Positions 1 to 64,000 of a stretch of DNA of 64,000 nucleotides are shown here, piece after piece. A model generated the notes under the pieces. It saw only the letters and a program-made list of their open reading frames with translations. It was not told where the DNA came from and made no database searches. This DNA is from Margaritispora aquatica. Taxonomy: Eukaryota; Ascomycota; Leotiomycetes; Helotiales; Discinellaceae. The stretch lies in NCBI GenBank assembly GCA_007644065.1, contig VJWN01000009.1:124001-188000 (forward strand), given 5' to 3'. Made by a program: the position numbers and the translations under genes. Within the stretch, counting starts at the first letter, position 1; each line of letters starts with the position of its first letter.

Positions 1-1072
1 TTCAGAAATTTCGAAATATTCACTGTTTGAGGGCAAGTAGGCAAAGTATCGAATCTGTGGCTGTACCATGCAACGGAAATTTTCGGAGTAGATGAGTTTC
101 GGTAGAAGTTTGATCACATGCCCGATGTTTTGAAAGTCATTCTCAGGCAGGTGCACAAAGAGTTCAAAGCCTCGTAGAGATGCATCAAGAAATTCAGCAT
201 TTACAGATAGCAGACTGTGGTTCTTCTGTTTTGAAGGGCCTTCACAACAGAAAACATTTTTCGCTGCATTGCCTGTTCTTCGAGATATTTTTGGTGCTGG
301 GTTGTCGTAACAAACTTGGAGGATGGACTTAAAATAGCAACCTGGATCGTACCTATCCTCGGGTTTCGGGTCTTCACACAAAGCATCTTCTTCGTCGAGT
401 TCTGACTCAAGATCGACAGTGTCCATGTATCTGGATTGTTGTACTGGTGGCTCAAGAGAGAAAGGAATCCTCGAGTCCAACAGCCACTGGTAGGTCCATG
501 ACTTGGCCGCAACTCTTCGAACTTCCTCAGCAACATATTTAGTTATATCGGGCTGCTCATTTTCCGAGATCAATACGATACGACGCTTGCGATTTGCACT
601 TGGAGGTGTGCCTTGGGTGAGGGCAGTTGGTTTTGGTGGTGGCGCAAAGGAGGCGTCCCTGCCCCGCTTCGCTAGAGGAGATTCATAAAAGCTTGAGAGG
701 TTGGAAACCGAGGACGCACGAGAAATTGACGAAGATCTGGGGCTCGAGTCGAAGAAAGGCGAGAAAGCTGTTTCTGGGGATGAAGAATGAAATGTAGGAG
801 TCTTCTGATCATTTGTTATTGAAGTATATTGCTTGGGAGTGCGAGGAGGGGAGCCAGAAGTCAAGACTGGAGGCTCGCTAGGTTTGTCAAGCTCATAGTT
901 TTTAACTGCAGCATTGCAACTTCGATCTATCAGACCTAGATCTACCTTTGATTAGTTCATACTCTCAAACAACTTCAATAAGTGACAATATGAAGCACAT
1001 ACTCCTCTCAATACTACCTATATCCATTGTATCAGTAGAGTTATTGCGGAAAGCACGAGTGTAGGTTGACAT
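1..1072 (-). CDS. Hypothetical protein, C-terminus cut by window edge
   Basis: I do not recognise this protein. Two exons can be read on the minus strand: 1072-1003, an intron 1002-942 (GTATGT donor, CTAAT branch point, TAG acceptor), then 941 to base 1, where the frame is still open. The visible part is 337 residues. It starts MSTYTRAFRNN, continues through a Ser/Pro-rich low-complexity stretch (about residues 40-105), then a basic RKRR patch and a folded-looking region with a WTYQWLLDSRIPF segment and several aromatic residues. The alternative acceptor four bases upstream shifts the frame into early stops, which supports this splice. No catalytic motif, membrane segment or signal peptide is visible. 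The Ser/Pro-rich start and basic patch suggest a nuclear protein, but that is only inference. Confidence 0.6.
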
Positions 1073-2349
1073 TGTTGGGTAGTTGCGAGTTGTCTGAAAC
1101 TTTCACAATACTACGGTAAGAGCTGTCGAGGTTAAGATTGTAGCTTGGATAGATAAATGAATTTGCCATGATGAGAAGCTAAGAAGGCGAGTTGCTAAAG
1201 TTAAAGATTTAGCGAGAAGTGATGTGCTGGGGCTTTATGGTGGATTCCTGGTTCGCGGTAAGGGATCGTGGAATGCAAGCGAGGTTGATGTCTTGACTTT
1301 CAGCCTCCCCTTGCCGTGGAAGGCCTCGGTCTCGTAAGGTCTAGATGCAAGCTCACAATCTTTAACTTGGCAGGCTAAGGTGTCTCGCAATTCTTATCTC
1401 TAAGCTCTGTTGCCGTGTTCTACATCGGTAAGGTGTCTCAAAGGTATGAAGTTTCTCATTCCTAAGAAAGTTCACCAGACTCAAAGTCTTTTATCAACGC
1501 CGAACATGAAAGTTACAACGAGGTGCTTCAGTTTTGCAGTGATAACTCCGCAATCAACATCTCACTTCTCTCAACTGATCACTCTCCTGGAGTAGCTGCC
1601 ACGATATGAGTGACTCAGCTATCCATATTTACGAGATATTAGGGATATACTGGGCATTGATTCATGGAGCAACGAAGAACTGCCGCAATTAACACAGATT
1701 GAAGTGTGTCTAGCTATCAACCGAAGCCTTGATGTCTGTCAATTCGAAGGATGCATTTCTTCTTGACTATATTGTATCGATTTCCAGGGTTACCTCCTCA
1801 CCCTCAGATGAAGTGTGGTTCCAGGTGGAAATTTGAAGGCAAATGAATCATCTTTGATCAAAATGAAGGAATAAGAAATCAGGTGCTTTCTAAATGTGCG
1901 TTTGTATTTGTATTTCGAGACATTATTGATTGAGGGCTGTGGCAAGGGAGATCCGAAAGGAGGCGTACACAGGAGGATATGTAGTCTGTGACGACGTTAT
2001 TGCGGGACAACAATGTATGCACGGCAATACTATCAATAAAACCAAATGAAAGTAACGAGCATTTTTTTGAAAGCGGAAGCTGCACTTTCCTGAGCGAAGA
2101 TGTAGAATAAATGAAGCCGCGAGTTTGTACCTTTAGTAGATAATGGTTTGTATAAACAGTTGATTCTCGCGCCATCATCTATATACACCATGTTTACACC
2201 TGGCAAGCGCTTGATTTGATAATCCTGCTTGGGATCTCAGTCTCGTGGTAAAATTCCAGAGTTCAGATCCAACTCAATGCCTCAACTTCGAAAAGGGATA
2301 CAGAAAAGAACCAGCGCTCAACGCCACACCTAATCTACCTCTTCTATAC
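1073..2349. other. Intergenic, no gene seen
   Basis: About 1.3 kb between the start of the edge gene and the 3' end of the cellulase gene. Only short overlapping open frames (up to about 100 codons) without domains are present. The right-hand part is the 3' flank of the cellulase; the left-hand part holds the promoter of the edge gene. Confidence 0.5.
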
Positions 2350-3716
2350 TCATGATGGAGCATACTTAGCCAGCGTACTCATGTAAGCCGTGTACCCCTT
2401 GCCGGTACTTGGTTCCATGGAGAACATGTAATCACCCCACCATGGGCCGGCAGCCCAAAACATACCTCCCATCCACACATCACTGCCTGCGACCAAAGCA
2501 TCTAAAAGACCCGTAATTGCAGTCTGGCAGACTGCGTTAGCACCGCCTGCGAACTCGCCGAGAACGCCTTTCTTGCCGTTCGCGCGAAGCCAGAGAGTGG
2601 CGGCCGCGATACGCTCAGCACCAATGGTGGAGGAGACACAGGTCTCCGAGGTTCCGGAACCGTCCGAGTCAAGGTATTGGTGCATCTCATAAACGATCTT
2701 GTTGGAAGGATCAGTCAGTCCCCCCATGTTGACTGAGTTTCCTGATGTTGTCCATGTCCAGGCACCAGTATAAGACTATGTGAAATTAGCTGAATATCAC
2801 GTGCTATGTTTAGCGAGATTGAAGTGAAACTTACAGTTCCTTCAACGAAGATGTATTGGGTGGTAGCTCCTGCGGCTCTGATACCATTGATACATGCTTG
2901 ATTGAGCTCGGCAACAATAGTAGCGGTTGGCTCATCGTGAAATTCGTTGTTGCAGTCGAAGATGACATTGGCGTTCGACTTGAACGCAGTAGCAACATGG
3001 GTCCAGAAAGTCTGGAAATCCGAGGTCGAAGTAAAGACTGAGCCTTTGTATCTGCCGAAGTTCTGGGCATCAATAACTGCGTGTTTCCCAGCAGCTGTGA
3101 TGTAGTTGACAACAGTGGTCAAGCTCGCCAAGTAAGTGGCATCCAGTGTAGCGGTCATGGAGCCTTGAGCAATACGCTCCATCAGGATCGGGATTCTGAA
3201 AATGTTCATGCCCTTGCCCATCAGCGTCTGAATGGCAGAGGTGCTAGGCCAGGTGTAATCTGTTCCCAGAGTTCCTGGAAGGTTTCCGGCTCCAAATTCT
3301 GCACCCGACTCATTGACACCAAGCCATTGCAGGCCTTTGGAGGTTGAGGTTGATGCCGCTGCTGCTGCAACCTTTACTGAAGTCGAAGTGGTAAGCTTTG
3401 AACTGGTCTTGGGGACTGCAGTGCTTGTTGCGACAACTGAAGCTGCCTTGATGCTTGTCGTCTTGACGCTCGTAGACTTGGTCGTAGAAGCTTTGGTACT
3501 ACTAGTCTTGGATGTTGTTGTCTTCGTCGTCTTGGTTTTCTTAGTCTTAGTAGTCTTAGACTTCGTCGCCCGTTCCAGAACCACGGCTCTGGGAACAACA
3601 GCAGGAGCATCAACCACACCCGCAAGTGCCACTAGACCCTCATCTTGAGAAATCGGTGCTGCAAAAGCAATAGCCAACAGGCCAGCTGCGGCGAGCAGAG
3701 AGTTTGAGAAACGCAT
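2350..3716 (-). CDS. Secreted GH5 subfamily 5 endo-beta-1,4-glucanase
   Basis: Predicted extracellular cellulase that cleaves internal beta-1,4-glucosidic bonds. Two exons: 3716-2835 and 2775-2350, joined over a 59-nt phase-0 intron with GTAAGT donor and TAG acceptor; the join restores the family segment [13 protein letters not shown]. The product is 435 residues. Residues 1-20 form a signal peptide (hydrophobic core, AFAA/P cleavage), 21-51 a possible propeptide ending in LERA, and about 51-127 a Lys/Thr/Ser-rich linker. The catalytic domain runs from about residue 128 ([14 protein letters not shown]) to the end. The acid/base glutamate is E258 in NNEFHD and the nucleophile is E368 in LGEFAGG, both in the GH5_5 form. 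Unlike Trichoderma Cel5A-type enzymes there is no Cys-rich CBM1 before the linker. The family call is firm; enzyme activity is inferred. Confidence 0.9.
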
Positions 3717-4657
3717 ATTCTAAAGAATGATGAATGAGCGAGTGAAAAAATGAACAAGCAACTTAAAAGGAGTGATAGATGCTTGATCATTCCAAGAGAC
3801 GGCGTGGGAAATGCTTCTTTTGAATAGGATATGAGATTACACCAGCTCAATCCGTTACCACACAACTTAATCTGGAATGTTTCAGCCATAAGATGGCGGG
3901 GTTTTTTGCATTTAGGGGAAATCCCAAATCCAGCCCCTCGGGAGCGTGCCAATTGGGACGACCAGGCCGCGAGAGTTTTGTTATGGAAGCATTTTGCTTT
4001 TGTATTCCTGGTTGGCAATCAACGTGCCGAGGAAAAGATTGGAAGCAATTTGCCGATGTAAGAGATATATTGCGGCTCCTCCATCCCCCCTGTGCACAGA
4101 CGCGAATTCCCGAAACATCCTAGACCAGATCTCCACGTGATAGTGCTTGTGTTCTAGCACCCCGGAAAGCAAAGGAGAAATCATTTCTTTACTCCATATG
4201 TCAGGTGTGAAGTTTGAAACCATAAAAAAAGGGAGAACCTTGTAGCTTGAAAAGCTTTGGATGATAATTACAGGGTACCCGGGCAAAAGGCAGTAAGTCA
4301 ATCATGTGATGCTGTCACTTTGTCGGCAAAGTATCCTATTAGAAACTCTACTCCTTTCACCAGAGTGTAGCTATTCGATGCATAGAGAACGCAGTATCCG
4401 CAACAACGGGAGAGAGTCTGCGCTAGAAGAGAAGAAGATTAAACTGACGAACAAACGATTTATCTTTCATACACCGCTATACATAATGTTACCAACAAAG
4501 AAACAAGCAAGATTGAATATACTCGCTAAAATCCATCCACTTTGCAAGCTTTGTGATCACAAAACATGCTATATCATCCAGTGTCGTTTGTGTCATCCCC
4601 CAAGTTCCCTCTACAGTGTAACACTCGATACATAGTCCTTAGTCATTGATCAAGTCT
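3717..4657. other. Intergenic, cellulase promoter side
   Basis: About 940 bases containing the upstream region of the minus-strand cellulase (right of 3716) and the 3' flank of the RING gene. Several overlapping open frames near 3830-4300 occur on both strands, but they are short, mutually overlapping and show no domain. No specific regulator site is claimed. Confidence 0.4.
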
Positions 4658-5762
4658 CTAATATTGACACGGGCCTGCCGATGTGGATGTTTTGCTAGGG
4701 ATCTCGAGCTCTAAAAGCATGTCAACATCTTGTCTTCCTCTATCGAGCGCTATCTGGTTCTCGGCCATCTTTTCATTGTCAACGATATCGTAACTAGTAC
4801 ATGTGGGGTAGTGACGAGAAGTAGGATCATCAGGAGCTCTTGCATCAGTTTGCGATCCTGGCTCTAGTATGTTCGATTCAGTATCAACTCCATTTCTAAT
4901 ACCTAGAGCTGTGAATTCGAGATGCAAAATATCCCACATGTTTTAATTGTGACGTTATCGACGTACCACTTGTCAAATCGCGAGAACGATCAGAACCCAA
5001 ATCTGTTTTTCGTCCCCGTTCAACTGAAATCAACGAAAGTCTCCGCTGAAAGCTTCTAATCGTCTGATCCATAAATCCGGTATAGCAACCAGTAGCTATA
5101 CCCAAAGCGCATCTATCTATCTTGTTGTCCAATTCCTCATGAATGGTATCCATATTCGCGTAGCCTGCAATCAAAGCCATCATATCGTCTCTGCTGGCAC
5201 TTTGAGACCCAGCTTGTTGTGACGATGATTGCCAAGGCTGAGCTGGATCCTTTGAACGACGATGTGGTCGAAGTTTGCGCACAAAGCCTTTCGTCTTCGT
5301 CCAAAAATCCTTGATCTTTGTGCATATTCTCTCGCCTCGTGAACGTGTAACGGAAGTGTTGGTAAGAGGATAAGATCTCCCCGAACCGAGAGGTCTTAGA
5401 TCGGGCGATGGAAGAGAAGCTGGCGATAAGCCACGAGGGAACTTGCTATCCATCTCCCCATCTAAAACCCACATGGGATATGTTCTTATCCCATTGTTCG
5501 GTCTGTATGCAACACTCTTTGCATTGCAATTAGAACAGAAATCGCCGTTCTCTTGTCGACGCCATCTGCCATGACATTCCCAGTCGAATGCATGGTTGCA
5601 TGGAAGAAGGCAGATAGGATCTTTTATTTGCTCTTGGCAGATTGAACAGAAATTGTCGTCTTGAATATTATTTAACATCTTCGCTCTGGTAGTAGAATTT
5701 GAGAATACTTTGAGATAAAACAGAAGGAGCCAAAGAATGGATTGATGTAATGTTGCTGACAT
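4658..5762 (-). CDS. RING-finger protein, probable E3 ubiquitin ligase
   Basis: RING proteins usually bring an E2 enzyme to a ubiquitination substrate. Read as two exons, 5762-4967 and 4908-4658, with a 58-nt phase-1 intron (GTACGT...CACAG), this gives 348 residues; without splicing the frame would end at 4896 with 288 residues. The RING lies near residues 38-78: CSIC, then LLPC, an H, an Asp three residues later (CNHAFDWEC) and a final CSNC. Asp therefore seems to replace the usual fifth zinc ligand. The rest is mostly disordered and basic, with a coiled segment near IHEELDNKIDRCALG. The first ATG gives a hydrophobic stretch (ILWLLLFYLKVF) that may be a membrane anchor. A second ATG at 5678 (residue 29) would start a soluble protein directly before the RING and is a good alternative. 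The substrate is unknown. Confidence 0.65.
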
Positions 5763-6872
5763 GTCACTGTTTATTCGGATTGAATGAACGAAAGATTGTC
5801 ATAAAGCTTCACAATGACAGGACTAGTAACAACACAGCCTCTCCAAATTGTCATCCTGTGGTTTATGGAAGTCACTACTACCAAAAGTAAAAGCTTTACG
5901 GCGAGATGGATATCCTTGTAGAGTGATGAGGAACGAAAAGGGAAGGAGACACCGCGTTCGTTATATCGTGGGAAGCTTCAAAGGTGGGAACTTTCCGCTC
6001 TGAATCTCCGAGATCGAGGATCAGGGAAGTGCGCTCAATATTAAAGGGAGGTTGGTGCTAATTGATTCATCCCACCAGGACGGAGCAAAAGAATCAATAA
6101 GCCAGCAAAATCACACAGAACTGCAAATCCAAATCTTGATAAACAGAACCAATTATATTGTGCCGCATTGCATCCTAGTGCTGCAAACACAAACACAGTA
6201 CGTGTGGGTTATTCTACTCACTCCCAAAAAGACATGGACCCAGGAAATCGGTAGCGAATGAGCTGACTTTCTCATTGGATTCGAGGAGTAGTCTTGGCCA
6301 TTGACGCAAGGGACAGCCCGTCTGTATGGCAAGGTTCCATCGTGATAGCCACGAGCCGAGAACATGCACTTGCATAAGATAGAGTTGGAACCTCTCCATC
6401 TTGGTTGCCGGCATGCACTGCTCCTGTCCGTTTGAGATTGTATGCACCATCCGAACTGCTCTGTGTAATCGTTGGTCGATGCACATTCGCCTTGTTGGAG
6501 ACGCTCTCACACTGTTGGACATGAACGATTGAGCCCCATGTAAGGTTTGTAAATGTATCTCGGAGAAGATGTTGCTTCATCTCTAAAAATTCTCAAAAGT
6601 GGATCAGAAAAGAAGTCAAGAGAAGCTCAACGACAAGTGTGCTTTTGGATAACAGATAAGATCATGAAATTCATTATACATGGTCTAATCTGCTCGTGTA
6701 AGACGGCACATTCATGGTTGCACAAAATAACGCCCAAACCGTGGGATCACTCCCAATTGATGTGATATCCTCAACGGTGGTCCCGACTCCCAGGATTTCC
6801 CTCAATCGTAACAGCGTTTCACATAAACCAATCATCTGCTAATGATCATGGACTTAGCTTGTTGGCTGCATG
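5763..6872. other. Intergenic, no gene seen
   Basis: About 1.1 kb between the RING gene promoter and the 3' end of the Zn cluster regulator. It holds overlapping open frames of up to about 100 codons on both strands around 6050-6760, none with a recognisable domain or convincing splice partners. Confidence 0.45.
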
Positions 6873-9599
6873 TTAGTAACTATTCATAAACCCCCAAAAG
6901 CTGTCATTTCCAAAGTCTCCCTCAAATTGCCACTGGGCTGTATCGGGAAGCCATGTGCCCTCACCGTTAGCACCAGGTCCCATTGCCATTCCGGTTCCTT
7001 GCAAGTCGTTGAAGAGTAAGTCGTGCATTGGCTGGAGAGGGGCCATGCTGGAAAAGTCATAATTTGGTAGAGGTGGGGGTGCCGAGTACGTGTCCCATTC
7101 CGAAGTGGGTGCTTCGTTCGTCTTTGTGATATTAGATATGGTAGGGATATTGTACAAGGTATTTCCGTTCATGTTACTTGATGTGTGCGTCGAAGCGCTC
7201 GATATTGATGGGTGCGAGGAGTATCCGTCATTGAGCGTGGTAGAGTCTGGCGTCGCAGTAGATGGAGATTGACTTGAGCCGTTGACAAGAGTAGGCTCTA
7301 TCTTTATCTTCTCCATTTCTGCCGCTTTAGATCTACTGATAGCCTTTTTCAGTCGGCAAAATATTGCTTTCAATACACCCAAAGCACCGTTTGCCATTGA
7401 GTTGATATTGCTCATGACTTGAAATCGCTCTATAGCCCATTCAAAGTGCTGTAGAGCATCATCCAGGTATTCCTTGTTCTCAAGAGGATGTAAAATATAG
7501 ATTGCGGCGACAAGTATGATTGCATCAAACGTATTGAGAATCAGTGTATGCATTTTATAATGTATGTTGGTGATCATGTTGAAGAAAGTCCTTTGCGCAA
7601 GTAGGATGTCCAGGGCGGCTTTCAGTGCCTCTGTTCGACTTGTGGCATTGGTGAATATATACGGTCGGTGGAGGGCCATAATGGGGAAAGCTGCAGCTGA
7701 CTGGAAAAGCACTCTTGCCCGTGGTAGCCAATAGCAATCAGGGTTTGAATCGAAAGATGTGTCAGGATTTTGTGCACGAAATGGCGGCGGACAATGTAGG
7801 TTAATTTGCTTGATCATTTTGTGCCTTGACGAAAATTATTTAGTCAGTTGTGTGTTTTCAATGTTTCGAACAAATAACAGGCAAAAGGAGCTCCAGTGTA
7901 GGGAATTCAAATAGCAAAACTAGTCCTTCTCAGAGTGAAGATTGTTCGGCTGATACATGGCATACAATTCAAACGTCCTCTAAGCTCGTGAAATTGCACT
8001 TCATGCTACTTGTGAATGTGTAAACCAACTAGGCACGTTGCAAGAAGTTGTTCTTTTTACCTTTTCTGAAAACATTCGCTTGGGACAAAACGAACCGAGC
8101 GACTAGAACGAGAGAAGACTTACATTAACTCGACTTTTTGCACATCATTCTGGTTTGGATCATCTCTCTCCAAATTAAAAATATCCCATAGCGGAGCGGC
8201 AAGCTCAGCATTCCAAAGGAGCATGGTTAACGGTGTAGGAGGTTCGTCATCAGTTCTTGGAGCTGGTGCCACTTCACGCCTGTTGGCGGGCACTGGAGCA
8301 TCTATTGGGAAAACAGGCTTTCCGTCTCGGCAATCTACTGTTGTTGGTCGCCCAAGAACAATAGCCATGTGACTGCATACTCTGTCAGCATTGCATTAAT
8401 ATTCGAATACCACTCCAAAACTCACATGTCCCACAAGGCCAATATCACCCACATGCGCCGTCGAAGTTGGTCCAGCCACAAGTTTTCTAGCACATTTCCT
8501 GGTCTCTCCTCCTTCCGCTGCCTGTAGCCACTACTCTCTTTGTGTAACCCGATTTCTTGAGCGTCCTTTATGGTTTGACCAAGATAATGCCAACTTTCTG
8601 GAATTAGTCCACAGTTCTTCAGATACGCTGTCCGCAGAAATCCTGCCTGGACTGTGACTAGTGTTGTGTGCCTTTTCCCTAACAGACACAAGATTTGGCA
8701 TCCTGACTCGCTGTAGTCACTAGCTAGATCGTCGAAAGACATTGCGGCAGCATATTTGAGGGAATCCAGTGTCGGATCATATTCTAGTGGCTGAAATTGC
8801 AATGCTAATGCCAGGCATTGAAACAGGAGGCCAGGAAAGAATTGAAGATCTGGTGGTAGTTCCAATGGTCCCCGATTTAAAGTCGAAAACGACAGTCCCT
8901 CCCATTGCGCAAGTAAGTCTCGAAATATACCTTCGTCTAGCGGCGAGTATTGGCAGTTAACTTCTCGAAAGTACGTGACTATCAACTTCTCGATGTATGG
9001 CTTCGAAGGGAGCTGTCGAATCAGATTCTTGTATTTCCCTTGTATGCCACTGTTCTCATTGGAATTGGAGGGCGGCGTTGGTATCAACGATACGCCTGCA
9101 TCGTGGTTCTCAATCTTCTTGAAAATGCCTAGGGTTGTATTGTTATTGCCATTCGATTTTGCATAGCCAAAAGCTGAGACTTGAGCAACTGTTTCTGACT
9201 CGGGAGGCTTTGAGTTAAAGATGTTCTCATTGGGTGAATTGCCGTTTTCTTCTAGCAGTTGTTGTTTTCTGGCCGTCTCGTTTTCGTACTGGCAGAGCGA
9301 TTGTTTATTTCGCGCCACACAATTCGAGCATGGGAATGCTCTGTCGCACTGGACAGAGGTCAACAAAACATTCTCGCGCCAGACTATCGAGAAATACCGA
9401 CCTTCTGCTTCCTTCTGTGACACTCGGTGCAAGAGATTACAATTCTTTTCCTTTTCCTTGGTGCTCTAAGCGGGCTAACTGCCCTCTGTACCGGCTCCGC
9501 TGAGCTTTCCATTGTCGGTACGGCCCCGCGATGGTATGCACCTATTGGTTTTGATAGAATTACCGGTGCTGCTGTGTAGGGGACGGTATTGTTGATCAC
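6873..9599 (-). CDS. Zn(II)2Cys6 transcription factor with fungal_trans domain
   Basis: A Gal4-type DNA-binding regulator of unknown target genes. Four exons on the minus strand: 9599-9402, 9348-8426, 8372-8124 and 7824-6873. The introns are 52 nt (GTCGGT donor), 53 nt (GTGAGT) and 299 nt (GTAAGT). All phases agree and the product is 773 residues. The first intron falls between Lys66 and Cys67 inside the zinc cluster, a common place for an intron in this family; splicing gives cysteines 57, 60, 67, 73, 76 and 85 with spacing 2-6-5-2-8. The fungal_trans region spans about residues 150-480, with RRRMWVILALWDIHMAIVLG formed across the second intron and ending in LGRPTTVD. The C-terminal 150 residues are Ser/Thr/Asn/Pro-rich and end in an acidic and aromatic tail (WQFEGDFGNDSFWGF), probably an activation region. 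M30 is a possible alternative start. Confidence 0.85.
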
Positions 9600-11263
9600 T
9601 ACTTTAGGAAGATCTCAGTGGGTTCGCAGAGGTGTTCAGGTCATGCGAAACCTCAATTTTTAATATTATTTGGGTGAGTAGGTAACTGGTTGCGTTCGTT
9701 GATGTTGCGGCGTGGTGACATTGAATCTCTGCATCTGTCATCCAAATCTGATGGCTTGCCCTCCTTGGCGGGTTTTTGATTCCCGGAGCCGGAGTTAGAA
9801 GGAGATAATGGGGAACTCGACCAGGAGGCGAGGAGGCAAGGAGGATGGGAGGTTTAGGTAAGCAGACACAAACCTTCATCCCTGCCTTTGTGCCTTTATA
9901 TCAAGGCAGAGCTGTCAGCCTGGTCTGCTCTGGGTTTTGCCCGGGGTTGAGAAGGAGAAGTGCAACATTCCAGATTACATAAGGTATTTCCACTCTTCAG
10001 CTGGTGAAGAAGATCTGACAAAACCGTACAATCATTTCTCCAGTGCCCACCCCCCAAGAAGATAGGTAGATGCCTTGGTGAGGCAGTTATTTACCACTAA
10101 GGTACAATATGATGGATGTGAGTTTCTTGAAATGTTGTTTATCCACAGGTCAGGTACCCATGAAGTCTAGTGAGCTAAGTCTACATCCATAAGGTAAAGT
10201 AAAGTATTCTAGAATATTACTAGCTCCGACGAATTTCAAGATCTCAGATGATCCAGATCAGAGGCTAAGTATCGCTAAGTATCTATCTCGTCCTCGTCAT
10301 TGGTTCCTACCAGGTTTCCCCAAGAACTGGCATTTTGGTCTGTCGTTTGTCGGGGACATGGCATGGCATGGCATGCCAATTCGACTTGGCATGTGGACGG
10401 GACCTGGTTTGAAGAACCAAACAAGTAGGTAGCTGTGCTGTACCTAACTATCCAAGTAGATATTTATTAAAATCAAAATCATACAAGGAATTAATGATTA
10501 AAGTAATAATCACACTGAGGTACTCTATGAAAATAATAGACGCCCCTTTATCCTCTCTGGTGGGACTTGTATTACTTCGAGGTACTTTCCTTGACCTGTA
10601 CAACCTGGGATGTTTTGATGTGGACGTTGAATCCGATCCGAAAATGACGTAGATGGCCGATGTCTCAGCTTTTTGGTGACAGAGGCATTTTGGGGTGGCA
10701 TTCATGCATGCATTTTAGACCCTTACGAGTCGTGAGTCGCGATGTTTTAACCCCTTCTAAAGTTCCCCTCTAGACTTTGATTCCTTCAATCACTTTGGTT
10801 CTAAACTTCTTCCTGTCCTGTCACCGCTATCTCTCTTTCTTTCTCTCTTTCTTTCTCTCTCGCCAACGATACTCTGACGAATGCCATCTTGCAGCAAGGC
10901 AAGGCAAGATACGATACAATACGATGCGATATTAGTCGTTCCTCTCTAGCTATCTTCCACTTTCACATTTCAAGCCCAGGGACTTTAGCACGAATTAACC
11001 TTATCTTTATTGTGGCTTGATCTGTCCATGAACGTGCATATGCAAGCTTCAGGTAGCATCCACAGTCCTCTACCTCGAATCCTAGGTTTTGCAAGCTTAG
11101 AAAAAAATGTGTGCTAAGCTCCTTCGCCTCCCTTACACGTACCTTTCTCTTCCAACATATTGATCCTCCCAAAACTCCTCTATTGGAATGCATTTCCTCA
11201 CATACACTCTAATTTAGCTATCGACATTGTCTGCTGTGTGGACCAGTGTCCAGGCTACCGAAA
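9600..11263. other. Intergenic between divergent regulator and histidine kinase genes
   Basis: About 1.7 kb shared upstream region of the minus-strand Zn cluster gene and the plus-strand histidine kinase. It contains a triple ATGGC repeat at about 10357-10377, a CT-rich tract at 10831-10860, and several GGTACC/TACCTA-like words near 10390-10460. No protein gene is supported. Confidence 0.5.
10831..10860. repeat. CT microsatellite (CTCTTT units)
   Basis: A 30-base pure pyrimidine tract made of CTCT and TTTCTTTCT units about 400 bases before the histidine kinase start codon. Such CT tracts are common in fungal promoters and 5' leaders. Confidence 0.8.
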
Positions 11264-14200
11264 ATGGCCTTCCGCGAAGATGACGAAAGTATGATGGCTC
11301 CTGTCGAAGCCACAATCGCATTGTCTCATGTAGATGGAATATCAGACAGTGTTCGCGCAAGAGAACTATACCGGTATGCCTTGCCTGTCCTGAGTCTTCG
11401 ATGTCAATCTGCCAGATATTCATACTGACATGGCCCTTTTGCAGATATTACCAACCAAATGCGCCAGTCAACTCAGAGGCATGTTTTGTCTCGCCCGATA
11501 CCACTTCATTGGATCCCAAAGAATCAGTCAGGGAAATTGGAGTCAAGTCGAATGTCACCTCGTCAAAGATATCATCCCCGGATACGGCATTAACTGCTTT
11601 TTGTCAACTCACAACATGGAGAACGGTTAGTTGGCCCGCCTCTGCCACCAGAAAATCATATAGGCTTGTTCTAAGACCACCGTTTTTCAAAGTCTCTGTC
11701 GATAGACAGCTTCTAAATTATTCTTCCCATTGTATCCCTACTTCCCGGCACTAACACCGTTGCAGGGGGCTCAAAGAGCAATGATTAGGTGTGACTTACA
11801 TACATACAACCGTTATTCTGATGACTAATGTAATTCTAGTCTTATTGACGCAGAAACGCAATACTTTATTGCCGAGAGCACACGAACTATTGACCTGACT
11901 GATGTCAACAAACACGCTCCTGGAGACGAAATATGGATGGGCTGCAGTAGTGTTACAAAGGCTGGACGTCTCTGTGAAAGGTTAGCGCCCGAACTCGTCC
12001 AATTACCTCTCACTAACATAGAAGAACAATTGCCGTTCCACCTACCTCAGATGGTGGCTACCCATGCTTTGTCGTAAGCGATCTTAGCAAGGACGATCGT
12101 TTTAGCCAGCTTCCGTTCGTTACGGGACCTCCTTTTCTCAAATTCTATGCTGGAGTTCCATTATTAACTGCCAGAGGTATCCCCATTGGATCACTTTTCA
12201 TCGTCGACGATCGTGCCAACCACGAAGCTGCTAGCGATGGCTGGAATGCTGACAAGCTGCATTTTATGGGTACAATGGCGAAAACGATCATGCGTCATAT
12301 GGAGATGGTTAGAGAAGTGGAAGAACACCGACGGGGCATGAAGATGAGTCGTGGACTGGCGTCGTTCGTGGAAGGTCGTGCAGAACTTGCAGAGGCAGAG
12401 ACGGATATGGAGAACACACGCAATACTGAGGGCTCCAAGATAGCAGGTCAATTCGAGGATGCTGATATCAAGACGATTCGTTCCCATCGCTCTGGCAAAG
12501 GCTCGACCACTTCCAATACGAAATCTGCTATTAACACTAGTCGCACCGAAGAGGAATATTCAGCAGCGCTGTTGAAAACAGAAGAGACTCTTTTCGCTTT
12601 ATCGAAGGAACATGACCCTTTAGCGCATCGCCCAGATCTTGAAGAACAGCATAGCTATGAAAGCACGAGTGTAGCTTTGTCTAGCCCTCGAGGGACAGTT
12701 GAAATATCTCCTGCTTCTCCTAAGGAAGATCTCTCTGAATCGACAGCGATGAAGTTATTGTTTTCACGTGCCGCAAATCTGATTCGAGAAGCCTTCGAGG
12801 TTGATGGTGGAGCTGTGTTCTTTGATGCCCAGACAGGATTTAGTAGCGAGATGGGTCGAGAATCACGTGATGTCCATCATCTGCCATCATTTGCTGATGA
12901 TCTGTATAACGACAGCCCGGGAGAAGGTCTTACAAGTGACACCGAGGTCAATTCATCTCACGAGCAGCTGTACGACGAGACAGAACTTGATAGCTCCTTG
13001 CCGCATCTTCCGTCCGTAGGAAATAGCCCACCAGACATCGGCGAGGGAAAGTTTTCAAGGACTACCAAGGAGACCAAAAAAACGGCTGAAGTTCTTGGGT
13101 TTTCTACTCCCCAAGTGTCATCAGTTCATGGAGATTCATTGCCAGGACCAGCATCATTTTCATCTGTTGGTGAGAAGGCCTTGGCCACTTTGCTTAGGCG
13201 ATATCCACGAGGGAAATTATGGACATTTGATTCTGATGGAACAATCAGTTCTTCTTCAGAAGAGGAGTATCGAAACCGTACAGCAAAAGATTCTGCTCAG
13301 GAGACCAGGGATCTTCGGCGACGTAAGCTGCGAAGTGTCAAGACTAAAAGTGATGCTAAATTTTTGGCTCGGCATTTCCCTGGAACCAGACAGTTGCTTT
13401 TTATTCCCCTGTGGGATAGCGGACATGGACGATGGATGAGTGGATGCTTTGTATGGTCGACTGAAGCCACAAGAGTTTTGTCCAAACATAGTGAACTGGG
13501 ATTTCTAACTGCGTTCGGCAACTCTGTCATGGCCGAGTGGGCACGTATCGATACGGAAACAGCAGATCAGAAGAAGGGCGATTTTATAAGTTCGGTGAGC
13601 CATAACCCCCGCTGCCGATTCTTCCTGTTCTTAGACATCAGCTAATCGGGTTTCCTGAAGGTTTCACACGAATTACGAAGCCCACTTCATGGCATTCTTG
13701 CCAGTGCCGAGTTCTTGGACGAGATGACTGAGGGTCGTGCTAAACAGCTCGTGGAGACAATCGATAGCTGTGGACGGACATTACTGGACACCATTAACCA
13801 CATTTTGGATTACTCAAAGATCAATGTCTTTGAAAGGAATTGGGTTAGTATTCTTCTTTCATGGTGTACAATACTCGTAATAGCGAGTTTTTCTCACCAC
13901 ATCCCCAAGCCTTTAATTTCCAACATTACCTTCACTAACGCCATGATAGCGGAAAACTAAGCGAGGTAGTGCGGTTCCATTTTCAGTGTCGAAAAGTGGC
14001 CCACTCGCCTCCAGACAGAACGATATGCCAATGCTAAACTTGTTTCAAGAGATCAATCTCTCTGTGTTATGCGAGGAAGTGGTTGATAGTGTGTTTGCTG
14101 GCTCTGTTTTCCAAAATGCGACCCAAAAAAGTTTCGATATGGTTTCGGCTCAGGGAAAGATGTCGGATGTAAGGACCGAGGAAATTACTGGGACTCATCA

Positions 14201-16104
14201 AATTCAGGCTGCTGGTGTCTCGGTTATACTCGATGTAGATCTTCAGAATTACCTTTTCATCACTCAACCTGGAGCACTTCGCCGATTGATCATGAATCTC
14301 CTAGGCAACGCCCTCAAATACACCTCTCACGGATATGTTCGGATCAGGCTAGAAGCAAAAGAAATGGAAGATTTGTACAGCCCTGGGAGTAGCCAAGGGG
14401 TCGCTCGATCACAAGTTATTCTGACAATAACTGATACGGGCAAAGGAATCACCCCAGAGTTCTTACGCTCTAAACTATTTATGCCGTTCGCCCAGGAAAA
14501 TTCATTATCCAGTGGCACAGGCCTAGGACTTTCCATTGTTCGGAAAATTGTTGCGCTTCTAGAAGGAGATATCACGATAGACAGCGAAGTAGGACGCGGT
14601 ACACAAGTCCAAGTGAAACTTCCTCTACTCCGAGAGATGCCAAAAACTGCGGATTCCGCCAATTCCGCAGGTTCAAATTCAACGACATCAATGTCAAAAG
14701 ACGTAGACGAGTCGATTTCTTCACTGAAATCTCGTGTGATGGGTCAAAAAGCTTCTTTGTATGGCTTCGACAATGAATCGAAAGACCCCGTTTTGCGGAA
14801 AATGGGAAATATACTAAAAGCTAGCGTATCAAACTTCCTGACACACTGGTACGGCATGCAAATCATCAGCATGGAGCGCAGCCCCGACTTTGTCATCTGT
14901 AATGAAGCTACTCCGGCACTTATCAAAGGCTTGACCCAAAAGTTTGGAAAGAATTGCTTTTCAATTATCGTTCTATGCTCTCATAGCTTGAGGTTTGATC
15001 AATTTGAGGTTGAACACAACCTGAGTTTTGTCGCAAAACCGGTTGGACCCTTGAAATTTGCGAAAGCAATATTACACAGCTTGGGTGCTGCTCCTGCACC
15101 GCCCACTCCAGGTGAGCGGGTAGTTGTTCCTGAGAATACAGACCTGAGCACAGTATTTGAAGAACTCACGTTGAGCCCACGAGTATGTTTGATTACTACC
15201 CCTTCTGACTATGCGTTCTCAGTTGCTCACATTGATATAAATGCTAACACTTGAAGCAGGGTGGCGAAGTGTTGGACAATACACGCATGGCAGCAGACAG
15301 CGCAAATGCACGAAAGGCATTAGAAACGCCGACACCGAATGCAACCACGGAGAAGGCTCCAGAGTTTCCTTTTCCAAACTTGGGCGAGATCGCCAGCTCT
15401 TCAATTTCGCCCACACAAGCACGCTTCCCATCGCGAGAAATCGTGTTGGAGAGTCCTGCAGCGATAACACCTTCTACTCTTAAAAATATTGTCCCGTCGA
15501 AAAATGAGGTGGCAGCGAAGGTCAAATTCCCAACAATTCTTGTTGTTGACGATAATCATATTAATTTGAGCCTCCTATCGACATATCTCAATCGTCGAAA
15601 GTATGAAACGGTCCATGAAGCCCAGAATGGCCTAGAAGCTGTGCAACAATTCGAAAAACATCCTAGTGGTGGATATGATGTGATTTTTATGGATATAACA
15701 AGTAGGTCTATCCTGATTGGGTTTTCAAGGATCGCTGAATCACTTCATCTCGATGTCTCATTTCATTTCCAAGTGTAACCCTACCTGCCCTTTCCACAGA
15801 CTAATGCTTCACAGTGCCCATCCTCGACGGATTTGAAGCTACTCGCTTGATACGAGCCATCGAAGAGAAACGAAGAAGGAAATCTACTTCAAATCTGAAA
15901 GAGAACGACTCATTGAGGGCACCGGCATTGATCATCGCCTTCACAGGCCGGTCAAGTATGGAGGACCAAACTGAGGCAGTGAGATCTGGTATTGATCTCT
16001 TCATGACGAAGCCAGTGGCGTTCAAGGAGGTGGGAAGGATCATCGACAACTGGCTTGCGAATAAGGAGCGGGAAGCGAAAGGCTTGCAAGATGTAGTTGC
16101 TTGA
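11264..16104 (+). CDS. Hybrid histidine kinase with N-terminal GAF domain
   Basis: A two-component phosphorelay sensor. Nine exons read in frame: 11264-11373, 11445-11625, 11767-11789, 11840-11980, 12022-13594, 13661-13843, 13950-15182, 15260-15701 and 15815-16104, giving 1391 residues. A GAF domain spans about 85-250. A long disordered region precedes the H-box SHELRSPLHG, whose phospho-accepting His is about residue 679. The ATPase domain has NLLGNALKY (about 853), DTGKGI (about 899) and GTGLGLSIV (about 926). Residues about 1001-1116 look like a receiver fold without its Asp. A complete receiver follows, with VVDDN (about 1243), phospho-acceptor Asp in VIFMDITMP (about 1293, built across the last intron) and Lys in FMTKPV (about 1361). 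No transmembrane segment is seen, so it is probably cytosolic. It likely feeds the Ypd1/HOG-type relay. I do not assign a fungal HHK group. The third exon is only 23 nt. Confidence 0.9.
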
Positions 16105-18170
16105 GGTCTGGGGTTACATTTTAAGCGGCATTTGCACATTGTCGAGAGCGGTGTAGCATATGGATAAGGCGTTGGTAGCAGTGGAATGCTGCGGTTTTCA
16201 GGGGATCCTTCTAGGCTAGAGGGATCTGGATGATACCACTAGATGATATGGGAACAAAAGGCGTTATGGTTGGACTTTCACCACGCCTAATGAGCCTTTG
16301 GCCTGTTTTGATTCGAAGGAGACTCAATGTGCTACCAAAGGGATAGGTTTTCAGTGTAGGTGTTATGGAGGGGTAATTGGGGTGTCTATCAGCTAAAATA
16401 GCTGGGATTCCATGAATGGCTAGGGAGGAGATTAGAAGAAGAATGAAAGAGAAGCTAGCTATCGAAGAGACTTGTCCCCACTAAGCATAGAACTGGATGA
16501 ATATGGAATCCAAAGAACTCAAACATCCGTGCTCAGATACACCACAAGATGATAAATTCAAGAATTAGTGACGCTCACACATGCAAAACAAAATCCTCTC
16601 TATGTACAACAAATAATCGCACGGCCATTTTTCAGATTCCCATCAATTTCCATGACAAGTTCTAGGATTTCGGACACATAAAGAAGACTCCTAGACTAAA
16701 GACTAACGGCATGCCCAAACCTCAACCTTAAATATCTCTAATGACAGGACCTCCAGCTCGAAGAACCTCACGACCCACAAGCAATTAGAGATCCCCTATC
16801 CTTCAACGTTGCTAAATAAAGGCATCACCCCCAGTAGTAATTGCTCTGCACAAGTTCTAACTAGTGCTATGAAAGCGTACAAAGGAGCCGTTGCGCACTC
16901 AACTGCTTTCGCTTCGGAGTCAAGTGGATATATAAGCATGCACAGATGATAGAGCATGGTAGATGAGCGTGGTCACTTGCTTTCGTCATGACTAGAAATG
17001 TTGGTGCTGGAAGAAGGTGGTAACCTTTGAGATGGCCACCTACTCGAATGCAAGTGGCATGAGTTCCGAATCTTCGAGAAGAAGTAGCTGCGATGCTGAT
17101 GTCTGGGTGAGATAGAGGGTAGAAAGCGAGGACGCGTCGAGTTCTCTATCGCAGATTGGCTGCTAGCGCGCGCTCTCCCGCACTTTGGGTGATGGAGTTG
17201 GTTAGGAGCGGACGAGGAACCTGGATTCAAGGCTGGTCGCTCAAATGCCTACCTAGAATTGGGCGCGAACGCACCGGATTGCAATTGATTATTTTCTTTC
17301 TGTGGCTGAACGACGAAGATCTTTACAGTGCGATGAGATGATCCGCGTGATTGGGACGCCTACGAGCGAGTGTCTCCAGCTTGGCCAAAACTCCATGGGA
17401 TTGACCTCCCTCGTCCGACCTGCAAGGAGGTGAAGCAACCTTGGAACTTTGAAGCCTTCCAAATAGTCTAATCACTTCAAAGTACAGGGTGTGGATTTAA
17501 GGTAAAATGATGCTTTAAAAATCATATTTGCTAGAGAGCCAAGGCGGGTCCGTGGCTCTAGAAAGAGCTCGGGAGTGACTTTATCTTCTGCCTTTGATAA
17601 GTCGCATTCTGTAAAGAATGAGGAAGGTGCCTGCATCTTTGTAATTGAAAAGTGTGACCGTCAGGAGCTGCCCTTTTTGGCATCTCGCTTAGTCCACTCA
17701 AGATAACCAACCACCTTAACTTGCGAGCTGTGATGGAGAGGTTTTAATGAAGTTCAAACTTCTATCCTCCACGTATATTTATAAATCCTAAATATCCTCC
17801 AATTCGAAAGAATGTGTTGTTGGATTCGTTCGATTACGATGAGGTGCGGGTGAGTTGCTTAGTTCTTGGCCTCCTTCAGTGTATGCGTTAGTCAATACTA
17901 CAAAAGTGATAACAATGCCGATCATACTCATCCAAGTCTATTTGTTACCTCTGATTATAAACTCGTATTCATCATATATTCTTTGATAGTTAACTGCCTA
18001 CCCTAACCAAGTTCCTTCGGGGTATTGTAGATGAAGGGTTCCTCCCAGAATGCGTTTCCAACCCCACTTTCGATATCACAACCAAAAAAAAAGGATTGAA
18101 AGTGCCGGGATTTCCCCGTTTTCCTTGCAACAACTGTTCATTGTTTAATGCGCAAAAATTCTGTAAATGC
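16105..18170. other. Intergenic, no protein gene seen
   Basis: About 2 kb of 3' flank and spacer with only short open frames. A run of A residues near 18084-18092 is present on the plus strand. Nothing with a recognisable domain was found on either strand. Confidence 0.45.
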
Positions 18171-18175
18171 AAAAA
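18171..18175 (-). terminator. Pol III terminator of tRNA-Val
   Basis: A run of five A residues on the plus strand (five T residues in the RNA-like strand) starts seven bases past the tRNA 3' end, the usual Pol III stop signal. Confidence 0.7.
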
Positions 18176-18181
18176 TGTTGC

Positions 18182-18279
18182 TGACCAAACTGAGGATTGA
18201 ACTCAGGACCTTGTCCGTACATTAGCACTCAAGAGTACATTTGTTAAGGACACGTGATAACCAACTACACCATCCGGCC
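18182..18279 (-). tRNA. tRNA-Val(AAC) with 24-nt anticodon-loop intron
   Basis: The minus strand folds as a tRNA. The acceptor stem is GGCCGGA with TTTGGTC; all seven pairs form but three are G-T wobbles. The A box TGGTGTAGTTGG and the T arm CTGAG-TTCAATC-CTCAG (intact B box) are present. The anticodon stem is TGTCC with GGACA and the anticodon is AAC in TTAACA, with a 24-nt intron after position 37 (the standard site) and C38 after it. The mature length is 74 nt with discriminator A. A T5 terminator follows. In the D stem the 13-22 pair is a mismatch. The wobble-rich acceptor stem leaves some room for a decaying copy, but all arms pair and the promoter boxes are good. Confidence 0.82.
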
Positions 18280-18746
18280 AATTTGTTGACTTCGGAGTTC
18301 GCGGGTGAATATATGTAGTTTACAAAACTCAAAACGTTCAAACTCAGCTCGGTTATCACCATTTTCAATCGGTCAAGGTATTTTTAAGGTCGGTTGATGA
18401 TATTTGCATGTGTCGAGAATTTGGGGCAATGACGATGAAGTGTTTATTGTCCCAAAACACTCAATGTGTTATCCCCTATTTTCTCAAGACTAAAAACTTC
18501 TAATATTCCTTTAGTTTATCAAGAGCGCTACATGAAAAGCACATAACTAGCCTGTCTTGCTCCCAAAATGGCTTTCTGTTCATTAAAGGAACAACATTAC
18601 TGCCTAACCTCCAGTGAGCGCCCTGATCGCACCATGCATTTTGAGAGCTCAAGAATCACTTTAAACACACGTCTAAAGTACATTTTTATACATACTACCA
18701 CCGATAATTCAGAAATGCCCGAAACTTCATATTCGATGAGCCTGTA

Positions 18747-19429
18747 ATGTCCGGCTTTACGTGCTTCAATAACCTCGCGACCGAGCTTCAGTTACTGATT
18801 TGGGAATGGGCTTGCTATATCCCCACAGACTTTGAACTTCGCGTCGAATATCTCAGGGATAAAAATTCACAATATGGTGAAACAACTAACACAAAGTGGA
18901 GCTAGTCATATAGTTCCCCGCTTGTGGTGCTTAAGTCACCCGCAGTTCACGCCAAGAAGTACCGCGGTGGTATAGCAACGACTTCGAACTCGATCGTTCT
19001 CATCACCAAGCGTTCAATGACCGACTGAAATATCCATACCCACATAACATATATGGAAACTTGGGCGCATTAAAGAATCACCACGTATCTGTTGTTTATA
19101 ACAACTAGGCGGTGGATGCGGTGATACTTCCACTTCCAATACATTTTCATCCTTGGTGGAAAGCCAAACATATTGGGTATTTTACGTAATTCAAGGCTGG
19201 TGGCTTGCGTCGTCTTGCATATAGTACAAACTTCAAACCAAAGCCGGCGAATAGATGCAACTTCTTATGTGCCCCAACCCTTCTCCCGTTGGGTCACAAG
19301 CTGGACGAGCTGTTCGTATTCGACACATCTTCAGTCACGCTTCGGGAGCGCACAAATGCACCCATGATATTGATTTCGTATACCGTATTTGGAGGTTCTG
19401 TGATAATATCTAATCTACTAAGGAATTGA
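18747..19429 (+). pseudogene. Decayed 2EXR-domain-like gene
   Basis: The plus strand starts with an ATG and an open frame reading FNNLATELQLLIWEWAC, the typical start of the fungal 2EXR domain (F-x-x-L-P-x-E-L-R-x-x-I-W). It stops at TAG 18903-18905. From about 18935 a different frame continues with VTRSSRQEVPRWYSNDFEL and reads on to 19429, interrupted by an in-frame TAG near 19108 and a TAA near 19187. The C-terminal part includes KLDELFVFDTSSVTLRERTN. No GT-AG intron removes the frame change or both stops. This is best read as a broken member of this large, fast-turning family of unknown function. The breaks look like point mutations plus a small indel. The family call rests on the N-terminal motif only. 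Confidence 0.5.
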
Positions 19430-22400
19430 GGATGCTCTCTCAGGAATGGAATATGCGGCAAGCAACGGTTGCGCGCCGGAGACACAACTACGCTTGCACC
19501 TTAATACAAGATTTCCAGATGTGCTTAAATATTTCAGGATTTTGCCAATCACTTCTCGCGCCTGGTGAAAATCTACCTGGTGTGATGGCAGTAGCAGCAG
19601 CAACATAGGGTCATATCATCTGATGATGAAGCTAACGCGTGCTGTAAATGTCAAACGCAGATGCATGCATCAACACATAATTTATTATTACTGTGTAGGA
19701 AGTTAGAGACATATCAGTCACAATGGATCTTCGAGAACCCACTGGTTTTGACATGACCTCTTTTTAATATGCTATGTGATTAGTGAAATTACTAGCCATT
19801 CCTGTAATATAATGGATCAATAATACCTTGAAGCGTTGCTAAGTGCGGTTGTGTTCAGTTGCATCGGAAAGGTAGGGTATCAGGCATACTGGTGTAACTG
19901 GGCTTAAGCGAAAAGCGCAATGGTCATAAGTGTCACTGTAACGTAGAGTTTGTGTTTTGGCGTTTAGATAAAGACTTTGTCTGAAGAACAGATAGAAGTA
20001 GGTGTTTCAAACCTCATGTTCTATCATTTAGTGTGATTGGTAAATTCAAGTAACGATATCATCGCAAGTAACGAAGGAGATATCGACACTGGGGTGAAGG
20101 TGACGTGAGAGACACCAACTTGACTGACATTCTGTTCTTTGAGCAAAGAATTAGCGCATTTCAGATCACGATCAGGGATTAATGCGACCCAATCTACTTA
20201 TTTAGATTAGTATCAGAACAGTATGTATTTCCTCTAAAATGCAGGCAGGGAGGTCACAGGTTCAGATTTCGTTTTTAGAGTAGCGAAATTAAACTTTACA
20301 GCCATGTAACCTCACTGCTTTAGTCAAGCAAGACTTCCAGCAACACAGCCATTGTTTTATGAAGGACTGTTGCTACTAGTGTAGTTGAAGCTCAATCTGC
20401 TCGGTGTGAAAGCTATTTGGCACATTTGACTTCTCACTCTAATTATGCAGTCATGTGATTCTCCTAGTGAAGACAGCAAAGGAACACTTCATCGCAGAAC
20501 CACATGAACGCCAACAAGAGAATCCCCATCCGTTTAGAAGTCATAGCCAGTGATCAAAGATTTCAACGTATTTTATTCTGAAGAGAGAAAAAAAGCACTA
20601 CACACCCTTACTCCAAATAGCCTATGTCTCAACCTCACGCAAACTTACTTGCCTCCAAATTCCTGGTCTCCCACCAAAGCTTACTCTCAATTCTAAATCA
20701 CCACCGAGAGGCCAGATAAGATGAAATTGAAAGTAAGTCCATTCTCGCGTGGCAGCTGCTGATTGCCAGTAAGAATTTCGCCGTGGTATAAGGTAGCTTA
20801 CCCCTGAGCGAACACAAGAGAAAATGAAGAAGCTTTCGCAAAGCTAAAATCATCGTGCAGGAACAGCTAGGTAGCATAGCTTCATATCTGTCCTCTTTTT
20901 CATATCTCTTGGTAATGTGTCACTTGGTTATCAGTCACTAGATCCGATCACCTGAGATGCGTCGTTATGGTTTCTGAGCAACGGATTTTCGAATCCGAAA
21001 TGATGAGTTAAAATTTGAGCACCATGGGTACTGGGTGAAAGGTCAGTGATTCTCAAGGCGCAAACACACAACGGTGGCCATGGGGGAGTCTTCTCATATA
21101 ACAAACACACGATGTGAGGTGCAGGAGAGTCTTAGGAATGCTAAGGGAAGTTTCATTCTTGTTGCGCTTGTTTAGAGAAAGCAGTAGCTACCTATTGCCA
21201 CCTAGAAGAATTCTTCCGTTGTCGATCTCTGAGAACCTACCATGCTGTCCTTTGCATGAGGGGCAAAGAAATGCTCACAACCTGATCGCCGTGCAGATCT
21301 TCCTTCCATCGTACCCAGACCAAATAAACGAGAAACCAACCAGATATGTAAATGCTATTTTTAACCTGAACAAACCACACCCACAAGACCAAATCAATGT
21401 ACTCGGTCTCAAGATCAAGATCTCAACTTGAGAAACCGAGATTACGGAATGCCCGATGAGGAATTCCACGCTGCTCCATTCGCTCACCCAAGTTTCGTAC
21501 GAAGAAGCGAATCCTCCTCAAGCAGCTCGGATCTGAGGGGCTTGCAGCACTCGCATCACCCGTGACACAAACCTTAACCCCGCCCCCAAACGGTGTCAAC
21601 AGCATTAGGAAGACCCTATTGGGCTTCTAGAAGACCGAAATCAGGCCACTTTGATATTCTTAAAAGCCAACCAGACGACGCCATCGCTACACAATGCGGC
21701 TCACCCGTCCGTCCTCTCGAGCATGAAACTTTGCCAAACTCACCACAGAACCGGATCTGGTAGTGGTATGAGAGGAGCCGTCTCGATTGTCGAGATAGAT
21801 TAGAGACACGAACGGCTCGTTGATGACCATGGTGAAGATGAGACGGGGAGAGAGGTTGGTGTTTCCCACTGGTAGGGTAGAGGAGCGAGAAAAGGTCGTT
21901 CTCGCCTAACCTCGGAATGATTTTAAGTGCGTAAGTCTACTATTATGGGAACAACGAGATTGGGAACCAAATAACATGGCGACATCCCACTGGGCCTTTG
22001 GATATGTCAGAATTCCAAAGAGGTCGAGAAAACGAGCCGCTATTGATGAAATTAGATCTCTCCAATGTATTTGCATATTCTCATCTCAAACTTTCTCGCC
22101 TTTGAACTTGGGGAGATCATCTCAATTCTCACGGCACTTACATCCGAAGCCTTCATGGTGCACAGCATTCGAAAGATATCGGTCCGATGAACTGAAATTC
22201 CCATGACTGAAGATAAGAAACTATTATAAGGTAACTTCGATGAATGATCGCGAATTTCCAACAGCAAAAAGCACGATCTCATGTGCACCAGCCTCATCCA
22301 TCAGCAAAACTCAACAATATAACGAGTCGCTCTGCTGCACGGTGTGGAATTTTCCAGTATACCAGTGTTAGGAATGAAGGCTAATTAGTGAACAAATATC

Positions 22401-25400
22401 CTATTGATGGCTAGCGAGTTAGTCAGCTAGCCCCCATTCCCATGTCCATGCCACATCTCATTCTCATTGATATTACTCACGTGAGGAGACAACATGTTGG
22501 ATACTCACCTCCCAACCTCTCCACCAACCTATCAAAATTGTCCTATCCCACCAACAGTGAAAGTTCGAATCTGCCAAGGCTTTCTGTCACCTAACACCAA
22601 ATTAGCCACTTTTTGTTTGCCATACAGGCACATGTGCGCAAGCTTGATTTGAAATCCCATCCGGAGAACCCTAGTAACATCCGGACATATCTCCGCGCCA
22701 GCGGTTTTCATACTGCGGTCACCCACAGATAGAATTACAGCACCACATAACTCGATGTATAATGCTGTTGTGTTCCCGTAGATCGGCTGTGATGCCTGCT
22801 TGCTTGCGTGCGTATTTCATCCACGTTGCTGTTTCCACCTGTGCGTATGACAGCTGCGGGTATCCGATGTCATAACATGGTGAGAGCAGAAGAAAGAAAC
22901 GTACGACGACGACGACAGAGAGGCAAAAAGAAAGATTGCGTGGATCCTCCCGCAATTCTCTTTTCTCTAGTAAAAGCAGATGGGCAGGTGAGCTTGCCGT
23001 ACAATCCCACAACTCACCTACAATGTTCCGTGTCTCAACTCACCGCAATGTTGAGAAAATCAAAACAAAAAAATCCCCATGCACAATACCGGAGAAGGGG
23101 GGTCATAAACCAACACCAGCGCCCTGTCGTTGTACGGTAGCAGACCGTCTGTCCTAACCCCTCAACGCTGAGACGTGGGGTACGATCTGAATGCTACTAC
23201 ATCCCTGCCGCTGGTCGCTCGAAAAGGGTGCAGCTTTCAGGAAAGAAGAAAAGAGTGTACGAGCAAGTAGGTGAACAGGCTTATGCGATTCGCAAGCCAC
23301 AATTCCACCTACCCGGTTGAGCACCATAACAGTTCGGCCTGTCCAGAATTATACCCAAGACATCCAAGACACCCTCTTCCTCCAGCGTGTTGGGCCATGG
23401 TAAGCATAACCTTCGGAATCCTTCGGCACTCATCGTCGAGCCCAATCCAATGCCATGTGCCCTAGTTTGTGGCTCTCTAGCTACAATGATAGTGGGTGAT
23501 AAAGAGTTGGGTTGATCGTGTCGCGCTCCAGGATATATGGGATAGCTAGAGACTCAATATCTTGAGGTTGTGCTGCTTCGGAAAGAACAATGTTAAGGCG
23601 AGAGATTCGATGGGTGAATTGGCGTGTCATATTCTCGAGCAGAATGAGCTCTCACCGAGTCATAATAATGAGAACCGTGCAGATACTTTGTACGCACATA
23701 CACACAGAAGGAGGAGAGATAGGCACGGTCGAAGCAGCGCCAAGCAGTTGGTGGCGTTCTGCAGTAGCGAATGAAGAATTTAGATGGCGGTTTACCAACA
23801 CGGCGATTTGGTTATTGGCCAAGTCTTATATCCATGTGCAACTTTCCGTTTGGTTTTCCCACTGGTTGCTTCCTCATCTTTACCCCTCTCTGTTTGCATG
23901 GTTGGACACGTTCTGCTACTAAATTGACATGAAAAGCCACGTTGACGACAAGGCTTGATCTTGACCACTCAACCTGTTCCTCAGGTAAGGGTTCTGCTAG
24001 AGAAGGTGGTGTAGTGTCTGACGTTTTGTTATGCCAGGCAGCATGGAGCACCAATGATCTATCTGCTGCGATGCCCAATTTCTTAAGATTTGAGGTCTCA
24101 AGATTTGAAATTCTCTGTGTTCTTGGAAGTGGAATGCAAGCAGTGCTGTGCCCCTCTCCCACAGCAGCCTCGTGTTGGCAATGAGGTGCTAACCATGTGT
24201 GTAGAATGCCTCCACAATTATGGATTCTTGCTTTTTTTTGGGCTCAAATCCTAGACCAAAAGATCTATCTGAATTTATCCAACATAATCCTCCAATCTCT
24301 AGCCAACAGTAGCTGCAGAAATAAATCAGCTAGGCGCGCTTATTACTGCACCTCATTCGTCACTTCCACAATGGAGGGAATATCCCGTGGTTAGAGAAAG
24401 TGTTGGTATAGTAGAATTGACACCAACCATGTGCCAACGGCTATGAGCATGGGGATGGATTATTTGGACAGGGAAGAATAATGGAAGATAATATAAGCTT
24501 CTGGATTATTTCTTGATCAGGATCAAAAAGGCGAAAATCGCATGTCAACGCAAACGCAATTATGTTGAAGTGAATATGGTGTCTTGGTCTCTTTCATGTA
24601 AGCTGAACCGAAGATCGTGAGCCAGTTTCCCCCAGTTTTCTCAGACTCAACGAGTTCCCGAGAAATAGTGAACTGCTTGTTGGCAGTGCTGGCATTCGGA
24701 GAGATTGTGGGTTGCATAACCAGAAGCAAAAGATCTAAATATATCGTCAGGCAATTCATTAATGCCGATGGGCGTGTTCTGTACTCCCACACCACACAAA
24801 ATGATGTTCCTGAGTTTGCCTGTTGCTGTATGACCGTTGGACATGTCTGCCATTCTCCGTTATCAATATATCGGAACCACGACGTACGGGAAGGCTCACG
24901 GACCGAGCTGCAGCATGTCGGTTTCCTTTGTAGCCTCGCACAGGCCGAGAGGTGGTGTCAAGCACACTGAGTTGAGGGGTAGTAAGAGTGTCGATCTTAA
25001 CGCTATCTTTGTCTGGGAAACTGAAGCCCAGGATCTTGATTGTGAATGATAGACACAACCAACCTGCACCTGTATGTTCAGGTAGACGAAGATTCTCCAT
25101 CTATCACTGACATGCAAGTGGAAGATGAGTTCCGTTCGGTATTGTTGGTGGACCTGCACAGGTGGGGCTGATTAGCAGAGAGGGACCTTCTATTTGGAAA
25201 CTAAAATGTATTGCAGTCATCTGTTGTGTAGAGGAACCCTATAAGACATGAGTGAGAGGGGGACGAGGAGGTGTTGTGATTTCACAAATCTAGATGACAT
25301 AAGTAAATTGACGAGATTACAGACTCATCTTGGCTGCAAGATTCTTGGGAGGTTCTGAATCCTGACTGTTGTGATGATAATTGGAAGTGATCATGAGCTC

Positions 25401-28400
25401 CTCAGCTAGTCGCCTTAGGAATGAAGAAAGTCAATATGCACATTCAAGAACAGTATTAAGGGGACATGGTGTTTGATATGCCAACCATGAGCTGAATCTT
25501 TCACTATTACTAAACCCTTTCAGGCGAATCCAAATATTCGGTGAATGAGCATGGGACTCTGCAGGATCTCAATGCACCTGTTGTGCTGCCACAGGCGAAG
25601 GTTACACTGCATGACCCCTTAAGAAATGACCCATGTTCCTCCACTCAGGGTCTTGATTTCCCCCTTGAGCCTTGTTTGGTGTCTCAGACGAAGGAGACTT
25701 GCGGTGAACAGCGTGCTAAGCACGTTGAGATGGTAGGGGCTGGAAGCTGGTTCGTCGGAACACGGGACGAGGATCTACGTTAGGAAGACTAAGGCTTCTT
25801 TTTCAGCCGCATGAAGTCTGCGGCTTGAATGCTGAAGATTGAAGTGTTTGAAAAGTACCGGCAGCTGGACAGTTCTGAAATGTCGAAGGCCGGACCAATT
25901 ATTTCACAGATCCTCTAGAAATGTGCTGTAGACGGCATGACCCAGAACGACAAGACAATGGTGATATTTGTATTGACAATGGGATACATAGCAAACAAGC
26001 GGAATCGACTGTCGCCATATCTCTTCGGAGTGACCTCATGCAGTATTTGAGCTTCGACTGGACCCAGAAGATCCTTATTTGCCATGCCGATTGTGTCTTT
26101 TATGCGAATCATGATCATTACTGTACATGTCGTCAGTAGTCGTGCGAGAGGTTACCCAGCAAGTATCTTCACATACTCAGGTATGGGACCAAGTCCTGAT
26201 GGCCAAGGCCACTGTGTCCTGCAAATCATGCATTCTTCTAATAATATCTCCACTCCTGGATAAGGACCTCCATTTTCGAAAGGAACACCCATTGTATAAT
26301 GATTGCAACGAGGGTAATCTTGGCATCGCACAAGTTTTGGAGGAGGTGAGGGTGGAGTATGAGAACATGTGTAGTAAGTCGGCCGAATACACTGACACAT
26401 CTTGCTTGTTTAGGTGAAAGCAAACAAAAGCTGCTTGATAAAAACGTGAATGGAAAACTCTCAGCAGCAGATGTTTGGGCTCTTATCGAACAGATTGCAA
26501 CATAGCTATAAATCTGTCTCATATAATCTGCTGATGCCAAACATACATTGGGAGCAATCGCCGCTCTCGGGGTTCCCAGCAAACCGGTTGACCCGAAAAT
26601 GAAGCCATAATTGTTTGATACAACAAGTTTGGATCCAATAGCCGAACAATTCAATCCCAGAACGAGGATTCTGGACCATTGAATTTCGAGAAGTGAGAAA
26701 CTAATTAGATGAACTCCATACGCTGTTTCCCCATGCAAAACATGTGCTGACAGTTTGGACCAGGCTTGTGTAACAGTAGGTTGCGGGGGCTTAACCAGTT
26801 GTGCAGATGATGAAGTGGCTTGGGCGCCAACGGACCAAGAATTATCTTCCCCGAGCCCGCTGATAACCATCCATCCATGAATCATGAGCATTGCTGAATG
26901 TGCAGGATGTGAAGTCAACCACCCGTACAATCCAATCGAGCACATCCACAATGAAATGCTCAAATTTTCACGGATACCAGAACAAGTATGGGCAACTCGG
27001 CACATCAATGTATGGAGTCCCAGTTGAAGAGGGGTAACCCAAATGCCTTAGCTATGGGCTCCTTGTGTTACCAACATGATTTCTCTAGTTCTCCTTGGAG
27101 CCCAGCTGAAGACGCCTATCTGTGCTATCCTTCCCCAGAACAAGGTGCTCTCCAGTAGTCGCGGATGCGTGGGCGCCTATTTGCTCCACTGGGCGTCGTA
27201 ATCAACCATCCTGGAGGATGTCTAGGTAAGGATGAAGAGTTGAAGCCCAAAAAGACCTAAAAATTCTAGGTTCGCAAGCAGTGTAACACAGCAAAAAAAA
27301 AGGAGACAAATGGAAAGAATAGCATTTTGTGATTGGACGCAAGACTTGAAATAGCACTAGGATATTCCTGTCAGGAGGTCTTCTTTTGCTCCTTGCCTAG
27401 CACATGCTCGTTAGAATTCCATGGTTTCGGCGACTGTCACAGCATGGTGTTGGCTGCGGAGGTTCCTCCGGCCAGCTTTCCGATTGACCCCCATGAGAAG
27501 CGAATGCAGAACTTAACAACTAGAATAGAATTGTAGAAAGTGAAGGCGGCAAATAAGTTCGACAGAAGCGCATGAAGTGGTACCCCGTCCTGGAGGCCAT
27601 GCATGGATCATCTGTGGTTGAGCGATACCACCATAGGGAGCATGGGTGTTAAAAGCCATTTAGCCATACTTGTAGAAGCAGGAGAAGAAAGGAAACCCGA
27701 CAGACTGGTAGGTCAAGGATCACGATGGTGTCGTGGTGTCTTTATACCTCAAATTGTTTGTATTTTCGGTGGCCATTCTCCCAGAGCATAATCCTGCCCC
27801 AGACTACTGCGCGGTGCATGATTGCAGGTCGACATGAGCAGTGCGTCTGTTGTCGAGGCTTGTAAGTCGGTTGCCACCATGGAGCCGAATGAGCCTGCTT
27901 TTCGCCGCTTGGTGGGTGAGCCGAAGGAGGAGCAACTGGATTTAAATGCCGATCTATATACGGAGGTAGAGTATGTGAAAGTATTTCGGTCAGTAGTCTT
28001 CGGGAATGGTTTCCTCCAAGCTATAGTGTGATGGGGAGTTCGCCAATTATTGTAATCTTGGCTCAGTGAATTCGAGGAGGCAAAAGGCATGGAGTTCATT
28101 CCAGCCAAGGTGGGCGACAAGATGAGGTGGTTCAAAGTGTCCGAGATATAATATTGGAGAGTTAGTTGGTGGAAATGTGGCTGTAACTGAGCCCATGGTA
28201 TTGGCCTGTCACATCTGCTGGATGTGATCAAAGTCGCGTCCTCCCCTGCTTGTTTTTGCATGGTGCGAATAGTTTCTCTCTGTCTCTGCATTTGTCGAAG
28301 AACACCGATGATGTCGCATCGCAGCTGTTCTGGTTTGATTGATATCAATGGGCATCCCTCACAATTCGGCACGAGCGAGGATTCGCGAGTTCGCGGTCTC

Positions 28401-30451
28401 GCGGTTTTCGATGATAGAGGGATGGTAAATTGATTGGTAGTCTCTCTGTACAAGTACGAGTTGAAGACAACGGAGAAAAAGAAAATATTGGAGTGGACGC
28501 CCTTGAAGTCAAAATAAGGTTAGAGCGAGAGATCCCTTCGCTCGATTTGCTCGATTTGCTTAATTTGCTCACGTCGCTCAAACTTGAAACTTTATGCCTG
28601 AGGTTTCAAGGCTCAAATAACGGGAAAGAACTCACTTTCGGAGAATCGCTTGTCGGCACTTCTTTAACCGAAGCCGAACCTGACGAACAAACAAAGAGAA
28701 CAGAGAACAGCAAGACATCCAGACAGCCAAGACACCTAAGACACCCAGACATCTAGACAGATCACAGATCAGAGATCAGAGATCGCCAAAATGTCTCGAA
28801 GCTGTGTTCATAGAGTTGACTGAGAGTTGAGTGAGATGCGATCCGCACGACCGAACGGGAGTCTCGAGTCCAGATTGAGATACTGTTTGGGTAAATTATC
28901 GATAGTCAACCTCATCAGTCCATAATCTACTACATATCTACCCAGAATAGGACAGAAGGACAGACATCTCACTCTCTTCAATCCTCATCAGTTCACATCA
29001 GTCCACATCAGTCCACATCAGTAGTCATAATTGAGGGAAAATAATGATGATGTGTTTCCGCCCAATCAGTAACCTTACCTCTGCTACCTCTCTCTATTCA
29101 TTCAACATTTACCATCCATACGGGAGGGGAGGCAAGATCTTGAGGTTCCTACTCTTGCGAATAACTTTACAATGGTCATTGTGTACAACATGACATGACC
29201 TCTGACCTCGGAATTGCCATGCCATTGTGTGGCTGGACGTTGGCTTGGCTGCAATGCAATCCTAACAATATTTGCCAACCATTCTAATGAATGATTGTAT
29301 ACAATGCGAGTACAGTACAGTTACCAGGACAAGGCATGCTCGAATTGTCACAAATGTGCCTATTTTGCCTATTTGCCTATTACCTACCTTACCTATCCTA
29401 CCTATCCAGTATGTGAGAGACGACGTGGGGTAGTGGACCCATTCCAGATGGACCCAAAAGTGGCGCTAACCCCATTCCTCATTCCTCAGACTCAGCCCGG
29501 TCCTTGGAATTCCGATTCAGATGTGTACGACACCGACATGATTTTATGTCCGGAATGTGAGATAAGCTCTCTCAAATCTCAGGCTATCCCGTAAGCCACA
29601 TCACATGGGGGAGAGGAAGAGAGGTACAGTAGAGCAGCACCTGGCCAACAGCACAGCACAGCACGATGAACCAAAGATGCAATTAACTACTCCTCTTCCA
29701 TTTCCTCCTCGTATCTTAATGTCTTTTTTCTCTTGCTCTTGCTTAGAATTATTATAGTTCCTGATTAGGGCCGTTTGTCGGTTGGGAACGCCAGCAAGAA
29801 GATCTGTGAAAGGTCATTTGTGAACTCTCACACTCTTCGCTTCGTCGAGAAAGCTGGTGATGCACATTGATCTCTTTTCGCAGCCAACTGAGACCCCTAC
29901 AGATCTTGATTCGTCTCCCACCCAAGGAGCAGATCAGAATCGTGTGCTAAAATGTTTGAATCGTACGCCACAGAATGTCCCCACAGTCTGGGAACTGAGG
30001 CTGATCCAGCCCGTTCGAAGACTGGCAGTTATTATGGCTTGCAGCCAGCTTGTATGCGCGTTGTACCGTAGTATGGCTCCATGTTAAGAAGAGGCATCGT
30101 CGCCCTTCCCAAGGGAGTACGTCTAGAGATGCTGTAAGGTCTATTGTGACATACCCTTTTCCCGTCTCAAGAAATCACTAGCTCGCTAGGCAGTTGCCAC
30201 ACACCTACAGCTCCTTGCTCTTCAAAACAGAATACTGCTCAGACCAACAGCAAGGTATGATAAGAATATCCCAAAGGATCTGTGATGAAGAAAGATTGAC
30301 GATGAACCAGAAGATCCTTCATCCCTCTTGTCCATATAGAGCCGCCTCAACACCGTCATAACACGCTACATTCCTCAAAGGACTTCGCACCTAAATCAAG
30401 TAACGCGACTCAGGACGCGACTCAGCAGCTATATCGATACTCAATAGTCTT
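19430..30451. other. Gene-poor stretch (11 kb) before the C2H2 regulator
   Basis: No confident gene was found over 11 kb on either strand. The two longest open frames are both minus: 27008-26238 (256 codons, hydrophobic/Ser-rich, no domain) and 28453-27749 (234 codons, no domain). Neither has a clear start context or splice partners. Base composition is similar to the flanks and not strikingly AT-rich, so it does not look like typical RIP-ruined transposon sequence. Small local repeats occur at 28986-29021 and a CCTA/CCTATC-rich patch lies near 29355-29410. The right half is likely upstream sequence of the regulator at 30762. Confidence 0.5.
28986..29021. repeat. Short tandem repeat, 10-bp unit CATCAGTCCA
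   Basis: Three and a half copies of a 10-bp unit (CATCAGTTCA, CATCAGTCCA twice, CATCAG). It lies about 1.7 kb before the C2H2 gene start. Confidence 0.85.
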
Positions 30452-30731
30452 GTAAGTTTCTGTCTAACACTCCCTCATCTGTCTCCTCATCTGTCTCGAG
30501 TCGAAGATCAACTCATCACCTTGAACACGGCTCAAGTGAGAGTAATAAATTCAAGAGCACATCTCTCTTAATATACATTCATAAAACTCAACTGCAGCTT
30601 GTTCACTCATTCCAAGCTCTTAGAGATTATCACATATTTCATCCTTCTTGTCTCTCATTCGGTGTCTAGCTGGAAGTTAGTACTGGAACCACTTGACGAT
30701 GGATAACCAATGCTGACAAGAACTTTTCTAG
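30452..30731 (+). other. Possible 5' UTR intron of the C2H2 gene
   Basis: A GTAAGT donor at 30452 and an acceptor TTTTCTAG ending at 30731, with a CTGAC branch-like word 14 bases before the final AG, would define a 280-nt intron in the leader. It would remove a five-codon upstream frame (ATG at 30699, TGA ending 30716). Without RNA data this is only a plausible reading. Confidence 0.35.
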
Positions 30732-30761
30732 ATTTCAAAGTTTCAAACACACTACTTCAAG

Positions 30762-31943
30762 ATGTTTGTCGATACGTCTCTTGATCACAGCAATTTTGAT
30801 CACTCCTTTTCACATTCCTTCGGTAGCTCAACCTCCAGCACTTCTTATCCATCCAACTCGTCAGACATATCAGCTTCCTGGCAATCGGCCAACACAACCC
30901 CTGCATCCTCTCCATACAGACTTCAGTCTCGCAACTCGTCCGTCAAACTCGAGGACGAGATCATCTCCATGGATCAAACCTATGGACAAGCACATGGGTT
31001 CTCTGCGCACCAACTATCACAACTTGACATGGAAGCATACCAAAATGCCACCATGTTTTCGGATCCTTCCAGGATGATGGCCGAACAAGTAACAACGCCA
31101 TACTCCTTTAACTACTTCACTCCTCCGAGCGGATCTTTCAATTCCGGTCATGGATTACCAGGTTTAGAAAGAGGTCTTAACACGCCCAACTCATGTTCTT
31201 CTGGTGTGCAAGAGGACTTTGTTGATCCTACAAGAACTACTTTTATGGAGGATTCCTTCCATGATTTGGCATCGCCTTTCCATGCTTCCAAGGTCGACTT
31301 CACAATGGATTATCCTGCTGTAGAGGATTATGACACTAATTTCGCGTTCGTCGAATCACCCCAGGGCGTTCGTGTGTTCTCTCCATATTCTGAGGCCCAT
31401 TGTGCTACACCATCCCCCATGCGCCACGAGATACTCCGTCAGTCGATGCATATGCCACTACCAACGACCGCGGCTCTTCACAGAGTACAGGCTCGACAGG
31501 AAACAGCCAGAGATACGACACAGCAGACTCGGTTGCAACGCAAGCGTCGGCAACAGGCTAGGATAGATGGACTGCCGTGCGCTGTCCGTGTTGAGAAGGG
31601 ATCCACATTCAAATGTCTCATTCGCGGGTGCAACCGCAGTTTCAAACGGTGCGAACATCTCAAGAGACACCAGAAGACGCATCAAAGCTTAGATATGTTC
31701 TCTTGTGAGATTTGCTCAAAAGATTTCAACCGAACGGATAACTTGAAGGCTCACACAAAGCTTCATGACAAGCCAGATACGGACAAGACCAAGAGCTCCA
31801 GAACCAGATACGATCCCAGAGCTGCGGGCATCTTGGCAAAGATGGCAAGAAGGTCAAAGCGAGGTGACAGAAATTCGTCCGAGGTACCCAGTGAGATGGA
31901 TCGACAATCTGCCTTCTCAAGAGAGCAAACTTCTAGCGTTTGA
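30762..31943 (+). CDS. C2H2 zinc-finger transcription factor, conidiation-regulator-like
   Basis: One exon, 393 residues. The first 240 residues are rich in Ser, Thr, Pro, Asn and aromatic residues, typical of an activation region, followed by a basic stretch (LQRKRRQQAR). Two adjacent C2H2 fingers lie at about residues 284-340: C-x4-C-x12-H-x3-H (FKCLIRGCNRSFKRCEHLKR, then HQKTH) and C-x2-C-x12-H-x4-H-type (FSCEICSKDFNRTDNLKAHT, then KLH). The finger arrangement with K-R-x-E-H-L-K-R-H followed by N-R-x-D-N-L-K-x-H is shared with BrlA/FlbC/LTF2-type regulators of asexual development in fungi. That makes a developmental role an attractive idea but not a proven one. The tail is basic. The very long gene-poor upstream region and possible leader intron fit a tightly regulated gene. 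Confidence 0.85.
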   Translation: MFVDTSLDHSNFDHSFSHSFGSSTSSTSYPSNSSDISASWQSANTTPASSPYRLQSRNSSVKLEDEIISMDQTYGQAHGFSAHQLSQLDMEAYQNATMFSDPSRMMAEQVTTPYSFNYFTPPSGSFNSGHGLPGLERGLNTPNSCSSGVQEDFVDPTRTTFMEDSFHDLASPFHASKVDFTMDYPAVEDYDTNFAFVESPQGVRVFSPYSEAHCATPSPMRHEILRQSMHMPLPTTAALHRVQARQETARDTTQQTRLQRKRRQQARIDGLPCAVRVEKGSTFKCLIRGCNRSFKRCEHLKRHQKTHQSLDMFSCEICSKDFNRTDNLKAHTKLHDKPDTDKTKSSRTRYDPRAAGILAKMARRSKRGDRNSSEVPSEMDRQSAFSREQTSSV

Positions 31944-34900
31944 TTTCTCCACCAACACAAAAACGATATATGGATCCGCCACCACTACAGTAAGCGACGG
32001 CACTTCACAAATGGGCTGCCGGACGTGAGACGACTTGAATACGAGCATTTTTAATGATGGGATGACGATCCGGCGCACTGTATATGACGACACAAAACGA
32101 TGAGAAGACGCATTCTTTGATCTGAAATTCCTTCACTCATTTATTCTTCTTTATCATCTAGCCTTTTCGAAGGCTTGCCAATTTGCTTCTCGCTTTTCGA
32201 TTAGACTTGCCAGATGACTCAGAGGCGACTCATAAACCCGATATACGCATTCGATATTTCCCTTCTCACAAGCTTGGATTTAATGGATTGGACTGGACTT
32301 TAGCCTCAACGGCATTTGTATGCAAATATATCTTTTGTTCTCTTTGTTGGAAGTTAATCTCAGTGAGCATTTGATTTGGATATTCTGGAGGATGGGGGTG
32401 TTATGGGAGTTAGGTTACAGGGCTACTCATGGAAATAGGAGTTTCTTGTATGTGCTTTGGAGGTGGTTTGAGGATGGATGGGTGGCTTCTTGGATGACGC
32501 TTTTGGGAAGTAGTGCGAATACAAAACAGAGTATTAGCTTTGAAGGGTTTGTCGCCAGGTCAGGTCGAACATTGTACTTATAGCAGTATTTTACCTGGGA
32601 GGAAAGACAGAACACAACACAGTACCTTCGTTCGAAACCAAATTAGTTTAGCAATTTGAAAGCATATCTTTCACTTGAATCATCATTGTGCTTTAATTCT
32701 CTGCATCAAAAGGTGTGCATCAACACAATATCTGCTACTGAGTGACAATGTTTGCCCCGCAACCTAGCCTGTAAAGACCCGTTTGATGATCAACAATCTC
32801 AAAACAATATATGAGGTCCCATAGGGCTACCTTCCAAATACTGTACAGGTTCCATCGCTGACTAGGCATTACCAACCCTGACCTTTCTCTCAATCATAGT
32901 AACACAAAACCTCGCATCAGTGGTAGTCTAGTAGAGTATCCTTCCCCCAAGACCAGCCACCACGAGTGTGATCAGACTCTGCAGGGCGATCAGGTTCGAT
33001 GTCTTCTAGAAAGATCTTTTCGCATGCAGGGCTAAGGGAGTAGAACGAGAGCATTGTATGCTCTAGCATTGATTCGCTCACGGTAACTAGGTATTGGGCG
33101 ACCTACATGCACATCCAGTATGTAGCACCTAGGGTGAAGCACGGCTTCCGCTGCAGGAACGCCAGCGTCAGTGTCAAGTAGTGTCACTAGCACGTTCGAA
33201 CAAGTACATGAGGTGCGATGCCCTCAAAAGACGAGAGGTTCGTCCTGGTGAGGGGACAACTCGCCATGGCCCCCTTGCATCGTGGCTATTTTAAGAATCA
33301 GGAGCACACTTCCACCTATCTGAAAGAGTCGCTGTTTGCAGATGGCGGGGTACCGATGATTCCCCAGTGATCCAACGTTGTGTAACGGCCTTTAGACCCA
33401 ATATGGCAGGATGTGATCCGCTTAGTCGTCGAGTTTGTTTCGACCCTTTCCCAAATTTTACCACTGTGCATCAACACCACCAACCTCGACCACCACCACC
33501 ACCATTTCGTTTTTCCAGAACTTCCATCCATGCCGCCCAAAATAGCCAGAGAGCATGTATGGGAAGCCCTTGCTGATCTACACGTCTCTCTGGGACAACA
33601 GAGGAGCAGCTGATACATTTGATGACATGGAACTTGGCGACCACACCATCAGCTCTCAAACGCCTTCCACATCATCGCAATGCTGGGATGAAGGCCTCTC
33701 TTCAATGTCAAGGAGACAAGGGAAATATGAACCTGGTATGTATCCCAATCTGTTAAACTCCGAATCTGTTCAGTATGTGGAGATCAAGAATTAAATCGGA
33801 TTAATTTGGACTTAATGGGCCTTCTGCAGGTCTCCAACAACTTCGCCGTCCATGGAGCAGTAGTAAGTCAGAATGATACATCAGGTGAAGGTCAATGCAA
33901 AAAACTGCTTGGCTGAGCTTGGCTTTCCTTCGGGCAGTTCAAGTGAATATTTTCGCATCAAATTGTTAGTGTTTCCATCCTCTCCCTTCCTACACCACAA
34001 TGCTGCAATCACATCCATATCACCAACACATGAATAATATCCTATTCACACATTCTAGTTTCGGTATATTGGCGTTCAAAACTAACTCGACCTCTCAGTC
34101 GGCAGCATGGCTGAGTAACACAATCGTGGTTGACGGCGTTTGCGGTAACCCACCATGCCACATTGTTCCACAAGAAGCGACTGTAAACGCACCCCTTGAC
34201 ACTTCATTCTTTAATACTCTGTTCGGAGATATAAGCACGAGGGAGAATTGCAATGCGATGAAACTTTGCTGGCGCACAATTTGTCCTCCCTAGATCTTGG
34301 CCATTTGTAGGCTTGTATCGAATTTGCAGCAGAGACCGAGACTGCTCTGGAACGTATCGTCACTCATTTCAGCTCCAAAAGAAGGGAAAATGATACCAAA
34401 AATGAACTGCCCTATCTTTAAGATTCACCGGCCTACTGAGAGAAGCTTTCGGGATGCATGCCTCCAGACTAGGAAAGAAAATCCGAAAACAAGCCAAAAA
34501 ATACTTCTTGATATCTGATGTGATGTTGTCAGCTCAACGAAAGAGGTCACTAGAACGCCTTTCCATCCGATCTTCACACACACCTAGGTAAATTCAGAGA
34601 TCCTTTGGTATGTTGGCAGGATTTCTTAGCACAATAGACAAATATACTCCCTTCCAAGAATGCAAGAGCAATCCTGGTGAATACGGAAGTACGAACTTGG
34701 ACTAATGTATCTCTAAATACAAGTACAAAAACAATAGAGGTACAAAACAGAACTCTTCAAGAACTTTATGAGTAGGGAATGCAATGAGATCAGAATCCTG
34801 TTACGTTTACCAACTTCAAGTTTACCAGCATCTGCAGGATCATCTGAAAAATAGAGAGAAGATAAAATATCATGGTGGTTGCTATCGGTCGGATGTCAAG

Positions 34901-37713
34901 TGCCAATGGCATATACCATGTCTTGCAACCTATTCGTCGTCGTGAAGGCAAACATCTTCGAGCCTGCTCCAACCCTTGCTTCATTGGCGGAAAGACGGTT
35001 ACCATCACCTCCTAAACCGTTGGTCCACTCAACTACCTGGCTAAGAACTGATGGGAGAATCTAAACACAAGACGTCTTTAGCATCTGGAATATCAAACAC
35101 CATCAGTCCTCATACTATTGACTATACGGCTGCCTGTATTTCGAATAAAAAATGACAATGGCACTGAAAGATGAAGATCGATAAACGATGTTTCTAAAGG
35201 ATATGATAGTAAAGCTGCAATGACGAGCTCATCCACTTCCCGAAAATCGCTATGGGGAGGTTGATATTTATCTCGAAAGTCAAATATCCTCCACAGCTCG
35301 CTTAAAATAGCACGCGTCATCAACCAAGGCAGTCGATGATGGCCAAATGCCCTTCCTAACCCAACTGATTATGCTAGATTGAATATTTCTTTCACTTGTG
35401 CGAATTTGGGATGAACATACGTGATAACATACTAATCAAATGCTTTCATTGCACATTTCTTTGTATCAATCATCTATGAGGCGGAGACTCCCGACGTGGA
35501 GATCTCCAGTCTTCGAGACAATTTAATGAGAATAAAAGGCAAGGTGATGCTGACTATGCTCCTGGAAGACTCCCGAAGGTTCGAAGCACCCAACATTGGC
35601 ACAAATCCGTATGATGGACCGTGGAGGAGCTAGCTCTTCAGTCACACATCTTCACTCGGTCACGATCATCAAATGTCCTTGCATATGATAAACCTAAGTG
35701 GTTGTGACAAGGTGATTGATCTCATCACAATAAGATGGAATACATCGTTGATTCTGGTGGCGAAGAGGTCAAGGCCACGATGTATCAGTTGTTGACTAGA
35801 GAAAACCCGACCACATTCCCAACACAGTCGCCGTTCGCATTGTGGGATAGCGCTACTCTAGAAAGAACGATCAAATGAGCAATCTGACGAACCTGTCAAT
35901 ATATCCTGGCCTTCGTGGAAGGTGTCACCAAACCCTCGACAAGCTGTATTCACTTCCCTCTTCACGGAGTGAAAATAGTCATGTATGAAGGACGGAGAAG
36001 TCCAGAGGTGAGATCGGCCTCAGTCAGACATGGCGGCATCTTTTCTGATCGGCTCGGGGACATCATTACAGACAAGCTCAATGACAACATCCAGTAGGCG
36101 CCGATCTGACAAGATACGGATGGGATGTCGTGATAGATAAGACATAATTGTCTACAAGTGGCTCTTCATGATGACCATCTGATGATGTTGCTGCTGTTGT
36201 TGTCAATAAACTCGATATGACACGAATGACTGATCACGCCGTACCGAAACTGAACACGGCAACTAAGACCTCAATCTTTGGGGAATCGCTGATCTTATCA
36301 AAACATCTCGGTGCTGATTTGTTTGATGTAGTTCGCAATAATCAAGACAGTCTCGCCAAAACTGGGGAAATACCTACATAATGATGTGACAGGTCATCTT
36401 CGAGCGCAATACATGTCTCAACCCATTCTTTCGGCGAGATGATACCTTGCCGAGATTGCCGTGGCGGAATGAGGCAACATCTCAGTGTGGTCAAACAATG
36501 AAGTGGTGATCATCCTCGTGAAATTTAAGCCGCAAGTGATGTGATTCATGAATCATGGGCTGATGAGCCGTTTGCTCAGATTTCCATGTCATTAGATCGT
36601 CGCCATGTATTTCCATAAAGTCGCACATTTAGCGCAGATGCGGAGAGCTTCTCTTCTATAAAATATTGACCATTTCTGTCGCGAATGAAGTAGGTTCTCA
36701 CTTTCATTGTCTCCATGATGTGATGTCGTTGCGCTTTTCCTGCCGCCCCAATTTGAGGTAGCGGGGCTTCGAAAGCGGCACCAGATTTAATTCTTGTTGA
36801 TTGGGTGAGAGGAACTTGAAATGATGAATGATGAGGCGAAGTCAAGTTGTGATCTGAGCATAGCCTCAAAAGAAAACAACTTCATGAGATCTCGTGTTTG
36901 AGGCATTTCTTCGCTCAAATTTTCTGTCTTGTTGCTGGCATCGAATTCTTTGGCTTTGGAATCGCACAGGTCTAATCTTGTGGGCTTCATGGACATGGAC
37001 AGGTCTAACCTGGGGCTGATATCCACCACTGCGAGTAGTATCAAGGCCAAATCTGGTTGAGGTCTCTTCACGAGGAGAGCTTTGGAGTCCCTAGAGGAAG
37101 TCAACTTCGAATCATCCATATCTTCCGAAGCTTCCGGTGTGGATGATTGCCGTTGGTGATCGATTGGAAATTCTCCTGCGGCCACTCTCGCTCAGCCCAG
37201 TTACTGCCACCAAGATATATGGAACAGCTTCAAGGAGAGTCCGTCTTTAAGAGTTCGATATATTTTTTTTTCGAGGCCAACTTATAGATCCAATGCTTCG
37301 AAGCAGAGAGGATGAAGAAACGCAGAGCAAAGGTAGCGCACTATCGACTACCAAAGAAGGCTTGTGTGGAGGCCGAGGTTGAAGCCAACAATTACTGTCC
37401 AGGTGAAGAATATCTCTGTGACATCTGAAGCAGGAGGAAATCTGACCTGGAGGCTCAAATTTTACGATCAAGGACACGGAGACATATTCTTGAAGAGGTG
37501 CGAATACTCGAAGGCTCAAGGCAACTTTCTTATCCTTATCGGGTGCCTCTGGTGACGCGATTTGGGACCATTTGCCAAATAGTTTAGGGGAGTCAGGGAG
37601 GTGCCTTGCGTCAAACGTTTTTATAAAAGTTTGTATTTGTTTGATTCATCATTTGGCTTGTTGCCTTTTTGAGGCTTGACAAATAACCATATTTAGCGAG
37701 TCACCTGTGCAGC
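31944..37713. other. Gene-poor stretch (5.8 kb)
   Basis: 3' flank of the C2H2 gene and spacer before the F-box gene. Open frames are short and mostly overlap each other on opposite strands; none shows a domain. On the minus strand 37185-36787 there is a 132-codon frame starting with GTG and preceded by an in-frame TGA, so no ATG is available. On the plus strand 37288-37586 a coding-like frame is split by one TGA (37426-37428). Confidence 0.45.
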
Positions 37714-39912
37714 TTGACAAAGGCGTCACCGACAGTCATTGAAATGGCTCTTCCATCTTATGAATCGAGCTTCTTGTATGGAGGAGATGTTAGAATACAC
37801 ATTAGACCCTTCCTTGACCTGCCATCCATTCGCAGTCTCCTTTTGGTGAATAGGCAATTTTATGCTATATATAGTGCTTGGCTATGGAATGATCCTTTGA
37901 AGTGGGTAGTTGATACTTCAAAGCCTTTCAGTAAGTCACATTCACAGTCACTGTCTTCTAGCTCCTGGACTGACTCAACATCAGGCAATGTGGTCAAGTT
38001 TATGCGAATAGCCAGGGGATGCCGAAAGTGTACTCGTGATCTTGTAAATACACTTGATTTCCGTGCTCTTCAAGCCCTCTCAAACAATCCCTGGTATAGG
38101 AGGGATTTTAATCTGCACGAAACAACAATCTCATACGAATGGATTGGACGTCATCAGTCTATGTTCGCCAATCTCCGCTTCGTGGTGCTTGATGGTTTAC
38201 GAGTGGGCGAAGAAGTCAACTTTTATTCTCGTGCGCCAGGCAGTAACCAACCAAAAGAAACATTTCGCCCATTGCTGTTAAGTTATCAGGGCCTTCATAT
38301 CGACGTGTCCAGACCCATCGGGCCTCTTGTCAAAGAAGGACTTATGTTCTTAAACATCTCAAGCACCTCTCGACCAGAGCCCTGGATACGAGCAATGCAG
38401 GAGACAAACTTTCGAAATCTTCGGATCATCAAGCTGTACGATATGCGACTTAGCAACCTAGCTTTTCCATACCATTTGCTAAAACACAATGTTCTCAAAC
38501 TGTGGAGTCTGGATGTACGGGATAATCTCCTCGCCGATTTATTTATTGCTGTGCTGTATAAAGAGATTTTCCAAGGAAATGGATTCGCAGCGTATGCAAG
38601 GCGTTTGCATCCTCCCCCAGAGCCAATTTGCCTTGGAGGGGACGAAGAGCTTTATGACGATGTACCTCTCTACACGATAGCAGATTTTGATTACCAGGTT
38701 CCGCCTTTCAACACTATTGTTCCTATGCGTGACGATAGCTTAGATGGATTTATGAAATACACACGGCGCAGTGGCAGGATGACCTCGGATCCTATGCATA
38801 CACTCACAAGAGATGACATCTACATGCGGCTTACGGGATTGACGCACCTTTACCTTTCTGGTAATAAACTAACCACCGACGGGGTACACGAACTTTTTAG
38901 GCTTGAAAACAATCGACTCCAAGTTCTCGATGTTGGCTCACCACAAGTGCCCTACCATAGTGTTTACATTAAATATTCTGGCCTTTGCTACGTCAACTCT
39001 ACTTCATTTGCGGTAGTGAATTGTACCAATTACCTGAAGCGGAAGAATGGAAGTCGGATCGAGAAATTACGAATACATCATGCATTAGTGACTCTCGTCC
39101 CAACCGTCGTGCACAACACTCTCAGCCAGGGATACCGCCTCGACCGTCTTGAGGAGGCAGAGAACTCATCGCTCCTTTACCCAAAGGTCTGGGGTCCAGC
39201 ATTCAGACCACAAGACAGCTATCGACTGCGCGAACTCACGCTCACAGACATACCGACCAAATCGTATGGTACCATAATTAAACGTCTCACCACCTTCCTC
39301 ACGCTCTGCTACGAGCAAGAGGCCCTCCTAACACAAGCTCGTAACAGACCGCAGCAACAACACTACCGCGCGCCACCTCTGCTCTCTGGTCTTCGCGTAT
39401 TAAAACTAGAATTCTTGCATCCGTGCCTCGAGCCACCAAACGCTCGTGCCGGCGCTGTATCTTCCTCGTCTACCTGGGGTTCCGATTATGCCTCAGTATC
39501 GGGGGATAGAGACGCAGATGCATTTACTTCGAGCGCTTCAGGAGATTTCTCCTTCTTCTCGGATAGTCGCAGGCCAGCTGCTGCAAGATCGAGCTCTTTA
39601 CCTCGGCGTGCAAGTGAGCAACTTGACGCAGCGCTTCCGATTAGGGTCTCGAGGACTGGTGAGGGTTCGAGTAGACTGGCTGATGGGATGGGTGATATAG
39701 GCGTGCGAGGAGGACGTCAGGGGTATTTGGAAGTACGTGGTAGTCATGGAGGAGATGGAGCGAGTGAAGGTCAAGGAGAGGTATGGCCGAAGGATGTGGT
39801 TGAAGAGCTGAAGCGGTTTAGGTTGCTAAGACCAAGATGGAGTGGGGATTTGGTAATCGTTAGACCTAAGGCTCCCGAAGAAGGAGGGAATGGGCTGATG
39901 GGTTGGCAATAA
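37714..39912 (+). CDS. F-box / leucine-rich-repeat-like protein
   Basis: Single exon of 732 residues. An F-box-like segment at about residues 14-60 (IRPFLDLPSIRSLLLVNRQF then YSAWLWNDPLKWV) is followed by weak leucine-rich repeats, the clearest being LTGLTHLYLSGNKLTTDGVH and RLQVLDVGSPQ near 370-410, then LRELTLTDIP near 505. F-box proteins hold substrates for SCF ubiquitin ligases, so this is probably an SCF adaptor; the target is unknown. The C-terminal 170 residues start with a Ser-rich low-complexity segment (SSSSTWGSDYASVSG) and end with a short conserved-looking block, ELKRFRLLRPRWSGDLVIVR. The first ATG is taken; M11 at 37744 lies just before the F-box and is an alternative. No intron is needed. 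The gene is followed 440 bases later by a tRNA on the other strand. Confidence 0.75.
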   Translation: MTKASPTVIEMALPSYESSFLYGGDVRIHIRPFLDLPSIRSLLLVNRQFYAIYSAWLWNDPLKWVVDTSKPFSKSHSQSLSSSSWTDSTSGNVVKFMRIARGCRKCTRDLVNTLDFRALQALSNNPWYRRDFNLHETTISYEWIGRHQSMFANLRFVVLDGLRVGEEVNFYSRAPGSNQPKETFRPLLLSYQGLHIDVSRPIGPLVKEGLMFLNISSTSRPEPWIRAMQETNFRNLRIIKLYDMRLSNLAFPYHLLKHNVLKLWSLDVRDNLLADLFIAVLYKEIFQGNGFAAYARRLHPPPEPICLGGDEELYDDVPLYTIADFDYQVPPFNTIVPMRDDSLDGFMKYTRRSGRMTSDPMHTLTRDDIYMRLTGLTHLYLSGNKLTTDGVHELFRLENNRLQVLDVGSPQVPYHSVYIKYSGLCYVNSTSFAVVNCTNYLKRKNGSRIEKLRIHHALVTLVPTVVHNTLSQGYRLDRLEEAENSSLLYPKVWGPAFRPQDSYRLRELTLTDIPTKSYGTIIKRLTTFLTLCYEQEALLTQARNRPQQQHYRAPPLLSGLRVLKLEFLHPCLEPPNARAGAVSSSSTWGSDYASVSGDRDADAFTSSASGDFSFFSDSRRPAAARSSSLPRRASEQLDAALPIRVSRTGEGSSRLADGMGDIGVRGGRQGYLEVRGSHGGDGASEGQGEVWPKDVVEELKRFRLLRPRWSGDLVIVRPKAPEEGGNGLMGWQ

Positions 39913-40312
39913 GTGAACGATAGCATAACCACAATAGTTATAATGCAGTCATGTATAATGTGGCCACCAGAGTATATTGGCATCACCTACCCCTCAGTCA
40001 TTGCGACAATCGAATTCTCACCTTTTATTACATTTTGTTTCTAGGGCAAAATAGAATAGAGATTGGCTTTGGAATGAATGGAATGGATATCAGTCAAGCA
40101 TCCACGTGATCATTCAGACTCTCCATTCCCATCCCACCACCCCACCATGATTTTTTCCTCAAGGCAAATTTTTTTTTTTTTTTTTTTGGAGTTCACAAAG
40201 GAATAAACTACATCGCTTGCTTTGCCTTTGCCTTCCAATGTTTTCGTATGCCTGACAATTCCCCTCCCATTAATGTCACTAAAATTATCATATTAAAAGA
40301 TTACAAAAAGGG
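39913..40312. other. Intergenic, contains a T19 run
   Basis: Short spacer between the F-box gene and the tRNA-Lys. Its only notable content is a run of 19 T residues at 40169-40187. No gene is seen. Confidence 0.6.
40169..40187. repeat. Homopolymer T19
   Basis: Nineteen consecutive T residues on the plus strand. Its length is likely to vary between assemblies because of sequencing error or slippage. Confidence 0.9.
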
Positions 40313-40320
40313 AAAAAAAA
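40313..40320 (-). terminator. Pol III terminator of tRNA-Lys
   Basis: Eight A residues on the plus strand give a T8 run on the tRNA strand, 33 bases past the tRNA 3' end. It is the first T run long enough to stop Pol III. Confidence 0.7.
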
Positions 40321-40353
40321 TAAGGACTGTTGATTAGAGATCCTCGGGGATTG

Positions 40354-40500
40354 AGCCCGAGGTGGGGCTCGAACTGAGATTCCTGTTAGTATTGATTTGA
40401 TGCGACGTCATGAGAATGTGAGCTTACCCCACGACCTTGAGGTGCCTTTAGAACTGCTGTTCTTAAGAGCCACACGCTCTACCGATTGAGCTACCCGGGC
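40354..40500 (-). tRNA. tRNA-Lys(CUU) with two introns, one in the T arm
   Basis: The minus strand gives a complete tRNA of 73 nt after removal of 20 and 54 nt. The acceptor stem is GCCCGGG with CTCGGGC (seven pairs, one wobble) and discriminator T. The D arm is GCTC-AATCGGTA-GAGC and the A box TAGCTCAATCGG. The anticodon stem TGTGG pairs with CCTCA with one T-T mismatch, and the loop CTCTTA..A has anticodon CTT. The first intron, 20 nt at 37/38 (standard site), contains an AGAAC-AGCA-GTTCT hairpin. The variable loop is AGGTC and the T stem GTGGG with CCCAC. The T loop TTCGAGC is separated from the T stem by a 54-nt insertion (40374-40427). The last G of this insertion keeps the B box GTTCGAGCC intact for Pol III. 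A T8 terminator follows. It could also be a non-functional copy, though every other element is well preserved. Confidence 0.85.
40374..40427 (-). other. 54-nt GT-AG intron-like insertion in the T arm of tRNA-Lys
   Basis: On the tRNA strand the insertion begins GTAAGC, carries the box TACTAAC 11 bases before its end, and finishes CTCAG. Its length is the same as the mRNA introns around it (46-61 nt). Exact removal joins G53 to T54 and restores GTGGG-TTCGAGC-CCCAC. These are all the marks of a spliceosomal intron. tRNA introns normally lie at 37/38 and are cut by the tRNA endonuclease. Confidence 0.7.
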
Positions 40501-40906
40501 AGGTTGGATATTTGTTGCAGTTGACGGAGACAGTATGGTTTATGAATGTCGCATGCTAGTGGGACGAGGAGAGTTTTTTTTTCCCGCACAAGCTAGGGTA
40601 CCTAGGGTGATATGTGGATAACCGTCAGGTAAGGTACCAAGGGAGTGCTTGATACCTACCAAACCCGAAGAGAAACCGTCGCTGGGATTGATAAGTTGCT
40701 CTAGGTAGTTTTTGGAAACCCTTGGTATGTTATTCGTAAGGTGGTTAAAAAATTTCCAAACCGCTCACAATGACACTCACAATTCAGGATTCGCAATAAA
40801 AGCAACGCTCGATTTGAATGCTAAAGCCAGCTACAAAATGCTACCTTTCAACCCAAATGCACCTATATATGCCCCTCCATGCAATGCAAACGCCATCGTT
40901 GTATCA
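40501..40906. other. Intergenic between tRNA-Lys and the Elg1 gene
   Basis: About 400 bases with the tRNA upstream flank and the 3' flank of the minus-strand Elg1-type gene. Overlapping plus-strand frames here are antisense to the 3' end of that gene and are not called. Confidence 0.5.
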
Positions 40907-43900
40907 TCATTCCTCGCTATCTACGTCCGTCGTGCTCTCTGTTCGTCCAGTCCCCATACTCCCACTACTCGCTCTCCTATTCTCTAAACCAGCTGTCGCT
41001 TCCTTCTCAGCCTCCACCTGTGCCACAGAAGCATCCATCCATGCCTGCATTCCAGTTCTTGCGACAAGAAACGAATTCAGCTGATCATTGAAATATCTCT
41101 CCCTTCGTGTCTCCCTCCTGGCACCGCCTTCTAAAGCACTCATTGCAGCACGCGTCTTTCGCATTCGCTTGCCAGGGTGCCCACCTTCACTCAGGAGGTT
41201 GCTCATCCGAATGCGATCCTGTGCAAGACGAGCATCGTAGGCGATAATGGAGCGTACATATGGCGCCACATCTTCCATAATGGGCGCAAATGTGCCTGAA
41301 AACACTGAGATCATATATGGTTTCTCAGAATTTGAGAGGGACTCAAAAGCATGGTCAATATGATGGCGTTGCATCCCTTCTCCGGTTGACGTTGCTTGCT
41401 TTCGAATCATTTGCATCAGTGTGGCTTCACCCATACGATCCAACTCGGTTGGAACTTCCAAGTCATGCTTGACATGCTGGTGGACCTGGAGATATGCTCT
41501 CGCTCGCGATCGTAGCCACAATGACAGATGTTTCATTCCACTTGACTCGATGATTGGAGAAGCTTCAAGCATTTTAAAGGGAAGAACGTACCCATCAATG
41601 GCCTTTTGAGTGGGCCTGAGGGTGCTTGTGTCGAGGACAATGTCTAGATCTGTCGCCATCGTCCCGCAAGATATCAGATCTGCGTCACTCATTCTTTCAG
41701 CAAAGTCTTCATACATAGACAAAGCAGCGGGATGATGCTGTCCGCTCGCCCATTTAGCCATATCCAAATTTGATTGCCAATCACCAGCATCAAGTTGCCA
41801 GTTATCCCATGACTCATGCAGCATCTCTTCCTCAATATCGAGGTGGTGCAAATGGCTTTCAAGGCAGTCTTGACTCAGACAGCCCATCCCAGCCTGATAT
41901 GTGTCTTCACTGGTGATTCGAATTGTTTGCCCGTCTTTGTCTGCGTCACTTCGAGGATAATGCGAATGGAACCAATCCAAGCCGCCGCGAACACTTCCAA
42001 CACCGAATTGGCACCAGAAATTCAGATCTGTTAGAGATGCTCGCAGGTCTAGACCTCTAGTTTCATATAGACTTTGTACAGCTTTACGTTTCAATACATG
42101 TCCTTCGCAAGCGGCTACCATGAGCATGTAGTCAACAGCGAGGTGTGCAGGAGGTGGCGTGAAGCGGAGAATGCCCTGAAGAGCTAGAAGCGAGGTATCG
42201 ATCAAAGACTCGTCGTTGCAAGTAAATACAATAGGCCGTTTCGATGTCTGGATGAGATTCAGTATTGTTGGCCAGAATTGAGTATCTTCCTTGTAAAGAA
42301 CATCGACTTCCTCAATCAGAATTAGTGATTGTTTCTTGTCCCGTGGTGGCAATCGAGAGGTGCTTGTTGCTTTACTAGTCCCTGGTTTCTCAATGGGTGT
42401 CTTTATTGGGTTTTGTCTTGGCTTCGTTGGTTGCGAGGTGAAAAATGAGTTCATGGTTACTTGTCGCCCACTTTGTAAATCGTTGACGAGAGCGTCGTCA
42501 ATTATCTTCTCGTCCGAATTCAAGTCCTCGGAATTGTAAGTAGTCGCATGTTGAACAAGATGATTCCTAGTCATGTCACCAACTTTGTCATTGATGTCCT
42601 TGCCGCTGCGGCGACTACCTGAGTTAATCTCGAATACCTCAAACCCAAGCTCTTTGGCCACCGCATAGACTGAAGCAGTCTTCCCGCATCCATGAGGTCC
42701 GCTGATTAAAATGGCGTTTTTTGGTCTTCCACTTTCTTTTGATAAGCCTTTCACAAATGATTTCTTCATTTTGTTTGGAGATACTTCGGAATCGTTCTCT
42801 GAAGTTTCATATTGAACAAATTCATCCTCGTCACTAGAGATCACGAATCCATCTAGTTTCTTGGTTTTGCGTTTTCGTTTAGCCACTTTTGGGGGTAGAG
42901 AAGGACCACCTGAATTTACCACAGCATTAACCGTGAGTGCATTCAGCCACCCCTTTAGTATCAATACCTCATCTCTGACTTGGAGAACTTCGGCGGCACT
43001 TTGCGGGGCATATTTGGAAATCCATGCTTGATTCTCACATTGGCCTTTATCAAAAGCGGAAAGCGAAGTTGCGATTGCAGCATAGCATTTGGTCAAGGCG
43101 TGATGTATTGGAGCTGGTTTGAGACCTCTAAGCTGAATCTCATCGTCACTCGAGCTCTCATCGGCAGCTCCATTCATACGAAGTTGGGATCTTGAGTGTA
43201 ATTCCTTTCGTACGCGTCTTTGGATGCTGATACCAGATTCCTTATGTTTGACAGCTGTGCGAAGACCTGGGGGAACAACAGGATACTCGTCTAGATCAAT
43301 ATCTGTAATACTCTTTGCAATTCCATTAATATGCAGAGCACCTGCCAAGACATCAATGACGTACTCTGAGATTTGGATCTCTGTAGCTGTGCCTTTGGCC
43401 TTCTTAGATTTTGCAGGCAGTGGTGAGACAAAATTTGAGTGAGGTCCTGGCAATACCACGTTGTTGCCTCGAATATGCAGCATGCCATCCCACGGCCACG
43501 CAGGCTCCACAGCGCCGGGGAATTTGACCAATTTTGCAGTATTGCCAAAGCCAGAAAACACAACATTAGGTGTGGCACTTGAAACCCTGGCATTGCTTCC
43601 CTGGGCTTTGGATGGCGAAGAGATCAAGGTGACGTCAATGAGTGCCTCGTTTTTTGGTGGTAATATCCGAGGGATCTTTCTAGGCGCAAGCTTTCCTAAG
43701 AAGAGTGGATGTACAGACTTCATGGATTGCCCAGCTGGAACATGCTTGATTGCGTTGGATACGCTATTTATTTGTGTCTGTCGTATCAGCTTTGATCGAG
43801 CGACATCCAGCTTCACACTGTTGAGAATCTGGTCGATTCTGGAACCGAGGCTTGAGTTGTACTTTATTATCACCAATTGTGATTTAGGCTGCTTTCCACG

Positions 43901-44715
43901 CCCTTTCTTCTTTTTCGGATTCACCTCTTGAGGGGGTTCTGCAACTACTGGCTTACGAGGAGGTGAGCCAAAAGTGCCTGTTTTAGGGTTCAATTGTAAA
44001 ACCTTCCTTGGTTTGTTCCCAGGAGCAGAACCGGCCTGTCTTGTCCTGGCATTTGATGAGAGCTCAGGATTTAGGTCTCCCCGATCACTAACAGAGGACC
44101 TAGGCCCGGATTCGGTGCTCGCGGGATTCTCAACAGACACATTGCTCACAAACGCCTGCCCATTGGTCTCCAGATCTGCATGGATTTGCACATCGACTGT
44201 ATCGCTTACTCTGCCTATCCTCCAGTCTGTAACAATGTCGCTTTTCTCCACTGTTCTGGTAATAGGATCCAGCAGACTTGAGGCATAATTTGGTGGTTCT
44301 GAAGTAGCTATCCTTTCCGTTTGTTTAGGTATAGGGGGCTGTTCATCTGCACTTGTGTGTTCCTTTCCATCCAAAGATGCAGTCCTCCGTCGCTTTCGTC
44401 TACTGTTGTTTGGATCCACCTCAAGAAGCTCTGCGTGATTTTGTGAAGATGCATATCCATTGACCCCAGGAGTTGTAATAGTCTCTGGCCCTGACACTTT
44501 TGACCTCTTGCCTGCCCGTATAGATTTTGTATTCGCATTCTGACTTTGAGTATCGAAATTCAATTCCTTGGAGCTCTGCGATTGTTTGGTATCCTTTGCT
44601 TCTGCAATCTCTTAGTACCTCCCCTACTAGGAACAAATTAATCTATTGATGACATACTGGCACCTTTCTGAAATATAGGAAACACTCCCTTCCGATCCTC
44701 GTTCAACTCCCCCAT
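40907..44715 (-). CDS. Elg1/ATAD5-type PCNA-unloading clamp loader large subunit
   Basis: Elg1/ATAD5 replaces Rfc1 in an RFC-like complex that removes PCNA from DNA after replication; it acts in the nucleus. Two exons: 44715-44658 and 44601-40907, with a 56-nt phase-1 intron (GTATGT...TTGCAG). The product is 1250 residues. The unspliced frame has no ATG near its start, and splicing gives a proper MGELNEDRKG start. The first half is disordered and basic (KKKKGRGK, RRKRRR). The AAA domain carries Walker A GPHGCGKT at about 654-661, Walker B LILIEEVDVL at about 779-788 and sensor-1-like VFTCND, matching the Elg1 form with EEVD. The remaining C-terminal part is the all-helical collar region. A motif VFPIFQK at residues 11-17 resembles PCNA-binding sequences. 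It is divergent from the Utp8-type gene with 455 bases between the two starts. Confidence 0.87.
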
Positions 44716-45170
44716 ACTTGTTTCCACCAGAACTGGCATTCAATGTCGAGGACTTAATCTGGCCCGATACCAGAGCGCGTGTTCTACGCGACCTGGAGGG
44801 TAGAAAGTGAAGTTATCATGCCTATAATTCCCTATAACGGCTATGTCTTTGGTTATTTTTGTGGTTATGTCTCATTGAATGGTAATAGGTCAAAGATAGG
44901 AGTTCTGAATGATTGAATTAGAGAAGAATTGAAGGGTTTGGATATAAATCAAAAAGCTGTTTAATTCATGGTGATGCCTGTCACTTTTCAATTAAAGGCG
45001 TGTCTTTGTCGCGACAACCACTTCGGCTCCGGATTAACCATCTCCGGCGCTAGGCCAATCAGCATCCGAAATATGGGGCACCAGAAATAATTTCTCGACC
45101 AGCTTCATTATTTTGGGAAAGATTGCGGGCAATATTGCAGGAATTCGCAATTGCCCAACAACACAATAAA
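44716..45170. promoter_or_regulatory. Divergent promoter of the Elg1- and Utp8-type genes
   Basis: A 455-base region between two start codons facing away from each other, so it must hold both core promoters. No specific factor site is claimed. Confidence 0.6.
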
Positions 45171-48002
45171 ATGTCGTCACGTTTGTCATTACAAAAGCCA
45201 TATGTGGTTGCGACTCTTCCTGACCCCACTGACTCTTTGAATTGTCAATATCATGCGGCGGAGGTGTGTGGAGTGAAGCCAGGCGCAAAGAAGAGAAAGA
45301 GGTCGGAGCTTGCTGTGGGCGTCAATGGAGAGAGCGTAAACCTCTACGATGTATGCTGTGTATTCATTCAGTATTAGTACTTGCTAATCTATTTCCAGAT
45401 CTCGACATCCAAATTAATCACTTCATATGCGCTTCCCCCACAATCGGTTCTTACCTGCCCTCCGTGCTCTTTGAGAACCCGAATTTCCAAATCCAAGATT
45501 GAGCGCAGAACATATATTTGTACACAAAGCCCGCAAGCCCAGATCACTCTCTTCCACGAACTAAATGATGGATCTACTTCGCCAAATCTAGAGACAGCAA
45601 CACGCCAAATAGAAAGATGTACAAGTCCTGTTGTATATATTGGTTCTGTTGCCTCTACAGCCGGGTCTGCCGATTCGCAATCGACCTTGGATGTACTTGT
45701 TGTACACGAAGATGGAGAAATTCGATGTTATGATGCCAACAGACTTGAGGAGAAGTGGATCTCGCCGGCAGCAGCGCTCAAAAGAGATGTTACATCAACA
45801 TTTGAGAGCCCCAAGGTTGAATTTGTCCAGCTTACAACCGCGTTTTCTGCGAGTCAAGGAATATTGAAAGGTCGCCAAGACGTATTTGCCATATATCCTC
45901 AGGAAATCGCGGAAGATACGTTCAATCCTGACATTCTGATGATCATCACGAGGAGCGGTCAAGCAGCGAACACCAGGACGTTACATATTGTTAGCCTACC
46001 GAGAAGATCTGCGCTTGCATCCTTGTCAAGCAGCACGCATTCTGTTGAATCTTTGCTCACTGTACGAATACCATCAGTAGCATCGACCCGTGCTAGTGCA
46101 AAGAAGGCCACATTCAGTATTCAAGCTTCAGCTGGCATTCTGCAACAATTAGATGATGGAACCTTAACGACTTATGATTTCAATGATACCCTTCCCAAGC
46201 AACAATCCAGTTTTCGAGTATCTGAAGGACAATCCTTCCTTCGGCTTAGTAGCACATCTATCATGGTATCATCCAATCACTCAGTTGCCGTTTACAACCC
46301 CAGATATCGCTCTATCTTAGCCTCTGTTTCGCTTGACCAGCCCCAGGACATTCAAGGTCTAAAGCGAAAGCGAGGAGAAGATCTACCGCAAAATGGCTAC
46401 TCCAGCCATGAATGCAAGTTCGTTGCCTACTTTCCAAAATTGGGTTCTGCGATGGCCATAAAAGACAATGAATTAGTAGGGTTTCAGTTAGAAGGTCAGC
46501 AAGACCGACATGGCCATTTGCGACTAGCGGGATCTTTGATCGATTCGATCGGATGTTCATTGAACGATCAGTCCCGACCAAACCGCTCGAATAGAAAACC
46601 AAAATCAGCAGAAGCCTTTGATATGGGACTTCTTATTCCTGGTTCCTTGGTGAAGGATCAAGATTTCAAAGATGAGACTACCAAGATTGACAGAAAGTTT
46701 TCTGACAGCACCATCGACCCTGAAGCTTTCGACAAGATCATGGCATCTTGCGTTGGGACTGAATGGGGTGCTTCTCTAGATACCGCAATGAATAAGGGGT
46801 ATACCACCCAAGTTGCCAATGCCACGAGAAGTAAGCGTTTCTCGTCTTCAGATACCGACAGACGCTGGGGTATATACGCTCTCAGCAAAATTTTTACCTG
46901 GTCCGAAGATGTCAACAACAGTTCACATTTAGCCATTAATTTCTTTCCCACACATACATTTACTTGGCTCCTCGAGACCGGCCAAATGACCGTGGCCAAT
47001 GTTGAGTCTGCTTTGAGGAAATATTCAAACCTCAACACTTCTTTACCTGCTGGTCAATTGGTGGAAGCCCTTGTTGAAGTTGATAGAGACATGGATCTCT
47101 TACTTGGATTAGTTGCTAAGACACATCTTGAGGCAAATGAGCTCCTGCACGCAATTCGAAAGCTGATGGAAAGTCTTGGACTACTGGGGGAAAACCCGGC
47201 CACCAGACAGAAGATGCTCACGAATGGCGAAGATAACGAGGCCATTGGAGGCGAGACCGAAGAGGACATTGAGCGATTAGAGGCGGAAATCGAGAAGGAC
47301 TTGGAGCTCGCCGAATACCAATTGGGATCTGGCTCTGGTGTACGTGGCGAGGCACTCAGTCTTGCGCTTTCAAAACTTTACAAATCGCCTAATCATGTCA
47401 TCGTTAACGCGCTCCAAACTGCATTTTCAAATCAAGAAGTGGTCTGCTTGATCTATCTACTACGATTTGAGATGGCAAGGGGGGCATGGACTACAAAATA
47501 TACTGATGTGGATGAGGAAGATCTGATCAACGAGGATGGGCCGGATACAGCGATTGTTCTTCTATCGAGCCTCTTGAATAACTGCATAGATGCAGTTGGT
47601 GCTGGCGGGTGGTTGACTGGGGAAGCTAGACTTGTCGATGGAGATCCATTTGAAGCCGAAGAATTGATCAACAGCTTGATACTCGAAGTCAGTGCCGCGT
47701 TGGAAGGAATCAATGAGGCAGTCTACCTGCGGGGCATTACTTCCGAGATGATTCGATATGGCGATGCTGTTCATCAAGCGCTTCCAAAGCCAAAATCGAA
47801 GCAGCGTAAGGATATACCGATCACCCTTAAAACTACCGACGAAGATCTCATCACGCTACCAATGGGAATGAAGGCAGAGAAACAAATCTCACTTCTCAAG
47901 GTGAGTGTAGGTGGAGCAATCAACAAGCGGTCGATGCGTGATATCGGACATCAGAAGAGTCAGAAAGTTGGGAAATATACCAGGGAAAGGATTGTTATCT
48001 GA
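45171..48002 (+). CDS. Utp8-like small-subunit processome protein
   Basis: Utp8 belongs to the t-UTP/UTP-A subcomplex that binds nascent pre-rRNA in the nucleolus and is needed for 18S rRNA maturation; yeast Utp8 has also been linked to tRNA export. Two exons, 45171-45350 and 45399-48002, joined over a 48-nt phase-0 intron (GTATGC, CTAAT branch, CCAG), give 927 residues. Splicing restores GVNGESVNLYDISTSKLITS, followed by SYALPPQSVLTCPPCS, the expected N-terminal beta-propeller start. The propeller region runs to about residue 350, with repeated D-G-E-I-R-C-Y-type strands. A basic KRKR patch lies near residue 385. The helical C-terminal half carries a Glu-rich segment (ETEEDIERLEAEIEKDLELA) and a lysine-rich KPKSKQRK near 860. 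The family call rests on overall layout and these segments. Confidence 0.75.
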
Positions 48003-48838
48003 ATGTGACTTAATTGTTGATCAAAGAGAGTCTCAACGAAAGTCATACGACACCCATGAGGTGGAAATCACAATTTAGAACATTTTGAATGTGCGTCCAG
48101 CAACATCATCTTTCACTTGCTAAACACAACTTTGGTTTTCTCCATGTCCTGCCATCTATGGCGACTTAACAGCCCCTGCGGTTGCGGTTGATTTTGTGAA
48201 TGGTGTACTTACTCCGTAGAGGCTGAGCAGCCCAAATTGGCCGAGTACTTCCTACAGGGGTAAGCTTCGCCACTGGTTCGTCCCGCCTTCAAAGGCTTTA
48301 ACAAATCAAAAGTTTACCCGCTCAAAAGCCCTGCAACCTAGAGCCTATAACCTGTAACCTGCAAGCTGCAAAGTTGCAAACTGCAAACTGTGGTTCCTCA
48401 CCAAGTGGAGTGAGTGGTCCTCTTCTGAATCATCCCGCATCCCCACACACCCTCAACATACGAACAGCACAGTGAACCTGAACTTGAACCTATTGCGACG
48501 TCACAGTCATATCTGAAAGACACTCCCCTTTCATTGTTACCTATTTCTCAGCTTCAGCCTTGTTTGACTCTTTCCTTCTTTCTTTCCTTTTTCCCTTCTA
48601 TGTCTCGACCCGTTATTTCCTAGGATTCTGATTCAGATTCAGGTATATACCTTGTGTTGTGCGATTACCGACCGAGGCGATTCAAGCATTGTGGGGGTGG
48701 TTCGCGCATTTATAATTCAGCAAGTAATAAACAGCACGCAGTTAAATATACGACCACAGTGTGTTGGTAGTAAATCTGCGATGGGGTTTGGATTGTAGCA
48801 AGCCTTTCAATTTCGACCGACTGCGAGTAGGATTAAAC
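48003..48838. other. Intergenic with CT-rich leader of the STAND-type gene
   Basis: About 830 bases. It contains a patch of short imperfect repeats (ACCTGTAACCTGCAAGCTGC-like words near 48345-48390) and a pyrimidine-rich tract near 48560-48600, as is common in fungal 5' leaders. No gene is seen. Confidence 0.5.
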
Positions 48839-51588
48839 ATGTCGTTCGGCGCATCTCCTTCAGACATTATTATCGTGGTTACTTTTTGTCGCGATCTATA
48901 TCGCAAATGCAGATCCGCTGGAGGAGAGTATGATGAAATAAGTCGCGAAGTACGGGGTATGTTCTCATTTTATGTAACTTAGTATCATGTTATGCAGTGT
49001 TTCTTTGGGGGCGCGGGGTTATCTTTCAGTACAATTCTAATATGAATCAGGTCTTCACAGTGTTCTTAAACATCTCAAGCACGAAGTCGAAACTCCAGAG
49101 TCACCACTAAATCAGGACCATTCTTTATGGGGCCGTCAGCTTGCACCAATAATAGGTGACTGCGATTTCACACTCCGACAACTTGATGAACTATTACAGA
49201 AATATGGACGACTGGGTGGTGGTGGGTCAAGTCCTTCCAGCCCGCGGAATTTATGGGATCGTTTGAAATTTGGAAGCAGCGAGATGGATACACTTGGCGA
49301 GATCAGGGTTAAGATGATCAGTCATAAGACAACTTTAACCTTATTTCTTGATCCTATACAGCTACGCCGGTCTGGCAAGATGTCCAAAAAATTGGATAGC
49401 CACCAAGGCCAGCTGGATGTCATATTAGACAAAGTGGATAATATTGCCGCTAGGATAGGTCAAGGGGAAGGGAGCATCATGACCAGCTACGATGATGACA
49501 AGGAAGTTTGGAAGCAATTTCGCAGGGAATTGATTGCCGAGGGCTTCTCCAGTGATGTGTTACAGCAGCATAAAGTAGGTTATTCTCTTTCTCGGAAAGC
49601 CAAATGCTCACATTCGTTAGGATGTTCTCAGGGCTTATATCTGCGAGATGAATCAAAATGGCTTGTTAGAGGAACCAAGGATATCAACGCCTCCTTTGTT
49701 AGCTTCCAAACAATGGGTTGATTCAATTCAAAACACACGCTCAAAGATATCAGAGGACGTGCCGCCTTCATTCAGCTCTTTAGGAACCACGATAGATGAT
49801 GGAATCAAGAAGATGATGATCCAGGAAGATAATTCGAAATTTCCACAATCTATGAAGTTGGAGTTACGACAACCTGAAAGTCGTCAAATCGCAGCAGAAG
49901 TCAAACAATCGAAAGCGGGAGAAACTGTAGATAACATGGCAGGGAATACTGGCGAGGCACGCTCACCAGCAATCCTCATCCCATCTCAGCTTGTTGCTTC
50001 AAATGAAAAGGAGGTCGTGTATCACAATACCGACAATTCTTCATCTGATGAAGAACATTATGGAGGTTCTAGTAAGGGAGCCATCATTCGAACGACCGAC
50101 TTGCTGGCATTAACAAGAGCATTGCAACTGCATGTACCCGGGCCGTCCCCAGCAACAAGCTTCAGAAGTAGTCTCGGATCAATTGACGATAATGATGTTT
50201 TACGATCAATGGCGTTTCGTCCCAAAAAGCAGGCTCAGCTCGGTGTCTCCCCCTCCCAGGCAGACCCAATCGGTATCCCTGCTAGGCCATCTCGCGACAA
50301 GATCGGCGCAAGTCCATTCCCAAACTTGGTTCACAAATTAGCACCTGATCAGCACGGCCACGAAATACCACCAGACGCTATGTGGACAAAGATTAATCGA
50401 GCCCTAGTCTCACCCGAGGTGTTACAGCAGGACGGTAGACGATATGAAGCGTAAGAAAAGAATGTCTGAGAACATAAACATATTGCTGACAACTTTTTAC
50501 TTAGACGGCCTGAGTTCGTTGCCGTTCTTGGCATTCTTTCCCGTGCTGAGGTTGAAGCATTAGCTGCCCGATCACAAACCCTTCGTGCAGCCCGCCATCG
50601 AAGGAGTAATCCCGTGGATCCTCAACCTGAGAAGGAAGTTGCCCCGGCACTACCTCCACGACCAAAGGGGGTCGAACAGCCATCCTTCTCATTCGGGTCT
50701 TCATCACAGCAGCCAGCGGGACTGGGCCAAAATACAAGGTCCAGTTATAAATTACCTCCATCAAATAATTACGATGAGGAGGAAGTTTCAAACAACTCAG
50801 GGGTACCATCATTGGATTCACGGCCGACAGCAGTCCAGCACCCTTCGTTCTCGTTCAATTCTGCTTCCCAAGTGCATGATGGGCGTAGTTCTCCGGCTCG
50901 ATCTTATTCTTCATTCTCAGACTCAGAATATGACTCCGATTATGAATGTCAACGCCGACGCCAGAGTCAACAACATGCTCGTGGCTTTCTCAACGAGGAT
51001 AAAAGGCCACTTACATCAGCACCAATACCTGTTAAAGAAAGAACATTGAGTGGCTATAGAGGACCACCAATATTGGCCACACGACCTTCAGACTCGACTG
51101 CTCGCCAAGCTATGTACATGAGTGGTGGACTTCGGGTGTCGCAGCAAACGATGGGACAGTCTCAGAGCTGGAGCCCGGACTACTACCCACCTTCACAGAA
51201 TCAACATAACACCGATGCCTTTCCAAACGGTCCGGCACGCTCAGGGAGTTGGGCACCACCCCTCAGTCATAAGCCTACCCAACAGAGCTCCCAGCAGTAC
51301 CCAGTCCGTAATGAAGGAGACATCAAACGAGAGCGCACTGAGCGAGAAAGAAAGCAAGTCAGAGAAAGACACGAGAATGAAAGAGGTGAAAGGGGTCATC
51401 GCCGAAGGCGCCCATCCAACCACAGTGATCATCGTGATAGTAGCTATCACGATCGCCACAATCATCATAATCCAATGACACGACAGGAGAAACAAACCAG
51501 GTGGAAGGAGCACCTCGCTTCGGCAGGGATAGGAGGAGCAGCCGCTAGTCTGATACACGTCCTAACCGAAGCTGCTGAAGCTTTGTGA
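48839..51588 (+). CDS. Protein with STAND-type fungal N-terminal domain, no NACHT
   Basis: Four exons, 48839-48956, 49051-49574, 49621-50450 and 50505-51588, give 851 residues. The start MSFGASPSDIIIVVTFCRDL is typical of the fungal N-terminal helical domain found on many STAND-type (NLR-like) proteins. The helical region continues to about residue 230 and includes DVLRAYICEMNQNGLLEE, obtained only with the TTAG acceptor at 49620; the later CTCAG acceptor shifts the frame. No NTPase motif follows. Instead there is a long disordered Ser/Pro/Gln-rich region, a segment ARPEFVAVLGILSRAEVEAL, a highly charged RERKQVRERHENERGERGHR stretch, a His-rich patch and a terminal segment WKEHLASAGIGGAAASLIHV ending LTEAAEAL. 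That last piece is glycine/alanine-rich and amphipathic. The function is unknown; a signalling or allorecognition-like role is only a guess. Confidence 0.75.
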
Positions 51589-54500
51589 GAGGGTGACGAT
51601 TTGATGCCCAGAAATTTTCTTGCTCATATTATTTGGTCTAATCTTGATCGAAAATATTCTCATAGTGCGGCGCATTAGCTTGTTGTATTTTCTTGGACAT
51701 AGGATGTTACGATGATGAGTTATGGATTATGAACAGACTAGGTTGTCTAGTGAAAGGTATAATTGTAGGATAAACAGGACATCATGAAGCTACAGAACAC
51801 TAGAACCAAATACAGAGATGGGCATGTATAAAACAATATATATTTTCGTGTATTGACACCCACTCCGAGCTCCTCAATTGTGTGTTCCGTCTCCCATATT
51901 GGAGATTGTCTCAGGAGGCTGGCCAAATTCCTAACCTTCGCTAATGGGCCTTACAGTACAGTACGTAAATGTCCTGCAATTGTTCATACATACGTCCTTT
52001 TGACAGCTCCCGGGTTGCTAAGAGTACCTCAGGTTGTTTCGACTTATATTATGTCGCGTGATATGCTTAGTCACATCCTTCATTGGCATGTTCTAGTTCG
52101 GGCTTCAATTTCTCCTGAACTTTTCTTGCTTGCACTCATAAGTATATCAAAGCTCCGAACCAACAGGCTTCACGTTAGCTACTACTTCTCATCTCTGCCT
52201 AGCATAAAGAAAATATCGCCTTACCAGTCTCGAGCTTCTACTCCCGAAGACGGGTGAACAGACACCGACATCAATACCATCCAGCAACTGCCACCTAACT
52301 CGAGCGGGGAAGTCAGCTTTCCAACACTCACTCCCAACCTGCATGTGCGTGAGCATATGCGTGATTCCGAGTCTCGACCGGCAGCAATGAGTGTTACACA
52401 AGGTATCCGATGAATGAATGTGCTTGGATCGTTGCTGAGAAGCTCGCGTTGCTCGTATTGAACGTGCGGGGAAGCTGGGGCTTGGTTGTTGGTATTTTGG
52501 CAGCGATCCTTGACTTTTCTCTCCGTTATTGCCGTTTTCTACTAGGGCTTCTGCTAGGCAAAGCCTGACTGGAAATCTGTTTGGCTCTTTTTTAAGTGCA
52601 TGTTTTGAGTTACATGGGCTTGGAATTTTCAACGATCATCTGCAGTTCTGGTTCGACGTGGGATTTAGCGATCTCAACTTCTCAAGTATCTTAGCTTCTG
52701 CTACATTTTTCGCACGGATTTTTCATACATACATCGAGAGAAATATTTCAGATGATCTTGGGTAACTAGAATAATTTAAGGTGTTTTGCGACTTTGGCCA
52801 CTCCTCGCCATACACAAGCTGTGCTACATGATGGTACCGTGACCTACACTGTCCAGAAAATTACTTGGCCACGCAATGTTTTGCGATTCGCATGGTATCT
52901 ATAGATCCCGAGGATTTCGTGTATCTTCACATCTATTTTCACAGAATCCTCCGCTACCAGAGCCATCCACCACGCATCCGAATCGCGAGTTTGGTTTCCG
53001 GAAACTAAGAACTCGGTCAGCTATATTCTCTGAATCCGTATCGAAGGATTCCTCTACCCAATGCCTGCGTCTCTGGTTGTTCATTGTTTCTGAAGAAATC
53101 TAGCGTTTTTCAATTCGTGATTCATGTTGAATTTACTTTGCAGCTATAATCTCCTGTGTTTCGATGAATATTGTAAGGCAATCGTTGGTGAGTCCGTATG
53201 TTGAGCCTAATATGACTCCCAAATCTGCTCCTGTGCTAAGTGGGTCGAGCCACTTATAATTGCGATGACTTGAACGGTTACTATTAGGAGAGGGGACGTC
53301 GAGCACTCGTGAGTTCTGTTTGTCAGCCATTTGTAGATTGCACAAGTGTGTGCCGTTTCTCAAGTAAAGATCAGGAGGTTACCAGAGCTGGGTATTCTCA
53401 CAAGTTCATTAATGTTGAAGCTGCTTTGTTGTTTACTGTGTGTATGTCGACCTCGACAGATGCGTATGCTGACAGAAACCGTGCCGCGAGAAGAACAGCA
53501 CCAGAGGGCTAGAAAGGGGTGACTTGAAAGTAGAAGAGGGAAGAAAACGTGTGATGAGATGAGGCCTGATTGTAAGTCTACCTCAATTTCTTTGACCAAT
53601 TTAGCACTTGCCAATAACACTCCATAGGAAAAGGTTGTGGGAAGCGAAATGTCTTTTGCGGATGAAATCAGAAAAGTATATGGCAAGGCGGAATTCCTTT
53701 GTCCTAGAAAACGTATCCTAATGTCAAGATTTTGTTGGATATGAGAATACTTCGTCCGTTTGCAGTGGTCTTGTTGAGACAAATGATCTGTCTGTCATAA
53801 CCATGCGGAGGTTGGAAATTGCTGATAGAGCATATTGATTAGGATTTGGGTGTCCTATCTCCAGTTTCATACGAAGTCAAGTATAACTCTCAAAATAATA
53901 GTGGCAATCTTCACTCTGATCTCATTCTGGTGACAAGATCCTTGTTGTCTTTCATGGTATTCCACTACTGCATTTAATCCCTCCTTTTACTATCACTGTT
54001 GCGGTTGCATGTTTATTATTTCGAGGCTTTAAATCCGATGGAGAGAGAAGGAGACTAGTAGTGTCAGATTGACCTAGGAAAAGCTAAGCTTACCATCCTT
54101 CGCGTGCTGTATATAGTTGATGCATTTAAATGCCAACCTCTTACTACGCATTACATTTTCTCCCGTGCGGTTCTCTTGATGATTTTATTGGGGGCACAGG
54201 CATGCGGAATAGATCCGATTTCCTAGTGGTCTTATAATTCCAACAACACCATGAAACTCTTCTGCTAGAAGTATCAAACCTCCAACCACGAAACCTTGTT
54301 GCTCTGAAGATCACCCATCTACTCTTCGTGCCATTGGCTTATGCAAGCCCCCCACTATGTTTTACCCTTTTGTGGAAAACTGAAGATACGGCCAAGGAGC
54401 TACTACCCCGCGTTTTATATCCCGAGGTGCGTCTCGACATCAATTTTCAAGGCCGTTCTTTTTTGACGTCCCAAAGCAGCCTGATGCTTTGCATGCACCC

Positions 54501-55394
54501 CATGCCAAGTCTCCAGGGGACCAGCGGAAGGCTCAAGCCACTTGCGCTGCGCCGTAAGCGAAGATCCCCTTGATGGATCAACTAGTCTTACATCGATGCA
54601 AGACTGGTCGGTAATTTATGTCGATTTTGTTCAAAAACGACCAGCTTCATTAGAGTTTCGCTATCTATTTACCTTATGAAACCTGCTAGGGAGCGGAGAT
54701 GCATCCGAGTCCAAACATCATACCTTTCATAAGAAATTAGATTCTACGAAAACCTATAATACAACCTAAATACGAACAGTTAAGCAAAACCTCTAGAATC
54801 AGCATGTTAGGTATTTGCTGTATATCCTAACTGAGCTTTACGAGGAATCGGAGCTTGCATAGCTGCGGGGTAAACCAAGCGACGCTTGGAATTGTGCCTC
54901 ACGCCTAGCTTTGCATGATGGAGCAACTGCTCCATCAACATACTCTCAAGGAATGTTTGAACACCGAATTATTCCCATATTCCCCGCACTGTTACCTTGC
55001 TTCGAAATATTGAGTTTCCTCTTGCGCGTCAATCACGTCTCGTGCAGCTCATTTTTGAGTCGAATCTATCCTTGTGATGCAATTTGCGCAGTTAGTTGAA
55101 TCCAAGGCGTTTGGATATTCGTGTCCGTCGAAACCACCCAGCATAATATCTTTGGTAGTCCAATAAAAAACCACTAATTTCTGTAAAGTACGTAGCACTA
55201 CCGCAGATTCAGCTACTGTAGTCAGTAATTGCTGCGATACCTGGATGTGGAGAACAGCACTCCGCAACACTTAAATACGCTGCCTTATCTCTCCATTTCT
55301 ATCGATAACTCAAGCTCTCCATTTTGGTTGAGACTTGTCAGGCCTGCAAGATCTTCTTCGTTGTAATTTGAGCTTGGTACCGACAACCATCACA
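51589..55394. other. Gene-poor stretch (3.8 kb)
   Basis: 3' flank of the STAND-type gene, spacer and alcohol oxidase promoter. Open frames reach 147 codons (minus, 52632-52189) and 134 codons (plus, 51853-52257), overlapping each other with no domain. Nothing here can be supported as a gene. The last 120 bases are probably the alcohol oxidase leader. Confidence 0.45.
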
Positions 55395-57834
55395 ATGACC
55401 GTTCCAGATGAGTTCGACATCATTATTTGTGGGGGAGGATCTTGCGGATGCGTGGTAGCAGGCCGTCTAGCAAATCTTGACCACAACCTTCAAGTCCTCT
55501 TGATTGAGGGTGGAGAGAGTAACCTCAACAATCCATGGGTTTTTAGACCAGGAATATGTAAGTCACAAAAGCGTCATTGTAGACAACTGGTGATATTATA
55601 AGTCAAGAGAACTTAGCTGACAACCAAAGATCCCAGGAATATGAAATTAGACAGCAAGACTGCCTCATTCTACTACTCAAGACCTTCGGAATGGCTTGGG
55701 GGACGTAAGGCAGTCGTCCCGTGCGCTCATATCTTGGGTGGTGGGAGCTCTATCAATTTCATGATGTACACCCGTGCCTCTGCCTCGGATTATGATGATT
55801 TCCAAGCCAAAGGATGGTCTACAAAAGAGCTTATTCCATTGATGAAAAAGCATGAAACATACCAAAGAGCTTGTAACAACAAGTAAGCCCTGACTTCAGA
55901 ATTGTTAACAGTTGCACTAACATGAAATTCAGAGATATTCATGGCTTCGATGGTCCTATTAAGGTATCGTTTGGCAACTATACATATCCTGTCATGCAAG
56001 ACTTCTTGCGTGCTGCTGAAAGCCAAGGAATTCCAACTACAGATGATCTCCAAGATCTTGTTACTGGCCATGGTGCTGAGCACTGGCTCAAGTGGATTAA
56101 CCGAGATGTTTGTTGAACTATCGCCACCTCAAGTTGTATCATGCTAACGAGAAACAGACTGGTCGTCGCAGTGACTCGGCTCATGCCTATGTGTAAGTTG
56201 CCCTATCACCTGACATACGAACCTTCTTCTCACCCTGTATCGCAGACATTCGACCCGTGCGGTTCACTCCAATCTCCATTTGCAGTGCAACACCAAGGTA
56301 TCGAGAGTCATCATCGAAAATGGAGTTGCTGTTGGAGTCGAGTGCGTTCCGACCAAACCTCTTCACCCTGATGTAAGCAAAGTTCTTCGTACACTAGATC
56401 GCTACTGATTCTTCGAATAGCAAAAACCTCGCATTTTCCGTGCTCGTAAGAAGGTCATTGTATCGGGTGGTACCCTTTCATCGCCTCTCATCCTTCAGCG
56501 CAGTGGTATTGGTGATCCAGAAAAGCTACGCAAAGCTGGTGTCACACCCATCGTCGACCTTCCAGGTGTTGGTCTCAACTTTCAAGATCATTACTTGACG
56601 TTCAGTGTTTTCCGGGCCAAGCCAGGTAACAAGCTCACTGGCCAGTGCTCTGAAAGGAGGTGCTAATGTCTGTAGGTGTTGAATCATTTGATGATTTTGT
56701 CCGTGGAGTTCCAGAAGTCCAGAAGAAAGTCTTTGATGAGTGGAACCTTAAAGGCACTGGCCCACTTGCTACTAACGGTATTGATGCTGGTGTGAAGGTG
56801 AGGCCCACCGAGGAAGAGCTTCATGAGATGCAAAAGTGGCCCACCCCTCAGTTCCAGAGTGGATGGGACAGCTACTTTAAAGACAAGCCTGACAAGCCTG
56901 TTATGCACTACTCCGTCATTTCCGGTTGGTTTGGTGATCACATGCTGATGTAAGTATTGTTTGTCGATGAGAAGGTCTTTTCCATCTTTAGATTGAAGCT
57001 GACTCATTTAGGCCTCCTGGAAACTTCTTTACCATGTTCCACTTCCTCGAGTACCCATTCTCTCGTGGAGAGACTCACATCGTCTCTCCTGATCCATATG
57101 AGGCTCCTGACTTCGATGCCGGCTTTATGAACGACAAGCGCGATATGGCTCCCATGGTCTGGGGTTACATCAAGTCCCGCGAAACTGCCCGCCGCATGGA
57201 AGCCTACGCCGGAGAAGTGCAGAGCATGCACCCCTTCTACGCTTTTGACAGCGAGGCGCGCGCCAAAGACATGGACCTTCTCACTACCAACGCTTACGCT
57301 TTGCCCGGCAACTTGACAGCCGGTATTCAGCATGGATCGTGGAGCATGCCTGTTGAGTCTGGCAAGCCACCCAAGCCTAATCTGTTGAACAGCAACTCGC
57401 AAAGTGTGTATGAGGATTTGAAGTATACCAACGAGGACATCAAGCACATTGAGGAGTGGGTCAAGAGACATGTTGAGACTACTTGGCACAGCCTTGGAAC
57501 TTGCTCGATGGCTCCTAAGGAGGGCAATAGCATCGTCAAGCATGGTGTTCTTGATGAGCGCTTAAACGTTCATGGCGTCGCCAACTTGAAGGTTGCAGAC
57601 TTGTCCATCTGCCCTGACAATGTTGGATGTAACACTTGTATGTACCGTCTATTTCTTAAATATGTTCTGAACCTTGGCTAACTTGTTACAGATTCAACTG
57701 CTCTTCTCATCGGCGAGAAGTGTGCCATGCTTGTCGCTGAGGAATTGGGGTATAGCGGCAAGGACTTGGAGATGAGAGTGCCAAATTACCATGCACCTGG
57801 CGAGCTTTCAGGCATTGCTTCAGCTAGGTTGTAA
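55395..57834 (+). CDS. Peroxisomal FAD alcohol (methanol) oxidase, GMC family
   Basis: Oxidises short-chain primary alcohols such as methanol to the aldehyde with release of H2O2. Nine exons: 55395-55557, 55630-55882, 55933-56107, 56158-56192, 56246-56372, 56421-56625, 56676-56949, 57012-57637 and 57692-57834. All phases agree and the product is 666 residues, close to the 663 of yeast alcohol oxidases. The N-terminal FAD fold reads FDIIICGGGSCGCVVAGRLA. The GMC signature AHILGGGSSINFMMYTR follows, and the blocks DIHGFDGPIKVSFGNYTYPV, RNM-KLDSKTASFYYS and FFTMFHFLEYPFSRG match methanol-oxidase rather than general GMC enzymes. The active-site His lies in WHSLGTCSM and the Asn in NVGCNTYSTALL. 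The last residues ASARL end in ARL, a PTS1 peroxisome signal. The upstream ATG at 55335 is in frame but lacks family similarity, so 55395 was chosen. Confidence 0.93.
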
Positions 57835-58122
57835 TGTGAACGTCGACTTTTAGCGTATGGGGTCTACTTCTCCTTAAATATATAGTACTTTTCTGATTTG
57901 CGTTGGGTACTGAGGATGAAAACACTACATAGTTTCCTAGTCATTCTTTCAGTAGCAGCTGTGAATAAAGAGATACAATTCTGTTCTCATCTAGCCTTTA
58001 CCTCCCTGAGACGAACCGAATCCAACAGTTGGTGAGAAAATTTTCAGTCGCATTTTTCTTATTTCTTATGCTTGTGTTTTACAACTCCAAGCTCATCCTC
58101 TGGACATGTCTGACATCGAGGT

Positions 58123-59542
58123 CTAGATCATATTCCTTACTCCTAAGATCGCATCCTTCAACCTCTCAATCCCCTCTTTGATCTCCTCTTCTTCATGCCA
58201 CGCCCAACACAACCTCAAACACCTCGAAAACCCACACTCTTCCTCAGCTCTCTTCACACTACCTTCATCGCCGGTAACAACAAACATATGCCCGAAGGTA
58301 ACTTTCAATTGCTGATTCTTCAGCGCATAGGCTGCGACATCGCGTGCAGGTGGCAAGTCAGATGGGAGACTGATATAAGTGAAGAATCCACCTGCTGTTG
58401 CTTGTTTAGTCACTTCGACGCTCACGCCGAGAGGAACAAGAAGAGCCTCAATCGTAGACATAAGAACGTAGTAGCGCTTCCTGTATTCAGGGACAAGGGT
58501 ATCTCTAATATGTCTTTGCAGACTGCCGCCTCGTAGCATTTTATCTACGAAAGTTGAAGTAAGATGTGATGGGGCACCACCCGAACTCGAAGAACCTCTA
58601 ATTTCCATGTTAATATATGAGGGACGAATAATGAAAACTTGGATTAACTTACATATCTGATAACTCCTTCACAAACGCAGCTGTGCCTTCAGCCCACCCC
58701 ACACGAATACCAGGACCGATGATCTTCGAGAAAGATCCATTGCTCATTGCATTCCCATACACACCACACACACCCAACTCGCGATCAACATCCACCAAGC
58801 GAGGCGGAATAGCCCCGACAGTACTCGCATCAGCGGATGGATCCTCTGGCCAGCTTAGAAAGTCATACACATCATCTGAGACAACAAGTGCATCAAATTC
58901 TCTAGCAAGAAGCACGAGATCTTTCCTCATCTTCAAAGAAAGCGTTTTCGCGCTCGGATTTGAGAATGTCGGGACAATGTAGATGACATACTTATAGATC
59001 TTTGGATATGATTTCCCCGTCTTCAAAATCGGCACATCAAGCACACCTCTCGCTTGTGCACTCTCGACAGCCGCACTCTCGGCGCTTTCCAACTCCCTTC
59101 TCAGGAACTCGATATCTAGCCCCTCATCATTCTCGGGAACACCTCTCAACTTACCCTGAAAGCCACAATCCTCAAAGATCGGACAAGCGAGAAAGTAAGT
59201 CGGCTCAACCATGAAGATCGCACGCGTATACAACGGATCGGTGAACTTCATCACCGCGTTCGCGAGATTGCCCGAGGCACCATTACTGATTGCTATCCTG
59301 TTTTTCGTCGTAGTGGTGGCGTAGACAGTTGACAGCCATTCTGCGATGCTCTCTCGAAGAGGGAGGTGACCGGGATTCGGGCCATAGACGAGAGCTGAGA
59401 CTGTTTCGGAGGTGGATGTGAGGACTGAGTTTGCCCCGGAGAGTAAATCGCTTGCTGCGAATAGGCGAGGAGATGGCCACCCGAGTTGAAGGTTGATTGG
59501 TGTTTTGGCTGTCGGAGCGGGAGAAACGCTGATGCTACCCAT
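58123..59542 (-). CDS. Fold-type I PLP-dependent aminotransferase
   Basis: Transfers an amino group between an amino acid and a 2-oxo acid using pyridoxal phosphate. Two exons, 59542-58653 and 58597-58123, with a 54-nt phase-2 intron (GTAAGT...ATTAG), give 454 residues. The visible class I/II marks are YGPNPGHLPLRESIAEWL near 53, ISNGASGNL near 85, the PTFSNPSAKT loop at about 191-200 with N195, SDDVYDFL at about 222-229 with the cofactor-contacting Asp and Tyr, the Schiff-base lysine K273 in SNGSFSK and R280 in GPGIRVGW. The C-terminal arginine for the substrate carboxylate is probably that in CLRLCWAW. It resembles the 2-aminoadipate/MocR-type aminotransferases and yeast YER152C-like proteins, but the substrate cannot be read from sequence. 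No targeting signal is seen, so it is probably cytosolic. It converges with the alcohol oxidase gene, 288 bases apart. Confidence 0.85.
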
Positions 59543-60763
59543 TGTTAGAATAAGAGTATGTAGGTTCGTAGTACCTTCGAAGGTCCTGATTAATTGGGAC
59601 TTTCATGTTTGATATACTGCTGTCTTGATGGAGATACTGTCGGCATAGGTCTGCCTCATTGGAAGAATGGGGTTCAGCCCCACATTCGGGCGCTAGGCGA
59701 GCTTCGCCAGGGGTCGCCGATGAAATTATTTGTTTCCATTCGGATGAAAGTCACTGATGTTCTTCGTGTCTCCTGATGCAAAGGTGGAGTTTGTGTTAGG
59801 AGTGGCAAGTAACTGGTCACAGAAGGCTGGGAAGTACATTACTCACTGCCAGCTGTATCAGATAAGTATTGTGATGATCTGTGTTCGAAAGTTGTCGAAT
59901 TTTAAATGACGCCTCAGCGAGTAGACAAAGGCCTCTTAGTTGTATGCGAAGAAGTCATCGAAATTCAAAGTACGGTTTGTAGGCGAGTAGGATTTAGAAC
60001 CGCGAGGGTAGATGCCTATGTAGGTAGCTCTCGAAGTGACACGTGACCATTGTGTACTTTTCAAAGCCACGGCCTGAATCCACATTGGTGCTGGACTGTG
60101 ATGTGCTCCAGAGCCAAGAATTCGAAACAAAAATGTTTCTTCATGTCAATCGTACTCGTGTGCATTCTCATTATGTGATGAGACATTCAGTCTCACATTG
60201 TCAGGTGATGCTTGTGCTCGATCAGTGTTGAAACCCCCTTCGCATGATCGCTTCGCTCTCTAATTCATCGCATGTATCAATGAACCATTCGTCCGATCTT
60301 GAACAGACGGTTGGATGTGAAAGCAGCTTAAAATACTAGGCATGTCTGACGACTTCTTAAATCTGTCACTAATTCCTATAGTGAATTTGGTCGTATCCAA
60401 GCCAAGGAAATGCTCCTCCTAGACCTTTGGTTTTCGCTGCTGCATGTTTGCTCCTTTCTTGAAGGTGGTATTCGGATTTGTGTTTATCGCAATCTTATCA
60501 ACGACCAGACCTGTCAGATGTGAGTAATAAAAAAACATGGAGCAAGAGTCTGTTGGAACAAATCGCGAGACATAAATGATATTCAATGATATTCCTTGTA
60601 ATCGAGTACTTTCTACTTCCAAGTTTGGAGTCGAGATAATGTTGCAATAGGTAAAACCATGAAGCAAATGAAAAGCTCTTCTTCCTCCTCCTCCGTCCAA
60701 TTGGTATCTTATTCGCAAGCATGCAAATGCGAAATCGCTCAACTCGGTTTTGATATTTACATG
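59543..60763. other. Intergenic, no gene seen
   Basis: About 1.2 kb: promoter side of the aminotransferase gene and 3' flank of the Rds1-like gene. Only short frames without domains are present. Confidence 0.5.
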
Positions 60764-62082
60764 TTAAGACATTAAGATCGTAGCTGGACCAGCCAGCGTG
60801 GCATTAGCTAAACCATCACTCGACATTGCAGCGTTCTGGGCGGTCAATGAGAGGAAAACAATTCCCGTAAGCCCTGCAGGAATATCCGCCGTCCCGATGC
60901 CGTTGTTCACTGTGACCTTAGAGTAGACCACAGGATTTGCTTGGTTAATGAAGCCGATGAAAAGAGGTGTGTTTGCCGGAACATCAGATGCCGTGAAGGT
61001 GAGGGAGGTGGGAGGCGTTGCGGGGGCTGTCGCAGTACCTTCACTTGGTGAGGTAAGGTTGAGTGAGGGCAGGATGGGAAATGAGAGGAGTTGCGGACAG
61101 GATGATGGATCCACGAAACTGCGCACAATATTGTAGGCGAACGTATAGGGTACAGCAGTGTTGAAAGGTGAGGCGCTAGGTGGATTATTGCCGCTCATAC
61201 GGAAAAAGGCATCTTGCTGTGACTCGCAGCTAAGAATGCTACCCAGTGGTGTGACAACGGCAGGATCGCTGGTTGATACATCCTGAAGCAAAGTAACACT
61301 ATAACAGAGATGGATTAGTATTTAGGAATGAAGATTTGAGGGGCGAGGGGATTTGGTGAGAGGCTTGGACATGATGAACTTACATAACTCCAAGAGCAAC
61401 ACTTGTAACGATGTTTGCCTTGGCGAGAAATTCCATGACTGTTGAAGGAGCTTTCACACTGGTGCATGGTGGTACTGGTGTATCATTGACTAATCCCAGA
61501 AGTCCCTGGACTGTGGCAATGTGTACAAGTTCCTGTGCCGCGATCTGGACTGTGATATTAGAGATTGATCTTCCATCTGGCGTAGACGCGTTTGCGAAAG
61601 CTGGATCGTTTTGGAGGGTTAGGAGCGATTCGGCAAAGAATCTGAACAATAGATCAGCATAAGCATTATCTGGTGCATCGGCCCAAAACTCACGCGCTCT
61701 CGATGTTCTCGATAAAGTTAGCAACCTTGAAAAGAACAACAGCCTTTGGCGAGAATGATGTTGCTGGTGGTGGGCCACTAGGAACGCTTCCTCCCGCTTG
61801 CTTAGCGGTAAGCTGAGAGAGAAGTACAGGCGGCGCCTTCATCGTAGCTGGCATCATCGCACCCGGGGCTGCAGATGGAGCAGATTTGGGGTTTGCGGGC
61901 GAGACCGTTCCTGATGGCTTGGTAGATGAAGCCACTGCAGGTTGTCCATTCGACTGAACATTTGGTATCGCTGACGCTGTAGGTTGAGAATCCTTCTTTG
62001 GCGATCGTTCTTGTTGAGTTGGTGCTGCATGGCAGAATGATACTAGGAGAGTCAAGAAGAGAAGAGAGTTGCTGAGCTTCAT
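60764..62082 (-). CDS. Secreted Rds1-like / ferritin-like domain protein
   Basis: Three exons, 62082-61694, 61641-61384 and 61298-60764, joined over introns of 52 nt (GTGAGT...TTCAG) and 84 nt (GTAAGT...TATAG), give 393 residues. Residues 1-19 are a signal peptide (KLSNSLLFLTLLVSFCHA). A Pro/Ser/Ala-rich linker to about residue 105 follows. The ferritin-like helical domain begins FKVANFIENIESAFFAESLL, formed across the first intron, then AAQELVHIATVQGLLG and IVTLLQDV. The E-x-x-x-x-FF and QELVH helix pair is the usual form of this family. The last 120 residues look like a beta-rich domain with LTFTASDVPANTPLFIGFIN. The family includes S. pombe Rds1, a nutrient-stress-induced protein; its biochemical role is not established. 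The protein is likely secreted or wall-bound. The gene is not linked in function to its neighbours as far as can be seen. Confidence 0.75.
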
Positions 62083-64000
62083 GATGACAAGATTATCGAG
62101 CTTCTTCTAAAGCTGGTTGGATGCGCAGAATGAGATGAAAAAGAGATACGTATTCTGACTTTCGGAGGCACCGGCACATATATAGAATAGTAACACTAGG
62201 AACCACGATTTCACCGTCAGGACAACGATCTGGGGAAGTGTCTGGAGTTCTTGCTTCAAACCGTATTCTCGTACTTTTTCGTACCCTCAGCATTTTTTCG
62301 ACGCAAACAGACACTATGCCGAGTATGGAAATCATGATGCCGTGTTGTAGTAAGTATGGAACCATCGTTCGCATCGCAAGATTTCTCTTTGGTGTGATAG
62401 CGATCCTCTTGTAGCGAATGAGGAAAGCTCTTGGCATCTGGTCTTTTTCGTGAACTGACACTTCTCGCTAAAGCACCAATGAGAAATGGAGAAGGCCACC
62501 GGTTTGCCTTTTGCTAACAGCTTTTGTGGATCTCCGAGAAGTCTAAGCTCAACCGAAAGGTTTGAGCAAACGATAGTTCCTAAAAATCTACAAGGTCATT
62601 GGTGGAAGAATCATCATATCGACGAATTTTCGAACGATCCAAATACTGTTCATCTGAGTATTCTAAGATGTTACTTCAGTCAGGGAGCTCCTCCAAAGAC
62701 TGTCATGAGACAAGGTGGGTGTGTCATTGGTTCAGGTTGTGTCAAAATCCGAAGAATGAAGATCACTTTGAATTCTTGGTTCATGTAGTTTGTACGCTCA
62801 TTTCCTCCTCATGACAAGTAGGTAGAGAGGGGGGAAAACAACTCGTAGATTCCTTGCAATGGTTGCCCATTTCGTTGGTCTCCCATATTTAAAAACTGCT
62901 CCACGATAAGTCTTCAAATTTTCAATTGCAATTGCGGTGCTCTACCCCTTCGCAGCAAGAGTATTAACAATAATCGAGGTAGACTAAGGAGGCTTAGCAT
63001 CTCGACCACATCCTTGCCTAGAATTCCAAGAAAGGAATCCTCTGATTCCGGCCAAGTGGAGGTTTCACGATGGGATGGTTGAGTGTGGTGGTTCAGGAGC
63101 TGGTATCGAACACGTCCGACAATCTGAGGACGCGTTGGAGAGATGCGATCGCCTAGGCCTCTCAGCTTTTCTAACCTCTTCCCAAGCCGGCCCATCTTTC
63201 AGCCATCGGTGGAAAAGACAATCCGTTGGCTTCGTATCTCTTCCGAGTAGTAACTACTTCGATGATATGACGCTCTCTATCTGGTTCCTCGGTTTACACA
63301 GATCCTGCGTCTCGAATGGAGGAATACAGCCAACGCTAGGCGCAGTGTTGCACAACAGAGCAAAGACTAATCCATCATGGAATATGAGTCTCTTTCCTCG
63401 GATCGAATTTTCTAGCTGACAAGACAATACGTCATTAGATTCAGTAATCGAACCTGGTATCTGAATTGTCGTTAAAATGATATACTAGGTACGCTGTAAT
63501 TCCCAAGGACTCGAAGGCATATAACCGGCCATGATATGATTACCTGGCGATCATCGGCAAAATCTCCTTAAGCGTAGTTGAAGACTCGAAATGAGCATCA
63601 AATGCGACGCTTTTCTTGTCATTTGGCTAAGCAGATCCGTGAGAATCGATCCAAGGCTTCCACGGCTCCTGTTGGGAGATATGTCAGGTGAGATACCAGA
63701 ACCGGTGAGATATTAGTTCAAGCGCCAAGCTAATTTCCAAAGCCTACTTATTTGTTGTGTACGCAGAAATCATTTCCTGAGAACACTTACTGACACTGCT
63801 CATACTTAGTCTCAGATTGGTGATCCCCATACTTCTGCCCGGCGTCCGACATCTTAAGCATCAAGATAAAGCCACAAGTTGTGGCCTCGTGGAAATATGG
63901 ATCTGCGATCAATATTATACTCTTTTACATATCAAGAACAAGCATCTCTTAATTCCCCTACGTAGGAGCAATTTTCTTCCATTCAAGAAAAACCGAATTA
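62083..64000. other. Window end, no gene seen
   Basis: The first few hundred bases are the promoter of the Rds1-like gene. The longest frames are 122 codons (minus, 62461-62093) and 114 codons (plus, 63075-63419); neither shows a domain or splice partner. A gene starting beyond the right edge cannot be excluded. Confidence 0.45.

Follow-up and report, generated by a model that had tools for sequence, protein, structure and literature searches.

We found seven tRNA genes in the genome of Margaritispora aquatica whose T arm is split at the same place, between bases 53 and 54, by an insert that carries the signals of an mRNA intron. The genes belong to two isoacceptors, tRNA-Lys(CUU) and tRNA-Arg(ACG). 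Their exons and splice signals are kept, the interiors of their inserts are divergent, and no uninterrupted tRNA-Arg(ACG) came up in the searches made. The insert is very likely a spliceosomal intron that is removed from an RNA polymerase III (Pol III) transcript to give working tRNAs. From these observations we infer the polymerase (Pol III), the enzyme (the spliceosome), the order of the steps and the use of the products in translation.

The interrupted tRNA-Lys(CUU) gene

One of the seven genes lies in the window, by which we mean the whole 64,000-nucleotide stretch of M. aquatica DNA that was analysed. Read directly from the window, the minus strand from 40500 to 40354 is a tRNA-Lys(CUU) gene. 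The Rfam tRNA family matches the same interval (40354-40500, minus strand) with 33.4 bits against a cut-off of 29; its alignment assigns the extra bases to the anticodon loop and the T arm. No family other than tRNA is listed in the window stretch around the insert. The parts of the gene are as follows:

40464..40500, minus strand: exon sequence for bases 1-37 of the tRNA-Lys(CUU), comprising the 5' strand of the acceptor, the D arm and the 5' side of the anticodon arm; direct reading and Rfam tRNA match
40482..40493, minus strand: A box region (tRNA bases 8-19), TAGCTCAATCGG; printed sequence, with the 8-19 placement taken from a passage of PMC3978253
40444..40463, minus strand: 20-nt insert at 37/38, the usual nuclear tRNA intron place; direct reading
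40428..40443, minus strand: exon sequence for bases 38-53, comprising the 3' side of the anticodon arm, the variable loop and the 5' strand of the T stem; direct reading
40374..40427, minus strand: putative T-arm intron of 54 nt, separating base 53 from base 54; signal analysis, structural scan and direct reading
40422..40427, minus strand: putative 5' splice site, GTAAGC; signal analysis and direct reading
40385..40391, minus strand: putative branch box, TACTAAC, ending 11 nt before the 3' end of the insert; signal analysis and direct reading
40374..40376, minus strand: putative 3' splice site, CAG; signal analysis and direct reading
40365..40375, minus strand: B box in the unspliced DNA, AGTTCGAGCCC, which opens with the AG of the intron; printed sequence
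40354..40373, minus strand: second tRNA exon (bases 54-73), made up of the T loop, the 3' strands of the T stem and the acceptor, and a discriminator T; structural scan and direct reading
40313..40320, minus strand: T8 run, likely Pol III terminator; direct reading

A sequence-only reading of the window had described a 54-nt insert with GTAAGC, TACTAAC and CAG between T stem and T loop, and direct reading bears it out, with the rest of the tRNA sound. The T stem (GTGGG/CCCAC), the T loop (TTCGAGC) and the acceptor (GCCCGGG/CTCGGGC) are all intact, and the acceptor stem forms seven of seven pairs, one of them a wobble. Because a G is common to both ends of the insert, it can be taken out in two registers that leave the same product; GT-AG ends are found in only one of the two. 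With both registers allowed, the chance that a composition-matched random insert would carry the three signals together is about 4e-6.

That reading had also likened the insert to the mRNA introns beside it, a fair comparison. By reading-frame continuity we kept 22 of 29 mRNA intron candidates in the window, which are predictions and some of them probably false; their median distance from branch to 3' end is 11 nt and their median length is 74 nt.

The open reading frame adjoining the tRNA gene (44611-40907) has AAA and Rad17 P-loop matches and is related to Elg1/ATAD5. Its nearest named proteins come from fungi including Rhexocercosporidium, Acephala, Cadophora, Lachnellula, Mollisia and Chlorociboria, of which Lachnellula and Chlorociboria belong to the Leotiomycetes, Helotiales; the best named match is 49% identical and the best overall 58%.

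Seven genes split at one junction

We searched the genome (42.4 Mb in 49 contigs) by similarity with the joined exons of tRNA-Lys(CUU) and then with those of tRNA-Arg(ACG). The first query found six tRNA-Lys(CUU) genes. Four of them match in one piece, whereas the window gene and a copy on contig 24 are interrupted after base 53. The insert on contig 24 has a different sequence at the same place, with GTAAGT, TTCTAAC and TTTCAG. All six genes have an insert at 37/38, with sequences that differ, and their anticodon stems share one T-T mismatch. The second query recovered five genes for tRNA-Arg(ACG), located on contigs 47, 46, 9, 1 and 14, and every one of them is split at base 53. There are, then, seven inserts at one junction (53/54) in seven genes on seven contigs, a spread of loci that makes a local assembly error unlikely. 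The earlier observation was right, and the phenomenon is larger than first noted: the stronger case is tRNA-Arg(ACG), which lay outside the view of a reader of the window.

The inserts are 54, 57, 55, 61 and 54 nt long in the Arg genes and 54 nt in both Lys genes. All seven have a GTAAG donor (GTAAGY) and a YAG acceptor, and all have a branch-like box 10-11 nt before the 3' end, which reads CTAAC in five, CTGAT in one and CTAAA in one. The departure of two of the seven boxes from CTAAC counts against the spliceosomal reading, and the CTAAA box, on contig 14, is off the fungal CTRAY consensus. As a group, the inserts have what marks a U2-type intron, namely GT and AG ends, a donor near GTRAGT and a branch near CTRAY at a short distance. 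Under a composition-matched model, the chance of the signal set is 5e-7 to 4e-6 per insert, and since the genes were found through exon similarity, the splice signals were not selected for. GTAAG occurs in 7/7 tRNA inserts versus 7/22 mRNA intron candidates, and C at position +6 in 6/7 versus 4/22, so that the tRNA introns look stricter in their signals, which is a hint only because the 22 candidates are unverified predictions. The five Arg inserts open with the same eight bases, GTAAGCTT, which run two past the donor consensus and are often followed by a pyrimidine-rich stretch.

The joined exons of the five Arg genes are 97-100% identical, and their 100-nt flanks 14-46%. The interiors of the Arg inserts, taken without the first 8 nt and the last 14 nt, are 17-51% identical versus 29-38% for shuffles, and those of the Lys pair 38% versus 36%. 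Pairwise comparison of the interiors (21 pairs, each against shuffles) did not find a common sequence origin of the inserts: two pairs lie at least 2 sd above their shuffles (contigs 46/1, 51% versus 35%; contigs 24/46, 54% versus 27%) and one (contigs 9/14) is less alike than its shuffles by 2 sd. The pattern suggests that bodies and splice signals were kept and that either most else drifted past recognition or the inserts arose separately. Gene conversion could be another cause of the likeness of the Arg exons. The contig 14 copy (minus strand, 360486-360364) combines its CTAAA box with two exon differences, in the D loop and the T loop, and could be either a variant or a copy in decay.

A structural scan for a GT..YAG insert flanked by pairing T and acceptor stems (278 kb, both strands) returned the seven genes and nothing else. 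Pattern searches for T-arm introns were confined to junction 53/54. The branch box and acceptor in front of a T loop gave 14 matches, five of them tRNA genes (two Lys, three Arg) and nine not, versus 32 in a reversed control. A GTAAG donor with a gap of 28-58 gave 19 (the seven tRNA genes and 12 non-tRNA; control 34), and with a gap of 59-89 it gave 11 (four known Arg genes, four non-tRNA and three ending in AAG; control 42). With a GTATG donor there were 22 matches (control 25), with no tRNA among the six ending in YAG, and with GTGAG there were 23 (control 14), with no tRNA among the eight ending in YAG. By themselves, these counts show no enrichment over the reversed controls; what carries the case is the tRNA structure around the seven.

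As a tRNA census, GGTTCRANYCC did not separate signal from background, with 301 matches versus 331 in the control. A genome search with the Rfam tRNA family, which scored 62 of 1722 candidates, gave at least 61 tRNA matches, and the window gene is not among the matches listed. Exact-match scans of viral contigs and prokaryote genomes gave no matches, as expected for fungal DNA. A dense run of tRNA genes lies on contig 38 (42,582 bases), where several tRNA matches recur about 33.70 kb apart; this contig is likely the mitochondrial genome, and the recurrence means that it is probably a circle of that size, with the contig overlapping itself.

Probable polymerase and splicing machinery, and proposed dependence of decoding

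How might such genes be expressed? Pol III would be directed by the A box together with a B box that begins with the intron's AG, and would stop at the T run. The spliceosome would recognise GTAAGY, the CTAAC-type branch box and YAG, and would join base 53 to base 54, completing the T arm. Separately, the tRNA endonuclease would remove the 37/38 intron in the two Lys(CUU) genes. The sequence-only reading had put forward the same scheme, a Pol III pre-tRNA with a spliceosomal T-arm intron and an endonuclease 37/38 intron; the evidence gathered fits and supports it, and from this evidence we infer the splicing itself.

The seven genes have the parts of a Pol III gene: an A box, a B box, a T-run terminator and, with the insert left out, a cloverleaf. 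The AG of the insert stands in place of G52 G53, so that the DNA reads AGTTCGANNCC at the B box instead of GG at its start; base 52 is A rather than G in all seven. What may make an intron at 53/54 tolerable is that, as long as it ends in AG, most of the B box is restored.

The best-surviving alternative, itself very unlikely, is that the spliceosome does remove the insert, but from a Pol II transcript that runs through the tRNA gene. The spliceosome ordinarily works on Pol II transcripts, and the A in place of G52 would point the same way, as would the distance between A box and B box, which in the interrupted genes grows to 97-123 nt. However, the A box is kept, the B box is kept from base 53 on, and runs of T5-T9 lie 9-34 nt downstream in 7/7 genes, while no insert contains a T5 run (one has a T4 run). 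A Pol III RNA with an mRNA-type intron is, moreover, known from fission yeast in U6 (PMC10484740).

In all seven genes the joined exons form five of five T stem pairs and seven of seven acceptor pairs, with one or two wobbles. ARAGORN called 7/7 genes with the insert left out and 1/7 unspliced (the window gene is uncalled unspliced and is called tRNA-Lys(ctt) without its insert), a test that is unspecific because deletions a few bases off were also called in a sliding-deletion control. Our prior expectation that the T stem would be unable to form before splicing held only in part: single-strand folding of the precursors predicts it at 0.72 or more in 3/7 and at 0.30 or less in 4/7, so that end processing need not always wait for splicing.

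A second alternative, which we consider highly improbable, is that the interrupted genes are tRNA pseudogenes, whose insert is never removed and whose work is done by normal copies. For tRNA-Lys(CUU) this has some appeal, since four of the six genes lack the insert and the interrupted copies could be dispensable. The sequence-only reading had held that a lack of spliced reads and several normal copies elsewhere, with this one diverging freely in relatives, would make it a pseudogene. Half of this is borne out, as these four genes exist. But the interrupted copy is not decaying: the body of the window Lys tRNA is the same as that of the uninterrupted copies outside the 37/38 intron, and the contig 24 copy has a different insert at the same junction. 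Across the seven genes, the tRNA bodies remain whole and the splice signals have been preserved despite drift in most of the interiors, which also argues against pseudogenes.

The weightier objection comes from tRNA-Arg(ACG), where all five genes found are interrupted. The genome similarity search with joined exons found no uninterrupted one. A pattern of the ACG anticodon loop and an intact T loop at tRNA distance had 17 genome matches, none of them a tRNA (16 judged by ARAGORN, one by eye), and a tRNA-Arg(GCG) pattern had 24, of which ARAGORN called none; with the same settings, it called five of five real tRNA genes cut to similar length. A tRNA-Arg(ACG) of very different sequence and with a 37/38 intron would escape both the similarity and the pattern searches, and an uninterrupted one could hide in assembly gaps or masked stretches. 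A T-loop-like stretch, GCAGGTTCGAATCTCGC, on contig 10 (minus strand, 128209-128179) has tRNA-like surroundings and no ARAGORN call, and is possibly a tRNA relic.

Inosine at position 34 of tRNA-Arg(ACG) reads CGU and CGC, and both codons are in use: CGT occurs 29 times and CGC 30 times among the 3256 codons of four window ORFs. The lack of an uninterrupted Arg(ACG) or an Arg(GCG) in these searches, the use of CGU and CGC, and the kept exons together argue against pseudogenes and for precise removal. With no intact Arg(ACG) found and CGU and CGC in use, the cell must remove the inserts, unless the searches or the assembly missed a copy. With the T-arm intron in all five Arg(ACG) genes found, the fungus would need the spliceosome to decode CGU and CGC.

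Least probable of the three alternatives is that the tRNA splicing endonuclease cuts the T-arm insert, as is thought for the non-canonical introns of Cyanidioschyzon merolae. T-arm introns outside 37/38 do exist in nucleomorphs and in C. merolae, according to passages of PMC4090602 and PMC3978253. The inserts described here lie at 53/54 in 7/7 genes and not at 37/38, where the other insert of the Lys genes does sit. In one simple geometry, the central helix of a bulge-helix-bulge motif forms at most two of four pairs in the seven genes in both registers, the same as at random positions. Endonuclease introns need no GTAAG, branch box or YAG, yet all seven inserts have them (five with CTAAC). 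Finally, self-splicing can be set aside, as the catalytic core of a group I or II intron takes some hundreds of bases, the inserts have 54-61 nt, and Rfam lists only tRNA in that window stretch.

Significance and relation to known introns

Taken as a whole, we think it probable that the completion of a Pol III pre-tRNA T arm by the spliceosome, not the endonuclease, is a further class of nuclear tRNA intron; that the essential tRNA-Arg(ICG) is made only in this way, with decoding of CGU and CGC hanging on the spliceosome; and that the 3' splice site is at the same time the start of the B box. If true, the spliceosome is able to act on tRNA transcripts made by Pol III, and the translation of one codon box depends on it. 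It would also become testable whether splicing can proceed apart from Pol II, cap and poly(A) tail. Genes of this kind tend to be missed by tRNA finders built around an intact T arm, as they were by ARAGORN in all but one of the unspliced sequences, so other fungal genomes may hide more.

Nuclear tRNA introns are taught as endonuclease introns. In a passage of PMC3978253 they are described as lying only at 37/38. The T-arm introns that PMC4090602 and PMC3978253 describe in eukaryotic tRNAs, those of nucleomorphs and C. merolae, are given no spliceosomal mechanism, and words that start with "spliceosom" are absent from PMC4090602 and PMC4033280. Among the matches listed in a search of the open literature, which leaves aside preprints and most subscription papers, no earlier account of nuclear tRNA genes with spliceosomal introns came up; one may exist.

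One close likeness, in position, is to the non-canonical introns of nucleomorphs and C. merolae, which share the T-arm position and the occurrence of more than one intron per tRNA gene (passages of PMC4090602 and PMC3978253). Those of the Guillardia nucleomorph are 3-24 nt long, with a splicing mechanism given as unknown, and those of C. merolae rely on bulge-helix-bulge motifs, as stated in a passage of PMC4090602. The inserts here differ in that they are 54-61 nt long, have spliceosomal signals and have no bulge-helix-bulge, whereas the passages of PMC4090602 that deal with nucleomorph and C. merolae introns do not describe them as spliceosomal.

Another, in kind, is to small structured RNAs. 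Among Pol III RNAs, U6 is known to have mRNA-type introns, which are usually explained by reverse splicing inside the spliceosome; in fission yeast, the U6 snRNA intron lies near the catalytic bases and is thought to come from such reverse splicing (PMC10484740). The introns of fission yeast and other fungal U6 genes are alike in being GT-AG introns in a small structured Pol III RNA (passages of PMC10484740 and PMC5832005). They differ in that U6 is itself part of the spliceosome, with its intron near the catalytic bases (passage of PMC10484740), while a tRNA has no such contact. Two U6 snRNA genes of M. aquatica (C48:1672708-1672815 and C23:2147951-2148056) match the family over its full length and have no intron, in a search that scored 47 of 2801 candidates. 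Fungal U3 snoRNA is made by Pol II. According to a passage of PMC5832005, the spliceosomal introns of U3 genes have GT-AG ends and an RCTRAC branch, are common in Pezizomycotina including Leotiomycetes, and are absent from some paralogues; the same source, of 2017, states that among small structured RNAs frequent interruption by an intron was known for U3 and U6 only. The T-arm inserts resemble those of U3 in their GT-AG ends, their branch and the intronless state of some paralogues, and differ in sitting in another RNA.

The canonical 37/38 introns differ from the T-arm inserts in position, length and signals, and are cut by the endonuclease. They are present in the Lys(CUU) genes too, so that two intron kinds stand in one gene.
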